DNA of 56,378 nucleotides from Spirochaetota bacterium (GTDB lineage Bacteria > Spirochaetota > Spirochaetia > Treponematales > UBA12059), in the NCBI GenBank assembly GCA_029560805.1, contig JAKQKE010000139.1, forward strand, positions 1 through 56,378. The letters run 5' to 3'. The notes under the pieces were generated by a model, which was not told the origin of the DNA, did not search any database, and saw only the letters and a list, made by a program, of their open reading frames with translations. Both the position numbers and the translations under genes were made by a program. Shown here piece after piece: positions 1 through 56,378 of this stretch (its first letter is position 1; every line of letters starts with the position of its first letter).

Positions 1-666
1 GCGCACCGTCTCGAAGACCTCGGCCGCGAGCACCATGCGGTCGTCCCGCGTGTCGCGGCGCCGGAGCAGGCCCGCGAGGGCCAGGTACGACAGGCCGACG
101 ACGACCATGGCCCCGAGCATGATGAACGCGGGCGGCACGGCGCTACGCATGACCTGGGAGACGACCTCGGCGTCCTCGATCGACGCGAAGACGGCGGCCC
201 GGCGTCCCGGCACGGCCCGGTAGGCGCCGGAGACCCAGCGGCCCTCGTCGTCCGGGCCGGACCAGTAGCCGGACTCGCCGCGGAGGCCGCGGCGTATGGG
301 CTCGTAGGACTCGTAGCGCTCGGGCTCCGGCAATAGGTCGTAGCGCTCGTCGTCGAAGCGGAACGCGACGACGCCGTCGTCGCGGCGCTCGACGAGCAGG
401 AAGGAGCCCGTGCGGTTGAGCCTCGAGAACATCGCCGCGCCGCCCGACGACCAGGAGCGGGCGAGCGCGTCCGGCGCGTAGCTGGCCGCGCTCAGCACGT
501 CGACGCGGTTGGCCGCGTAGAGGTCGAGCGTCTCCAAGCGGGCCTCGATCGCCTGGCGGGCTCGAATCGAGTAGGAGACGAGTATCGCCCCCTCGGCGGC
601 TGCCGCCAGCGCGACGGTCAGGGAGACGTAGAGCCCCAAGCCGGTGGGTCGTTTAAGCCGTGCCAT
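1..666 (-). CDS. Membrane sensor protein, N-terminal part (runs off the window)
   Basis: Open frame of 222 codons with no stop before the left edge, so the C-terminus lies outside. It starts at an ATG abutting a GGAAGG ribosome site. Residues about 10-32 form a first membrane span. An extracytoplasmic domain of about 140 residues follows; its end (GYWSG...GRWVSGAYRAVPG) resembles the last strands of Cache-type sensory domains. A second span lies near residues 178-202, then a charged linker ending LAAEVFETVR. That linker resembles the lead-in to a PAS domain in GGDEF/EAL proteins or histidine kinases. The output domain is not visible, so the signalling class is inferred. It is divergent from glmS with 166 bp between. 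Confidence 0.75.
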   Translation of the reverse strand, partial: MARLKRPTGLGLYVSLTVALAAAAEGAILVSYSIRARQAIEARLETLDLYAANRVDVLSAASYAPDALARSWSSGGAAMFSRLNRTGSFLLVERRDDGVVAFRFDDERYDLLPEPERYESYEPIRRGLRGESGYWSGPDDEGRWVSGAYRAVPGRRAAVFASIEDAEVVSQVMRSAVPPAFIMLGAMVVVGLSYLALAGLLRRRDTRDDRMVLAAEVFETVR

Positions 667-710
667 CCTTCCGATTATCGCGCGCGGCGGCGGCGCTAGG
701 CAAGGCCCGG

Positions 711-739
711 TTGACTCCGGCCGATAGTCGCGATAGCCT
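711..739 (+). promoter_or_regulatory. Candidate sigma-70 promoter for glmS
   Basis: TTGACT (711-716), a 17-nt spacer and TAGCCT (734-739). The -35 is good and the -10 is weak. It predicts a leader of about 87 nt. No glmS ribozyme core was recognised in that leader. Confidence 0.4.
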
Positions 740-832
740 TCTACCCAGCGCGCGGCGGGCCAGACCCGCCCCGCGCCGGCGCCGCCTCCCGGCGATATTC
801 GCGGCGGGGACGCGGCCGGAAAGGATACCACC

Positions 833-2673
<1,841 letters not shown>

Positions 2674-2677
<4 letters not shown>

Positions 2678-3357
2678 TGCCCGGCCCCGTCGTTCGTCCC
2701 GCCGCTCGGGCCTTGGCGCTCAGCATGGCGACGCTCTGCGCCGCGATCTGCGTCGGCTCGTGCGGTCGCGGCGACGACGGGCCCCGCGTCGCGGCCCGGG
2801 TGGCCGCCGCCGACCCGCTGGCGGCGCCCGGCGCTCCCGGGCGGCCAGATGCTCCCGGGCGGACAGATGCTCCCGGGCGGACAGATGCTCCCGGGCGGCC
2901 AGGCGTCGGCGACGTGACGCTCGGGCCGGGCGCGGCCCTGCTGATCGAGGGTTCCGCCGCGGTGAGCGGGCTGCCCGGCTTCGGCCGGAACGCGTTCAAG
3001 GGCCTGCGTGGCGTCTACGCCTACCGGCCGGACGCGGGCGAGGCGCGGTACGCGCTCCGCGTCTGGTATACCTCCGAGCCGCTCCTCTTGGGCGACGGCT
3101 GGGCGGCGGTCGCATGCCCTCGGCTGCCCTCGCCCTGGCGGGCGCTCGCGGCGGCCGCGCATGAATCCGCGCCTGAAGGCTCATCGTTCTGGGCGCTATC
3201 GTCCGGAGGGACGACGCTGCTCATGGAGTTCCCCGAGGATATGCCCGAGCCCTGCCGCTTCGCGGCGGCCCTCGTCGACCGTTTCGCCTTCTTCAGCCGC
3301 TACGCCCAGGGGCCGGGCGACCTATCGTTTCCGGCTACGCTCGAGGTCGGGCGTTAG
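2674..3357 (+). CDS. Predicted lipoprotein of unknown function with 18-bp tandem repeats
   Basis: 227 residues. The N-terminal signal peptide ends in a lipobox-like VGSC with Cys near residue 29, so membrane anchoring by lipidation is predicted. After it comes a low-complexity run (PGRTDA-type hexapeptide, four times) encoded by an 18-bp tandem repeat at 2833-2904, then a compact C-terminal domain of about 140 residues that I do not recognise. Translationally coupled to glmS by ATGA overlap; a second ATG three bases on is an alternative start. Its TAG stop shares bases with the TAA of the convergent acetyltransferase gene. Confidence 0.72.
2833..2904 (+). repeat. 18-bp tandem repeat, four units, in frame
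   Basis: Four consecutive 18-bp units (gctcccgggcggacagat with minor changes) starting at 2833, 2851, 2869 and 2887. Each adds six residues to the linker after the lipobox without changing frame. Confidence 0.9.
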
Positions 3358-3926
3358 GGGCCTCGCCGCTCGTCGCCGGAGGCCAGCCACTCGCTAACCA
3401 GGAGCGAATAGACGCATTGGTCGTAGCGTTCGCCGTCCATCCAATAGTGTTCGCGATTCCTTCCGTCGAGCCTGAAGCCGAGACCCTCGAGCGTACGGAT
3501 GGACGGCGCGTTCTCGGCCGAGGTGGTTGCGTAGAGCTTGTTGACGCCGGCCTCCCCGTCGCCGAAGACGCGCTCGACGAAGAGACGCGCCAGGATCCTG
3601 CCGTAACCCTTGCCCCGGTTGCCTGGAGGCAGGTAGTAGCCGAACTCGAGGCTATGGTTGCGCTCGTTCCAGTCGAAGCCCTTCACCTCGCCGAGCGGTT
3701 CCGGCGATCCCGACGCGACGAGCGCGAAGAGCAGGTTCATAGGCTCCCGTAGCCACGAACTCAGCTTGGCGGCGTACTCGTCGAAGGGGCCGAGAGGCTT
3801 GACCGGCCTGCAGGTGAAGCGCTCGCGCCGGCTCTCGGCGGCCTTCCAGTCGTACAGCGTGCGTAGCTGTTCGAGGCCCGGCCGTATGAGCTCATACCCG
3901 GTGCCGCCGTCGTCGCCAGGCGTCAT
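3354..3926 (-). CDS. GNAT-family N-acetyltransferase
   Basis: Predicted acetyl-CoA-dependent N-acetyltransferase of the RimJ/RimL-like type, 190 residues. The acetyl-CoA loop is seen as PPGNRGKGYGR (the Q/RxxGxG/A pattern), preceded by LEFGYYL and followed by ATTSAENAPSIRTLEGLGF, the usual end of the fold. Start is the ATG overlapping the M20 peptidase stop (ATGA), so the two genes form one minus-strand operon. The acceptor substrate cannot be told from sequence. Its TAA stop shares bases with the TAG of the convergent lipoprotein gene. Confidence 0.88.
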   Translation of the reverse strand: MTPGDDGGTGYELIRPGLEQLRTLYDWKAAESRRERFTCRPVKPLGPFDEYAAKLSSWLREPMNLLFALVASGSPEPLGEVKGFDWNERNHSLEFGYYLPPGNRGKGYGRILARLFVERVFGDGEAGVNKLYATTSAENAPSIRTLEGLGFRLDGRNREHYWMDGERYDQCVYSLLVSEWLASGDERRGP

Positions 3927-5386
3927 AGAGACCTCAGGAGCGTCTCGTAGAACAGGCAACAACGCCGCGCGTTGTCGACCGAGACGCGCTCGTTCGGGCC
4001 GTGCACTCCCTTGAGGTCGTCGGCCGACTGGAGGATGGGTTCGAAGCGGTAGATCGCCTCGCATAGCCCGACGTAGTGCTTGGTGTCGGTGCCCGCGGTG
4101 AACATGAACGGCACCGCGCCGGCCTCCGGGAAGACCTCGCCGATGGCCGCCTTCAGTAAGCGATAGCCGTCGTGGTCTACCGGCGACTCGGGCAGGGGCT
4201 CGACGGCGTAGCCGTGATGGGCGAAGTCGGCCCTGGCGCCGGCCCTGGCGGCGATCGCGTCGAGCCTGGCCATCGTCCCGGCCACGTCGTCGCCGGGCAA
4301 CACCCGCACGTTCAGCACCGCGCTGGCGCGGTCGGGCAACACGTTCTCCTTGTCGGAGCCGGACAGCATCGTCGCGGCGCAGGTCGTGCGCACGAGGGCG
4401 TTGGTCGTCGGCGCGGCGGAGAAGGCGGCTTTGACGAGGGGCGCGGTGACGATCAGGTTCCTGAACAGCAGCCGATAGCCGAAGGGGGCGTAGGGCGCCA
4501 GGTCCCCGAGGAAGCGCGCCAGGGTCGCGGTGATCCTGGCCGGGAAGGGTCTGGCCTCGGACAGGGAGACGGCCTTGGCGACCAGGCCGGCGGCCGTGTG
4601 ACGCGGCGGCATCGAGGCGTGTCCGGCCGAGCCCGAGGCGACGATCGCGACGTCGACATAGCCCTTCTCGGCGACGCCTACGAGGGCGAGCGGGCGGTCG
4701 GCGAAGCCGAGCATGCCCTCGGCGACGAAGCCGCCCTCGTCGAGCAGGAACGACGCGCGGACGCCGCGCTCGCGCAGGACCGCCGCGATGGACGCGGCGC
4801 CGCGCACGCCGCCGGTCTCCTCGTCGCCCCCGAAGGCCAGGAACACGGTACGCCTCGGTACGAAGTCCGAGCGGAGGAGGCGCTCGGCCGCCTCGAGCGC
4901 GGCGGCCATCATGATCTTGACGTCCTGGGCGCCGCGGCCGTGCACGTAGCCGTCGGCGATCTCGCCCGAGAACGGCGGCCGGTCCCAGGCCCCCTCGTCG
5001 CCGGGCGGCACCACGTCGTAGTGGGCCGTCAGGATAACCGGCTCCAGCGAGGCGTCGCGGCCCGGCCACTCGAACAGCATCGCGCGGTCGCCCGGCTCGC
5101 TCCGTAGGAGGCGCGAGGCGGCGAGCGGGTAGAGGCGCAACGCCTCGGCCTTGAGCCGGGTAAAGGCGCCGTCGTCCTCCTCGGCTGGGTCGAAGCGCGA
5201 TACGGTCGGCACGCGTATCAGCGCGGCCAGGCGGCCCTCGGCTCCGGCGTACGCGTCGAGCCGCGAAGCGTCGAGCCGGCCCGGCGCCGGCGCGCGATGG
5301 CAGGCGGCGGCGCGGGCGAGCATCGTCGCGAGCAGGGCGAGCAGGGCCGATCCCAGGACCAGGGCCACGATTCCGACGACGTGCAT
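3923..5386 (-). CDS. M20 metallopeptidase, membrane-anchored carboxypeptidase S / PM20D1 type
   Basis: Zinc-dependent amidohydrolase/peptidase, 487 residues. I chose the start with GGGAGG seven bases upstream rather than longer in-frame starts. Residues 3-25 form one membrane span, which is typical of the PM20D1/CPS1 branch. Visible metal ligands are His122 in TAHYDVVPPG, Asp155 in GRGAQDVK and the Glu pair 189-190 in GGDEETGG; a late His lies in TAGTDTKHY. Members cleave or form N-acyl amino acids or dipeptides; the substrate here is unknown. First gene of an operon with the GNAT gene, which raises the possibility of a linked acyl-amino-acid function (inference). Confidence 0.9.
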   Translation of the reverse strand: MHVVGIVALVLGSALLALLATMLARAAACHRAPAPGRLDASRLDAYAGAEGRLAALIRVPTVSRFDPAEEDDGAFTRLKAEALRLYPLAASRLLRSEPGDRAMLFEWPGRDASLEPVILTAHYDVVPPGDEGAWDRPPFSGEIADGYVHGRGAQDVKIMMAAALEAAERLLRSDFVPRRTVFLAFGGDEETGGVRGAASIAAVLRERGVRASFLLDEGGFVAEGMLGFADRPLALVGVAEKGYVDVAIVASGSAGHASMPPRHTAAGLVAKAVSLSEARPFPARITATLARFLGDLAPYAPFGYRLLFRNLIVTAPLVKAAFSAAPTTNALVRTTCAATMLSGSDKENVLPDRASAVLNVRVLPGDDVAGTMARLDAIAARAGARADFAHHGYAVEPLPESPVDHDGYRLLKAAIGEVFPEAGAVPFMFTAGTDTKHYVGLCEAIYRFEPILQSADDLKGVHGPNERVSVDNARRCCLFYETLLRSL

Positions 5387-5419
5387 GCTTGCCTCCCGCT
5401 TCGTTTGACGACTGCCACC

Positions 5420-5448
5420 AGTATAGCCTTCCGTCCGGGCTATAGGAA
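5420..5448 (-). promoter_or_regulatory. Candidate promoter for the M20 peptidase operon
   Basis: On the minus strand: TTCCTA (5448-5443), a 17-nt spacer and TATACT (5425-5420). Expected start near 5413 leaves a leader of about 27 nt holding the GGGAGG ribosome site. Confidence 0.45.
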
Positions 5449-5497
5449 GCGCGATTATGAACCAACCGGATTCGAGGCTCGAGCGTGGTAGTATGCG

Positions 5498-6076
5498 ATG
5501 AACATGCGCAATGACCACGGTTGCCTTGACGGCTGGCCCGAGCTGCGGCCGCGACTGGAACTCTACCTCGCCTCCTTCTCCGCCCTCGGAGCCGAGGATC
5601 GGGAGGACGCCCTGCAGGCGACGATGATCGCTTACGGAGCCGGGGGCGCGTCAGCCGGCGGCGACCGTCGGGCCTGGGCCTACCGCGTGGCCAGGAACGC
5701 CGCGATCGACGCTATCAGGCGGCGTAACCGGGAGCGGAGGCTCATCGAGCGTGTAGCGCTCGGCGAGCGCGTAGCGCTCGGCGTTGGTGAAGCGCTTGCC
5801 GCTACCGAAGAGGCTGGCGGCCGGAGCGTGGAGCCCGAGTCGCCGTACCGCGGACCCGAGGCCCAGGCGATCGACGCCGAGGACGAGGCCTTCGTCGCGC
5901 GCTTCATAGCGGGGCTCGGGGACGCCGAGCGCGAGATGCTGCACCTGGCCTATGCCGAGGGTTTGACGTACGCGGAGATAGCGGCCACCGTCGGCGCTCC
6001 GCTCGGCACGGTCAAGTGGCGGCTGGCGTCGGTCAAGCGTCGGCTCAAGGCCGCCTATGAACGGGAGTACCTATGA
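5498..6076 (+). CDS. ECF-family RNA polymerase sigma factor
   Basis: Alternative sigma factor of 192 residues (190 if the ATG at 5504 is used). Region 2 is visible as AEDREDALQATMIAYG...RAWAYRVARNAAIDAIRRRNRERR. Region 4 is FIAGLGDAEREMLHLAYAEG followed by LTYAEIAATVGAPLGTVKWRLASVKRRLK. The linker between them contains a duplicated 18-bp unit (VALGER-type). No good ribosome site precedes it; a TAGTAT sits just upstream and could be a -10 giving a very short leader. The stop overlaps the next gene by ATGA, the usual arrangement for a sigma factor with its membrane regulator. Target promoters are unknown. Confidence 0.9.
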   Translation: MNMRNDHGCLDGWPELRPRLELYLASFSALGAEDREDALQATMIAYGAGGASAGGDRRAWAYRVARNAAIDAIRRRNRERRLIERVALGERVALGVGEALAATEEAGGRSVEPESPYRGPEAQAIDAEDEAFVARFIAGLGDAEREMLHLAYAEGLTYAEIAATVGAPLGTVKWRLASVKRRLKAAYEREYL

Positions 6077-6504
6077 CTGGAAAGGACGTCGACCGCCTGC
6101 TCGGCGCGTACTACGCGCGGAGGCTCGAGAAGGGGGACGGGCTCTATGGAAAGGGCGACGGACTGGCCCGGCGCGTCGGCCGCGGAGAGCGCCTGAAGCC
6201 GGTAGACTGTATTCGCGCCGACGCTGCGCGCGCCGACGCTGCGCGCGCCGACGCCGCGCACGCCGACGCTGCGCACGCCGACGCCGCGCGCGCCGACGCC
6301 GCGCGCGCCGATGGCCGGCTGTCGGCCGTCCTTGCCGCGGCGGCGCTGGTCATGATGCTAGGCTTCGGCGTTCTCGGCTCCCCGAGCGGTGACGAGAGCG
6401 GCGCGAGAAACGGCCTGGTCGCGTCGATGAGCCTCGACCTGGCCGGTTCGCGTTTCGAGGAGGCCGTCATCGCCATAGGCGATAGCTGGCCGCGCAAGAA
6501 CTGA
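6073..6504 (+). CDS. Small single-span membrane protein, candidate anti-sigma factor, with pentapeptide repeats
   Basis: 143 residues. A basic cytoplasmic N-terminal segment of about 45 residues is followed by a repeated pentapeptide RADAA/HADAA (six units plus a partial). One membrane span (about residues 82-100) and a short outer tail follow. No zinc-binding anti-sigma motif (HxxxCxxC) is visible. The call rests on position: it overlaps the ECF sigma gene by 4 bp and has the topology of a membrane anti-sigma. It could instead be an unrelated membrane protein co-expressed with the sigma factor. Confidence 0.6.
   Translation: MTGKDVDRLLGAYYARRLEKGDGLYGKGDGLARRVGRGERLKPVDCIRADAARADAARADAAHADAAHADAARADAARADGRLSAVLAAAALVMMLGFGVLGSPSGDESGARNGLVASMSLDLAGSRFEEAVIAIGDSWPRKN
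6214..6312 (+). repeat. 15-bp tandem repeat coding for RADAA/HADAA
   Basis: Six full 15-bp units (cgcgccgacgctgcg and close variants) from 6214 to 6303 and a partial seventh. Units differ by single C/T or G/A changes, so copy number could vary without frameshift. Confidence 0.92.
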
Positions 6505-6538
6505 TAGCGCTTTCTTAAAGCGTGTGATGGAGGAAAAC

Positions 6539-7546
6539 ATGAGACTGAGATTCGTTTCCGGCGTCGTCGTATCGGCCTGCGCCGTCGCCTGCGCCGTGTA
6601 CCTGTCCGGCGGACGCGTGGTTCCCGGCTACGTGGCCCTCGACCTGGCCTTGATCACGCTCCTGCCTCTCGGCGCCGCCATGGCGGCCTTCGGGCCTCGA
6701 GCCGTAGGAAGGGCCTTCACCGTCACTACCGACTCGATAGCTGCGGGCGCCAGCGAGAGACGCGACGCGGCCCTGCGCGACGCGGCCCTGCGCGACGCGG
6801 ACGTCATGCTGCGCTGGCTGGCCCGGGCGACCTGGCTCGCGATGGCCGCCGGCTTCCTGCTCATCCAGATATGGATGATGTACGATCTTCAGGACCCGTC
6901 CGCTCTGTTCGACAACCTGGCCCTGAGCCTCGAGCCGCCTATCCTGGGTTTCTTCGTGATCTACTGCGTGTACCGGCCGCTACGCCACGCGGTACTGAAC
7001 GGCCTCGAACGCGAAACGCCCGAGGCCGGCGCGGCGCCCGCACGGGGCGCGTCGCCGATTCAAGCCCGGACGCGGTGGAGCCTCGTACGCTGGGCGGCGG
7101 GGATCGTCGTCATGGCCTCTGTCCTAGCGGCCTGGAACCTCGTGGCCTATGGCAGGATAGGCCGCTTCGTCGATCTGGCGCCTCTGTCCCTGGCCTTATT
7201 TCTACCGCTCGGCCAGCTGCTCGCGGGGCCAGGCCCGAACGGTCTGCGCTCGGCCTTCGCGGCCCTGAGCACGGACGACCCCTCCGCCCTGCGTTCGGCG
7301 CGCCGCATCTTCGCTTTCAACGCCGGATCCTTCGCCGTCGCCGCGGCGCTCGCGTTCTCGCTCGGGGCCGCGTATTTCCTCGAGGCCATAGGCGACCGCA
7401 TGCGCTACGGCCCCACGCTGGCCTTGGCCGAGCTCGGCCTGCTCCAGTCGGCCGTCCTGGCCCTCGTCCTGGCCCTGCCGCCTCTGGCCGCCGCCGACCG
7501 AGCGCTGGCGGCTACCGAGCCGAACGATCGCGGCGGCCGCGCGTAG
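6539..7546 (+). CDS. Multi-span membrane protein with internal duplication (weakly MotA-like)
   Basis: 335 residues from the ATG preceded by GGAGG five bases upstream; the ATG at 6524 lies within that ribosome-site region and was rejected. Two halves share a pattern: near residues 25-60 a membrane segment with LLPLGAAMAAFGPRAVGRAF, and near residues 210-245 FLPLGQLLAGPGPNGLRSAF. Each is followed by a helical cytoplasmic stretch and two further spans. The pattern faintly resembles the N-terminal region of MotA/TolQ-type proteins, but no conserved proton-channel residue was recognised. It carries three 15-bp repeat units. It follows the sigma/candidate anti-sigma pair by 34 bp, so it may belong to that regulon. 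Confidence 0.7.
   Translation: MRLRFVSGVVVSACAVACAVYLSGGRVVPGYVALDLALITLLPLGAAMAAFGPRAVGRAFTVTTDSIAAGASERRDAALRDAALRDADVMLRWLARATWLAMAAGFLLIQIWMMYDLQDPSALFDNLALSLEPPILGFFVIYCVYRPLRHAVLNGLERETPEAGAAPARGASPIQARTRWSLVRWAAGIVVMASVLAAWNLVAYGRIGRFVDLAPLSLALFLPLGQLLAGPGPNGLRSAFAALSTDDPSALRSARRIFAFNAGSFAVAAALAFSLGAAYFLEAIGDRMRYGPTLALAELGLLQSAVLALVLALPPLAAADRALAATEPNDRGGRA
6761..6805 (+). repeat. 15-bp tandem repeat, three units, in frame
   Basis: cgcgacgcggccctg at 6761-6775 and 6776-6790, then a diverged unit at 6791-6805, coding for RDAAL RDAAL RDADV in the cytoplasmic loop of the membrane protein. Confidence 0.85.
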
Positions 7547-7607
7547 CGCCGCTTTTCGCTTGCGGCCTCCGCCAGGGCCGTGTACCCTGGATCGCGGAGG
7601 CGCGAGC

Positions 7608-9146
7608 ATGAGTGAACGACAAGGCGCTAGACAGACGAAGGCTTCGGGCGGCCGGGGCGCCGGGGTCATATCGGCACGCTCGTTCGTCGCGTCGCTCGCG
7701 GTGCTCGCGGCGCTGATGCTGGCTGCCGGTGTCCTGACGCGGCTCGTGCCGGCCGGTTCGTACGAACGCTCGGCCGGGGCCGACGGCGCCCTCGTCGTGG
7801 TGCCGGGCAGCTACGTCGAGACGGCTAGGCCGGACTACCCGGCCTGGCGCTGGCTCACGGCCCCCTTCGAGGTGCTCGCCTCCGAGGACGCGGCCCTGGC
7901 GATCGTGATCATCGCGTTCATCGCGGTGGTCGGCGGCGCCTTCGCCGCCATGCGAGAGGCCGGCGTGCTCGCCGAGAGCGTCCGCCTCCTCGCGGAGCGC
8001 TTCAAGGCCAGGCGGATGGCCCTCCTGGCCGTCCTGTGCCTGTTCTTCATGGCCATAGGCAGCTTCATGGGCGTCTTCGAGGAGGTCGTGCCCCTCGTGC
8101 CCATCGCGATAGCCCTGTCCCTGTCCTTCGGCTGGGACGTCTTCGCGGGCCTCGGCATGAGCATCCTGGCGGTCGGCTTCGGCTTCTCGTCGGCCGTGGC
8201 CAATCCCTTCTCCGTCGGCACCGCCCAACGCCTCGCCGGGGTACCGATGCTGTCGGGATCGGGCTTCAGGCTCGTCGTCTTCGCCTGCGTCTACGCGCTG
8301 TACCTGACCTTCATGGTCGGCTACGTGAGGCGACTCGAGCGGAAAGGCCTAGGGTCGACGATGGACCGTGCTGACGGCTCGCCGGTCTCCGCCTCCGCCT
8401 ACGGCTCCGGCTCCGCCGGTTCGCCCGGCTCGGCCGGGGATACCGGCCGAGCCGGCCCGGACCAAGGCGCTACCTCTCCGGCCGCCCCCTTCGTCTCGCG
8501 CGGGGTGCGCTTCTTCGGCTGGTCTGCCCTCGTCCTCGCTATCCTCGTGCTCCTGTCGTCCGTTACCCGCGTCGGCGCCGACTACGTGCTGCCGGCGATA
8601 GCGCTCGGCTTCCTGGTCATCGGGGTCGGCGCCGCCCTGGCCGCCGGCGTAAGGCTCGGCGCGGTGGCGCGCTCGTTCGGGACCGGCGCCCTCGGCGTGC
8701 TGCCGGCCGGGCTCCTGATTCTCATGGCGCTGTCGGTCAAGCGCATCGTCGTCGCCGGAGGCATCATGGACACGGCCCTCTACGCCGCGAGCGGTCTCAT
8801 GGAACGGGCCTCGGGCTACGGCGCCGCGGCCCTCATGTACGGCGTCGTGCTCGTCATGAACTTCTTCATAGGCAGCGCCAGCGCCAAGGCTTTCCTGCTC
8901 ATTCCCGTGCTGGCACCGCTCGCCGACCTGACCGGCCTGTCGAGGCAGCTGGCGGTGCAGGCCTTCGTCTTCGGCGACGGCTTCTCGAACATGCTGTACC
9001 CGACCAACGCGGTGCTGCTCATCTCGCTCGGTCTCGCCGGCATGTCGTGGGGCGCCTGGTTCAAGAAGACCTGGAGGCTACAGCTCGCGACCCTCGCCCT
9101 GACGATGGGGCTCCTGATGGTCGCCGTGGCCATAGGCTACGCCTAG
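7608..9146 (+). CDS. YfcC/DcuC-type integral membrane transporter
   Basis: 512 residues, about 11-12 hydrophobic spans. Start is the ATG preceded by GGAGG and seven bases. The family hallmarks are the N-terminal LTRLVPAGSYER, where a loop with PGSYV follows the first span, the hydrophobic GVFEEVVPLVPI and FGFSSAVANPFSVGTAQRLAGVP, and the C-terminal NFFIGSASAKAFLLIPVLAPLAD and FGDGFSNMLYPTNAVLL. Members carry amino acids, peptides or C4-dicarboxylates; the substrate here cannot be assigned. A low-complexity Gly/Ser-rich cytoplasmic loop at about residues 258-290 separates two halves. Confidence 0.88.
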   Translation: MSERQGARQTKASGGRGAGVISARSFVASLAVLAALMLAAGVLTRLVPAGSYERSAGADGALVVVPGSYVETARPDYPAWRWLTAPFEVLASEDAALAIVIIAFIAVVGGAFAAMREAGVLAESVRLLAERFKARRMALLAVLCLFFMAIGSFMGVFEEVVPLVPIAIALSLSFGWDVFAGLGMSILAVGFGFSSAVANPFSVGTAQRLAGVPMLSGSGFRLVVFACVYALYLTFMVGYVRRLERKGLGSTMDRADGSPVSASAYGSGSAGSPGSAGDTGRAGPDQGATSPAAPFVSRGVRFFGWSALVLAILVLLSSVTRVGADYVLPAIALGFLVIGVGAALAAGVRLGAVARSFGTGALGVLPAGLLILMALSVKRIVVAGGIMDTALYAASGLMERASGYGAAALMYGVVLVMNFFIGSASAKAFLLIPVLAPLADLTGLSRQLAVQAFVFGDGFSNMLYPTNAVLLISLGLAGMSWGAWFKKTWRLQLATLALTMGLLMVAVAIGYA

Positions 9147-9155
9147 CGCCTTCGC

Positions 9156-9161
9156 TATACT
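9156..9161 (+). promoter_or_regulatory. -10 element placed for a leaderless transcript
   Basis: TATACT ends exactly six bases before the ATG at 9168, with no ribosome site between. Transcription would start at the ATG itself. No clear -35 is visible. Confidence 0.4.
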
Positions 9162-9167
9162 GCCGCC

Positions 9168-10484
9168 ATGAAGCGACTCTTCGCGGGCCCCGCGCTCGCC
9201 GCCGCGCTCGCGGCCATAACCTTCTCGGCCTTCGCGCAGGCTCCCGCCGTCGGCCCCGCCGCCGGCGCCGGCCCCGCGTCCTGGCTTGGCCGCTGGGACG
9301 GCCGCCTCGAGATTGGTGAGGGCGGCATGCCCTTCTCGGTGCGTATCGTCGAGGCCGGCGCCCTCCTGGACCTGCCCGGCGAGGAGCTGTACGGCTACCC
9401 GTCGGCGTCGGCCGAGGCCTCGGCCGACGGCCTCCGGCTGGCGTTCCGTTTCGGCGGCGGCCTCCTTACGCTGACCGGCGGTCTCGAGGGCGGTTCGGTA
9501 TCGGGCGCCTTCTCGCAGGGGGCGGCCGGCGGCGCCTTCTCGATGGAGCGCTCCGCGGCTCCGGCGGCCCCGGGAACGGCTCGCGTCGTTCGGGGCGCCG
9601 ACGGATCGGCCCTGTACGGCACCCTGCTCGAGCCGACCGGAACCGGGCGGCCGCCCCTCGTGATCCTGCACGCTGGCCTCGGCGCCGCCGACCGCGACGG
9701 CAACAACTACGCCTCGCGCGGCCGGCACGACGCCCTCCGGGCGCTCGGCGAAGCGCTCGCGCCTCGCGGCGTCGCCAGCTACCGCTACGACAAGCGGGGC
9801 TCGGGCGAGTCCGCCTGGCTCGTGCCGAGCGAGGCCGACCAGAGCTACGAGGCCTGGATAGCCGACCTGGCCGCGATGGTCGCGGAATTCGGCCGGTCGG
9901 GCCGTTACTCGGGCGTGTGGCTCCTGGGCCTCAATGACGGCGCGGCTATCGCGGCGGCGGCCGCGAACTCGCTCCGGGCGGCCGGCTCTCCCGTAGCGGG
10001 ACTCGTCGTCGCCTGCGCCTCGGCCGACGGCGTCCGCGACGCCTACGCCAAGGCCGTAGCCCGGGCCCCGGAGGGGCTGCGGGCGGAGGGCGAGGCGCTC
10101 GTCGCCTCGCTGTCGGCGGGGTCCATCGTCGACTCCGTCTCCTCGTATTACGCCGAAGCCTTCCGTCCGAGCCTCCAGCCCTACCTGATCGAGGCCTTCG
10201 CGCGCGACCTGGAGACGGAGCTCGCCGCGTACGCGGGGCCGTGCCTGCTAGTGCAGGGCAATATGGACTTGCAGGCGACGCTCGCCGACCTCCTGGCGCT
10301 CAGGGCGACCAGGCCCGACGCGCTCGTCGCTATGCCGCTACGCATGAACCACGTGCTCAAGGACGTGTCCCAGGACGTCGAGGACAACCGTGCCGCTTTC
10401 GCCGACCCGTCGTACCCCGTGTCAGCCGAGCTGGTCGACGCCATAACCGGGTTTATCGAAGGCACCTTCGTCGGCATACCGTAA
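9168..10484 (+). CDS. Secreted alpha/beta-hydrolase-fold protein with altered nucleophile site
   Basis: 438 residues with a cleavable signal peptide (cleavage near SAFA-QA). Residues about 35-130 form a beta-rich domain seen in front of this hydrolase type. The hydrolase domain follows: HAGLGAADRDGNN (oxyanion side), SYRYDKRGSGES, the elbow, an acidic residue in QGNMDLQA and the His in RMNHVLKDVS. The elbow reads GLNDGA where relatives have G-H-S-x-G-G, so Asn replaces the catalytic Ser. It may therefore be a non-hydrolytic binding protein or use another chemistry. No SD sequence; a leaderless start is likely. Confidence 0.85.
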   Translation: MKRLFAGPALAAALAAITFSAFAQAPAVGPAAGAGPASWLGRWDGRLEIGEGGMPFSVRIVEAGALLDLPGEELYGYPSASAEASADGLRLAFRFGGGLLTLTGGLEGGSVSGAFSQGAAGGAFSMERSAAPAAPGTARVVRGADGSALYGTLLEPTGTGRPPLVILHAGLGAADRDGNNYASRGRHDALRALGEALAPRGVASYRYDKRGSGESAWLVPSEADQSYEAWIADLAAMVAEFGRSGRYSGVWLLGLNDGAAIAAAAANSLRAAGSPVAGLVVACASADGVRDAYAKAVARAPEGLRAEGEALVASLSAGSIVDSVSSYYAEAFRPSLQPYLIEAFARDLETELAAYAGPCLLVQGNMDLQATLADLLALRATRPDALVAMPLRMNHVLKDVSQDVEDNRAAFADPSYPVSAELVDAITGFIEGTFVGIP

Positions 10485-10524
10485 TCCCGCGCGACGCTGA
10501 GTACGCGATGCCTCGCGGAAAGAC

Positions 10525-10682
10525 GTAAGGGCACCAAGACGCAACGATCACGAAGCGAAGGACCCTGGAGGCGAAGGCGTTGAACAAGATGGACAAGAAA
10601 AAGACAGGATGGACACGATAAAGCGATGAAGCCTTGGGGCTTATCCGCTTGAGCTGTTCTTCATCCTGTCATCATGTTCGAA
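10525..10682 (+). repeat. Intergenic palindromic repeat element, copy 1
   Basis: AT-richer, non-coding. It contains an accaagacgcaacgat / cacgaagcgaag block at 10531-10560. An imperfect inverted repeat follows: left arm about 10582-10612 (gaacaagatggacaag..., gacaggatggacacgata) and right arm about 10655-10682 (catcctgtcatcatgttcgaa). Motifs are shared with the elements near 11.8, 14.4 and 17.7 kb. The rest of the 258-bp gap to the next gene holds only its promoter. Confidence 0.7.
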
Positions 10683-10704
10683 GTATCCTGATGGCGGCGA
10701 GTCG

Positions 10705-10734
10705 TTTGCCCGATCGGGGGGCGGCGGGTATACT
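10705..10734 (+). promoter_or_regulatory. Candidate promoter for the duplicated membrane protein
   Basis: TTTGCC (10705-10710), an 18-nt spacer and TATACT (10729-10734). The ATG lies nine bases after the -10, so the leader would be nearly absent; no ribosome site is seen. Confidence 0.45.
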
Positions 10735-10743
10735 GGATCCATC

Positions 10744-11778
10744 ATGCAAGATCGTCAGAAGTTGGTCGGGGCCATGTTCCGGGCGCCGGGTTTCGCGGCC
10801 GTCGCGGCGGCGACCGTCACGCTGATGTACCGGGCCGGCTTGATGGCCTGGCCGACCGTTCCGCTGCTGGCCGCCCTCAAGCTGCCGCTCCTCGCGGGGC
10901 TCGTCGTCGGCCTCGCGCTCGAGGCGAAGGCAGCCTTCGTCATATCGCCCGGGGAAGCGCCATCCGTCGGCTCACGAGGCGTCGCCGCGGGAGCGGCCGT
11001 CGGCGATATCGCCGACGCCGAATTCGCCGACGCCGCCGCCGTGCTCGCGTCGGCCCTGATCGGCTACCTGGCGATAGCGAGGCTGGGGCTCAACGCCGTG
11101 CTCGCCTCGTCGCTCCTGGGCTTAGCTGGCGCGCTGCTACTGCCGAAACGGGCGGTCGCGATCTACTGCGGCAGCTTCGCCGGCATGGCCGCGCCGGCCG
11201 CCTTCGAGACGATGCCGTCCGTGGCGCTGTCCGGCGTGATCGCCGGCGTCTTCTACGTGTCATGCAAGCCGTGCTTCCCCGGGGTGGGCGGCCGACTCGG
11301 CGCGGCGGCCTACGCGGGCAGCCTCGGCTCGTCGCTCCTCCTGGGCGCACGGCTCACCGGAGACGAGCTGCCCGGGCTCGGGCTGGGGCTGGGCATCCTG
11401 GCCTACGCGATCCTTGGATCGGCGCTGACTTGGACCGTCTCGGTGCGGCTCGGCCGGGGCGCGGTGATGGCGTCGGCCTTCTGGGGCGCCGTGGCGGGGG
11501 CCGTCATTCCGGCGCTGCACGGCCCGGTCGCCGGCAGCCTGCTGGACGCGGCGTTCTTCTGCGGCAGCTTCGCCGGTATGAGCTCGGCGGCCCGGCTACG
11601 CAACGAGGCGGAGGCCGGCGTCGCCGGCGCCTTCTGCGGCCTGTCGTTCATCCTGGCGTTACCCTGGCTTGGAGGGGCCGGCGGCAAGCTCGGCACGCTG
11701 GCCTTCGGCTCCACGCTCGCCTACCTGGGGCTCAGGGAAACGGTACGGCGCGCGCTCTCTCGCCTGCGAAAGACCTAA
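10744..11778 (+). CDS. Polytopic membrane protein with internal duplication, unknown family
   Basis: 344 residues, strongly hydrophobic, about 10 spans. Two segments repeat: YCGSFAGMAAPAAFETMP...GVIAGVFYV (about residues 140-180) and FCGSFAGMSSAARLRNEAEAG...GAFCGLSFI (about residues 273-305). They share xCGSFAGMx followed by a polar loop and another span. The two halves look like a tandem-duplicated transporter or channel fold. I do not recognise the family and assign no substrate. The gene sits alone between two intergenic repeat elements. Confidence 0.78.
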   Translation: MQDRQKLVGAMFRAPGFAAVAAATVTLMYRAGLMAWPTVPLLAALKLPLLAGLVVGLALEAKAAFVISPGEAPSVGSRGVAAGAAVGDIADAEFADAAAVLASALIGYLAIARLGLNAVLASSLLGLAGALLLPKRAVAIYCGSFAGMAAPAAFETMPSVALSGVIAGVFYVSCKPCFPGVGGRLGAAAYAGSLGSSLLLGARLTGDELPGLGLGLGILAYAILGSALTWTVSVRLGRGAVMASAFWGAVAGAVIPALHGPVAGSLLDAAFFCGSFAGMSSAARLRNEAEAGVAGAFCGLSFILALPWLGGAGGKLGTLAFGSTLAYLGLRETVRRALSRLRKT

Positions 11779-11860
11779 TCATGTCATCATATTCGTAGCA
11801 GCCTAGTTTTCCTCTTCTCCGCGTCCTTTGCGCCTTCGGGGCTTCGCGCGAAGCATCGTA
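11779..11860 (-). repeat. Intergenic repeat element, copy 2 (partial)
   Basis: Begins with tgtcatcatattcg (11782-11795), which differs by one base from tgtcatcatgttcg in copies 1 and 4. It continues with cctcttctccgcgtcc and tttgcgccttcggg. Read on the minus strand, these give the aaggacgcggagaagagg type of block. Confidence 0.55.
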
Positions 11861-11933
11861 ATAGCAATCCGGCGCGAAGGGTTCTTCCTACGCACGCCCG
11901 GTTCCTGTATTGTGTCCGCTTCGGGGAAAAACC

Positions 11934-12731
11934 ATGATAGCCGTCGAGAACCTCAGGAAAACGTACAGGGTCAAGAAGCGCCCGGCCGGGCTCGTCGCGG
12001 CCGCGGCGGCCCTCGTGCGCCCGCGCTACGATACGGTGGAAGCCCTGCGCGGCGTATCCTTCCACGTGAGCCAAGGCGAGATAGTCGGCTACATAGGACC
12101 GAACGGCGCCGGCAAGTCCACGACCATCAAGGTGATGAGCGGCATACTCGTACCCGACTCCGGCTCCTGCGTCATAAAGGGCCGCGTGCCCTGGAAGGAG
12201 CGCAAGGCCCACGTCGCGGGCATAGGCGTCGTGTTCGGCCAGCGCTGCCAGCTCTGGTGGGACGTGCCGGTCATAGACTCGCTCGACCTCCTGCGCGATA
12301 TCTACCGCGTCGACGAGGCCGCCTACCGGCGTAACCTCGACGAGCTCGTGTCGGCCCTGGACATAGGCGGCGTGCTCGGGCAGACGGCGCGATCCCTGAG
12401 CCTCGGCCAGCGCATGCGCTGCGAGATCGCGGCCAGCCTCGTGCACGCGCCGGACATCCTGTTCCTCGACGAGCCGACCATAGGCCTGGACGCCGTGTCG
12501 AAGCTGGCCGTGCGCGGCTTCATAGCGCGCGCGAACCGAGCGCGCGGGCTCACGGTGATGCTCACGACCCACGACATGCATGACATAGAGGCTCTCGCGT
12601 CGCGCGTCATCCTGATAGGCAAGGGCGAGATACTCCACGACGGCAGCTTCGGCTCGCTCGTCGCGGGGCGGGGCGACGGCGGCGTGGAGTCGGCCGTAGC
12701 CGATCTCTACGGCGAGATGGGGATAGCGTGA
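11934..12731 (+). CDS. ABC-2 type exporter ATP-binding protein
   Basis: 265 residues. Walker A is GPNGAGKST, the signature is LSLGQRMR and Walker B is DILFLDEPTIGLD. The insertion FGQRCQLWWDVPVIDSLDLL is typical of the ATPase group that pairs with two six-span permeases (the COG4586 set). Start is the ATG after GGGGA. The first gene of a three-gene overlapping operon. Cargo is unknown. Isoleucine is coded by ATA 14 times and ATC 5 times here, unusual for such a GC-rich gene. Confidence 0.92.
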   Translation: MIAVENLRKTYRVKKRPAGLVAAAAALVRPRYDTVEALRGVSFHVSQGEIVGYIGPNGAGKSTTIKVMSGILVPDSGSCVIKGRVPWKERKAHVAGIGVVFGQRCQLWWDVPVIDSLDLLRDIYRVDEAAYRRNLDELVSALDIGGVLGQTARSLSLGQRMRCEIAASLVHAPDILFLDEPTIGLDAVSKLAVRGFIARANRARGLTVMLTTHDMHDIEALASRVILIGKGEILHDGSFGSLVAGRGDGGVESAVADLYGEMGIA

Positions 12732-13537
12732 TGGGCGAGCTCCCGGCCTACGCGGGCCTCTTCCGCATGCGCCTCGTGCGCGGACTGTCCTACAGGGCCG
12801 CGGCGATAGCCAGCTCGGTAACCCAGTTCTTCTGGGGCTTCATGCTCATAAGCGTGCTCAGGGCCTTCGCCCGTTCGGGCGGCTCGCCCCTGGACGACGG
12901 CCAGATAGCGTCGTACATCTGGCTACAGCAGGCCTTCCTCGTGCTCGGCGCAATATGGTTCAGGGACGGAGAGCTCGTGCGGCTCATATGCTCTGGAGAC
13001 GCGGCCTACGAGCTGTGCCGCCCCGTCGACCTCTACCGATTCTGGTTCGCGCGCCTGGCCGGGGGACGCCTCGCCGCCACGGCCCTGCGTTGCCTGCCCA
13101 TACTGGCGGTGGCGTCCTTCCTGCCGGAGCCGTGGCGCCTCTGCCTACCCGGGAGCCCGGCGGTCCTCGCCTGCTTCGCGCTCGCCATGGCCCTGGCCAC
13201 GGTCATGGTCGTCGCCGTGTCGATGTTCTCGTACGCCCTGACCATGGTCACCCTGAATACCCAGGCCGGCTTCCTCTTCGTGGCGCCCGTGTTCGAGCTG
13301 TGCGCCGGGCTCCTCGTCCCCTTGCCCCTCATGCCCGAAGGCGTCCGCCGCGTCCTCGAGGTCTTGCCCTTTCGCTACGCGGCCGACCTGCCGTTCAGGA
13401 TCTGGATGGGCTCGATAGGCCTCGCAGAGCTACCGGGGCTCCTCGCGGCGGAGATCGCGTGGCTCGCGGTCATCGTGGCCGGGGGACGGCTCGCGCTTGG
13501 CGCGGCCCTAAGGCGCGCCGAGGCGGTAGGCGGATGA
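12731..13537 (+). CDS. ABC-2 type exporter permease, subunit 1
   Basis: 268 residues with about six membrane spans, of the COG4587/COG3694 permease type. MRLVRGLSYRAAAIASSVTQ opens the protein and a long FFWGF...IWLQQAFLVLGAIWFRDGEL region follows. The ATG overlaps the ATPase stop by one base (TGATG); an overlapping GTG at 12728 is an alternative. It would form half of the membrane channel with the next gene product. The closing LPFRYAADLPFRIWMG is the usual end motif of these permeases. Confidence 0.88.
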   Translation: MGELPAYAGLFRMRLVRGLSYRAAAIASSVTQFFWGFMLISVLRAFARSGGSPLDDGQIASYIWLQQAFLVLGAIWFRDGELVRLICSGDAAYELCRPVDLYRFWFARLAGGRLAATALRCLPILAVASFLPEPWRLCLPGSPAVLACFALAMALATVMVVAVSMFSYALTMVTLNTQAGFLFVAPVFELCAGLLVPLPLMPEGVRRVLEVLPFRYAADLPFRIWMGSIGLAELPGLLAAEIAWLAVIVAGGRLALGAALRRAEAVGG

Positions 13538-14358
13538 GGGCCGCACGGCTCTACCTGCGTTGCGCCGGCGTCGCGGTACAGGGTCAGCTCAGCCGACGAT
13601 ACAACCTCGTCCTCCTGGCCTTCGGCCAGCTATCTATAGCCATATCGGCCCTGGTCGGCGTTACGCTGCTCTTCTCGCGCTTCGGCTCCCTCGCGGGCTA
13701 TAGCTTCTCCGAGGTGCTGCTCTGCTTCGGGGTGACCCAGACGGCGTTCTCCCTCGCCGAGGTGGTAGCGCGGGGCTTCGACTCGTTCTCGCAGGTACTG
13801 GCCCAGGGAGAGTTCGACCGTATGCTCGTCAGGCCGCGCGGCTCCATGTTCCAGGTGCTGGCATCGAGGATGGAACTGGCCCGCCTCGGCCGCGTATCCG
13901 TCGGCCTGGCCTGCCTGGCCTCGGCGCTGGCCGCACTTGTGCCCGGATGGGCCGCAGACGCCATCGCGGTAGGACAGGCGGGCCTCCTCGTCCTGAGGCT
14001 CGCGACGCTGGCCTTCATGACGGCCGGAGGCATGGCCATCTTCTCGGGCATATTCATCCTCGGCGCGTCGCTCGCCTTCATCACGACGGACTCCCTCGAG
14101 ATAGTCAACGTCCTGTCCGACGGTGGCCGCGAGACCGCCCAGTACCCGCTCACGATATACGAGCGCGCGATGCGGCGCTTCTTCACCTTCGTGGTACCCT
14201 TCGGGTGCGTGAACTACCTGCCGCTCGAGTTCGTCCTCGGCCGGCCGGGCTCGGCTCCCTGGTCCGCATGCTTCCCGCTCGTGGGCTTCGCCTTCCTCGC
14301 CGCCTCCACGGCCGTCTGGAACGCCAGCGCCCGGCGCTACGTCTCCACGGGCTCGTGA
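13534..14358 (+). CDS. ABC-2 type exporter permease, subunit 2
   Basis: 274 residues, about six spans. GEFDRMLVRPRGSMFQVLASR near residue 95 and PLTIYERAMRRFFTFVVPFGCVNYLP near residue 210 are hallmarks of the COG3694 permease. Starts in the ATGA overlap with the preceding permease. With the ATPase and the first permease it completes a heteromeric exporter, which in related sets is tied to export of a small molecule or polymer precursor; no cargo gene is present. Confidence 0.9.
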   Translation: MRAARLYLRCAGVAVQGQLSRRYNLVLLAFGQLSIAISALVGVTLLFSRFGSLAGYSFSEVLLCFGVTQTAFSLAEVVARGFDSFSQVLAQGEFDRMLVRPRGSMFQVLASRMELARLGRVSVGLACLASALAALVPGWAADAIAVGQAGLLVLRLATLAFMTAGGMAIFSGIFILGASLAFITTDSLEIVNVLSDGGRETAQYPLTIYERAMRRFFTFVVPFGCVNYLPLEFVLGRPGSAPWSACFPLVGFAFLAASTAVWNASARRYVSTGS

Positions 14359-14384
14359 GCGGCCCCGAGCGGGGGCGTTACCGC

Positions 14385-14520
14385 GATAGAGGCGAAGACA
14401 GCGAACAAGATGATCATGATGGGATGGACACGATAAGACGGAAAAGTTATGGACTTACACTAAGCCACCGAGACACGGATGATCCGTGCCCCCGTGACTT
14501 GGTGTACGCCAGTACTAGAA
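14385..14520 (+). repeat. Intergenic repeat element, copy 3
   Basis: Contains aggcgaagacagcgaacaag and ggatggacacgataa (14422-14436), identical to 10608-10622 in copy 1. A second imperfect hairpin follows: caccgagacacgg against ccgtgacttggtg, with a gatccgtgccc-type loop (about 14466-14503). The 196-bp gap holds nothing else. The truncated peptidase T begins right after it. Confidence 0.65.
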
Positions 14521-14555
14521 TCCTCAAGTCAAGCCAATAAGGGACAACGAACGCT

Positions 14556-15323
14556 ATGAATGATATCCGCTATAGAGCTTTTCATCAGTTCGTCGCCTTC
14601 GTGCCGGACGAGGAGATAGGCCTCAGGGGCGCCAAGCTCCTGGATCTGGGGCGATTCTCGCCCGACTACGCGTATACGATCGACTGTTGCGAGCTCGGCG
14701 AGGTGGTCTACGAGACCTTTAACGCGGGGAGCGCCTTCATCGAGATCGAGGGCGTGACGGCCCATCCGATGTCGGCCAAGGGCGTCTTGGTCAACCCTAT
14801 CCTGGTCGCCCAGGACCTCATCGCCCTGTTCGACAGGAGCGAGACGCCCGAGCGTACCGAGGGCAAGGAGGGCTACGTCTGGTTCAACCGGATCTCCGGC
14901 GGCCAGTCGAGCGTCTCGCTGCAGGCGTCGATACGCGACCACGACCTGGCCGGCTACGATGACAGGAAGCGACGGCTCCTGGCGGCCGTCGAGGAGGTCG
15001 GTCGGCGCTACCCGAGGGCGCGGCTATCGATCCGCATCGACGACGTGTACGCCAACATCGCGAACCACGCCGACCGCTCCCATCCGGCGGTCTCCGCGAT
15101 CTACGGGGCGATGGCCGAGCTCGGCATCGAGCCGAGGACCGTGGCGATGCGCGGCGGCACCGACGGCTCGGCCCTGTCGGCGCGCGGGCTCGTCACCCCG
15201 AACTACTTCACCGGGGCTCACCTGTTCCATTCGCGCTACGAGTTCCTACCGATGCGTTCCTTCGTCGCGTCCTATCGCCTGACGCGCAGGCTGATCGAGG
15301 ACGCAGGTACGAGGCTTCGCTGA
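14556..15323 (+). pseudogene. pepT: Peptidase T remnant, N-terminal third missing
   Basis: 255 codons matching the C-terminal two-thirds of tripeptide aminopeptidase PepT (family about 400 residues). Family signatures remain: FVPDEEIGLRGAKLLDL (catalytic Glu and a metal-ligand Glu), YTIDCCELGEVVYETFNA (metal Asp), the dimerisation domain with GVTAHPMSAKGVLVNPI, MRGGTDGSALS and the last metal His near GAHLFHSRYEF. Roughly the first 165 residues are absent, including the HxDT metal site and the bridging Asp, and no trace of them is found upstream. The product cannot hold the dinuclear zinc centre. The break coincides with the intergenic repeat at 14385-14520, suggesting a recombination deletion. 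Confidence 0.82.
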
Positions 15324-15429
15324 GGCCCAACGAGCCGCCGTGGTTTTTCGACACTCAGTGATAGAATAGTCATCATTCAATACGATTACTTTAAGGCTTC
15401 ATCATACTTCTCGTACAGGGAGTTGAGCC

Positions 15430-17592
15430 ATGAAGAATTTGGTCGTAGCGCTGGCTATCTGTTCCGCCTTGCTAGCCGCCCTCGTCGCCTGTCGTTCGCC
15501 GCTCCATGGAACGAACGATACGACCGACGTGTCGATACGGATAGGCGGCGTCCTGCCTCCGACGCTATCGGACTCGGCGACGCGCCATGGCGCGCGGGTG
15601 ATCGTCCCGGCGGCCGTCCAGCTTCGGGTTACGGCCGATTGGGAGCGCGGCGGCCAGCTCATCCAGACCTCGCAGGTGGCCGGAGGCCAGGCCACGATAC
15701 GGCGCCTGCCCGTCGGCGTCGCCATATCCTTGTACCTCGAGGCGCTCGATTCGTCCGGTACCGTGCTGTCCGTCGGCACGCTCGCCCTGGCGCCGCTCGG
15801 CGAAGGCCTCAACGCAGCGCCGGCCGTCACTCTCAAGCCGTCGCCGGCCATGGCGACCGACGACCTCGGCGCTATGAGCGCCGGCATGTCGAGCGCGCGC
15901 AGCGTGAGTGCGCAAGGGGTTCGCTACTATACCTTTACGGCGGGCGACGGCCTGTCGGGCGATTTCCAGATCGTCTTCGATACCGGCAAGGCGCGCTGGG
16001 TCTGGCTCAAGGCCTATGACGAGGACTGGAACGAGCTGCCGGCGATTTGCTCCGACGCGTCGCAGGGCTGGGTCGTCGTACGCCTCGCGGAGACGCAGAC
16101 GGTGAACCTGGCCGTGAGCAACAGCGTCGGATCGCCAGGGTATCCGGCCGGGGCCATCGATGGCGCTATCGTCGTCCGGCCGGCCAAGTTCTGCACGGCC
16201 GACGCCCTGGAGCTTGGCGACGGCTCGCTCTCCGCTCCGCTGACGATAGAGTCGATCGGATCCATGTGCGATTCCGGCGACAGCCTGTTCGTGCGCGGCG
16301 GTCTGTACGACGCCTCCGCGCAGGTCACTAGTTCGCTCGGCGATCTCTACGTCTACGGCGGCTTCTCGCCCGACTGGAAGACTCGCGACGCGAGGCTGTA
16401 CGAGACGCGCATCGGGTCTTCTGGCGAGGTGCCTGACCTGGTACGAGTGGCCGGGGGCGGCCTGCTCGACGGTATCCGTATTACTGCCATTCCTTTATCG
16501 GGAAGCGTGATGAATACCTGCGGCCTCATTCTCAAGCCGCAGAGCGCGCTGGTCATCAACGATTGCCGTATCTACGGCGGCACGAACTATGAGGCCATCT
16601 CGTCGCAGAGTATAGGAAGCGTTGCCGTGAACGTCACCTCGGAGACGGGCGGCACGATCGAGATGGCGTCGTGCGAGCTCTATGCCGGCGGCGCCAACAA
16701 CCTCGATGAATTCCCCGCTTCGACCTATGCGCTCAGCGTTTCCAGTAGCGTCGTATACGTGCATGACTGCGATATAGACGGCGGCTTCGCCCAGAGCCCC
16801 GGCGGCGCGAGTACCCACGGCGTATGGGTCACGAACGCTTATGTCATACTCGCCCGATCCCGGGTCTGGGGCGGAATCGCCAAATCCAGCTCTGTCGATT
16901 ATGATGCCAGCGCCGCAGGCGTATTCGCCGAATACGGCACCCGCACGGTGGCCATAGTCAATTCGCTGGTATCAGGCGGCTACTCGAGCAATAGCGCCGC
17001 GGGCGGCCGCGAGTACCTGCGCGGCGTCGAAACCTATCAACAACCTATTCGTATATGCGGCTCGGTCATCGACTCGGGGTTCTGCCCCGAACCGGTCGAG
17101 ACCTACAGCTACGTCTCCGCCACCTCCACCGAGGAAAGCGGTACGGTGCAGATTGAGTCGAGCATCGTCATAACCTCGAACGCCACGGCCTTCGGCGACC
17201 TGTTCTATGACGCCGAAATGCCGAACAGCGCGACCACCTGCTACGGTTGCCTCGCGGCGCACCCCGGGGAATTCTCGTATGGCGGCTCGGACAGCGCGTT
17301 CCCCGAACCTATCGCGGGCAACGAGGATCTCCCGAACCTAGCCCTCGGCGGCTTCTTCACGGCGTTTTCGAACGCCTATACGGGAAGCTATCCGTCCGAC
17401 TACGAGCGTTGGCTGGGCGGCTCGTGGCGCGTTTCGCCGGGGTACTCAGCCTATATCGGCGGCGGTAACCTGCCGTATTCAGGCGGATCGGTGGCGGGTT
17501 TCTCAGTAGCCGACTATCCGGCGCTGGTCCTCGACCTGGCGGGCAAGGCCAGGCCGACGAGCGGTTCCTGGGGCCGCGGCGCCTACGAATAA
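15430..17592 (+). CDS. Surface lipoprotein with predicted right-handed beta-helix
   Basis: 720 residues. Signal peptide and lipobox LVAC put the lipidated Cys near residue 21; AGGGAG precedes the ATG. Residues about 35-250 look like beta-sandwich modules (VSIRIGGVLPPT; TFTAGDGLSGDFQIVFDTGKARWVWLK). From about 255 on, YVYGGFSPDWKTRDARLYET and many short strand-turn repeats (NDCRIYGG, MASCELYAGG, VHDCDIDGG, ARSRVWGG) indicate a parallel beta-helix. It ends with ARPTSGSWGRGAYE, common at the end of such proteins. Outer-surface location and adhesion or polysaccharide contact are inference. Confidence 0.82.
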   Translation: MKNLVVALAICSALLAALVACRSPLHGTNDTTDVSIRIGGVLPPTLSDSATRHGARVIVPAAVQLRVTADWERGGQLIQTSQVAGGQATIRRLPVGVAISLYLEALDSSGTVLSVGTLALAPLGEGLNAAPAVTLKPSPAMATDDLGAMSAGMSSARSVSAQGVRYYTFTAGDGLSGDFQIVFDTGKARWVWLKAYDEDWNELPAICSDASQGWVVVRLAETQTVNLAVSNSVGSPGYPAGAIDGAIVVRPAKFCTADALELGDGSLSAPLTIESIGSMCDSGDSLFVRGGLYDASAQVTSSLGDLYVYGGFSPDWKTRDARLYETRIGSSGEVPDLVRVAGGGLLDGIRITAIPLSGSVMNTCGLILKPQSALVINDCRIYGGTNYEAISSQSIGSVAVNVTSETGGTIEMASCELYAGGANNLDEFPASTYALSVSSSVVYVHDCDIDGGFAQSPGGASTHGVWVTNAYVILARSRVWGGIAKSSSVDYDASAAGVFAEYGTRTVAIVNSLVSGGYSSNSAAGGREYLRGVETYQQPIRICGSVIDSGFCPEPVETYSYVSATSTEESGTVQIESSIVITSNATAFGDLFYDAEMPNSATTCYGCLAAHPGEFSYGGSDSAFPEPIAGNEDLPNLALGGFFTAFSNAYTGSYPSDYERWLGGSWRVSPGYSAYIGGGNLPYSGGSVAGFSVADYPALVLDLAGKARPTSGSWGRGAYE

Positions 17593-17595
17593 TGA

Positions 17596-17735
17596 ACGCC
17601 AAGACGCTCCTACCGTATAGGCTAAGACTATGAACACTATGCTCATGATGGGGACACGATGGACACGATGAATCGATTAACCTTAGGGTCTTACCTTGTT
17701 CATCGTTCCTCCATCCTGTCATCATGTTCGAATTA
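17596..17735 (+). repeat. Intergenic palindromic repeat element, copy 4
   Basis: Opens with acgccaagacgct (17596-17608). A long imperfect inverted repeat follows: left arm about 17644-17673 (catgatggggacacgat, ggacacgatgaa) and right arm about 17699-17732 (ttcatcgttcctccatcc, tgtcatcatgttcgaa), with a 25-nt loop. The right arm catcctgtcatcatgttcga is identical to copy 1. The 190-bp gap between convergent genes holds only this element. Confidence 0.75.
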
Positions 17736-17781
17736 GCCTATTCGCTATCTTCATCGCGTTCTGAGCGCCTCCGCGACCCTG

Positions 17782-18675
17782 CTATCTCGCGCCCAGCGTG
17801 ACGAAGGCCGCCAGGTCCTCCGCGTCGAGGGGGATGCCGTCGGCACGGACTACGCGGCCGGAGGCGTTCCACCGGGCGGCGTCGAGCACGGTCGCCGAAC
17901 GCTCGGGCCAGAGGGCGGTGGCGGCGACGTACAGGAACAGCCTGCAGATCGGCGCGAAGATCACGGCCGAGCGTTCGTCGTCGAACTCGAACGCGAGCGA
18001 CGCGACGTAGGCGCCGAGCGCGGCGGCCTGGCCGGAGGAGGCGCGGGCCGAGAGCATCATGGCGCTCATCGGCACGGCGCCGTCGCCGAGCGGCAGCCTG
18101 GCGCGCAGGGCGTCCATCGGGCGCGGCAGATAGACGGCTATGGGAGCGGCCCACTCGTCGGCCCAGCGCGCGGGCACCGGCTGGGGGTTCGGCTCCGCGG
18201 CCGCGGCCAGCACCGCGTCGAGCGGCGCGGTGCCGACGAAGGCGCGCCCCGACGAGGCGAAGGCCAGGTGGAGCCTGCCGTCGCGGGTCGACCAGGCCTG
18301 GCCGTCCTTGCGCCACGACGGGTCGGACGACAGCCGCATCGAAGCGGCCCCTGCGGGGTAGCGGCCCTCCGCCACGGCGACGACGACGGCCGAACCGTCC
18401 TTCGCGCCGACGAGGGCGAGGGTCATCGAGTCGGTGCGGTCGGCAATGGCCGACGCGCCATTGGCGTCCACACCGGGCATCGAGGCGAGCACGGCCGACA
18501 AGGCGACCCGGTCGAGCCTGGCGTAGGCCGCGGCGCCGACCGGCAGGAGGCGCTCGGCCTCGACGTCGGCGGGGGCTCGCACGACGCTCGCGCAGGAGCC
18601 GGCGGCCAGGGTCGCGAAGGCGGCGATGAGGGTGGAGGCCGCGCGTGATAGCCTCCGCTTCGTTCTCGGCATCAT
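17782..18675 (-). CDS. Predicted lipoprotein of unknown function
   Basis: 297 residues with signal peptide and lipobox AAGSC (Cys near residue 28). The mature part has alternating beta/alpha segments (VGAAAYARLDRVALSAVLASMPG, ALVGAKDGSAVVVAVAEGRYP, RAFVGTAPLDAVLA). This resembles the layout of proteins that score a per-gene threshold, but I recognise no family. It begins in the ATGA overlap with the upstream DUF6765-like gene, so both are made from one minus-strand transcript. Confidence 0.75.
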   Translation of the reverse strand: MMPRTKRRLSRAASTLIAAFATLAAGSCASVVRAPADVEAERLLPVGAAAYARLDRVALSAVLASMPGVDANGASAIADRTDSMTLALVGAKDGSAVVVAVAEGRYPAGAASMRLSSDPSWRKDGQAWSTRDGRLHLAFASSGRAFVGTAPLDAVLAAAAEPNPQPVPARWADEWAAPIAVYLPRPMDALRARLPLGDGAVPMSAMMLSARASSGQAAALGAYVASLAFEFDDERSAVIFAPICRLFLYVAATALWPERSATVLDAARWNASGRVVRADGIPLDAEDLAAFVTLGAR

Positions 18676-19652
18676 AGTCCTTTCTTGCGCAGGAGCGCGG
18701 TCGCGCGCTTCCGGTGCTCGAGCGCCGCCTCGTGCCAGCGGTACAGGTCGCTCCGGTAGAACGACGAATCCGTCCGTACGGCCGCGGCCTGCCCGGTTCC
18801 AGTAGCCCTCGACAGCTGGGCCTTGGCCCAGGCCAGCTTGTCGTAGTGCCTGACGCCGGCGAACGGCGAGGCGTCGGGTGGCGAGCCCGCCTCGCGGCGC
18901 CATAGCCCGTGCTCGTAGGGCCGTATGTTCCAGCATATCACGTAATCCGCCAAACGCTCGTCCTTGGACGGCTTAGCCCAGATCGCCCCGAGCCTGGCGA
19001 CGACGAGCTCGTCGTCGGAGAAGGGCTTGCCGAGGAACACCCGGAGGTAGCGGTAGAGCTTGATCGCCGCGGCGGCGAATCGCTCCCTGTTGACGACCCG
19101 CTCCGAGCCGGCCTTGAGCCTGCGGTCATGCCATACGACATCGGGCTCGTCGGGCGACGACAGGGCCTGGAGATGGCCGGCGGGCGGTAGGCTGGAGGCC
19201 GCGAGCGAGGCGACGATGTCGTTGGTCGGGTCCTGGAGGCCACAGAAATTCTGGTGGGCCCAGCTGTCGGCGAAGGCGTGCGCCGCGATGCCCATCAGGT
19301 AGGGGTCCTTATCCTTGAAGGCGGCGACGAGCAGTTCCTTGACATTATCCGAGTTGGGTGTCACGGTATAGGCCGACGATAAGCCGTCCGCCCGGGCAAA
19401 GGCGGCCTTGGCCTGATCCCCCGGCACGAAGTGGAAGGGCAGGTAGACGTCGCGCTTGACCGCCTCGTCCCAGAACAGGTAGTTCTGGGTTACCGCCAGG
19501 TCGACGCGGCCGCGCGGCGCGTCGAAAGCCAACGGGGTCGTCGACGCGTCGACTTCCTGCGACGAGGCGGCCAGGATGAAGGCGGTCCGCTCGTCGAAGC
19601 CGGCTTCCAGGGCGAGCGCGTAGACCGCGTAGTAATGGAATTCTATATTCAT
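18672..19652 (-). CDS. DUF6765-like protein, possible zinc-phospholipase-C-like fold
   Basis: 326 residues from the ATG giving MNIEFHYYAVYALALEAGF; a TTG nine bases upstream is a possible alternative. The opening NIEFHYYAVY...ILAASSQEVD and GIAAHAFADSWAHQNFCG match my memory of the uncharacterised DUF6765 family. The His/Asp-rich pattern (HxxADxWAHxNF) resembles the metal-binding helices of zinc-dependent phospholipase C/S1-P1 nuclease folds; that link is inference. No signal peptide. Followed by a lipoprotein gene in ATGA overlap and divergent from gpsA. Confidence 0.75.
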   Translation of the reverse strand: MNIEFHYYAVYALALEAGFDERTAFILAASSQEVDASTTPLAFDAPRGRVDLAVTQNYLFWDEAVKRDVYLPFHFVPGDQAKAAFARADGLSSAYTVTPNSDNVKELLVAAFKDKDPYLMGIAAHAFADSWAHQNFCGLQDPTNDIVASLAASSLPPAGHLQALSSPDEPDVVWHDRRLKAGSERVVNRERFAAAAIKLYRYLRVFLGKPFSDDELVVARLGAIWAKPSKDERLADYVICWNIRPYEHGLWRREAGSPPDASPFAGVRHYDKLAWAKAQLSRATGTGQAAAVRTDSSFYRSDLYRWHEAALEHRKRATALLRKKGL

Positions 19653-19721
19653 CGATCGCAAAGATACTCATACGCCCGGCCCGCGGCTATGCACGGTCCG
19701 GGACTATACCGAGGAGGCGAT

Positions 19722-20825
19722 ATGCCTGCACGAAAGCCGCTATCGAGGGCGCCCAGGAAAGCCAAGCCGTCCGGCAAGCGGGTGGGGGTACTCGGCGCCG
19801 GGGCCTGGGGCACGGCGGTGGCCAAGGCCCTGGCGGAGAACGGCCACGACGTGACGATATGGGCCCGCGAGGGCGAGCTGGCGGCCGCCATCAACGAGCG
19901 GCATGAGAACGGCGCGTACCTGCCCGGCGTCGCCCTGCCGGAGCGGCTACGCGCCAGCACCGAGCCGCTCGACGCCGCGAACGGCAGCGAGGCGCTGTTC
20001 ATCGCGGTGCCGTCGCCGTACATGCTGCAGACGGTCAAGCGGGTGCTCACCTCGCCGGACATCATGGAGGGGCGTACCCTCGTCGCCGTACTGACCAAGG
20101 GCTTCGTCGCGACCGAGCGCGGGCCGAGGCTGATCGTCGAGACGCTCGAGGATTACCTTCCCGGCTTCTACCGCGGCAACCTGGTCTACGTCTCGGGGCC
20201 GAGCCACGCCGAGGAGGTGTCGCGGGGGCTGATGACCGGCCTCGCGGCGGCGAGCGTCAACGGGCGCAACGCCATCCGCGTGCGGGAGCTCCTGCAGAGC
20301 CAAAGCCTGCTCGTCTTCCCGTCGCTCGACGTGATAGGCGTGCAGGTCTGCGGCGCGGTCAAGAACGTCGTCGCGATAGCCTTCGGCATGCTGGACGCGC
20401 TCAAGGCGGAGTCGGATGCGTTCGGCGACAATACCGAGTCGATGCTGCTCGCGGCCGGGCTCAACGAGATCCAGGCCTTCGGGCAGGCTCTCGGCGCCAC
20501 GCACCCGGAGACCTTCACCTCGATAGCCGGGGTCGGCGACCTCGACGTGACCTGCCGCTCGATCCACGGGCGCAACCGTCGCTTCGGCCGCGAGATCGTT
20601 CAGAAGGGCGTGCTGGCGCCGTTCGAGAACGCCGCCGACCTGATAGCCAGGATAGGCGAACTCGGCTACTTGCCCGAGGGAGCGCCGGCGAGCGGCTTCG
20701 TCGACCGGATAGCCGCCGAGAAGCGCCTGTCCATGCCTATTTGCCGCGGCGTGCACCGCATCCTCGACAAGGAGCTGACGCCGCGCGAGTTCATAGAGGA
20801 ATACCTGGGAAGCCTGTCGGGCTAG
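19722..20825 (+). CDS. gpsA: NAD(P)-dependent glycerol-3-phosphate dehydrogenase
   Basis: Reduces dihydroxyacetone phosphate to sn-glycerol-3-phosphate for phospholipid synthesis; cytoplasmic. 367 residues from the ATG after GAGGAGG, with a basic extension of about 20 residues before the Rossmann motif GVLGAGAWGTAVAKALAENGH. Further hallmarks are VSGPSHAEEVSRG, GVQVCGAVKNVVAIAFGML (catalytic Lys), FTSIAGVGDLDVTCRS and GRNRRFGREI. The TAG stop shares bases with the stop of a convergent small gene (CTAG). Confidence 0.96.
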   Translation: MPARKPLSRAPRKAKPSGKRVGVLGAGAWGTAVAKALAENGHDVTIWAREGELAAAINERHENGAYLPGVALPERLRASTEPLDAANGSEALFIAVPSPYMLQTVKRVLTSPDIMEGRTLVAVLTKGFVATERGPRLIVETLEDYLPGFYRGNLVYVSGPSHAEEVSRGLMTGLAAASVNGRNAIRVRELLQSQSLLVFPSLDVIGVQVCGAVKNVVAIAFGMLDALKAESDAFGDNTESMLLAAGLNEIQAFGQALGATHPETFTSIAGVGDLDVTCRSIHGRNRRFGREIVQKGVLAPFENAADLIARIGELGYLPEGAPASGFVDRIAAEKRLSMPICRGVHRILDKELTPREFIEEYLGSLSG

Positions 20826-21070
20826 GCGGCGCCTGGGGCTTGGAAGGAGCGGCCGGACGCATCGTCCGTCGGCTCCTCCCGTTCCTCGTCGGGCCGTCCA
20901 GCGGCCCGCGCCGGCGAATTGGCGCGCCGCGCCTGGGCCGTCGCCGCGCGATACGTGGGCAGTAGCCTGTCCAGCTCGCGGAAGAAGCTGTCCCAGGCTC
21001 CGTCCACGAAGGCCGCGCCTGGCGCGTCTCGCTCGCGTTGCTCGAATATAACGTACATGATGGGATCCAT
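20822..21070 (-). CDS. Small hypothetical protein
   Basis: 82 codons. The first 40 residues (MDPIMYVIFEQRERDAPGAA, AWDSFFRELDRLLPTYRAA) look folded and have strongly GC-biased third positions. The second half is charged and low-complexity. The start is weakly supported (GACGGA before ATG; a second ATG lies four codons on). Its stop overlaps gpsA in a CTAG, a layout also seen at two other convergent gene ends here, which supports it being real. No family recognised. Confidence 0.5.
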   Translation of the reverse strand: MDPIMYVIFEQRERDAPGAAFVDGAWDSFFRELDRLLPTYRAATAQARRANSPARAAGRPDEEREEPTDDASGRSFQAPGAA

Positions 21071-21100
21071 TCCGTCTGGATCGGCCCTAGGCTCGATCCT

Positions 21101-21122
21101 CCGGCGCCGGAGCGCCGGTTTT
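21101..21122 (+). terminator. Rho-independent terminator
   Basis: Perfect 7-bp GC stem CCGGCGC/GCGCCGG (21101-21107 and 21112-21118) with a CGGA loop, then TTTT. It is oriented to stop rightward transcription, most likely readthrough from gpsA across the small minus-strand gene. Confidence 0.7.
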
Positions 21123-21434
21123 ACCGTCTGATACCTATGAGATGATGCGGAGGGGAGCGGTAGCGGTGGAAGTCGGGGAGACTCCCCTCAGCGGCCTGCC
21201 TTGGCGGCGTCGAGTACCGATATCATCATTGAGCGCCTCCGTGCGCCGAGGTCCTGGATTGCCGTCGTCGGCCGCGGGAGCGGCCCTGAGATCCGACCGG
21301 CCTGTCCGAACCCGCATCATAGTCTCAGAAACTGGCGCGCGCGGCAAGTGGACAGAAACACTTTACTCGAACCGTCCTTTGTCGGTATCCTATGCTCACT
21401 CAATCATCATCAAGAGAGTACCACGAGGTTTCCG
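21123..21434 (+). other. Intergenic stretch; possible structured RNA, no supported gene
   Basis: No convincing reading frame. TGAG-ATGATGCGG (21138-21150) can pair with CCGCATCAT-agt-CTCA (21312-21327). This closes about 160 nt that include smaller stems (AGGGGAG/CTCCCCT; GGCCGC-GGGA-GCGGCC). A candidate promoter for the FmdB-type gene (TTTACT 21362-21367, 18 nt, TATCCT 21386-21391) lies to the right. It matches no RNA family I could recognise. Confidence 0.25.
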
Positions 21435-21767
21435 ATGCCGACGTACGAATACGAATGCAGAGCGTGCGGTTACACGTTCGAGCGGGTCCAGAGCATGTCC
21501 GACGAGCCGGTCCGCGAGTGTCCCGAATGCGGACACGAGGTCCGCAGGCTGATCTTCGGAGGCTCGGGGGTCATCTTCAAGGGGTCGGGTTTCTACGTCA
21601 ACGATTCGAAGGGCAAGAACCCGGCCGCCCCGAAGGCCAAGCCCGGCGCCTCCGAGTCCGCCGAGCCGAAGGCCGCAGAGGCCAAGTCCGGTTCCGACGG
21701 TGTCGCTCCCTCCAAGCCTAGCGTGCCGGCGGACCCGAAGCCCGCCAAAGCCAAGGAAAGCGTCTGA
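21435..21767 (+). CDS. FmdB-family zinc-ribbon protein
   Basis: 110 residues. MPTYEYECRACGYTFERVQS...CPECGHEV is the standard FmdB/CxxC-CxxC regulatory zinc ribbon, followed by GGSGVIFKGSGFYVND, also standard. The rest is an Ala/Lys/Pro-rich tail of about 55 residues. A GAGG lies before the ATG. Proteins of this family are named as putative formamidase regulators, but the role is not established. Followed by a second zinc-ribbon gene overlapping by CTGA. Confidence 0.92.
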   Translation: MPTYEYECRACGYTFERVQSMSDEPVRECPECGHEVRRLIFGGSGVIFKGSGFYVNDSKGKNPAAPKAKPGASESAEPKAAEAKSGSDGVAPSKPSVPADPKPAKAKESV

Positions 21768-22081
21768 GGGCGGGTAAGTCGCCCCGCTTCTTCTGCGAAC
21801 ACTGCGGGACGGAGGTGGGGCGCGACGAGCGGGCCTGCCCAGTATGCGGCCGCTTCTTCTCGGCGGTCCGTTGCCCGCGTTGCGGCTACTCGGGGCCGGC
21901 CGGCAGGTTCGCGGCCGGTTGCCCGGTCTGCGGGTACAGCATGAGCCCCGACGGCGCCTCGGATGGCCTCGGCTCCCGGCCGCGCCGCGATGGCCCGGCG
22001 GCTCCGCTGCCCGTTTGGGTCTGGCTTCTCGCCCTCGGCCTGCTCGCGGCTGCCGTCGCGGCGCTCTGGTCGATACTCTAG
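21764..22081 (+). CDS. Double zinc-ribbon protein with C-terminal membrane span, likely CTG start
   Basis: 105 residues if initiated at CTG 21764, which overlaps the FmdB stop as CTGA and has AAGGAAAG six bases upstream. The only in-frame standard start, GTG 21815, would delete the first CxxC knuckle (FFCEHCG) of a ribbon completed by CPVCG. A second ribbon follows (RCPRCG...CPVCG), then a basic linker and a final span VWVWLLALGLLAAAVAALW. Likely a membrane-tethered metal or protein-binding module; function unknown. Confidence 0.7.
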   Translation: MRAGKSPRFFCEHCGTEVGRDERACPVCGRFFSAVRCPRCGYSGPAGRFAAGCPVCGYSMSPDGASDGLGSRPRRDGPAAPLPVWVWLLALGLLAAAVAALWSIL

Positions 22082-22091
22082 CCGGATCTCG

Positions 22092-22628
22092 TCAGCCGGG
22101 ACTCGTGTCGAGGTGACCAGGGCGAAGTAGCGTGGCCTTGGCCGTGGCCACGTCGAGGTCGTAGATATTGTAGTTCTTGCGAGGGTCGAAGCCTTCGAGC
22201 CTCGCGGCGAAGTTGATCGACGCCGAACCGGCATCGCCCGTGGTCGACCTGTGGAACACGCCGGCGTGCCACATCAGCACGGCCGGGCCGTCGAAGACGG
22301 TCTCGCCGTCATGGACGACGCGCTCCGGCTCCACCACGAACGACTCGATGCGGCGATGCCTGGCCGCGTACAGCTCGACGCTACGCGAGCCGTGGAGGAC
22401 GAGCAGCGTGTCTTCCTGGCAGGCGTGCATGTACCAGGGGCGCTCGACCTCGCCCACGGAGCCCGGGGACAGCGCGAAGCGTCGGTGCACGACGCGCTCG
22501 ATACCGTCGATGTGGCTCAGGTACTCCATCGGCATGATGTCGAGCGCCACGTCCGAACCGCGCTTGAGCGGCTTGAGCTCGATGATGCTATAGAAGCCCC
22601 GTACCTCGTCTATCACGTGCTTCGCCAT
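22092..22628 (-). CDS. Cupin-like protein
   Basis: 178 residues. The centre has a beta-rich, His-containing pattern (HACQEDTLLVLHGSRSVEL...GPAVLMWHAGVFHR) like a double-stranded beta-helix, with paired His and a PWYMH element. No signal peptide. A single gene between the zinc-ribbon gene (10 bp gap, convergent) and the Clp-like gene. Substrate and family are not recognised; it could be a sugar or small-molecule binding or isomerising cupin. Confidence 0.72.
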   Translation of the reverse strand: MAKHVIDEVRGFYSIIELKPLKRGSDVALDIMPMEYLSHIDGIERVVHRRFALSPGSVGEVERPWYMHACQEDTLLVLHGSRSVELYAARHRRIESFVVEPERVVHDGETVFDGPAVLMWHAGVFHRSTTGDAGSASINFAARLEGFDPRKNYNIYDLDVATAKATLLRPGHLDTSPG

Positions 22629-22660
22629 ACGCTACAGTCTTGCGCATGGCGACGATGGAA

Positions 22661-24865
22661 TCAAGGAACGCCGGTCGGGGCGATGCTGACGGTAGCCCCG
22701 GCGGCGTCGACGCGTAGTTCGCCTCGCCCGGCCAGGCCGGAGACCATCGAGGCGAGCGGCACCCCGACGAGGCGCCTGAACGCGCGCTGCAGGTCGCGCG
22801 CGCCCAGCTCGACCGAGTAGCCTTCGGCGAGCAGGAGCTCCAGGGCGGCGTCCGTGAACGATAGCTCGACGCCGTACTCGCGTCGCAGGTTCTCGTTGGC
22901 GTCGCGGACCACGACGCCGGTCAGAATGGCGCGAGCGTCGTCCCTGTCGAGGGCACGGAACGGCACGATGGCGTCGAAGCGGTTGAGCAGCTCGATCGGG
23001 AAGGCCCTACGCAGGGCCGCCATCGGCACCGTGCCCGAAGCCGCGAGCGCGGCCGCCTCCGTGCCGGCCAGGAAGCCGAGCGCGGGGCCGGCGTCTCCCC
23101 CGACGTTGCAGGTGGCCACGATGGTCAGGCCCGAGAACGACAGCGTTCTGCCGGTAGAATCGGTCGCGCGGCCCGCGTCGAGTATCTGCAGGAAGACGCG
23201 GTGCACTTGCTGATGGGCCTTCTCGAACTCGTCGAGGAGGAGCACCCCCCCGGAGCACGCGTCGACCGCCTTGGACAGGAGCGGGGCGTCGTCGTAGCCG
23301 ATGTAGCCGGGAGGCGCGCCGAGGAGGCGCGAGGCGGTATGGCCGTCTGAGAACTCGCTCATGTCGATGCGGAACAGCGCGTCGTCGCGGCCGGATAGGG
23401 CCTTGGCCAGTCGCTCGGCGAAGGCCGTCTTGCCGACGCCCGTCGGGCCGGTCAGCAGGAAGGCGCCGCTCGGCCTGTCCCTGCGCGGGTCGAGCCGCAT
23501 CCTGGCCACCCTGACGGCGTCGGAGACGGACTTGATCGCCGCTTCCTGCCTGAGCACGTCGCGGCCGATGGCGGCCTCGAGGCCGGCCAGCCCGCTCGCC
23601 TCGTCGAGGCCCGGCTCGACCACCACGTTGGCTATGTCCTTGACCGCCTCGAGGAGGTGTCGCTCCGCGAGCTCTTCGTCGCCGCGGAACGCGGCCCTGG
23701 CGGAGGCCCGGTCGAGTACGTCGAGCGCCTTGTCGGGGAAGCGGCGCATCGGCAGGTAGCGCCTGGCCACCTCGACCGAGCGAGCGCGGACAGGCTCCGG
23801 TATCGATACGCCGAAATGGCGCTCGAGCCTCGGGGCGACGCCAGCGACGATACGGCCTATCGTCGTCTCGTCGGGCTCCTTGACCAGCACGGTCTGGAAG
23901 CGCCTGAGCAGGGCGGTGTCCTTTTCAAGGTAGCGCGCGTAGTCGGCGCTCGTCGTCGCCCCGATACAGCGTATGCGCCCGGAGGACAGGGCCGGCTTGA
24001 GGGTCTCCGAGATCGGGTTGTTGGCGAAGGCGGGCACGACCTGGTGGATCTCGTCTATGAACAGGTAGACGTCCTGGAGGCTCTCGGCCGCCTCGACGAG
24101 CTGGTTGACGTTCTCCTCCAGGGCGCCGTGCATCGCGGTGCCGGCGAGGAGCTCGGAGACGCGCACCTCGAAGACGCGGGCGTTCCTGAGGCGGGCCGGC
24201 ACGTCGCCCGACTTGATCCGCATCGCGAGGCCCTGGACGAGGGCGGTCTTGCCGACGCCCGACTCGCCGACGATCAGCGGGTTGGGCTTCCAGTATCGCA
24301 TGAGCACCGAGCTGAGCGCGTCGAGCTCGGCCTCGCGGCCGAAGACCGGGAAGTCGGCGTCCGGCCCGGTCAGTTCGTCGCCGAAGCGCAGGAGCGCGGC
24401 GATCGCCTCGGCGGATTCAGCCCGCGGTCCTATCTCGGGCAACGCTATCTCGTCGGCCGGGATGGCCAGGGCGGGCGCCGCCTCCAGCCTGAAGAACGGC
24501 GCCAGTTCGCCCTTGATCGTCGGCCAGGCGGCCCGTATGAGGTGGGACGGCTCGACCTTCGCGTCGCCCGCGAGTGCCTCGGCCCGCTCGAGTATCGACC
24601 TGAACTCGCCGGAGATCTTGATCGGCCCCTCGACCTCGCGCGGGGCGCTCGACTCGAGGCGCTCGTTGAGCGACTTGATCAGCTCCACGTCGACGACCGC
24701 GTTGTTGCTCTTGGCGATCGCGATGATGTCCGGCAGGTCGAACAGCATCAGGGCCTCGGCCAGGTCGCGGTGGCCGGTCTCCCCGATGGGGCCGCGCAGG
24801 GCTATGTCCTGGGTCTTGACGAGGACGTCCAGGGCGCTGTCCGAATATTTATCGTACCTGGACAT
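22661..24865 (-). CDS. Clp/Hsp100-type AAA+ unfoldase with atypical N-terminal domain
   Basis: 734 residues, two AAA+ rings. D1: Walker A GESGVGKT (200-207), Walker B VYLFIDE (near 270). D2: GPTGVGKT (473-480), VLLLDE (near 545), sensor ATCN, C-terminal arginine GARDLQRAFRR. No ClpB-type coiled-coil insert lies between them. The first about 175 residues lack the usual Clp_N repeats. The D1 pore loop reads AMHG instead of KYRG, so the substrate-gripping Tyr is missing; the D2 loop GYIGYDD keeps its Tyr. A LGF tripeptide (596-598) sits where ClpA/ClpC carry the ClpP-docking IGL/VGF. Start has GAGGAG; it lies 2 bp after its partner gene. Confidence 0.9.
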   Translation of the reverse strand: MSRYDKYSDSALDVLVKTQDIALRGPIGETGHRDLAEALMLFDLPDIIAIAKSNNAVVDVELIKSLNERLESSAPREVEGPIKISGEFRSILERAEALAGDAKVEPSHLIRAAWPTIKGELAPFFRLEAAPALAIPADEIALPEIGPRAESAEAIAALLRFGDELTGPDADFPVFGREAELDALSSVLMRYWKPNPLIVGESGVGKTALVQGLAMRIKSGDVPARLRNARVFEVRVSELLAGTAMHGALEENVNQLVEAAESLQDVYLFIDEIHQVVPAFANNPISETLKPALSSGRIRCIGATTSADYARYLEKDTALLRRFQTVLVKEPDETTIGRIVAGVAPRLERHFGVSIPEPVRARSVEVARRYLPMRRFPDKALDVLDRASARAAFRGDEELAERHLLEAVKDIANVVVEPGLDEASGLAGLEAAIGRDVLRQEAAIKSVSDAVRVARMRLDPRRDRPSGAFLLTGPTGVGKTAFAERLAKALSGRDDALFRIDMSEFSDGHTASRLLGAPPGYIGYDDAPLLSKAVDACSGGVLLLDEFEKAHQQVHRVFLQILDAGRATDSTGRTLSFSGLTIVATCNVGGDAGPALGFLAGTEAAALAASGTVPMAALRRAFPIELLNRFDAIVPFRALDRDDARAILTGVVVRDANENLRREYGVELSFTDAALELLLAEGYSVELGARDLQRAFRRLVGVPLASMVSGLAGRGELRVDAAGATVSIAPTGVP

Positions 24866-24867
24866 GC

Positions 24868-25431
24868 CTACTCCTCGAGCCTGACCGGGGATCCGGCTAG
24901 GCTCAACTTGGCCCGGTCGACGCCGGCGGCCCTCAGGATCCGCTCGGCCCTGCGCACGTTGTCGGCCGTTTCCTCCGCGTCGTCGAGCGACGCCGGGCCG
25001 CCGGCCATGGCAGCGGCGACGGCCGGGTGGTACTCGTCGATGATCTGCACGAGACCGTTCAGGCAACGCATGAACTGCCTGGGGCCGAGCTCGGCGTCCT
25101 CGATCGGGAATTCGACGATGGCCCGTATCTCGCCGTCCCGCTCGTCGTACTCGTACTTGATCAGCTTGGAACGCCAGCAGATACCGAGCAGGGTCCGGTA
25201 CACCCAGCCGGCGTTCGGCCCGTCGGGCGGATAGCGGTAGAGGTTCGGCGCCATCAGCTTGAAGTACTCGCCGTCCTCCTCGACGCGGACGATGATGAAC
25301 ACGCTCGAGTCGCCGTCCTGGTCGCGGTAGAGGTCGGTCGCGAAGCTCGTACGGATATAGTCGTCGTGCACCGAGTATTTGAGCCGCTCGGCGATCAGGT
25401 ACGATTCTATGGTCGACAGCTTCGTTGGCAC
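24868..25431 (-). CDS. YbjN / type III secretion chaperone-like protein
   Basis: 187 residues with a GTG start eight bases after GAGGAG. The N-terminal about 135 residues alternate beta strands and helices in the YbjN/secretion-chaperone layout (SSVFIIVRVEEDGEYFKL, YRTLLGICWRSKLIKYEYDE, IRAIVEFPIEDAEL). The C-terminal about 45 residues are a charged tail. No type III or VI secretion genes are nearby. Encoded 2 bp before the Clp-like ATPase, so it is probably its adaptor or substrate selector (inference). Confidence 0.75.
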   Translation of the reverse strand: MPTKLSTIESYLIAERLKYSVHDDYIRTSFATDLYRDQDGDSSVFIIVRVEEDGEYFKLMAPNLYRYPPDGPNAGWVYRTLLGICWRSKLIKYEYDERDGEIRAIVEFPIEDAELGPRQFMRCLNGLVQIIDEYHPAVAAAMAGGPASLDDAEETADNVRRAERILRAAGVDRAKLSLAGSPVRLEE

Positions 25432-25475
25432 GCGTTCATCTCCTCGGGGGCCGGTTTCGATTGGCTTCTACGTAT

Positions 25476-25504
25476 AGTATATCGAGAAGCGGACCCGATT
25501 TGGA
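25476..25504 (-). promoter_or_regulatory. Candidate promoter for the YbjN-Clp operon
   Basis: Minus strand: TATACT (25481-25476) with a poor -35 TCCAAA (25504-25499) 17 nt upstream. Leader of about 40 nt carries the GAGGAG site. Confidence 0.35.
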
Positions 25505-25545
25505 AGGCCGAGCGCGGTTCTAATCGAATCATCCGTCACCGCGGC

Positions 25546-25574
25546 TTGCGTTGACGGGCCTCCTATCGCATACT
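25546..25574 (+). promoter_or_regulatory. Candidate leaderless promoter of the MocA-like gene
   Basis: TTGCGT (25546-25551), a 17-nt spacer and CATACT (25569-25574), followed by exactly six bases and ATG 25581. This geometry is what decides the start codon used below. Confidence 0.45.
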
Positions 25575-25580
25575 CGCGGC

Positions 25581-26231
25581 ATGGTTTCAGTCGATGCTGA
25601 TGAGAGGCGATGCCGAGAACGGATGGACCGGGGCTACTGCGTCATCCCGGCTGCGGGGCGCTCGTCGCGGATGGGCGACTGGAAGCCCCTCTTGCCCTGG
25701 GGCCACTCGACGATATGCGGCGCCGTGGCGGACGCGGCCCTGGCCGCGGGGCTGCGGCCGGTCGTCGTGGCCGGCTACCGGGCGGATGAGCTGGCCGCCG
25801 CGTTCTCGGGCCGGCCCGAGGTCGCGGTCGTCGTCAACCGGGATTGGGAGCGCGGCATGCTCGGCTCCGTGCGGGTCGGCGCGGCCCTGCCCCTGAGCCG
25901 GGGCTCAGGCTTCTTCGTGGCGCCCGCGGATATGCCGAGGCTGCCGGCCCGGGCTTTCGAACGGGCGCTCGCCGAGCTGGACCGGCTCGAGCAGGCAGGC
26001 GAGGCCACTCGGACCCTGTTCGCCTCGAGAGCCGGGCGCCTCGGCCACCCGGTCTGGATACCCGCTTCGGTCGCGGTAGGACTCGGCGCCCTCGACCCGG
26101 GACTGCGCCTGCGCGATCACCTGCTCGGGCTACCGTGGTCTGCCGTCGAGGTGGACGACGACGGCATCTTCGAGGACCTGGATACGCCCGAGGCGTATCG
26201 AGAGGCTATAGCCAGAATACTCACTGAATGA
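25581..26231 (+). CDS. MocA-like molybdenum cofactor nucleotidyltransferase
   Basis: 216 residues of the MobA/MocA nucleotidyltransferase fold. CVIPAAGRSSRMGDWKPLLPWG is the nucleotide-binding and catalytic N-terminus; MLGSVRVGAA, VAPADMPRL (Asp motif) and LGHPVW follow. It ends EDLDTPEAYREA, like MocA. Members add CMP to molybdopterin in cells with molybdenum hydroxylases; here the substrate is not proven. ATG 25623 would also give a family-like start, but 25581 fits a leaderless promoter. Followed by a metal or chelate ABC importer, which could supply molybdate or tungstate (inference). Confidence 0.82.
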   Translation: MVSVDADERRCRERMDRGYCVIPAAGRSSRMGDWKPLLPWGHSTICGAVADAALAAGLRPVVVAGYRADELAAAFSGRPEVAVVVNRDWERGMLGSVRVGAALPLSRGSGFFVAPADMPRLPARAFERALAELDRLEQAGEATRTLFASRAGRLGHPVWIPASVAVGLGALDPGLRLRDHLLGLPWSAVEVDDDGIFEDLDTPEAYREAIARILTE

Positions 26232-26233
26232 GC

Positions 26234-26263
26234 TTGTGTCGATTCGCTTTGGCGTGCTAGGAT
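26234..26263 (+). promoter_or_regulatory. Candidate leaderless promoter of the substrate-binding protein gene
   Basis: TTGTGT (26234-26239), an 18-nt spacer and TAGGAT (26258-26263), then exactly six bases and ATG 26270. No ribosome site is visible. Confidence 0.5.
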
Positions 26264-26269
26264 TACGGC

Positions 26270-27274
26270 ATGAAAACGAAGCATACGATGCTCGCCATCG
26301 CCGTCATGGCGCTGGCGTCGGCTGCGGGCGCTCAGACGCCCTCGCGGGTGGTCATGGGCGGCAAGGCCGTCACGATGGTCGCTGACGCCGTTTATATGTT
26401 CCCCTCCGCGCGCCCGCGTGTCGTAGCGATCGGCGGCACCGACCAGGGCCTCGGCGTGTTCCTGGAGACGGTTGCGCCGGGTTTCTCCGCGCTACCGTCG
26501 TTCCCGCGCCAGGCCGGCGTCGAGGTATACGCGTCCCATAGGCCGGACCTCGTCATACTCAAGTCGAGTCTCAAGAAAAGTCTCGGCGCCGGGCTCGAAG
26601 CGCTCGGGATCAGGACCCTGTACCTGTCCCTCGAGACGCCCGACGACTACTACGCCGAGCTGGCCCTGCTCGGTAGGACCTTCGGCGACGAGAAGCGGGC
26701 CGCGGAGCTCATCGGCTACTACCAGAACGTCGTCGCGACGGCCGCCGGCGCCTCGGCGGCGGCTACGAAGAAGGGCGACAAGCCGCGCGTCCTCCTGGTG
26801 CAGGCCTCGGGCGACGGCTTCGAGGTGCCGCCGGACGGATGGATCCAGACGACGCTCGTCGAGATGGCCGGCGGACAGGCGATCTGGAAGGGGGCGAACC
26901 CCGGCGGCGGCTGGGCCAAGGTGGGCCCGGAGCAGATCGCGGCCTGGAACCCCGATGTCCTCCTCGTCGTGTCGTATAGCGAGAGCGCCACGGACGCGGC
27001 CGCACGCATGGCCGCCGATCCGCGCTTCTCGAGCCTCAAGGCGGCCAAGACCGGTCGGCTCCACGGCTTCGCCCAGGATTTCCTGTCCTGGGATCAGCCG
27101 GACGCGCGTTGGGGCCTCGGCCTCCTCTGGCTGACCGACGCCCTCCATCCCGGCTCGATGCCCGGTTACACGGCGGAATCGTCGGCTAGGCGTTTCTACG
27201 CTCTGGCGTACGGTTTCGACGACGCGGCCTTCGCGGCCCAGGTAGCTCCGCGACTGCGAGGCGTTCTTCGGTGA
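26270..27274 (+). CDS. Class III periplasmic substrate-binding protein of a FecCD-type importer
   Basis: 334 residues with a cleavable signal peptide (near AGA-QT). Two lobes are joined by a long helix (TPDDYYAELALLGRTFGDEKRAAELIGYY), as in BtuF/TroA-like proteins. The N lobe has RPRVVAIGG and PDLVILKSSL; the C lobe has GGGWAKVGPEQIAAWNPDVLLVV and FLSWDQPDARWGLGLLWL. Relatives bind haem, siderophores, cobalamin or, in the MolB type, molybdate. The SWDQPD motif and the MocA neighbour make molybdate or tungstate a reasonable guess only. GTGA overlap with the permease. Confidence 0.88.
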   Translation: MKTKHTMLAIAVMALASAAGAQTPSRVVMGGKAVTMVADAVYMFPSARPRVVAIGGTDQGLGVFLETVAPGFSALPSFPRQAGVEVYASHRPDLVILKSSLKKSLGAGLEALGIRTLYLSLETPDDYYAELALLGRTFGDEKRAAELIGYYQNVVATAAGASAAATKKGDKPRVLLVQASGDGFEVPPDGWIQTTLVEMAGGQAIWKGANPGGGWAKVGPEQIAAWNPDVLLVVSYSESATDAAARMAADPRFSSLKAAKTGRLHGFAQDFLSWDQPDARWGLGLLWLTDALHPGSMPGYTAESSARRFYALAYGFDDAAFAAQVAPRLRGVLR

Positions 27275-28266
27275 GCCGAGCTGGACGACGGGTGGCCCTT
27301 GCGGCCGCCGCGTTGGCGCTGGCCTTGGCCTTCGTCGCCGCCCTGTTGTTCGGCCGCTACCCGTCTCCGGGCTTCACCGATCCTCGGTCCCTATTGACGG
27401 ACGACATGGCCGCCCGCCTGATGGTGCTCGTCAGGCTGCCGCGCGTACTGTCGGCGCTACTGCTCGGGGCCGCGCTCGGGGCCTCGGGCGCGGCGATGCA
27501 GTTCGTCTTCGCCAACCCCCTCGTCGACGCGGGTTTCCTCGGCGTGTCGCAGGGCGCGTCCTTCGGGGCGGCCCTGGCGATGCTCCTCGGCGGCGGCCCG
27601 TTTTGGCTGTTCGGTTCGGCCTTCGGCTTCTCGATACTCGCCCTCGTCTTGTCGGTATCCATGGCTTCGCGAATCCGCTTCGGTGGCGCCGTGTTGCGCT
27701 TGATCCTATCGGGTATGGCCGTCTCGGCCTTCTTCTCGGCCCTCGTCGCGCTTATCAAATACGGGGCCGATCCCCTGTCGACCCTGCCGGAGATAACCTA
27801 CTGGCTGATGGGCGGCTTGTCTGGTGCCAATTGGCGAGCGTTGTCCGTGGCCGCGCCGGTAGCCCTCGGCTCGGTCGTCCTGCTCGTCGCGATGCGCTGG
27901 AGGATAGCGCTCCTGTCCCTCGACGAGGCGACGGCCGCTTCGCTCGGCGCCAGGCCCGCCCTGGAGCGGGCGGTCGTGCTTGGCGCGGCAGCCGCCGGCG
28001 TGGCGGCCGTCACGGCGATGGCCGGCGTCGTCGCCTGGGTCGGTCTGATCGTGCCCCACCTGGCCAGGCTGGCTTTCGGCGGCGACGGCTCCCCGACCGT
28101 GCCCGGCTCGGCCCTGCTCGGCGCGTTCTTCGTGGTGGTCTGCGACGCCATCTCGCGGGGGCTGTTCCAGGGCGAGCTGCCGCTCGGCGTGACGACCTCG
28201 CTCGTCGGCACGATAGCCTTCTTCGCCCTCCTCATGAGCCGGCGCGTCCACGTGGAGCGAGGATGA
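27271..28266 (+). CDS. FecCD-family ABC importer permease
   Basis: 331 residues, about ten spans, in the BtuC/FecCD family. Hallmarks are RLPRVLSALLLGAALGASGAAMQ with VFANPLVDAGFLGVSQGASFGAAL, YWLMGGLSGANW, and the cytoplasmic coupling region near SLGARPALERA. The end is MAGVVAWVGLIVPHLARLAFG plus GELPLGVTTSLVGTIAFFALLM. GTG start in a GTGA overlap. A homodimer would pair with the next gene's ATPase. Confidence 0.94.
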   Translation: MSRAGRRVALAAAALALALAFVAALLFGRYPSPGFTDPRSLLTDDMAARLMVLVRLPRVLSALLLGAALGASGAAMQFVFANPLVDAGFLGVSQGASFGAALAMLLGGGPFWLFGSAFGFSILALVLSVSMASRIRFGGAVLRLILSGMAVSAFFSALVALIKYGADPLSTLPEITYWLMGGLSGANWRALSVAAPVALGSVVLLVAMRWRIALLSLDEATAASLGARPALERAVVLGAAAAGVAAVTAMAGVVAWVGLIVPHLARLAFGGDGSPTVPGSALLGAFFVVVCDAISRGLFQGELPLGVTTSLVGTIAFFALLMSRRVHVERG

Positions 28267-28982
28267 CGATGGAATTCGTAGACGTCGCATACCGCTACAA
28301 GGGCGAGAGGGCGGACGCCCTGACCGGCTTCAGCCTGAGCGTCCGCAAAGGGAGCGTCACGGCCCTGCTCGGGCCGAACGGCTCGGGCAAGTCGACGGCC
28401 CTCGGACTCGGTGCCGGCTGGCTCGAGCCGAGCTCCGGTTCCGTCGTCAAGGATGGCCAAGCGGCCTTCCTGCCGCAGTCGGAGCGCCTGGCCTTCTCGT
28501 TCAGTTGCATCGAGTATGTGGTCTTCGGCCGGGCGCCCCACCTGCCGTACCTGGCCGTGCCGACCGGAGACGATGAGGCGCGGGCCGAGGCGGCCCTGGC
28601 CGAGGTCGGCATGGCCGACAAGGCGGGGCGCCGCATCACCGCCTTGTCCGGCGGCGAGCTGCAGCTCGTGCGTATCGCCCGCGCCCTCGTCCAGGAAGCG
28701 TCGTACGTGATCCTCGACGAGCCGAGCGACATGCTCGACCCGGTCCACGCCGCGACGATAGGCCGGGCGATCAGGCGGCTGGCCGACTCGGGCGCCGGCG
28801 TGCTCCTGTCCACCCACGACCTGGCCTTCGCGCTGGCCTGCGCCGACGAGGCGGCGACGCTCCGCGCTGGGCGCCTCCTGGCCGTCGGACCGACGGCCGA
28901 CATTGTCGAGCCTCGCGGCCTCGAGGCGCTGTACGGTACGCCGTTCGAGCTACGGTCGCTGCCGACGCCGGTCCTGGACTGA
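28263..28982 (+). CDS. ABC importer ATP-binding protein (FecE/BtuD type)
   Basis: 239 residues. Walker A LGPNGSGKST, Q-loop FLPQSERLAF, signature LSGGELQL, Walker B YVILDEPSDMLDP and H-loop STHDLAFAL. EYVVFGRAPHLPYL is typical of the metal-chelate subgroup. ATGA overlap with the permease. Completes the importer; no outer-membrane receptor gene is present in the window. Confidence 0.94.
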   Translation: MTMEFVDVAYRYKGERADALTGFSLSVRKGSVTALLGPNGSGKSTALGLGAGWLEPSSGSVVKDGQAAFLPQSERLAFSFSCIEYVVFGRAPHLPYLAVPTGDDEARAEAALAEVGMADKAGRRITALSGGELQLVRIARALVQEASYVILDEPSDMLDPVHAATIGRAIRRLADSGAGVLLSTHDLAFALACADEAATLRAGRLLAVGPTADIVEPRGLEALYGTPFELRSLPTPVLD

Positions 28983-29046
28983 AGACTCGGGCCGCGGCCG
29001 GCTATCGGGCCAACTACCAGGAACGGCTGCCCGGGACGGCTACTCG

Positions 29047-30414
29047 CTACAGCTCGAGCGCCGACAGCGCGTCGTGGAACAGCTCGGAGACCGTCGGGTG
29101 GGGAAAGACGGTCCGCTCGAGCTCGCCGACCGTGGCGCCGCGCGCTATGGCGTACTGCATGCCCCAGATCATCTCGCCGGCGTACGGCGCCACGATGTGC
29201 GCCCCGAGTAGCCTGCCGGAGGCCTTGTCGGCCACCAGCTTGCACAGGCCGTGGCCGGTCACGCCTCGCTCCGCGACGAAGCGACCGTTGGCCCTGGCCG
29301 GTAGCGACGACTTGACCGCGTCGTAGCCGGCGGCGAGCGCTTCGGCCTCGGTCATGCCGACGCCTGCCGCCTCCGGGTCGCCGTAGACGACCCAGGGCAG
29401 GGCCTTCCAGGGGAGGTTCGCGTCGCACTTCGCGTCGCCCGAGGCAACGAGCTCCGCGACCGCCCGGCCCATCGCGCTGGCCGAGTGGGCCAGGAGGGAG
29501 CGGCCCGTGGCGTCGCCAATAGCCCAGACGCCGGGTACGTTCGTGCGGCACGAGTCGTCGACCTTGACGCCCTTAGGGGAGAAGTCCACTCCCGCCGCCT
29601 CAAGCCCGATGCCAGCGAGAACCGGCCTGCGCCCGGTCGCGAGCAGCACGAGTTCGCCGGTCGCCGTCGTCTCCTCCGCGGCGTCGCCCTTGCGATACCT
29701 GACCGAGCCGCCTTCGACGCAGGTGACCGTGGCGCCCGTGGCTATCGTGACGCCCTTGAGCGCGCGCTTGTAGACGGCGGCCAGCTCGGCGTCCATGAAC
29801 GGCAGGATCTCGGGTAGCATCTCGATGACCGTAACCTTGACGCCGAGGGCCGAGAAGTACGCCGCGAACTCGATGCCTATCACGCCGCCGCCGATGACGA
29901 CGATACTCTCCGGCAGTCGGTCGATGGCCAGGAGCTCGTCGCTCGTGACGACCTTCGGGTTGCCCGCGACGCCGGGGATGGGCGGCCGGGCCGGCTCGGA
30001 TCCGGAGGCGACGACGATATGGCGGCCCTCGACGGCCAGGCCGGTCTCCGCTATCGCCAGGGAAGAGGCGCCGGTCAGGCGGCCGGTGCCCCGTATCACC
30101 TCGACGCCGCGCTTCTTCATCATAAACTCGACGTTCTGCACGAGGCGCGAGACGGTCTGGGCCTTCCAGGCCATCGCGGCGGCCAGGTCGTACGAGACGC
30201 CCTGGCAGGTGACGCCCATCTGAGCCGAGTCGATGGCGTGGCGGTAGGTTTTGGCCCCGGCGAGCAGGCTCTTCGTGGGGATGCAACCGCGGTTCAGGCA
30301 GGTACCGCCGAGCGCGTCGCGTTCTATCAGAGCTGTCTTGAGCCCGAGCGCCGCGGCCCGGTCCGCGGCGACGTAGCCACCGGGTCCTCCGCCCAATATG
30401 ACGATATCGTACAT
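29047..30414 (-). CDS. lpd: Dihydrolipoamide dehydrogenase
   Basis: FAD-dependent disulfide oxidoreductase, 455 residues. It reoxidises protein-bound dihydrolipoamide with NAD+ in 2-oxoacid dehydrogenase or glycine cleavage complexes. FAD motif ILGGGPGGYVAADRAA, redox pair GGTCLNRGCIPTK, NAD motif VVIGGGVIGIEFAAYFSALG, GVWAIGDATG and the C-terminal FPHPTVSE with the catalytic His. A strong AAAAGGAGGAGA site precedes the ATG. No E1/E2 or gcv genes are nearby, so which complex it serves is open. Confidence 0.95.
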   Translation of the reverse strand: MYDIVILGGGPGGYVAADRAAALGLKTALIERDALGGTCLNRGCIPTKSLLAGAKTYRHAIDSAQMGVTCQGVSYDLAAAMAWKAQTVSRLVQNVEFMMKKRGVEVIRGTGRLTGASSLAIAETGLAVEGRHIVVASGSEPARPPIPGVAGNPKVVTSDELLAIDRLPESIVVIGGGVIGIEFAAYFSALGVKVTVIEMLPEILPFMDAELAAVYKRALKGVTIATGATVTCVEGGSVRYRKGDAAEETTATGELVLLATGRRPVLAGIGLEAAGVDFSPKGVKVDDSCRTNVPGVWAIGDATGRSLLAHSASAMGRAVAELVASGDAKCDANLPWKALPWVVYGDPEAAGVGMTEAEALAAGYDAVKSSLPARANGRFVAERGVTGHGLCKLVADKASGRLLGAHIVAPYAGEMIWGMQYAIARGATVGELERTVFPHPTVSELFHDALSALEL

Positions 30415-30442
30415 GGTCTCCTCCTTTTAGAAGACCGCGCAT

Positions 30443-30470
30443 TGTCTAACGAGGCGGCTCGGAAGGTCAA
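30443..30470 (-). promoter_or_regulatory. Candidate promoter for lpd
   Basis: Minus strand: TTGACC (30470-30465), a 16-nt spacer and TAGACA (30448-30443). Leader of about 22 nt with the GGAGGAG site. Confidence 0.4.
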
Positions 30471-30515
30471 CCGCCGGGTCGATGCAGGACGGATCAGGTG
30501 GCGAGCGCGGACGGA

Positions 30516-31127
30516 TCAGGTGGCGAGCGCGGCGCGCTCGAGTTCGAGCAACGATCGCTTGCGCTCGGAGCCGCCCGAGTAGCCGCCCGGCGTGCCGTTC
30601 GCGTTGACCACCCGGTGGCAGGGTACGAGTATCAGCACCCGGTTCGAGCCGTTCGCCGCCCCGACCGCCCTGGAGGCTCCGGGCGATCCGATGCGCCTGG
30701 CCAGCTCTCCGTAGCTCAGGGTCCCGCCATAGGGTATGCCGCGTAGCTCGCGCCAGACGAGCTCCTGGAAGGGAGTTCCCGCCGAGGCCACCGGTAGGGA
30801 GAACTCGCGGAGGGCGCCCGAGAAGTACGAGGCCAGTTCGTCGCGTAGCCGGTCGATCAGGGCGTTCTCCCCGGGGACGAGCGGCAGGCGGCACGATATC
30901 CTGAGCGAGGCTATATGGGCGTCTATCCCGGCGCGATCGGCGAAGTCGAGAAAGCGCAAGGACGACGAATCGGCCCCGGCCAGCAGGGGCCCGTAGGGCG
31001 AGACTATCCAGGCCATGCGCACATAGTCGCCGCCGGCTGGCCTGGCGTCGAAGAGGCCGGCGTAGGCGTCGACGAAGTCCTTGAAGGAGGTAGCTCGAGC
31101 CTTTACCTGGGACACCCCTTTTTCCAT
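30516..31127 (-). CDS. Methylated-DNA--protein-cysteine S-methyltransferase
   Basis: Suicide repair enzyme for O6-alkylguanine, 203 residues. The C-terminal domain is complete: GTPFQELVWRELRGIPYGGT, SYGELARRIGSPGASRAVGAA (helix-turn-helix with Arg finger) and the active site LVPCHRVVNANG with the acceptor Cys near residue 170, then GGYSGGSERKRSLLELE. The N-terminal half is an Ogt-like domain. No ribosome site; a TATCAT (-10 on the minus strand, 31139-31134) ends six bases before the ATG, suggesting a leaderless message. Confidence 0.93.
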   Translation of the reverse strand: MEKGVSQVKARATSFKDFVDAYAGLFDARPAGGDYVRMAWIVSPYGPLLAGADSSSLRFLDFADRAGIDAHIASLRISCRLPLVPGENALIDRLRDELASYFSGALREFSLPVASAGTPFQELVWRELRGIPYGGTLSYGELARRIGSPGASRAVGAANGSNRVLILVPCHRVVNANGTPGGYSGGSERKRSLLELERAALAT

Positions 31128-31206
31128 GGCCACATGATAGCCGTAAAGGCCGTGGCGCGCTATAGAAAAGTGATCGAGCTCCATACAAAAGACCGGCGGC
31201 CTCGTC

Positions 31207-31235
31207 TTTACGGCCCGGCGCCCGACGCGTATACT
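31207..31235 (+). promoter_or_regulatory. Leaderless promoter of dnaE
   Basis: TTTACG (31207-31212), a 17-nt spacer and TATACT (31230-31235), then exactly six bases and ATG 31242. No Shine-Dalgarno sequence is present. Confidence 0.5.
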
Positions 31236-31241
31236 GCGGCC

Positions 31242-34200
31242 ATGTCGTTCGTCCACCTCCACGTACATAGCGATTATTCCCTCCTCGACGGCGCCGCGAG
31301 CGTCGCCGGACTCGTAGAGCGGGCAGTCTCGTTCGGTATGCCCGGCCTGGCCTTGACCGACCATGGCAACATGTTCGGAGCCCTCAAGTTCTACAAGGAA
31401 TGCAAGAGGGTGGGCATCAACCCCATCATCGGTAGCGAATTCTATGTCGCCGGGGCGATGAGGCGAGACAAGACCGGCACCGAGGGCGGTAACAAGTACT
31501 ACCACCTGGTACTGCTAGCGAAGGACGAGATCGGGTATCGCAACCTGACCATGCTGTCGTCGCGTTCGTATACCGAGGGCTTCTACTATAAGCCGCGCAT
31601 CGACTGGGAGCTTCTCGAGAGCTACCACGAGGGCCTGATCTGCTCGACCGCGTGCATAGCGGGCGAAGTGCCGCAGTACGTCCTACTCGGCAAGCCCGAG
31701 GAAGCGGAACGGGTCGCCGCGCGCTACCGCGACCTGTTCGGCGCCGAGAACTACTTCCTGGAGTTGCAGGACCACGCGATGGACGAGGAGGCCCGTGTCA
31801 ATAAGGCCCTCGTCCCCATGGCCAGGCGCCTCGGCGTCGGGCTCATAGCGACGAACGACGTGCACTACCTGGATCGTTCCGACGCGGCCGCGCACGATGC
31901 CCTCCTCTGCGTCGGCACGAACCGCAAGGTCTCCGACCAGAGCCGCATGCGCTTCCCGTGCCCCGATTTCTACCTCAAAGGCCCCGCCGAGATGTCGGAT
32001 CTCTTCAAGGAGGTGCCGGAGGCCCTGTCGAACACGCTCCTCGTCAACGAGATGGTCGGCCTCGAGATACCGCTGCCTGGCCCGCTCCTGCCGGAATTCG
32101 AGATACCGAGCGTCTATTCGGGCGACGACGATAGGCAGGCCGGGCCGGAGGTGGAGAGCGTGCGGGCCTTCCTGGCGAACATGTCGGACGACGCCGTCTG
32201 CAAGCCCAACCCGAGGTACGGCCAGGCGCCGGTGGAGGAGCTGGCGCCTGGCGTCCGGGCCGCCCTCGCCGAGCGCCTGGCCATGCCGGTCACCCGCTAC
32301 TTCATCTGGGCCAGTTACCGCGGCCTCGAGAAACGCTACCCAGGCTACGGCGACGAGATCCGGCGGCGGCTGGACTACGAGCTGGCGACCATCATCCTGA
32401 TGGACTTCGTAGGCTACTTCCTGATCGTGTCGGATTTCATCAACTGGGCCAAGGATCACGACATCCCGGTCGGGCCGGGCCGCGGCTCGGGCGCCGGTTC
32501 CATCGTCGCCTACTCGCTGCGCATCACCGACATCGACCCGCTGCGCTACGCCCTGCTGTTCGAGCGCTTCCTCAATCCCGAGCGCGTGTCGATGCCGGAC
32601 TTCGACGTGGACTTCTGCTACGAGGGCCGCGGCTCGGTCATCGACTACGTCACGGAGAAGTACGGCGAGGATAGGGTCGGCCAGATCATCACCTTCGGCA
32701 CGCTCAAGGCCAAGGCCGTGATAAAGGACGTCGGGCGTGCCCTCGACCTGTCGATCGACGAGTCGAACATGATCACGAAGCTCGTGCCAGAGGATCCGAA
32801 GATGACCCTCGCCAAGGCACTCGAGCTGGAGCCGAAGCTCAGGGAGCTCGCTGAGAACCCGCGCTACCAGGAGCTGTTCGAGATGGCGCGCAAGCTCGAG
32901 AACAAGAACCGCCACACGAGCTTCCACGCCGCCGGTATCGTGATCGGCAAGACCGTCCTGACCGACTACGTGCCGCTGTTCAAGGACCCTAAGACCGGTA
33001 TCGTCGCGACGCAGTACACGATGGACCAGCTCGAGGAATGCGGCCTGGTCAAGATGGACTTCCTGGGACTCAAGACCCTGACCCTGATCAAGAACACCCT
33101 GGCGCTGATACGCAGACGCGGCGTCGACGTGGTCGAGGACGGCATCCCCGACACCGACGAGGCGACCTTCAGGATGCTCGGCGAGGGCAAGAGCACGAGC
33201 GTGTTCCAGTTCGAGTCCGACGGCATGCAGGGCATACTCAGGCAGGCCAAGCCGTCGAGCGTCGAGGATCTCATAGCCCTGAACGCCCTGTACCGCCCCG
33301 GCCCGATGGACAATATTCCGCAGTTCATCGACTCGAAATGGGGCCGTACGCCGATCACGTACCCGCACCCGTCACTCGAAAAGTATCTCAAGGAGACCTA
33401 CGGCGTCATCGTCTACCAGGAACAGGTGATGCAGGTGGCCCAGGAGGTCGCCGGCTACTCGCTCGGCCGCGCCGACCTCCTACGGCGCGCGATGAGCAAG
33501 AAGAAGGTCGAGGTCCTGGAGAAGGAGAAGGCGCCATTCATAGAGGGCGCCCTCAAGCGCGGCTACACGAAGGAGAAGGCGCAGGAGATCTTCGACATCC
33601 TGGTGCCGTTCGCCGGCTACGGCTTCAACAAGAGCCACGCGGCCGCGTATTCGGTGGTCGCCTACCGGACGGCCTGGCTCAAAGCCAATTATCCGGCCGA
33701 GTACATGGCCGCCAACCTGACGAACGAGATATCGAACACCGACAAGCTGACCCAGTACATCTCCGAGGCCAGGAGCATGGGCATCGGCATTCTGGCCCCG
33801 GACATCAACCGTTCGGAGGCGACCTTCTCGGTATCCGAGGGCAAGATCGTCTACGGTCTCATCGGCGTCAAGGGCGTCGGCGAGGCGGTCGTCGAAGCCG
33901 TCGTCGCGGAGCGGGAGAAGGCCGGTCCCTACGCGGATTTCATGGACTTCCTCGAGCGGGTCGGCGTCAGGGCGATGAACAAGCGGGCTATCGAGACGCT
34001 GATCCAGGCCGGCTGCTTCGACACGATGGGGCGCGGGCGCGCCGAGCTGGCGCTCAACCTGGAGCGCGCCTTCGACTACGCGCAGAAGAAGGCCGAGGCC
34101 GGCGCCTACGGTCAGACGAGCCTGTTCGAGGCATCGAGCGAGGAGGAATTCCCGCCGTTCCGTTTCGAACCCTGCCAGGAGCTGCCGCGCGCCGAACTCC

Positions 34201-34814
34201 TCAAGCAGGAGAAGGCCCTGCTCGGCTTCTACTTCTCGGGGCACCCGCTCGACGAGTACCGGGACGTCTACCGAAAGTGCTGCGACATAGACTTCGCGCA
34301 TATCGAGCGCTGCGCGCCCGATAAGGAGTACACCCTGGTCGGCCAGCTGGTCGAGTGGCGGGAGATCCTGACGCGCAAAGGCAAGCGCATGGCCTTCGGC
34401 AAGGTCGAGGGCTACGACGGCGTCCTGGAGATCGTCGTGTTCTCGGCTACGCTCGAGGCGAACCCCGGCCGCTTCGCCCAGGACGCGATCGTGTTCCTCA
34501 AGGGCACCGTCGACCTGGACCGCGAGAACCCGAGCTTCAAGGTCGACCGCCTCGTCCAGCCGGCCGAGCTCAAGGAGAAGAGCTACCGGACCATGCACAT
34601 CGCCCTCCACCAGGTACGCCGGGAGGACGACCTCGAGGGGCTGCGCGACCTGCTGTTCGGCTCGAGCGGGCAGTGCGGCGTCGTGCTGCACGTCCGGGGC
34701 GGGGACGACGAGGTGGCGGTCAGGGCGCACGCGCAGATCAGCTGCTCGCCGAACCCCGACGTGGTGGAGCGGATCCGGGAGACGGCGATCGTCTCCGAGG
34801 TCTGGCTCGACTAG
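31242..34814 (+). CDS. dnaE: DNA polymerase III alpha subunit
   Basis: Replicative polymerase catalytic subunit, 1190 residues, the usual length for DnaE. PHP domain at the N-terminus (HLHVHSDYSLLDG, LTDHGNMFG, TNDVHYL). Polymerase palm carries GPGRGSGAGSIVAYSLRITD and PDFDVDF (catalytic Asp pair near residue 452), then RHTSFHAAGIVI, LYRPGPMDNIPQFI and GYGFNKSHAAAYS. Helix-hairpin-helix near VGVRAMNKRAIETLIQAG, OB domain near residues 1025-1110 (VGQLVEWREILTRKGKRMAF). No intein or truncation. The TAG stop overlaps the convergent HAD gene (CTAG). Confidence 0.97.
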   Translation: MSFVHLHVHSDYSLLDGAASVAGLVERAVSFGMPGLALTDHGNMFGALKFYKECKRVGINPIIGSEFYVAGAMRRDKTGTEGGNKYYHLVLLAKDEIGYRNLTMLSSRSYTEGFYYKPRIDWELLESYHEGLICSTACIAGEVPQYVLLGKPEEAERVAARYRDLFGAENYFLELQDHAMDEEARVNKALVPMARRLGVGLIATNDVHYLDRSDAAAHDALLCVGTNRKVSDQSRMRFPCPDFYLKGPAEMSDLFKEVPEALSNTLLVNEMVGLEIPLPGPLLPEFEIPSVYSGDDDRQAGPEVESVRAFLANMSDDAVCKPNPRYGQAPVEELAPGVRAALAERLAMPVTRYFIWASYRGLEKRYPGYGDEIRRRLDYELATIILMDFVGYFLIVSDFINWAKDHDIPVGPGRGSGAGSIVAYSLRITDIDPLRYALLFERFLNPERVSMPDFDVDFCYEGRGSVIDYVTEKYGEDRVGQIITFGTLKAKAVIKDVGRALDLSIDESNMITKLVPEDPKMTLAKALELEPKLRELAENPRYQELFEMARKLENKNRHTSFHAAGIVIGKTVLTDYVPLFKDPKTGIVATQYTMDQLEECGLVKMDFLGLKTLTLIKNTLALIRRRGVDVVEDGIPDTDEATFRMLGEGKSTSVFQFESDGMQGILRQAKPSSVEDLIALNALYRPGPMDNIPQFIDSKWGRTPITYPHPSLEKYLKETYGVIVYQEQVMQVAQEVAGYSLGRADLLRRAMSKKKVEVLEKEKAPFIEGALKRGYTKEKAQEIFDILVPFAGYGFNKSHAAAYSVVAYRTAWLKANYPAEYMAANLTNEISNTDKLTQYISEARSMGIGILAPDINRSEATFSVSEGKIVYGLIGVKGVGEAVVEAVVAEREKAGPYADFMDFLERVGVRAMNKRAIETLIQAGCFDTMGRGRAELALNLERAFDYAQKKAEAGAYGQTSLFEASSEEEFPPFRFEPCQELPRAELLKQEKALLGFYFSGHPLDEYRDVYRKCCDIDFAHIERCAPDKEYTLVGQLVEWREILTRKGKRMAFGKVEGYDGVLEIVVFSATLEANPGRFAQDAIVFLKGTVDLDRENPSFKVDRLVQPAELKEKSYRTMHIALHQVRREDDLEGLRDLLFGSSGQCGVVLHVRGGDDEVAVRAHAQISCSPNPDVVERIRETAIVSEVWLD

Positions 34815-35512
34815 CCGGCGGCGCGCTCGGCCAGGTAGCGGCCCAGGTCGGCGTAGTCGAAGAACGAGAATTCGGCCTTGGTGGCCGCGGCCGCCTTGGC
34901 GTCCTTGGTGATCAGGGCGGCGCGCATGCCCGCGCCGAGCGCGCCGAGCACGTCGTAGCGCTCGGAATTGCCGATGTAGAGTAGCTCGTCGTTGCGCACG
35001 CCGAGCCGCTCGGCGAGCAAGTCGAACGAGGCGCGGTCCGGCTTGACGAGCCCGGTCTCCTCGCTGGTCATCGCCACGTCGAACTTTCCGGCCAGGCCGA
35101 GGAGCCCTATCTTGCGCTCGCAGGGGAAGTCGGACAGAGCGCCCAGCTTGAGGCCCCCGGCCCGCAGCTCGTCGAGGAGGTCCGCCACGCCGGGGTAGGT
35201 CGGTATCGAGGCGAAGGGCTCGACGGTAGCCGTATAGAAGAAGTCCTCTATCTTCTCGTAGATATGGTCGGCACCGCGGCCGAGGCGCCTGGCGACGAGG
35301 CCGGCCTGATAGCGGTGGAACGCTTCCACGCCGCGTATGCCGAGGGCGCGGTACTCCTCCGACGATAGGAGGTCGCGAAGCTCGTGGCGCACCGCGTTGA
35401 ACGCGAGGAGGAAGCGGATCTTGCCGAATCCCTTGACGAGGAGCTTGGCGTAGAGCCTGGAAGCCTCGTAGATGGTACCGTCGATGTCGAATCCAACTGC
35501 TCGAATGGGCAT
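34811..35512 (-). CDS. HAD-superfamily hydrolase
   Basis: 233 residues. Motif I FDIDGTIY (nucleophile Asp9 and acid/base Asp11), motif II LSDFP, motif III Lys in LVKPDRASF, motif IV GNSERYDVLGALGAGM. The C1 cap of about 90 residues puts it among phosphoglycolate-phosphatase-like small-molecule phosphatases. Motif IV shows NSERYD rather than the usual GD(S)xxD, which is a mild departure. Starts at an ATG with no ribosome site, six bases after a TATAAC. Confidence 0.88.
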   Translation of the reverse strand: MPIRAVGFDIDGTIYEASRLYAKLLVKGFGKIRFLLAFNAVRHELRDLLSSEEYRALGIRGVEAFHRYQAGLVARRLGRGADHIYEKIEDFFYTATVEPFASIPTYPGVADLLDELRAGGLKLGALSDFPCERKIGLLGLAGKFDVAMTSEETGLVKPDRASFDLLAERLGVRNDELLYIGNSERYDVLGALGAGMRAALITKDAKAAAATKAEFSFFDYADLGRYLAERAAG

Positions 35513-35518
35513 GGACAC

Positions 35519-35547
35519 GTTATACAGGGTATGGCCACTCCTGTCTA
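35519..35547 (-). promoter_or_regulatory. Leaderless promoter of the HAD hydrolase gene
   Basis: Minus strand: TAGACA (35547-35542), a 17-nt spacer and TATAAC (35524-35519), then exactly six bases and the ATG at 35512. One of the strongest promoter matches in the window. Confidence 0.55.
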
Positions 35548-35555
35548 TGTAATAC

Positions 35556-35584
35556 GGCCGGCCGCCCGAGATGGACGGCCGGCC
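35556..35584 (-). terminator. Strong hairpin after the hyd operon
   Basis: Perfect 9-bp stem GGCCGGCCG/CGGCCGGCC with an 11-nt loop, about 20 bp after the hydA stop. There is no T-run, so it may act as a pause, 3'-end stabiliser or weak terminator. Confidence 0.45.
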
Positions 35585-35603
35585 CGGAACTAGCGGAGCG
35601 GGC

Positions 35604-37376
35604 TTAGGCCCGCTTCTCCGCGTACTTCGTATGCAGGAGCCTATGCGACTCGTGGCCGAGCGGCTTCTCGAGGAACTCGGCGTACAGAGCCTTGACGGAC
35701 TCGTTCTCGTGGGACTTTCGCAGCGGCATGCCGCGATCCTCGGCGTAGATGGCTTCTTTACGCCGTTCACGCTTTTCCCAGGTCGGGGCGATCGGCTGGC
35801 CGCCGCCTCCGAGGCAGCCGCCGGGGCAGGTCATGATCTCGACGAAGGCGTAGGGGCTGGTGCCGGCGGCTATGCCGTCGAGGAGCTTCCTGGCGTTGGC
35901 GAGGGTATGCGCCACGGCCACCCGTAGCTGTGTGCCGGCGACGTCGAGGCTCGCCTCCTTGACGCCGTCGAAGCCTCGGACCGCCTCGAGATCCAGGCTC
36001 GGCAGGGGCTCGCCGACGGCCAGCTCGTACGCGGTGCGCAGCGCGGCCTCCATCACGCCGCCGGTCGAGCCGAAGATGGTCGCGGCCCCGGTGCTGGCGC
36101 CGAGCGGATCGTCGAAGCTCTCGTCGGGCAGGGCCTCGAAGTCGATGCCCGCCCGGCGTACCATGCGGGCCAGCTCCCTCGTCGTCAGGGCGTAGTCGAC
36201 GTCGAAGTACGGCGAGTCCTTCCCCCCGTGGTCTTTCCACCATTCCCAGGCGCTACGCATCTCCGGCCGCTTGGCCTCGTACTTCTTGGCGGTGCATGGC
36301 ATGATCGACACGACGACCAGCTTGGACGGGTCGACGCCGGCTTTCCGGGCCCAGAAGGTCTTGGCTATCGAACCGAACATTTGCTGGGGCGACTTGCAGG
36401 TGGAGACATGGGGCAGGAGCGCTGGGTAGAAGGTTTCGATGAAGCTGATCCAGCCCGGCGAGCACGAGGTGATCATCGGTAGCGTCCCACGCTCGCCGAT
36501 ACGCCTGAGCAGCTCCGAACCTTCCTCCATGATGGTCAGGTCGGCCGAGAACTGCGTGTCGAAGACCTTGTCGAAGCCGAGCCTCCGGAGCGCGGCCGCC
36601 ATCTTGCCGGTGACAAGGCTGCCCGCCTGCATGCCGAGCGCCTCACCGAGCGATGCGCGTATCGCCGGCGCGGTCTGGACCACCACGGTCAGCTCGGGGT
36701 CGTTGATGGCGGCGAACACCTCGTCGGTCTCGTCGCGCTCCGTCAGGGCCCCGGTCGGGCAGACGACGGTGCATTGACCGCAGGAGACGCAGACCGACTC
36801 GGACAGGGGGCTGTCCAGGAACGGCGCCACCCTGGAGTTGACGCCGCGGCCGGCGAAGTCTATGGCCATGACCGACTGGGTCTCGCGACAGACGGCGATG
36901 CAGCGGCCGCAGAGTATGCACTTGTCGTTATCGCGCAGGACGCCCCAGCCTGCCTTGTCCGGCTTGGCCTGCTTCTTGGTCCGCGGGAAGGCCTTGGCAC
37001 GCACGCCGAGCAACTCCGCCGCCGCCTGCAGCTCGCAGCCGCCGTTCCGGAGGCACGAGAGGCAATCGTCGGGATGATTGGCCAGGAGCAGCTCGACGAC
37101 GGTACGCCGGGCCTCCATCACGCGAGCGCTGGCCGTGCGTACCCTCATGCCCGGCGCGGCCGCCTGCACGCAGGAGCGCACGAGGCTCTTGGCGCCCTCG
37201 ACCTCGACGACGCAGAGGCCGCATGAGGCGTTCGAGCTGACACCCGGCAGGTGGCAGAGGGTCGGTATCCTGACGCCAGCACCGCGGCAGGCCTCGAGTA
37301 TCGTCGTCCCTTCGCGTACGCTCAGCTCTCGGCCGTCGATCGATAGGCTAAGGGTCTTGGCTTTGGTTCCATCCAT
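35604..37376 (-). CDS. hydA: NAD(P)-linked [FeFe] hydrogenase catalytic subunit
   Basis: 590 residues. It interconverts H2 with protons and electrons as part of a soluble multimer. N-terminal [2Fe-2S] domain (C-x11-C-x2-C, then a fourth Cys), His-ligated cluster HPDDCLSCLRNGGC, two [4Fe-4S] clusters (CILCGRC..C, CVSCGQC..CP). The H-cluster domain follows: L1 TSCSPGW (about 302-308), L2 MPCTAKKYEAKRPE (about 357), L3 EIMTCPGGCLGGGGQP (about 510). In L1 the textbook TSCCPxW has Ser at the fourth place; I recall this in NADH-linked members. No HydEFG maturases in the window. GGAGG precedes the ATG; 12 bp after hydB. Confidence 0.95.
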   Translation of the reverse strand: MDGTKAKTLSLSIDGRELSVREGTTILEACRGAGVRIPTLCHLPGVSSNASCGLCVVEVEGAKSLVRSCVQAAAPGMRVRTASARVMEARRTVVELLLANHPDDCLSCLRNGGCELQAAAELLGVRAKAFPRTKKQAKPDKAGWGVLRDNDKCILCGRCIAVCRETQSVMAIDFAGRGVNSRVAPFLDSPLSESVCVSCGQCTVVCPTGALTERDETDEVFAAINDPELTVVVQTAPAIRASLGEALGMQAGSLVTGKMAAALRRLGFDKVFDTQFSADLTIMEEGSELLRRIGERGTLPMITSCSPGWISFIETFYPALLPHVSTCKSPQQMFGSIAKTFWARKAGVDPSKLVVVSIMPCTAKKYEAKRPEMRSAWEWWKDHGGKDSPYFDVDYALTTRELARMVRRAGIDFEALPDESFDDPLGASTGAATIFGSTGGVMEAALRTAYELAVGEPLPSLDLEAVRGFDGVKEASLDVAGTQLRVAVAHTLANARKLLDGIAAGTSPYAFVEIMTCPGGCLGGGGQPIAPTWEKRERRKEAIYAEDRGMPLRKSHENESVKALYAEFLEKPLGHESHRLLHTKYAEKRA

Positions 37377-37388
37377 GCTATCCTCCGA

Positions 37389-40300
37389 TCATCGCCATGG
37401 GCTACGGGCGTCGGCCCTGATGTCGCAGCGCAGGCAGCGCGCGCACTCGAGCAGGGCCTGGTCTCCGGAGTATCCCTGGGATATCTCCTGGAAATTGCCC
37501 CGGCGTTCCTCCGGCGGCACGAGCCTCGAGCGGTACATGCCCGTCTTGACCGGCTCCGGCGGTACGGCCATCGAGTGGCCGAAGTCCTTGAATAGCTCGC
37601 CGAACGCTTCGCGGCCCATGAGCTCGGCGTCGATCGCCTTGGCGACCCGCTTGCCGAGGCCCATAGCCTCGGCCGCCGTGGCCGGCCCGGTTACGGCGTC
37701 GCCTATCGCCCATACGGAGCCCGAGGCCTTGCCGGTCAGCCTGTCGGTCTCGATCCGTCCGTCGCTGGTGGTTGTAACGCCGTCGGAGGCGACGAACGAG
37801 GAGTCCACCCGTTCGCCGACCGCCACGTAGACGTCGTCGCAGGGTATGTCCACGGTCCGGTCGGTCTCGACCGGCTTGGGTCGGCCGCTACTATCCATGC
37901 CTCCCGGCCGCATTACCCTGAAGCGAACCGCCTTGACGCGCCCTCCGTCGCCGAGGGCCTCGAGGGGCTGCAGCATGTACTCGAAGCGGATGCCTTCCTC
38001 CTCGGCGCCGGCCAGCTCGACCACGTTGGCCGGCATGCTCTGCTTGGCGCGCCGGTAGGCCACGGTAACGTCGCAGTCCAGCCTGAAAAGAGTCCTGGCC
38101 GCGTCGATGGCGACGTTGCCGCCGCCGATGACCAGGGCGCGCCGGCCTCGCCTCGTCGCCTTGCCCATCGAGAACGCCTCGAGCCAGGCATAGCCGGCGT
38201 GTACGCCGTCGAGCTCCTCGCCGGGTATCCCGAGGCGCTTATCCGCCTGGGCGCCTATGGCGACTATCAGCGCGTCGTACTGGCTGCGTAGCGAATCGAA
38301 GCCCACGTCCCGGCCCACCATCGTGTTGTACACGAATTTGACGCCGAGCCGCTTCCATAGCTCCAGTTCCTTGTCGAGCACGTCCTTGGGTAGCCGGTAG
38401 GTCGGGATGCCGTAGCGCAGTATGCCGCCGGCCTTGGGCTTGGACTCGAAGACCGTGACCTCGTGGCCGAGCCTGGACAGGTAGAAGCCGGCGGCGAGGC
38501 CCGCGGGGCCCGAACCGACGATGGCTATCGAGCGTCCCGTGGGCGGCTTCCTCTCCTTGACGAGCTTGGCCCAGACGTCCTTCTCCCGCCCCATCTTGTA
38601 CATCGTGTCGGCCAGGTAGCGGTGGATCTCGCCCTGGGCTACCGGCTCGTCGAGTGTGTCGCGGCGGCAGCGCATCTGGCAGTGGAAGTGGCAGATGCGC
38701 CCCATCGAGCCGGGTAGCGGGTTGTCGCGCAGGGTCAGCTCGAACGCGTCCTCGATGCGGCCGTCGCCGAGCAGGGCCAGGTAGCCGGGTATGTTCATAT
38801 GGAGCGGGCAGGAATTCTCGCAGAGCGCCTCGAACAGAGCCTCGCAGGTACCGCCCTCGCAGCGCTGCTCGACGATGTGGCTCTCGTATTCCCGCCGGAA
38901 GTACTTGAGCGTGGTGAGCACGGGGTTGGAGGCGGTCTGGCCGAGTCCGCAAAGCGAGGCGTCCTTGACGACGCGGGCGAGCCTTTCAAGCTCAGCGAGG
39001 TCCTCGAGCCGGCCGTCGCCGCGGGTTATGGCGGTCAGGATGCGCAGCATCTGCGACAGGCCTTCCCGGCACGGCGCGCACTTGCCGCACGACTCTGCCG
39101 AGGTGAAGCCGACGAAATAGCGGGCCACGTCGACCATGCAGTTGTCCTGGTCCATGACGACCATGCCGCCCGAACCCATGATAGCCCCGAGCTCGGCGAG
39201 CGACTCGTAGTCGACCCTGACGTCGAACAGCTCGGCCGGGATGCAGCCACCTGACGGGCCGCCGGTCTGCACGGCCTTGATGCGCTTCCTCGCGCCGGCG
39301 CCCTCGCCCATGCCGTAGACGATGTCGCGTAGCGGGGTGCCGAGCGGTAGCTCGACGAGCCCGGTGTTCTTGACCTTGCCTACGAGGCTGAAGACCTTCG
39401 TACCCGGGCTCTTCTCGGTGCCGATGCCCGTGAAGTACTCGGCGCCGCGCGCGACCACGACCGGCACGTTGCACCAGGTTTCGACGTTATTGATGTTCGT
39501 CGGCATGCCCCGGTAGCCCTTCTGGGCCGGGAAGGGGGGCCTCGGCGACGGGCGCCCGGCCTTGCCTTCGATGCTGGCTATCAGCGCCGTCTCCTCGCCG
39601 CAGACGAAGGCGCCGGCGCCGGTGACAATCCTGACGGCGAAGGAGAAGCCGCTACCCATGATACGCTCGCCGAGGAAGCCGGCCGCCGTGGCGTCGGCTA
39701 TGGCCTTCTTGAGGCGCTCGACGGCCAAGGGGTATTCGGCGCGCACGTAGACGAGGCCCTCGGCCGCGCCCATCGCGTAGGCGCCTATGGCCATGCCTTC
39801 GAGCAGCATGTGCGGGTCGCTCTCTATCTCGTTCCGGTTCATGTACGCGCCGGGGTCGCCCTCGTCCGCGTTGCAGACGACGTACTTGATCGGGGCCTCG
39901 TTCTGGCGCATCAGCTTCCATTTCACGCCGGTCGGGAAGCCTGCGCCCCCGCGGCCGCGCAACTTGGCCCTGGTCACCTCGTCGATGACGTCTTCCGGCT
40001 CGCCCTCGATTGCCTTGAGGAGGGCCGAGTAGCCTCCGACGGCCGCGTACTCCGCCAGACTCTCGGGATCGATGAGGCCGCAGTCCCGCAGGACCAGTTT
40101 CTCCTGGCCCTGGAAGAAGGCAAGCTCGTTCCATTCGGGCAGCGCGTCGAAGCCGTGGCCGTAATCGATCGTGGAGGTCCTGAAGTCCCAACTCGATATC
40201 TTGGCCCTGGCCGTCTTCGCCAGCTTGGCGCAGGCCGCGTCGTCGAGGGCGGCGGTCACCAGCTTGCCGGCCTTGGACGCCTTCATGTCCGAGAAGAGCA

Positions 40301-40550
40301 GTATGGGGAGCCTCGGCCGGTAGAGCATGACCAACGGCTCCTCGGCGCAGAATCCGAAGCAACCCGCCTTCTTGATGGCGACCCTGCCGTCCGAGGCGTC
40401 GCGGAGCGCGTCGAACAGGACGTCGGCCCCGTTGCCGATGCCGCAGGTGCCGAGCCCGACGGATATGGTCGGGATGTCCGGCTTGACCGAGCCGAGGCCG
40501 CGGGCGGCCATCGCGGCGTAGGAGCGTTTCTTCGTATCGTCGAGCCTCAT
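37389..40550 (-). CDS. hydB: HydB/NuoF-type diaphorase fused to a GltD-type NAD(P)H flavoprotein
   Basis: 1053 residues, about 430 longer than usual HydB. Residues about 30-90: thioredoxin-like [2Fe-2S] domain (GTCGIGNGAD...AGCFGFC). About 185-560: NuoF core, with LRGRGGAGFPTGVKWK, CNADEGDPGAYMNR (FMN), GAGAFVCGEETALI (NADH) and the cluster SCGKCAPCREG...LCGLG. About 585 on: GltD/NfnB-type module, with CENSCPLHMNIPGYL and GRICHFHCQMRC (clusters), VGSGPAGLAAGFYLSRLGH (FAD), VIGGGNVAIDAARTLF (NAD(P)H) and GDAVTGPATAAEAM. The usual C-terminal two-cluster ferredoxin domain is absent and replaced. Starts in ATGA overlap with hydC. Confidence 0.93.
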   Translation of the reverse strand: MRLDDTKKRSYAAMAARGLGSVKPDIPTISVGLGTCGIGNGADVLFDALRDASDGRVAIKKAGCFGFCAEEPLVMLYRPRLPILLFSDMKASKAGKLVTAALDDAACAKLAKTARAKISSWDFRTSTIDYGHGFDALPEWNELAFFQGQEKLVLRDCGLIDPESLAEYAAVGGYSALLKAIEGEPEDVIDEVTRAKLRGRGGAGFPTGVKWKLMRQNEAPIKYVVCNADEGDPGAYMNRNEIESDPHMLLEGMAIGAYAMGAAEGLVYVRAEYPLAVERLKKAIADATAAGFLGERIMGSGFSFAVRIVTGAGAFVCGEETALIASIEGKAGRPSPRPPFPAQKGYRGMPTNINNVETWCNVPVVVARGAEYFTGIGTEKSPGTKVFSLVGKVKNTGLVELPLGTPLRDIVYGMGEGAGARKRIKAVQTGGPSGGCIPAELFDVRVDYESLAELGAIMGSGGMVVMDQDNCMVDVARYFVGFTSAESCGKCAPCREGLSQMLRILTAITRGDGRLEDLAELERLARVVKDASLCGLGQTASNPVLTTLKYFRREYESHIVEQRCEGGTCEALFEALCENSCPLHMNIPGYLALLGDGRIEDAFELTLRDNPLPGSMGRICHFHCQMRCRRDTLDEPVAQGEIHRYLADTMYKMGREKDVWAKLVKERKPPTGRSIAIVGSGPAGLAAGFYLSRLGHEVTVFESKPKAGGILRYGIPTYRLPKDVLDKELELWKRLGVKFVYNTMVGRDVGFDSLRSQYDALIVAIGAQADKRLGIPGEELDGVHAGYAWLEAFSMGKATRRGRRALVIGGGNVAIDAARTLFRLDCDVTVAYRRAKQSMPANVVELAGAEEEGIRFEYMLQPLEALGDGGRVKAVRFRVMRPGGMDSSGRPKPVETDRTVDIPCDDVYVAVGERVDSSFVASDGVTTTSDGRIETDRLTGKASGSVWAIGDAVTGPATAAEAMGLGKRVAKAIDAELMGREAFGELFKDFGHSMAVPPEPVKTGMYRSRLVPPEERRGNFQEISQGYSGDQALLECARCLRCDIRADARSPWR

Positions 40551-41050
40551 CGCTTGGCTCCTTTGCGTATCGCGTCGAGCAGTTCGCATAGCCTGCCCTG
40601 GGTCATACGCGAGTGGATCGTGCCGTCTATCGATACGACCGGGGCCAGGGCGCATTGGCCGAAGCACGCGACGGTCCTGACGCTGAAGAGCCTGTCGTCG
40701 GTCGTGAACGACGACTCCTCGTCCTCCCTGAAGCCGGGCATGCCGAGCCTGGCCGCCGCCTCGCGGAGCAGGTTGAGCGACCCGCGCGTATGGCAGGCGG
40801 TACCGCGGCAGACGATGATCGTATGCTTACCCTGCGGCTTCAGGTTGAAGAACGAATAGAATGTGGCGACCGAGTAGACCCTGGACAGCGGCTCCCCGCA
40901 GTCCTTGGCCACCTTCCTGAGGGTATCTTCGGATAGATGATCGTATTCGTCCGCTCTCTGGGCTTCTTCGAGAGCGGTGAGGAGGGCTCCGGGGCGAGGC
41001 TGGCGGCTAGCGTCTCGAGCGGGCGACATCGTCGGGGACAGAGTATCCAT
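40547..41050 (-). CDS. hydC: HydC/NuoE-type [2Fe-2S] subunit of the hydrogenase
   Basis: 167 residues. Thioredoxin-like ferredoxin of the NuoE family with ligands in CRGTACHTRGS and VACFGQCALAPV. The preceding helical bundle includes LSEDTLRKVAKDCGEPLSRV, YSVATFYSFF. It passes electrons between the HydB flavin and other clusters. First gene of the operon; AAGGGAGG precedes the ATG. The stop overlaps hydB. Confidence 0.95.
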   Translation of the reverse strand: MDTLSPTMSPARDASRQPRPGALLTALEEAQRADEYDHLSEDTLRKVAKDCGEPLSRVYSVATFYSFFNLKPQGKHTIIVCRGTACHTRGSLNLLREAAARLGMPGFREDEESSFTTDDRLFSVRTVACFGQCALAPVVSIDGTIHSRMTQGRLCELLDAIRKGAKR

Positions 41051-41134
41051 CGATCCTCCCTTACGTATCGCCGCATGGTGCGAAGCATAGTCAGGGAGCG
41101 CGTTGCCTTACGATCGAGCGTGGCGATCGATGTA

Positions 41135-41162
41135 ATCATATCCCTTTTTGCCATTTGTGCAA
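41135..41162 (-). promoter_or_regulatory. Promoter of the hydCBA operon
   Basis: Minus strand: TTGCAC (41162-41157), a 16-nt spacer and TATGAT (41140-41135), in an AT-rich island. Leader of about 78 nt. The nearby TTGTGC/GCACAA half-site recalls Rex operators, but no full palindrome is present. Confidence 0.5.
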
Positions 41163-41213
41163 GAAAATAATATAGATAATAAACTATGTACAAGCCAGGT
41201 GTCGTTCTTGTTG

Positions 41214-41242
41214 TTGCACGAACGCTGTTGCCGCAATACACT
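41214..41242 (+). promoter_or_regulatory. Candidate near-leaderless promoter for the nucleotidylyltransferase gene
   Basis: TTGCAC (41214-41219), a 17-nt spacer and TACACT (41237-41242), with seven bases to ATG 41250. Divergent from the hyd promoter, 50-100 bp away. The AT-rich gap holds nothing else. Confidence 0.4.
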
Positions 41243-41249
41243 TGTACCG

Positions 41250-42197
41250 ATGGACGCACGCGACGAGTCATCGCCACGGAAAAAGAGACGGAGCGGCCCG
41301 ATGCGGACCGACCTCATCGCTCGCGCGGCCGCCCGCACCGAGGAGGTGTTCGATCGCCTCGGCGCGTATTCCTACCTGAGCGCCACCGACAGGGGCGACT
41401 TCTCGTACTACAGGACTTTCTACCTCGAAGCGTTGCGGCGGATCGACGATCGCATAGCGGATGGCCGGCTCGAGCCGGTGGACCTGTCCGATTTTCCCCA
41501 GGTGATACGCTTCCCGCGTTACGAGATCCGCGCCGCGTTATTCATCGGCTCCTTCGACCCCTTCCAGATGACGCACCTGGCCACGGCGCTCAGGTTCCTC
41601 GCCTCGGCCGCCGCCGGAGCGCCCGTCGTGTTCGTCGTGCCCGAGGGCCACGATAACCCGAGCAAGCCCAGGAAGAGCGACTATCGCTATCGGTACGAGC
41701 TTCTATCGATGCAGGTAGCCGGAGTCTTCGACCCGCTGATCGTGCCGCTGGACATAGGCGAGGGAGCCGACACCATCGGCATCGTCAGGCGCTTCATCGC
41801 GATGTTCCCCGGCGCTCGGGTCTCGATGACCCACCTCCTGGGTTCGGATACGCTGCCGTTCGCGGCGTCGATGCTGCCCGAGGACCTAAACGCATGGCGC
41901 CAGGAATCTGAACGTAGGCGCGTCGATTTCACGTACGAGGCCTTCGTCGTGACCAGGGAAGGCTCTCCAGTCTCGGCATCCGACGTCGAGGCGATCAGGA
42001 GCCGCGGACTACCTATCCAGGTCGACGATGAGCCCATCGGTACGCCATCCAGCACGGATTTCAGGGAGAATCGGGCGTTTTCAATCGTGTTCCCTACCGA
42101 ATCGGTGATCAGGCACATGGAGGTGCTGTTCCGGTACAACCTGAACAAGCCGTGGAGCGTGTGCGGCCTGGACGAGGGCCCCGGCCGGACTCGGTAG
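41250..42197 (+). CDS. NadD-like nucleotidylyltransferase
   Basis: 315 residues. The core has FIGSFDPFQMTHLATALRFL, the GxFDPxHxGH-type signature with Gln and Thr replacing the usual first His and Gly, and TPSSTDFREN, like the ISSTxIR motif of NadD/CoaD. A helical N-terminal extension of about 90 residues precedes it, unusual for NadD (about 200 residues). Likely an adenylyl- or cytidylyltransferase acting on a mononucleotide-like substrate. ATG 41301 (GGAG upstream) is an alternative start. It is divergent from the NAD(H)-dependent hydrogenase operon. Confidence 0.75.
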   Translation: MDARDESSPRKKRRSGPMRTDLIARAAARTEEVFDRLGAYSYLSATDRGDFSYYRTFYLEALRRIDDRIADGRLEPVDLSDFPQVIRFPRYEIRAALFIGSFDPFQMTHLATALRFLASAAAGAPVVFVVPEGHDNPSKPRKSDYRYRYELLSMQVAGVFDPLIVPLDIGEGADTIGIVRRFIAMFPGARVSMTHLLGSDTLPFAASMLPEDLNAWRQESERRRVDFTYEAFVVTREGSPVSASDVEAIRSRGLPIQVDDEPIGTPSSTDFRENRAFSIVFPTESVIRHMEVLFRYNLNKPWSVCGLDEGPGRTR

Positions 42198-42269
42198 CCG
42201 TACGGCCTAGCGCGCGCCCGCGACTTGAGATAGGATGCTGGCATATAGCGCGCAAGGAGCGGGTCGACT

Positions 42270-42920
42270 ATGAAATTCGTATTCTTCGGAGCGCCTGGAG
42301 CGGGTAAAGGCACCATGGCGGCCAGGGCGGCGGTGGCGTTCGGCCTGCCGCATATCTCGACGGGCGAAATCTTCAGGGCGGCCATGCGCGCCGGAACGCC
42401 GCTCGGGCTCAGGGTCAAGGCCGTCATCGAATCGGGTGGTCTCGTGTCCGACGAGCTGACCATCGGCCTCGTTCGCGAGCGCCTCGGCGAGGCCGACGCG
42501 GCGAGGGGCTGGTTGCTCGACGGTTTCCCGAGGACTCTGGCCCAGGCCGAGGCCCTGGCCGGGTTCTGCCCGGAGGACTTCGTGATCGACCTTGAGGTGA
42601 GCGACGCCAAGGTCGTCGAGCGCCTGTCCGGGCGGCGGATGTGCCGCGGCTGCGGGCGCAGCTTCCATGTCAGCCTGATGCCTCCAGCCGAGGAAGGTGT
42701 CTGCGACGGCTGCGGCGGCGAGCTCTATGTCCGGGATGATGACGGAGAGGCCTCCGTACGCAGCCGACTCGAGCATTACTACCGCCAGACGGCGCCCCTC
42801 GTCGACTTCTATAAGCGTCGCGGCACGCTCGTCTCGGTCGACGGGGAGGGCCGCGCCGACGAGGTCTGGGTCGCGCTCGAAGAGCGGATGCGGGGCCTTA
42901 TAGCCTCCGCTGAAGCCTGA
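42270..42920 (+). CDS. adk: Adenylate kinase, zinc-containing LID
   Basis: Phosphoryl transfer among AMP, ADP and ATP; cytoplasmic monomer, 216 residues. P-loop GAPGAGKGT, AMP site STGEIFRAAM and DGFPRTLAQAEAL, LID domain with two Cys pairs (CRGCG and CDGCG), then SRLEHYYRQTAPLVDFY. AAGGAG precedes the ATG. The Cys4 LID is typical of many non-enteric adenylate kinases. Confidence 0.96.
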   Translation: MKFVFFGAPGAGKGTMAARAAVAFGLPHISTGEIFRAAMRAGTPLGLRVKAVIESGGLVSDELTIGLVRERLGEADAARGWLLDGFPRTLAQAEALAGFCPEDFVIDLEVSDAKVVERLSGRRMCRGCGRSFHVSLMPPAEEGVCDGCGGELYVRDDDGEASVRSRLEHYYRQTAPLVDFYKRRGTLVSVDGEGRADEVWVALEERMRGLIASAEA

Positions 42921-42945
42921 CGGAACTGAACCGACGACGTATACT
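42917..42945 (+). promoter_or_regulatory. Candidate promoter for the A2M-pbpC operon
   Basis: CTGACG (42917-42922), a 17-nt spacer and TATACT (42940-42945), overlapping the end of adk. Leader of about 46 nt with AAGGAA before the ATG. Confidence 0.45.
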
Positions 42946-42997
42946 AGGGAGCGCCGGTCCAACCATCGACGGCGCCCCGGCTAAGAAGGAACGTCTC

Positions 42998-45900
42998 ATG
43001 AGCCTGAACCATGCGCTACGCTTCAAGGCCGCCATCGCGGCCGTCGTGCTCGTTTCTACCCTGTCGGCCGCTTGCGCGCCGAGCCGCGTCGGCAAGGAGG
43101 ATAGGGCTCCGGATCCCGCCTTCGTCGTCGCGCATAGCGACGGCATCGTCTCGCGTTTCGCCGACCTGAGCGTGGTGCTCAGCTCCGGCCGAGACGCCGA
43201 CGCGCTGCGCGGCGTCAACCCGCTCAGCTTCGAGCCGCCGATAGCCGGCACCGCCTCGTGGAGCGCCGACGGCAGCAGGCTCGACTTCAAGCCGGCGGTC
43301 CCGCTCGAAGCCGGCGAGACCTACCGCGCCGTCTTCGACTTCGCCTCCATCGGCGAGCCGTCGAATGGCTGGTTCTCGTTCAGGATCCGGGCCGCCGAGC
43401 CCGGGCTGTCGGTGGTGCCGGGCGCCCTCTACGCCGCGTTCGACGGCAGCCTGTCGCTCGACGGCTCGCTCCGATCCGACGACGCGCCGGCCTCGGCCGA
43501 TGTGGAGCGGCTCGTCTCGGCGACCCTGGGCGGCCGCCGGCTCGACCTGTCCTGGAGCCACGAGGGCGACGGCCTCCACCGCTTCACGGTCAAGCGCATA
43601 CCGCGCTCGGTGCGCGAGTCCACCCTGACGCTCAGCTGGGACGGCCAGATCATAGGCGCGTCGGCCAAGGGCTCGGAGCGCTATAGGATACCGGCCGAAG
43701 GTAGCTTCGAGCTCCTATCGGTGACCGGCCCCGAACCAGGCGAGTCCGCCTGTCTCAGGCTGGCCTTCAGCGAGCCGGTCGACAAGGCCCAGGACTTCCG
43801 CGGACTCATTCGGACCTCGTCTTCCGGTACATCGTCGCCTGGCTCGCTGCGCTACGAGAGCGAGGGAGGCCTCGTGCGCGTTTACTCGTCGCTCGGCTGG
43901 AGCGAGGAGGTCGGAGTGACCGTGGAGAAGGGGTTGCGAGGCCTATCAGGCGGCGCCATCGCCGTACCGGTCCAGGCGACGGTCCGCTTCGACTGGGAGA
44001 AGCCGGAGGTCCGCTTCCAGGCCGGCGGCGTCATCGTGCCGTCGACCCAGGGCACCCGCGTCGTCCTCGAGACCAGGAACCTCTCCAAGGTGGTCGTCGA
44101 AGCCCTGCGGGTCTACGGCGATAATATGCTCCAGTTTCTACAGGTCAACGACCTGGACGGGTCCAAGGAGCTCAAGCGGGTAGGCGAGGTCGTCTGGCGG
44201 GAGGAGATAGACCTAGGCTGGACGGACGACAAGAAGAACCAGTGGACGCCCTACGCGCTCGATCTGTCGCCGCTCCTGGCCAAGCATCCGGACGGCCTGT
44301 TCCAGCTGCGCGTCGCCTTCGGACGCGACCATATACGCTACGTCAGTCCGAACGACCATGCCAGCCTCGGCAAGTGGACCTTCCCGCCGGTGAGCATACG
44401 CGACTCGGACGACGACTCGTCGTACTGGGATTACTACGAGACGTGGTTCGACTGGGAGCAGTACTACCGTTACCGCGACGACCCGACTCATCCGGCCTTC
44501 TACGTGCAGCGCTACGGCCGCGACCGCACCGCCAGGCGCAACGTGCTCGTGTCGGACGTGGCCCTGTCGGCCAAGCTCGACGTCGATGGAGCCTGGCACC
44601 TCGTCGCCGGCGACCTGCGCGGCGCCAAGCCCCTGTCCGGGGCGCGCGTCTCACTCTATAGCTACGCGATGCGCGAGCTGGCCTCGGCCACGTCCGACGC
44701 CTCCGGCCTCGCGGTGCTGAAGCCCAAGGCCGGGGAGTCGGCCCAGCCGTACTTCGCGGTGGCTGAGGCGGCCGGCGCCAAGACCGGCCGCGAGCGCGGT
44801 TACCTCAAGCTGACCCCGTCGAGCGCCCTCGCGGTCAGCCATTTCGACGTCGGCGGCGAGACCGCCGAATCGGGGGTCAAGGGTTTCATCTACGGCGAGC
44901 GCGGCGTGTGGCGCCCGGGGGACGACATGCACCTGTGCTTCGTGCTGTACGATCGCCTGAAGACCCTTCCCGCTGACCACCCGGTCCGCTTCGAGCTAGA
45001 GAGCCCGCTCGGCCAGGTCACCAGGCAGGCCACCTATACCGAATCTGTCGGCGGCTTCTATTACATCAAGACGGGTACCGACCCGAGCGCACCGACCGGT
45101 ACCTGGACGGCCCGCGTCACGGTCGGCGGCAAGAGCTTCACCAAGGCCGTCAAGGTCGAGACCGTCATGCCGAACCGGCTCAAGCTGGAGCTGGACTACG
45201 GCGCTTCACCCTACGTCGGAGCCGATCTGCGCGAGATGGGGCTCAAGGCCGCCTGGCTCCATGGCGCGCCGGCGCCCGGACTCAAGGCGGACGTGTCGAT
45301 GACGCTGTCGGCCTCGTCCAAGGCGCCCGGCGACTACCCGGGCTTCTCGTTCCAGGATCCGCTACGCACGGCCCCCAGCGCGCGCGAGCTGCTCTTCGAA
45401 GGTTACCTGGACGGTTCGGGCTCGGCCCGCTTCAGAGTCGACCTGGCGCCCGAGGCTCAGGCCCCTGGCCCGCTTACGGCCAGCTTCCTGTCGAGGGCTT
45501 TCGAGCGGTCGGGTCTGTTCTCGAGCGAGCAGTTCTCGGTCGACTTCCATCCGTACCGGCGTTACGTTGGCGTCAAGGTGCCCGAGGGAGACGCGTCCAG
45601 GGGTATGCTGCTCACCGACCGCGACCATCCCGTGGAGATCCTGCTCGTCGACCGCGATGGCAAGCCTTCCGGCGACGGCCAGGTCGAGGTGTCGCTCTAT
45701 AAGCTCGAGTGGCGCTGGTGGTGGGAGAAGGGTAGCGAGAGCCTCGCCGAGCAGGCTTCCGATATCTACAGCAGGCGCATCAGCAAGGAGCTCGTCAACG
45801 TCAAGAACGGCCGCGCCTCCTGGAAGCTCAGGATTAACTACCCCGAGTGGGGGCGCTACATGCTGCGCGTCGCCGACCTGTCCGGCTCGAGCGCCGCCAC

Positions 45901-48658
45901 AGGCGCTGCCGCCACAGGCGCTGCCGCCACAGGCGGCAACCATGCCGCCGGCACGGTCTTCTATATCGACTGGCCGGGCTGGGCCGGCCGCGGCAAGGGC
46001 GAGGGCGGCGGCTCGGCCGCGATGCTTTCGATGAGCGCCGACAAGGAGCGCTACGACGTCGGGCAGACCGTGTCGGTCAGCTTCCCGTCGAATAAGGAAG
46101 GCCGCGCCTTCGTGACGATCGAGCGAGCCGGCCGCGTGCTACGCGAGGAATGGGTCGAGGGCAAGGACGGCACCACCGTCTATAGCTTCAAGGCCACCGC
46201 CGACATGGCGCCTAACGTCTACGTGCACGCCAGCTTCGTCCAGCCCCACCTGCAGACCCTGAATGACCTACCGATACGCCTCTACGGCGTCGTGCCGGTG
46301 ATGGTCGAGGATCCGGCCACCAGGCTCCAGCCGGTCATCGCGGCCCCCGCCAGCCTCGAGCCGATGAAGAAGGCCGTGGTTACGGTATCCGAGCGATCCG
46401 GCAAGCCAATGACCTATACCCTGGCCGCGGTCGAAGAAGGTCTCCTCGGCATCACCCGCTATGCCGCGCCGAACCCGTGGAGCGAGTTCTACAAGAAGGA
46501 AGCTAGTCTGCTACGCTCCTTCGACCTGTATAAGGACGTGGCCGGCGCCTACTCGGGCAAGCTCCAGACCCTCATAGCTATAGGCGGCTCCGAATTCGGG
46601 GACTCAGGCGGCACCCGCAAGGTCAGTCGCTTCCCGCCGGTCGTCAAGTACTTCGGGCCGTTCCTGCTCGAGCGCGGAGCCAAGGCCAGCCACGAGCTCG
46701 AGCTCGGGCCGTACGTCGGCTCGGTGCGCCTGATGGTCGTCGCCGGCACGCCCGACGGCGCCTATGGCAAGGCCGAGCTCGAGACGCCGGTTCGCTCCGA
46801 GCTGATGGCCTACCTGACCGCGCCGCGCGTGCTCGGCCCCGGCGAGACGGTGACGCTGCCGGTGACCCTGCTCGGCTTCATGGGCAAGGGGGCCGAGGCT
46901 ACGGTCACGGTCAAGCTCGAGGGCGATGCCGCCGTGGTCGGCGAATCCAAGAAGGTCGTGCGCTTCGCCGAGGAGGGCGAGCAGTCGACCTCGTTCGACA
47001 TAGCCGTCGCCGACCGGGTCGGCGCGGTCAGCATCCTGGTGGAGGCGGCCGGCCCCGGCGGCCGGGTCTCGAACCAGCGCGTCGACGTGCCCATCCGGTC
47101 GGCCTCCGTGCCTGTCACGACCGTCAGCTCCGCCCTGATCGCCGGCAAGGCTACGGCCACCGTCAACGCGGCGCTTCCCGGCATGCCTGGCTCGAACGAG
47201 GCCTGGCTCGAACTGTCGCTCGTGCCGCCGGTCGACCTGTCCGGTCGTCTCGCCTATCTCATCGGCTATCCTCACGGCTGCGGCGAGCAGACGGTCAGCA
47301 AGGCCTTCCCGCAGCTGTTCCTGGCCGACGCCGTCGCCTTGAGCCCCGAGCAGGCCGAGGAGGCCAGGTCGAACGTCGCGGCCGCCATCACGAAGATGGC
47401 GGGCTTTCAGACCGCCTCGGGCGGCTTCGTCTTCTGGCAGGGTTCGTACGACGAGAGCGCCTGGCTGACGGCCTATACGACCCATTTCCTGGCCATGGCC
47501 AGGAAGCAGGGCTACTCCGTGCCGGACGCGATGCTCGGCGCGGCTATCGCCAAGATACGCGGGCAAGCCTCCGGCTGGAATGCCCAGGCCGACTATTCGA
47601 AGGCCGAGCAGGCCTACCGGCTCTACGTGCTCGCCCTCGCCGGAAAGCCCGACGTCGCGTCGATGAACCGCTTCATGGAGTACGGACCGCACCAGGCCGC
47701 GGCCCTGTACCAAGTAGCCGCGGCCTACGCCCTGGCCGGCATGAGCGACCGCGCCAGGTCGATCCTGCGCGACGGGCCTGCCGACGTGACCAGGTACGAC
47801 GGCATGCGCCGGGTCTACGGCTCGGTGCTACGTGACCGAGCCATCGTGCTCGACGCGTTCAACGCTCTCGGCGACCAGGCCCGCGGCCTGCCGTTGTTCA
47901 AGCGCATCGCCGAGGACCTGTCGTCCGGCTCAGGCTACTCGACCCAGGACCTGAGCTACGCGCTGATCGCCTCGCTCCCGTATATGAAGGCGGCCTCGAG
48001 CGGCGCGGCTACCGTACGCTATAGCTACGACGGCGTGTCAGGTAGCGCTGCCATCACCAAGGCCATTACCAGGGTGCAGCTACGCGCCGGTGCGGATCCC
48101 CTGTCGGTACACCTCGAGAATGCCTCAGGGGCCGCGGTCTATGCCCGCGTCGCGATCACCGGTACGCCCAAGCCGGGTAGCGAGCCGTACCGCTCCGAGG
48201 GCCTGCAGCTCTCGGCCCGCTACCTCGACGCCTCCGAGCAATCGGTCGATCCGGCCAGGCTACCCTTCGGTAGCGACATGATAGTCGAACTGGCCGTGCG
48301 CAACACCTCGGGTGACGAGCTGTCCGACGTAGCTCTAACCTTCAGGGCGGCCTCCGGTTGGGAGATCGCGAACCTGCGCGTCGGCAAGACCGGTGACGAC
48401 GGTTCGTCGGGCTCGAGCTACGATTACCAGGATACGAGGGACGACAGGGTCATGACCTACCTCGGCCTCAAGCGCGGCGAGACCAAGCGCTTCCGCTTCT
48501 ACGTGAACAAGACCTACGAGGGCGAATTCTTCCTACCGGCCTTCACCGCCGAGGCGATGTACGACCCGACGGTGTTCGCGGTGCTGCCGGGCCGGCCCTT
48601 GCCCAAGCCCGTCGCCGAGCAGCGGGCCAACCCGAATAGCCGCGGCCAAAGGCCTTGA
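42998..48658 (+). CDS. Bacterial alpha-2-macroglobulin family lipoprotein
   Basis: 1886 residues; signal peptide and lipobox LSAAC (Cys near residue 26). Multi-domain protease trap of the periplasm, anchored in a membrane. A chain of macroglobulin domains occupies residues about 40-1150, including GFIYGERGVWRPGDDMHLCF. The thioester motif GCGEQ (about 1426-1430) is intact, followed by the alpha-helical toroid (AYTTHFLAMARKQGY...). Linked to pbpC by a TTGA overlap, the classic A2M-PBP1C pairing thought to protect the wall when a protease breaches it. Three 15-bp units at 45893-45937 add an AATGA-type linker. Confidence 0.95.
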   Translation: MSLNHALRFKAAIAAVVLVSTLSAACAPSRVGKEDRAPDPAFVVAHSDGIVSRFADLSVVLSSGRDADALRGVNPLSFEPPIAGTASWSADGSRLDFKPAVPLEAGETYRAVFDFASIGEPSNGWFSFRIRAAEPGLSVVPGALYAAFDGSLSLDGSLRSDDAPASADVERLVSATLGGRRLDLSWSHEGDGLHRFTVKRIPRSVRESTLTLSWDGQIIGASAKGSERYRIPAEGSFELLSVTGPEPGESACLRLAFSEPVDKAQDFRGLIRTSSSGTSSPGSLRYESEGGLVRVYSSLGWSEEVGVTVEKGLRGLSGGAIAVPVQATVRFDWEKPEVRFQAGGVIVPSTQGTRVVLETRNLSKVVVEALRVYGDNMLQFLQVNDLDGSKELKRVGEVVWREEIDLGWTDDKKNQWTPYALDLSPLLAKHPDGLFQLRVAFGRDHIRYVSPNDHASLGKWTFPPVSIRDSDDDSSYWDYYETWFDWEQYYRYRDDPTHPAFYVQRYGRDRTARRNVLVSDVALSAKLDVDGAWHLVAGDLRGAKPLSGARVSLYSYAMRELASATSDASGLAVLKPKAGESAQPYFAVAEAAGAKTGRERGYLKLTPSSALAVSHFDVGGETAESGVKGFIYGERGVWRPGDDMHLCFVLYDRLKTLPADHPVRFELESPLGQVTRQATYTESVGGFYYIKTGTDPSAPTGTWTARVTVGGKSFTKAVKVETVMPNRLKLELDYGASPYVGADLREMGLKAAWLHGAPAPGLKADVSMTLSASSKAPGDYPGFSFQDPLRTAPSARELLFEGYLDGSGSARFRVDLAPEAQAPGPLTASFLSRAFERSGLFSSEQFSVDFHPYRRYVGVKVPEGDASRGMLLTDRDHPVEILLVDRDGKPSGDGQVEVSLYKLEWRWWWEKGSESLAEQASDIYSRRISKELVNVKNGRASWKLRINYPEWGRYMLRVADLSGSSAATGAAATGAAATGGNHAAGTVFYIDWPGWAGRGKGEGGGSAAMLSMSADKERYDVGQTVSVSFPSNKEGRAFVTIERAGRVLREEWVEGKDGTTVYSFKATADMAPNVYVHASFVQPHLQTLNDLPIRLYGVVPVMVEDPATRLQPVIAAPASLEPMKKAVVTVSERSGKPMTYTLAAVEEGLLGITRYAAPNPWSEFYKKEASLLRSFDLYKDVAGAYSGKLQTLIAIGGSEFGDSGGTRKVSRFPPVVKYFGPFLLERGAKASHELELGPYVGSVRLMVVAGTPDGAYGKAELETPVRSELMAYLTAPRVLGPGETVTLPVTLLGFMGKGAEATVTVKLEGDAAVVGESKKVVRFAEEGEQSTSFDIAVADRVGAVSILVEAAGPGGRVSNQRVDVPIRSASVPVTTVSSALIAGKATATVNAALPGMPGSNEAWLELSLVPPVDLSGRLAYLIGYPHGCGEQTVSKAFPQLFLADAVALSPEQAEEARSNVAAAITKMAGFQTASGGFVFWQGSYDESAWLTAYTTHFLAMARKQGYSVPDAMLGAAIAKIRGQASGWNAQADYSKAEQAYRLYVLALAGKPDVASMNRFMEYGPHQAAALYQVAAAYALAGMSDRARSILRDGPADVTRYDGMRRVYGSVLRDRAIVLDAFNALGDQARGLPLFKRIAEDLSSGSGYSTQDLSYALIASLPYMKAASSGAATVRYSYDGVSGSAAITKAITRVQLRAGADPLSVHLENASGAAVYARVAITGTPKPGSEPYRSEGLQLSARYLDASEQSVDPARLPFGSDMIVELAVRNTSGDELSDVALTFRAASGWEIANLRVGKTGDDGSSGSSYDYQDTRDDRVMTYLGLKRGETKRFRFYVNKTYEGEFFLPAFTAEAMYDPTVFAVLPGRPLPKPVAEQRANPNSRGQRP
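45893..45937 (+). repeat. 15-bp tandem repeat, three units, in frame
   Basis: gccgccacaggcgct at 45893-45907 and 45908-45922 and a last unit at 45923-45937 with one codon changed; codes for AATGA AATGA AATGG in a linker between macroglobulin domains. Confidence 0.88.
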
Positions 48659-51153
48659 ACCGTAGGCTTGCGCCGATGGCGCTGGCCTGGGCGACGACGG
48701 CCGCCAAGGCCCGGCGCGGTGCGACGATAGTTCTGGCCTGGGCGGCCCGGCCCGACACGGCCCCGGCCTTGGCCGGGGCCGCCCTGTTCGTCCTCCTGTT
48801 CATGGCGTTCGAGCCGCCGACCCTGGCGCCGGCGGCGTATTCGAGCGCCCTGTACGCCGCGTCGGGCGAGCTACTCGGGGCCAAGGTGGCTCCAGACGGG
48901 CAGTGGCGGTTCGAGCCGTCGGGCGAGGTGCCCGAACGCTACGCGGTCGCCCTCGTCGAGTACGAGGACGGGCGCTTCTACGGCCACGCCGGCTTCGACC
49001 CGCTGGCCATCGCCCGAGCCGCCAGGCTCAACGCCAGGAGCGGCCGCGTGGTCTCCGGAGGATCGACCGTCACCATGCAGGCCGCCAGGCTGTCCAAGGC
49101 TCCCGGGCCGCGCGATCTCGGGGCCAAGATCGTCGAATTATGGACCGCCGTAAGGCTGGAATTCGGCCAAACCAAGGCGGAGATCCTGGCCGGGTATGCC
49201 GGCATGGCGCCCTACGGCGGTAACGTCGTCGGGCTCGAGGCCGCCGGTTTCCGCTGGTTCGGCCGGCCTTCCGAGGCGCTCACCTGGGCCGAGGCCGCCA
49301 CGCTCGCCGTGTTGCCGAACAGTCCCGGCCTCGTGCACCCCGGCCGCTCGCGGGACGAGTTGCGCCGCAAGCGGGACCGGCTCCTGTCCTCCCTGGCCGA
49401 CGCAGGCCGTATCGACGCCGAGGCGCTCGCCGTCGCCCTGGCCGAGCCCCTGCCCGAGGAGCCCCTCCCCATGCCCGACCTCGCGCCCCACCTGCTTGCC
49501 AAGACCGGCCCGGGGCGCACCGTCTCGACCATCGACGGCAGGATCCAGACCGTGGCGGTGGAGATCGCCTCGAGGCACTCGAGGCGCCTCGGGCGGAACG
49601 GCGTCGCCAATCTCGCCATCGTCGTCCTACGCGTCGACGACGGTAGCGTCGCGGCCTACGTCGGCAACTCGCCAGGGGCCGGGGCTGACGAGGCCCGCTG
49701 GGTGGACTGCGCCGACTCTCCCCGTAGCTCGGGGAGCATTCTCAAGCCTTTCCTGTATGCTGCCATGATCGACTCGGGGGAGCTAGCGCCCGGCCGCCTT
49801 GTCCTCGATATACCGACGCGGGTCGGCTCGTACAGCCCGGAGAACAATCTCAAGACCTATTCGGGCGCGGTGCGGGCCGACGAGGCGCTTGCCAGGTCGC
49901 TCAACGTGCCCTTCGTCAGGCTGCTCCGCTCGTACGGAGTCGAGCGTTTCGCCTCGCTCCTCAAGCGGCTCGGCTTCTCGACGCTGTCGAGAGCGCCAGC
50001 CGACTACGGTCTGCCCCTGATACTCGGCGGCGCAGAGGCGACCCTCATCGACGCGGCCTCGGCCTACGCCAGCCTCGCGCGGATGGCCAAGGCCGACGAT
50101 CCTGCGCCGCCCGTGCAGTCTGCCGGCGCTACCTGGCGTTCGGGCGACGACGCAGGCGACGGCGCGGGCGACGACGCAGGCTACGGCGCGGGCCGCTCCA
50201 TGTTCGAGCAGCAGTTTTCGGCCGGCGCGGGCGACGACGCGGGCGACGGCGCGGGCCGCTCCATGTTCGAGCCGCAGTTTTCGGCCGGCGCGGCCTGGCT
50301 AACGCTCGAGGCCCTCGTGAGTGTGGCCAGGCCAGGCGAGGAGGCCTCCTGGCAGGAATTCGCCAGCTCACGGCGCGTCGCCTGGAAGACCGGCACCAGC
50401 TTCGGCTCGCGCGACGCCTGGGCCATAGGCGCGACGCCGGAGTACGTCGTCGCCGTCTGGGCGGGCAACGCCGACGGCTCGGGCCGACCGGAGCTCAAGG
50501 GCACCGACGCCGCCGCGCCCATCCTGTTCGATACGTTCCAGGCGCTACCCCGCTCGGGCTGGTTCGCCGAGCCGGTGCGATCCCTGAGATGGGAGACGGT
50601 CTGCGCCGAGTCCGGCTATCCCGCTGGCCCCGACTGCGCGACGACCGATCGCGTACTCGTACCGGCGGCCTCGAAGGCAGACCAACCCTGTCCGTACTGC
50701 CGGACGGTATCGCTGAGCGCCGACGGCCGCTACCGCGTCAGGGCGGAGGAAGTCGGCGGCGCGGAACTGCTCGTCGAGAGGCGTTTCGCGTTGCCTCCCG
50801 CGGTCGAGTGGTACTATGCTCGGTCGAGCCCGGGCTATCGGCCGCTACCGCCCTGGCTGCCCGGATTTGCCGGAGCCGAAGCTGACGAGATCGAGTTCCT
50901 AGCGCCGGAGCTCGGGGCCTCGCTGTACGTGCCGATCGAGCTCGACGGGACGCCGGGCAAGGCCGTGTTCCGCGCGGCCCATCGCGATCGGGCGGCAAGG
51001 CTGTTCTGGCACCTCGACGGCGTCTACCTCGGCGAGACGGTCGTCGACCACCGCGTCGAGGCGAGGCCGGCTCCGGGCTTCCATGAGCTGGTCGTCGTCG
51101 ACGGTCATGGCTCGACCGCCTCGCGGCGCTTCGAGGTCTACGACCGGGAGTAA
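48655..51153 (+). CDS. pbpC: Penicillin-binding protein 1C (transglycosylase/transpeptidase)
   Basis: 832 residues. TTG start overlapping the A2M stop, AAAGG upstream; ATG 48676 is an alternative. Membrane span near residues 38-55. Glycosyltransferase 51 domain: VEYEDGRFYGHAGFDPLAIARA (catalytic Glu), SGGSTVTMQ and WAEAATLAVLPNSP. Transpeptidase: SSGSILKPFLYAAM (nucleophile Ser near 362, SxxK), SLNVPFVRLL (SxN) and WKTGTSFGSRDAW (KTG). Inside the transpeptidase, between SxN and KTG, sits a 42-residue insertion made of a duplicated 63-bp unit. The C-terminal about 100 residues match the PBP1C-specific domain. Confidence 0.94.
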   Translation: MNRRLAPMALAWATTAAKARRGATIVLAWAARPDTAPALAGAALFVLLFMAFEPPTLAPAAYSSALYAASGELLGAKVAPDGQWRFEPSGEVPERYAVALVEYEDGRFYGHAGFDPLAIARAARLNARSGRVVSGGSTVTMQAARLSKAPGPRDLGAKIVELWTAVRLEFGQTKAEILAGYAGMAPYGGNVVGLEAAGFRWFGRPSEALTWAEAATLAVLPNSPGLVHPGRSRDELRRKRDRLLSSLADAGRIDAEALAVALAEPLPEEPLPMPDLAPHLLAKTGPGRTVSTIDGRIQTVAVEIASRHSRRLGRNGVANLAIVVLRVDDGSVAAYVGNSPGAGADEARWVDCADSPRSSGSILKPFLYAAMIDSGELAPGRLVLDIPTRVGSYSPENNLKTYSGAVRADEALARSLNVPFVRLLRSYGVERFASLLKRLGFSTLSRAPADYGLPLILGGAEATLIDAASAYASLARMAKADDPAPPVQSAGATWRSGDDAGDGAGDDAGYGAGRSMFEQQFSAGAGDDAGDGAGRSMFEPQFSAGAAWLTLEALVSVARPGEEASWQEFASSRRVAWKTGTSFGSRDAWAIGATPEYVVAVWAGNADGSGRPELKGTDAAAPILFDTFQALPRSGWFAEPVRSLRWETVCAESGYPAGPDCATTDRVLVPAASKADQPCPYCRTVSLSADGRYRVRAEEVGGAELLVERRFALPPAVEWYYARSSPGYRPLPPWLPGFAGAEADEIEFLAPELGASLYVPIELDGTPGKAVFRAAHRDRAARLFWHLDGVYLGETVVDHRVEARPAPGFHELVVVDGHGSTASRRFEVYDRE
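50167..50292 (+). repeat. 63-bp tandem duplication inside pbpC
   Basis: Units 50167-50229 and 50230-50292 are near identical. Each codes for 21 residues containing GRSMFE-QFSAGA preceded by a Gly/Asp-rich GDDAG run, with shorter gacgacgcaggc-like repeats just before. In frame. Confidence 0.9.
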
Positions 51154-51172
51154 CCGGTCTAGCGCGCCGGTT
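51152..51172 (+). terminator. Hairpin after pbpC
   Basis: AACCGG (51152-51157), a 9-nt loop and CCGGTT (51167-51172), starting at the pbpC stop codon. No T-run follows, so terminator activity is uncertain. Confidence 0.3.
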
Positions 51173-51203
51173 CGCATCCCCGAGCGGTTCGTGCCTGCCG
51201 GGC

Positions 51204-51233
51204 TTGCGCCCGTCGACTATTCCGATGTATAAC
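51204..51233 (+). promoter_or_regulatory. Candidate promoter of guaB-purA-guaA
   Basis: TTGCGC (51204-51209), an 18-nt spacer and TATAAC (51228-51233). It implies an unusually long leader of about 198 nt before guaB. Confidence 0.45.
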
Positions 51234-51239
51234 CCGCTA

Positions 51240-51430
51240 TGCACCCCATCGAACATTTCAGAGGCCCCGTCCGTCGACGCCGACAGAGCGTCGGTTTGGG
51301 CACGCCCGGGGCTACGGGACTTGGGCGCCGGCTCTCGGGAGCCGGACGCACCTAGGCGGACACGCCGCGCCGAGCGCGGTGGGAGGGTCCGCGGGCGATC
51401 GTCGGCGGACGCCGATACGATTGACCGAGG
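51240..51430 (+). promoter_or_regulatory. Structured guaB leader, candidate cis-regulatory RNA
   Basis: Three strong hairpins: CGACGC/GCGTCG (51275-51293), CCGGCTC-TCGG-GAGCCGG (51328-51345) and GTCCGC/GCGGAC (51387-51410), then the GAGGAGG ribosome site. No known purine riboswitch core was recognised. Confidence 0.3.
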
Positions 51431-51437
51431 AGGCCCC

Positions 51438-52877
51438 ATGGAGATTCGCGAGACCCTTTCGTACGACGACGTGCTGCTCGAGCCCGGATATTCGGCGATC
51501 CTGCCCAAGGACGCGAGCGTCCGATCGCGCCTGGCGGGCGAGCTCTACCTGAACGCGCCGATCCTGAGCGCCGCGATGGACACCGTCACCGAGTCTGAGT
51601 TGGCCATCGCTCTGGCTCTGCAGGGCGGAGCCGGCGTCATCCACCGCAACCTGAGCCCCGCGGACCAGGCGGACCAGGTCGCCTCCGTAAAGCGCTTCCT
51701 GAACTGGATCATCGAGTCGCCGGTCACCGTCGAGGAAGACCGCACCATCCGCGACGTGCGCGCCATCATGGATCGCCACCGCGTCACCGGCCTGCCGGTG
51801 ATCGGCCCCGGAGGCCGCCTGGTCGGCATCATCACCGCGCGCGACCTGCGCTTCAGGCGCGAGGATGACGCCCTGGTCCGCGACGCGATGACCCGCGACC
51901 CGGTCGTCGAGACGGGCGAGCCGACGCCCCGTAGCGCCCGCGATAAGTTCGACGCCCACCGTATCGAGAAGCTGCCCGTCGTCGACGCCGAGGGTCGACT
52001 GCGCGGCCTGATAACCGTCAAGGACATGGAGAAGCACGAGCTATACCCTGACGCCGCCACCGATGCCTCGGGTCGCCTCGTCGTCGGCGCGGCCGTCTCT
52101 CCTCAGGACTTCGAGGTCCGGCTACCGCTCCTCCAGAAGGCCCGCTGCGACTTCGTCGTGCTCGACACAGCCCACGGCGACACGAGGAGCGTCGCCGAGG
52201 CCGTTACCGCGATCAAGAAGCGCTTCGGCGTCCTCGTCGTCGGCGGCAACGTCGCGACCGCCGGCGGGACCCGCCGCCTGATCGAGGCCGGCTCCGACGC
52301 GGTCAAGGTCGGCATCGGCCCGGGCTCCATCTGCACCACTCGCATCGTCGCCGGCATCGGCGTGCCCCAGTTCACCGCGGTGCTCGAGTGCGCGGAGGAG
52401 GCCGACCGCTACGGCGTGCCGGTGATAGCCGACGGCGGCATCAAGTTCTCCGGCGACATAACCAAGGCCATCGGCGCCGGCGCCTCGACGGTGATGATTG
52501 GCAACCTGTTCGCCGGCCTCAAGGAGGCGCCCGGAGCCGAGGTCATCTACGACGGCAGGATCTACAAGGAGTACCGCGGCATGGGCTCGATGGGCGCCAT
52601 ACGCTCGGGCTCGGGCGACCGCTACCAGATAGCCAAGGACGAGACGCCCGTGCCCGAGGGCATCGAGGGCCGGGTGCCCTACAAGGGCGAGCTCCGAGAC
52701 TACCTGCGCCAGCTCGTCGCCGGCCTCAAGAAGGGCATGGGCTATACCGGCTGCGGGGATATAGAGACGCTCCGCACGTACAGGAAGTTCGTACGGATCA
52801 CCGGGGCCGGCCTGCGCGAGAGCCACGCCCACGACGTGGCCATAACCCAGGAAGCCCCGAACTACTCGCGGCGATAG
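51438..52877 (+). CDS. guaB: IMP dehydrogenase
   Basis: Oxidises IMP to XMP with NAD+, the committed step to GMP. 479 residues from the ATG after [26 protein letters not shown] and [21 protein letters not shown] open the barrel. A CBS pair is inserted at about residues 95-210 ([36 protein letters not shown]). The active-site loop is [15 protein letters not shown] with catalytic Cys, then [19 protein letters not shown] and the flap [11 protein letters not shown]. Followed by purA after 21 bp. Confidence 0.96.
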
Positions 52878-52898
52878 GCGATGGATAAGGAGAACGGC

Positions 52899-54128
52899 AT
52901 GAACGTAGCGGTTATTGGCGCCCAGTGGGGCGACGAGGGCAAGGGTAAGATAGTCGACTACCTGGCGACCGACGCGCAGATCATCGTGCGTTTCTCGGGC
53001 GGCGCCAACGCTGGCCATACCATCGTCAGGGGCGGCGAGCAGTTCGCGCTACACCTCGTCCCCTCGGGCGTGCTCTACCCGGACAAGCGGGTGATACTCG
53101 GCACCGGCATGGTCATCGACCCCGAGGCCCTGTTCGCCGAGCTCGGCATGCTCGCCGAGCGCGGCATCGACTGGGAAGGCCGCGTCTTCATCTCGGACCG
53201 GGCGCACCTCGTGCTACCGCGCTACCGGACGCTCGACAAGTCCCTCGAGGCCGCCCGCAAGCGGCCAATCGGCACGACCGGCCGCGGCATAGGCGTCGCG
53301 TACGCAATGAAGTCGTCGCGCGACGGGGTCAGGCTGGCCGACCTCTTCGACGATAGGCTACTCGAGAACCTCGAGGACGACGATAGGCGCTTCATAGCCG
53401 AGTGGCGCGATAGGCTGGCGCCGCTGGCCGTCGACCTGACGCACTACCTCTCCGGCCACCGGAACACGTACTGCCTGTTCGAAGGCGCGCAAGGGGCCCT
53501 CCTCGACCTCGACACGGGGACCTATCCCTACGTGTCGTCGGGCATGTCGGGGGCGGGAGGCGCGGCCACCCAGGGCGGCATCGGCCCCAGGCGCCTCGAC
53601 AAGGTGCTCGGGGTGTTCAAGGCCTACTCGACCCGAGTCGGGAACGGCCCCTTCCCGACCGAGTTCGACGACGGCAGCCAGTCCGCCCTGTGCCAGTTCA
53701 TCCGCGACACCGGCCGCGAGTACGGCGTGACCACCGGCCGTCCGCGTCGTTGCGGCTACCTGGACCTCGTCGCCCTGCGCTACGCCTGCCTGGCCAACTC
53801 GATCGACTCGCTCGTCCTCACGCATCTGGACGTCTACGACACGCTCGACTCCTTCGAGGCCTGCGTCGCGTACAAGGTGCGCGGCCAGCTCGTCGAGCAC
53901 TTCCCGGCGTCGGTCCGCGACCTTGAGGACGCCGAACCGGTGCTACGGACCTTCCGCGGCTGGAAGCGCTCGCTCAAGGAGGTCCGCGAATACGACGAGC
54001 TGCCGCGCGAGGCCCGCGACTACGTCTCCTTCATCGAGGAGTACACCGAGACGGCCATCGACGTCGTATCGGTCGGCTACGACCGCCGCGACACCATCGT
54101 CAGGAGGTCGCCGTGGACCAGATCCTGA
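52899..54128 (+). CDS. purA: Adenylosuccinate synthetase
   Basis: Joins IMP and aspartate with GTP, the committed step to AMP. 409 residues. The ATG at 52899 follows AAGGAG; an ATG at 52881 lies upstream of that site and was rejected. P-loop-like IGAQWGDEGKGKIVDYLA, FSGGANAGHTIV, GTTGRGIGVAYAMK, FEGAQGALLDLDTGTYPYVSS and the C-terminal GRPRRCGYLDLVALRYA. Shorter than the E. coli enzyme by about 20 residues but complete. Overlaps guaA by 16 bp. Confidence 0.96.
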   Translation: MNVAVIGAQWGDEGKGKIVDYLATDAQIIVRFSGGANAGHTIVRGGEQFALHLVPSGVLYPDKRVILGTGMVIDPEALFAELGMLAERGIDWEGRVFISDRAHLVLPRYRTLDKSLEAARKRPIGTTGRGIGVAYAMKSSRDGVRLADLFDDRLLENLEDDDRRFIAEWRDRLAPLAVDLTHYLSGHRNTYCLFEGAQGALLDLDTGTYPYVSSGMSGAGGAATQGGIGPRRLDKVLGVFKAYSTRVGNGPFPTEFDDGSQSALCQFIRDTGREYGVTTGRPRRCGYLDLVALRYACLANSIDSLVLTHLDVYDTLDSFEACVAYKVRGQLVEHFPASVRDLEDAEPVLRTFRGWKRSLKEVREYDELPREARDYVSFIEEYTETAIDVVSVGYDRRDTIVRRSPWTRS

Positions 54129-55666
54129 TCCTCGACTACGGTAGCCAGTACACGCAGCTGATAGCGCGCCGCATACGGGAGCTCGGCGTCTACACCGATA
54201 TAGCGCCGGGCGACGCCGAACTGACGGCCGAGCGGCTGGCCGGCGTCAAGGGCGTCGTGATGGCCGGTTCTCCATGGAGCGTCTACGACGACGGAGCGCC
54301 TGAGCCGGATCGGGCCGTCTACTCGCTCGGGCTACCGGTGCTCGGCGTCTGTTACGGGGCCCAGCGCATGACGGCCGACCACGGCGGGGCGGTCGCGACG
54401 CTGGCAGACCGCGAGTACGGCAAGCGTCCGGTCAGGGTCGCCGCGCCAGACCCGCTGTTCGACGGCGTGCCGCCGGAGTTCCTGAGCTGGATGAGCCACG
54501 GCGACTCGATCGAGCGCCTGGCGCCCGGCTTCCGGGCGGTAGCGGTCACCGACAACGGCATCCCGGCCGCCATCGTCCACGAGAGCCTGCCGCTGCGCGG
54601 CGTGCAGTTCCATCCCGAGGTGTCCCACTGCGAGCACGGCACGAGGATCCTGTCCAACTTCGTCTTCGGGCTATGCGGCTGCGAAGGCTCCTGGACGATG
54701 GAGCGCTACATCGTCCAGGAGCGCGAGCGCTTGCTCGAGCGCGTCGGCGCTTCCCCGGTGCTGCTCCTGATATCCGGCGGCGTCGACTCGACGGTGGCGG
54801 CGGCCCTGCTTCTCAAGACCCTGGGACCCGCTAGAGTCTATCTCCTGTACATCGACACGGGCCTCATGCGCAAGGACGAGAGCGTCGAGGTGATGCGCAC
54901 CCTGAACGCGCTCGGGGCCATCCATGTCCGCCGCGCCGACGCCGAGGCGGATTTCCTGGCCGCGCTCGCTGGGCTGTCCGACCCCGAGGCCAAGCGCCAC
55001 GCGATAGGCGACCTGTTCATCAACGTGCAGGAGCGGGAGGTCGCGCGGCTCGGGCTCGGCGACGACTACTTCCTGGCCCAGGGCACCCTGTATACGGACC
55101 TGATCGAGTCGGGCAAGGGCGTCGGCACGCAGGCTCACGTGATCAAGAGCCACCATAACGTGCGTTCGCCGCTCGTCGAGAAGAAGCGCGCCGAGGGCCG
55201 TATTATCGAACCCCTCGACCGGCTCTACAAGGACGAGGTGCGCTCGCTCGGCCGGGCCCTCGGCGTAGACGAGTCCGTCGTCACGCGCCACCCTTTCCCG
55301 GGGCCTGGCCTCGGCGTGCGCGTGCTCGGCGAGGTGACCAAGGAGAAATGCGACATCCTGCGCGCCGCCGACGACGTCTATATCCGCGAGCTGCGCGCGC
55401 GCGGGCTGTACGACCGGATCTGGCAGGCCTTCGCCGTGCTGCTGCCGGTGCGATCGGTCGGCGTCGCCGGAGACGTGCGCCGCTACGGCTGGACCGTCGC
55501 GCTGCGCGCCGTCTCGTCGACGGACGGCATGACGGCGGACGTCTTCGAGTTCCCGATGCGCGACCTCCTCGAGATATCCGCGACGATCACCAACCGCGTA
55601 CCGGAGGTCGGCCGGGTCGTCTATGACGTGTCGAGCAAGCCGCCGGCGACCATAGAGTGGGAGTAG
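54113..55666 (+). CDS. guaA: GMP synthase (glutamine-hydrolysing)
   Basis: Aminates XMP to GMP using glutamine and ATP. 517 residues. GTG start inside the end of purA, with AGGAGG six bases upstream. Class I amidotransferase: GVCYGAQRM (Cys nucleophile near residue 81), GVQFHPEVSH (His-Glu). ATP-pyrophosphatase: LLISGGVDSTVAAALL. C-terminal dimerisation domain ends PATIEWE. With guaB and purA the cluster covers both branches from IMP. Confidence 0.97.
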   Translation: MDQILILDYGSQYTQLIARRIRELGVYTDIAPGDAELTAERLAGVKGVVMAGSPWSVYDDGAPEPDRAVYSLGLPVLGVCYGAQRMTADHGGAVATLADREYGKRPVRVAAPDPLFDGVPPEFLSWMSHGDSIERLAPGFRAVAVTDNGIPAAIVHESLPLRGVQFHPEVSHCEHGTRILSNFVFGLCGCEGSWTMERYIVQERERLLERVGASPVLLLISGGVDSTVAAALLLKTLGPARVYLLYIDTGLMRKDESVEVMRTLNALGAIHVRRADAEADFLAALAGLSDPEAKRHAIGDLFINVQEREVARLGLGDDYFLAQGTLYTDLIESGKGVGTQAHVIKSHHNVRSPLVEKKRAEGRIIEPLDRLYKDEVRSLGRALGVDESVVTRHPFPGPGLGVRVLGEVTKEKCDILRAADDVYIRELRARGLYDRIWQAFAVLLPVRSVGVAGDVRRYGWTVALRAVSSTDGMTADVFEFPMRDLLEISATITNRVPEVGRVVYDVSSKPPATIEWE

Positions 55667-55702
55667 CCTGAAGTATCCCGGTTCCTCGTCGCGCTGCTCG
55701 TT

Positions 55703-55740
55703 CATTTGCCTTTAATAGTAAAATGCATATATTAAATAGT
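55703..55740 (+). promoter_or_regulatory. AT-rich promoter island before the lipocalin gene
   Basis: A run with taatagtaaaatgcatatat and TATTAAAT stands out from the GC-rich background. A precise -35/-10 pair cannot be fixed; TTTGCC (about 55706) and TATTAA are candidates. Confidence 0.35.
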
Positions 55741-55766
55741 GCGGCGCGACGCCGTCAGGAGGAATC

Positions 55767-56312
55767 ATGAGCAAGTATACGAGGCTTATAACTGTTCTGG
55801 TCGCGACTCTGGCCTTCGCGGGCAACGCGGCGGCCCAGGGCCGGGGCCTGCCCAAGGGCGCCACCGTCGTCGACGGCCTGGACAAGACCCGCTACCTCGG
55901 TACCTGGTACGAGATAGCCCGCTACGACTTCGCCTTCGAGAAGAACCTGAGCGATACCACCGCTACCTACGCCCTGCGCGACGACGGAAAGATAGCCGTG
56001 ACCAACCGTGGCTATAACTACCTCAAGGGCAAGTGGACCGAGGCCAGGGCCAAGGCGCGCTTCCGCGGTTCGGATTCCGTTGGCGCCCTCGAGGTGTCGT
56101 TCTTCGGCCCCTTCTACGCCGCCTACAACATCATCGCGCTCGACCCCGAGTACCGCTACGCCCTCGTCGTCGGCGACAGCACCAAGTACCTCTGGATCCT
56201 GTCGCGCACCACCGAGATACCCGACGATGTCAAGGCCGAGTACCTGGCCATAGCCGAGGGCCTCGGCTATGACCTGACTGCGATGGTCTGGGTCGAGCAC
56301 ACGAGGCATTGA
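55767..56312 (+). CDS. Blc-type lipocalin
   Basis: 181 residues. Signal peptide ending near NAAA-QG, without a lipobox Cys, so periplasmic or secreted rather than lipidated as E. coli Blc is. VDGLDKTRYLGTWYEIARYDFAFEK carries the first lipocalin signature (GxW), followed by VTNRGYNYLKGKW, ALEVSFFGPFYAAYNIIALD and YLWILSRT, the later strands. Members carry lysophospholipids or fatty acids and are tied to membrane stress. AGGAGG precedes the ATG. Confidence 0.93.
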   Translation: MSKYTRLITVLVATLAFAGNAAAQGRGLPKGATVVDGLDKTRYLGTWYEIARYDFAFEKNLSDTTATYALRDDGKIAVTNRGYNYLKGKWTEARAKARFRGSDSVGALEVSFFGPFYAAYNIIALDPEYRYALVVGDSTKYLWILSRTTEIPDDVKAEYLAIAEGLGYDLTAMVWVEHTRH

Positions 56313-56335
56313 GGCTACGCGAGTGGGTTTTTGGC

Positions 56336-56365
56336 TTGACTCGATAATTCCGGATAGGTTATAAA
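56336..56365 (+). promoter_or_regulatory. Strong promoter reading out of the right edge
   Basis: TTGACT (56336-56341) and TATAAA (56360-56365) with an 18-nt spacer (17 if TTATAA is used). It should drive a gene beyond the window. Confidence 0.6.
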
Positions 56366-56378
56366 ATGAACTAAACGG

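Follow-up and report, generated by a model that had tools for sequence, protein, structure and literature searches.

A YbjN-fold protein paired with a diverged ClpA-like unfoldase in a spirochaete family: a candidate adaptor for ClpP-dependent proteolysis

Known Hsp100 systems and YbjN-fold proteins

The closest described system is ClpA-ClpS-ClpP, in which the two-ring unfoldase ClpA lacks an M-domain and has a Clp_N-type N-domain and an xG[LF] loop; in Escherichia coli, the gene of the small partner lies directly upstream of that of the unfoldase (clpS-clpA). In the SspB-ClpXP system, a client-binding core is connected by a linker to a C-terminal docking peptide, as set out in the available sections of PMC7226468. 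Lineage-specific additions to the Hsp100 repertoire are also on record: ClpI of Actinomycetota is an extra class that has a variable N-domain and a ClpC-length M-domain, one subtype also having an LGF loop, and the accessible part of that report (PMC10149685) does not describe a dedicated YbjN partner.

Proteins with the YbjN fold, including DR_1245, AmyR and E. coli YbjN, have solved structures and pleiotropic phenotypes, and no biochemical role has been agreed on. Homologs of DR_1245 adjoin peptidase genes, and a role in degradation has been suggested from these neighbours (PMC3575483, available portions). The same T3SS/YbjN chaperone superfamily contains the TY-chaperones (TY-Chap1-3) of ADP-ribose-linked conflict systems (PMC9503650, available portions). 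A literature search whose scope left out most subscription papers returned no paper naming both YbjN and ClpA and no link between YbjN and an AAA+ unfoldase; as far as their accessible text goes, papers naming YbjN with ClpP, or YbjN with Spirochaet, concern other matters, and a broader search gave, among the matches listed, Clp papers without YbjN in the text available. A dedicated YbjN-Clp pairing such as the one described here offers a direct test of a biochemical role for YbjN.

The locus and a proposed mechanism

The window, that is, the whole 56,378-nucleotide stretch of contig JAKQKE010000139.1 that was analysed, comes from a Spirochaetota bacterium and encodes a two-ring unfoldase preceded by a small partner protein. 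The features are:

24868..25431, minus strand: partner gene (P0002), 187 aa, YbjN/T3SS-chaperone fold, GTG start
24871..24885, minus strand: C-terminal motif of the partner, V-R-L-E-E-COOH, with GAGGAG codons that double as a Shine-Dalgarno-like sequence of the unfoldase gene
22661..24865, minus strand: unfoldase gene (P0001), 734 aa, two-ring Hsp100/Clp, ATG start
24458..24865, minus strand: unfoldase N-domain, residues 1-136, predicted diverged Clp_N double repeat
24245..24268, minus strand: D1 Walker A, GESGVGKT, residues 200-207
24125..24136, minus strand: D1 pore-1 loop, AMHG, residues 244-247, aromatic lost
24050..24061, minus strand: D1 Walker B, FIDE, residues 269-272
23426..23449, minus strand: D2 Walker A, GPTGVGKT, residues 473-480
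23297..23308, minus strand: D2 pore-1 loop, GYIG, residues 520-523, intact
23072..23080, minus strand: LGF of the predicted ClpP-docking loop, residues 596-598

As in the original prediction, both ORFs are present and separated by 2 bases, the partner ORF ending at 24868 and the unfoldase ATG lying at 24865. A longer unfoldase ORF from a TTG at 25066 is a mechanical extension, and the start is taken as the ATG. The scan of the flanking genes bore out the expected lack of nearby secretion genes, in that it turned up neither a secretion apparatus gene nor an effector gene, which would mark a T3SS chaperone proper. It also revealed no clpP and, in contrast to the TY-chaperones, no ADP-ribose or conflict-system genes were recognised beside the pair.

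We put the chances at about even that the two proteins form a dedicated adaptor-unfoldase system feeding the host ClpP, in which the partner holds clients and docks by its tail. This reading draws on sequence and on analogy, namely on the pairing of the genes in 18 of 23 family genomes and the absence of both from the other 5, the C-terminal motif of the partner (19/19), the xGF loop of the unfoldase (17/17), the ClpP genes of the host and the partner fold. A dedicated pair had been proposed at the outset, either feeding ClpP or acting as a remodeller; the pairing and the xGF loop make the first the best reading, and the second is rated lower. The ClpA-like protein would form a two-ring hexamer, dock on host ClpP via its xGF loops and unfold clients mainly through the intact D2 pore loop. 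The YbjN-fold part of the partner (residues 1-142) would bind clients in the way that T3SS-type chaperones hold unfolded segments. Through a physical interaction of its conserved C-terminal peptide, most likely with the diverged N-domain, the partner would be tethered near the unfoldase and would hand clients over for degradation.

Such an arrangement would be analogous to that of SspB, with a client-binding core, a linker and a C-terminal peptide for which we infer a docking role. However, the unfoldase is a different one, the motif here is [VIL]x[LF]E[ED], and the fold of SspB is unrelated to the YbjN fold of the partner. With its gene directly upstream of that of the unfoldase, the partner is also reminiscent of ClpS in clpS-clpA. 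If the proposal is correct, the pair would add a further small-partner solution to those of ClpS, MecA and SspB. More tentatively, and with the balance somewhat against it, we hypothesize a new class of adaptors, in which a YbjN/T3SS-type chaperone docks by a [VIL]x[LF]E[ED]-COOH tail on the N-domain of its own Hsp100 protein and delivers clients to ClpP; other members of this poorly understood superfamily would then also be delivery factors for proteolysis.

The YbjN-fold partner

The description of the partner as YbjN-like agrees with its predicted fold. An AlphaFold2 model based on seven sequences (mean pLDDT 76) matches DR_1245 (Z 14.7), E. coli YbjN (Z 12.8) and AmyR (Z 12.3), as well as many class I T3SS chaperones. 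Compared with the YbjN fold, it has a short strand and a C-terminal helix in addition, and the protein also has the C-terminal tail motif; residues 175-187 are modelled with a pLDDT < 50. Pfam YbjN (PF10722) is matched by 12 of the 20 family partners at E values up to 1, the best being 2.9e-6, and not by P0002 itself, while TY-Chap1 gives weak matches in 2 of the 20, with a best E of 0.07. Across these 20 sequences, 15 columns of the core are invariant. The partner is not ClpS, the only match to the ClpS domain (PF02617) in the genome lying elsewhere, on contig C271.

When 392 Spirochaetota genomes were searched with a partner profile, with up to 8 candidates scored per genome, all 9 true matches fell within the family. 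One weak match outside it, in G065, is put down to chance, as the ORF concerned resembles a phosphoserine aminotransferase in its sequence. Viral contigs and phage records yielded no relatives, PADLOC no match, PHROGs a single chance-level match and the partner profile, run against PDB sequences, a chance-level match only. The nearest outside relative is the C-terminal domain of a 774-aa protein encoded on plasmid pSYLA of Synechocystis PCC 6714 (L190:4669-6993), which is 32% identical and has no recognised AAA+ domain. The gene for this Synechocystis protein lies next to, or one gene away from, a DUF262 gene.

A partner of this kind could instead be a regulator, an assembly factor or a client. 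That it regulates or assembles the unfoldase, as an inhibitor, an activator or a factor holding an inactive state, rather than delivering substrates, is rather unlikely in our estimate, although dedicated pairing and a conserved tail would suit any stable partner; it is chiefly as a binder of client segments that the YbjN/T3SS-chaperone fold is known. A precedent for activation is provided by ClpC, which requires adaptors such as MecA for this step, according to the sections available of PMC12521514.

The unfoldase, a diverged relative of ClpA

The best NCBIfam match of the unfoldase is ClpA (TIGR02639), yet at 437.7 bits it stays far below the curated cut-off of 993.15. The 17 family rows cluster together on a long branch that lies outside the ClpA clade, both in FastTree (clade support 1.000) and in IQ-TREE. 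In the latter tree, from which L094, L104 and L110 were dropped for poor alignment and FAM_G021 by coverage, and whose support labels shift upon re-rooting, the nearest relatives are two Patescibacteria proteins, which are so distant that this position in the tree is unsure. The host encodes a canonical ClpA beside its ClpS and two further Clp_N proteins, of which one groups with ClpB-type rows and has no GF loop and the other is ClpC-type with an LGF loop. The window unfoldase is hence a fourth, additional Hsp100 of this host, and it differs from ClpA-ClpS also in that its partner has the YbjN and not the ClpS fold.

Two AAA+ modules had been predicted to be intact, and the Walker A and B motifs and the sensor and arginine-finger regions of D1 and D2 are indeed preserved in the arrangement typical of Hsp100/Clp proteins. 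A structural model matches ClpC, ClpB and ClpA across residues 155-734, and some ClpC and ClpA chains align from residues 2 and 6. In line with the original prediction, the ClpB-type coiled coil is absent. The unfoldase thus has neither the long coiled-coil M-domain nor the missing xGF loop that characterise ClpB, and it combines the two ClpA-type features, an absent M-domain and an xG[LF] docking loop.

The N-domain had been described as non-standard and devoid of Clp_N repeats, and this part of the prediction did not hold. Residues 1-127 can be aligned, in collinear order, with the pair of Clp_N repeats found in other Clp proteins and, judged from this alignment, are a diverged Clp_N double repeat and not a replacement domain. 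Pfam Clp_N gives no match in the window unfoldase; absence of the domain is nevertheless rejected on the basis of profile-profile alignment with hhalign, in which the family N-domain matched the Clp_N repeats with a score of 51.4 and a probability of 94.7, compared with a maximum of 15.8 in 60 column shuffles and 9.7 for the reversed alignment. The query contained 13 of the 17 family N-domains (four with long linkers were dropped) plus that of G012b; from the 22 reference N-domains, L129 and four short ones of the zinc-finger type were removed, which left 17 as the target; an earlier, less clean run had given a probability of 82.1. Against the two canonical spirochaete ClpA rows alone there was no match (probability 1.4), so that the result depends on the deeper reference set. 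In the 392 Spirochaetota genomes, an N-domain profile retrieved the family strongly; weak matches fell in the N-terminal parts of Clp-like frames, which mostly measure 860-920 aa.

The D1 pore loops are unusual. The loss of the D1 pore-loop tyrosine, noted originally, is confirmed for the window protein, whose pore-1 loop reads AMHG, with Met at the Tyr position, compared with KYRG in E. coli ClpA and KFRG in the host ClpA. The loss is not family-wide, as Met, Leu or Val occupies the position in 14 of 18 rows and Phe in 4. An aromatic pore residue is described as invariant in AAA+ unfoldases in the accessible part of PMC9663308. For two-ring Hsp100/Clp unfoldases it is usual and not strictly defining; in our alignment three ClpE-like rows (L068, L069, L073) also lack it in D1, and its absence alone does not therefore exclude membership. 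All 18 family rows have a D1 pore-2 region that falls 4 residues short of that in two host-type ClpA rows of the alignment, and each of the 17 rows covering the D2 GYxG loop has it intact. With both D1 pore loops altered, substrate handling may differ from that of ClpA, and a lineage-specific Hsp100 branch of this kind, if confirmed, would be useful for probing the role of the D1 ring.

Long inserted stretches of low complexity separate the two N-domain repeats, and also D1 from D2, in the unfoldases of G014, G019 and G021 (L155, L158, L159), which retain Phe in the D1 pore loop.

The LGF tripeptide had been assigned to the position of ClpP-docking loops, and it occupies the same alignment column as IGL of E. 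coli ClpA and IGF of the host ClpA. In the structural model it falls inside a low-confidence loop (residues 591-613), which is probably mobile. It is unlikely that the unfoldase is a ClpP-independent remodeller with this loop as a relic: such a protein would fit with the unusual D1 pore loops and with the lack of clpP among the flanking genes scanned, but [ILVM]GF is found in all 17 family rows covering the loop, down to about 41% identity, and is missing from the ClpB-type proteins aligned. Moreover, clpP is present in the host, where the ClpP family is matched three times, once within a longer frame.

Gene pairing and the C-terminal motif

The pairing appears obligate from the sequences at hand. 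Separation of the two genes in relatives would have spoken against a dedicated pair, and they are adjacent in 18 of the 18 genomes that have them, all related members of one family and hence not independent cases; in G008, the Clp gene is cut off by the end of the contig just past the partner stop. Both genes are missing from G013, G015, G017 (an assembly of just 57% completeness), G020 and G022. An overlap of 4 bases between start and stop codons occurs in 5 pairs, and one of a single base in 2. Most pairs share a neighbourhood with NTP-transferase and FecBCD-type ABC transporter genes; in G009 and G018 the pair is kept in a different neighbourhood, and G012 has a second pair in reversed order, with the partner downstream of the unfoldase. 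Among 80 loci retrieved with the unfoldase, 74 encode other Hsp100 proteins, none with a partner-like ORF of at least 60 aa in the stretch examined.

Conservation of the partner tail is a new observation of the present analysis. [VIL]-x-[LF]-E-[ED]-COOH ends all 19 Clp-linked partners, following about a dozen poorly conserved linker residues. The one unlinked copy, a paralogue in G012 (contig C36, L154:4995-5648) with no Clp neighbour, is without the motif, a correlation with linkage that relies on n=1. The Glu codons, GAGGAG or GAGGAA, fall at the expected ribosome-binding site of the Clp gene in most pairs, and this Shine-Dalgarno-like sequence could alone keep Glu-Glu. Selection on the peptide is argued for by the positions -3 and -5, which are always hydrophobic, by the use of GAAGAA, GAAGAC and GAAGAA, and not the usual Shine-Dalgarno run, in G010, G012a and G012b, by the persistence of the motif in the G012b partner, which has no Clp gene downstream, and by the motif-less C36 paralogue.

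These data also bear on whether co-transcription is all that joins the genes, with the Glu-Glu tail being nothing more than a ribosome-binding site for the gene that follows. The synteny that most family genomes show with the flanking genes for the ABC transporter and the NTP-transferase, and the overlap of GAGGAG with the Shine-Dalgarno position, would suit this. Yet the pair persists where the neighbourhood differs and where a duplicate has its gene order reversed, neither the hydrophobic residues at -3 and -5 nor the GAAGAA and GAAGAC versions are explained by ribosome binding, and a flanking cupin-like gene, by contrast, remains in 4 of the 5 pair-less genomes, which together make mere co-transcription improbable. 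It is very improbable that the unfoldase has the partner as its main client and not as its helper: a C-terminal tail predicted to be disordered (pLDDT < 50 at 175-187) might act as a degron, but the good conservation of the core, and its fold of a client-binding chaperone, speak against this.

The cupin-like gene (22092-22628, minus strand) encodes a 178-aa protein without a Pfam match, which we take to resemble a cupin. It was considered as a third member of the system and rejected, since 20 of the 23 genomes have it, including 4 that lack the pair, and since it lies on a separate contig in G009. Further away in the window, at 17782-19661 on the minus strand, a gene for a DUF6765 protein adjoins one for an unassigned 384-aa protein, and in several family genomes both have relatives close to the pair.
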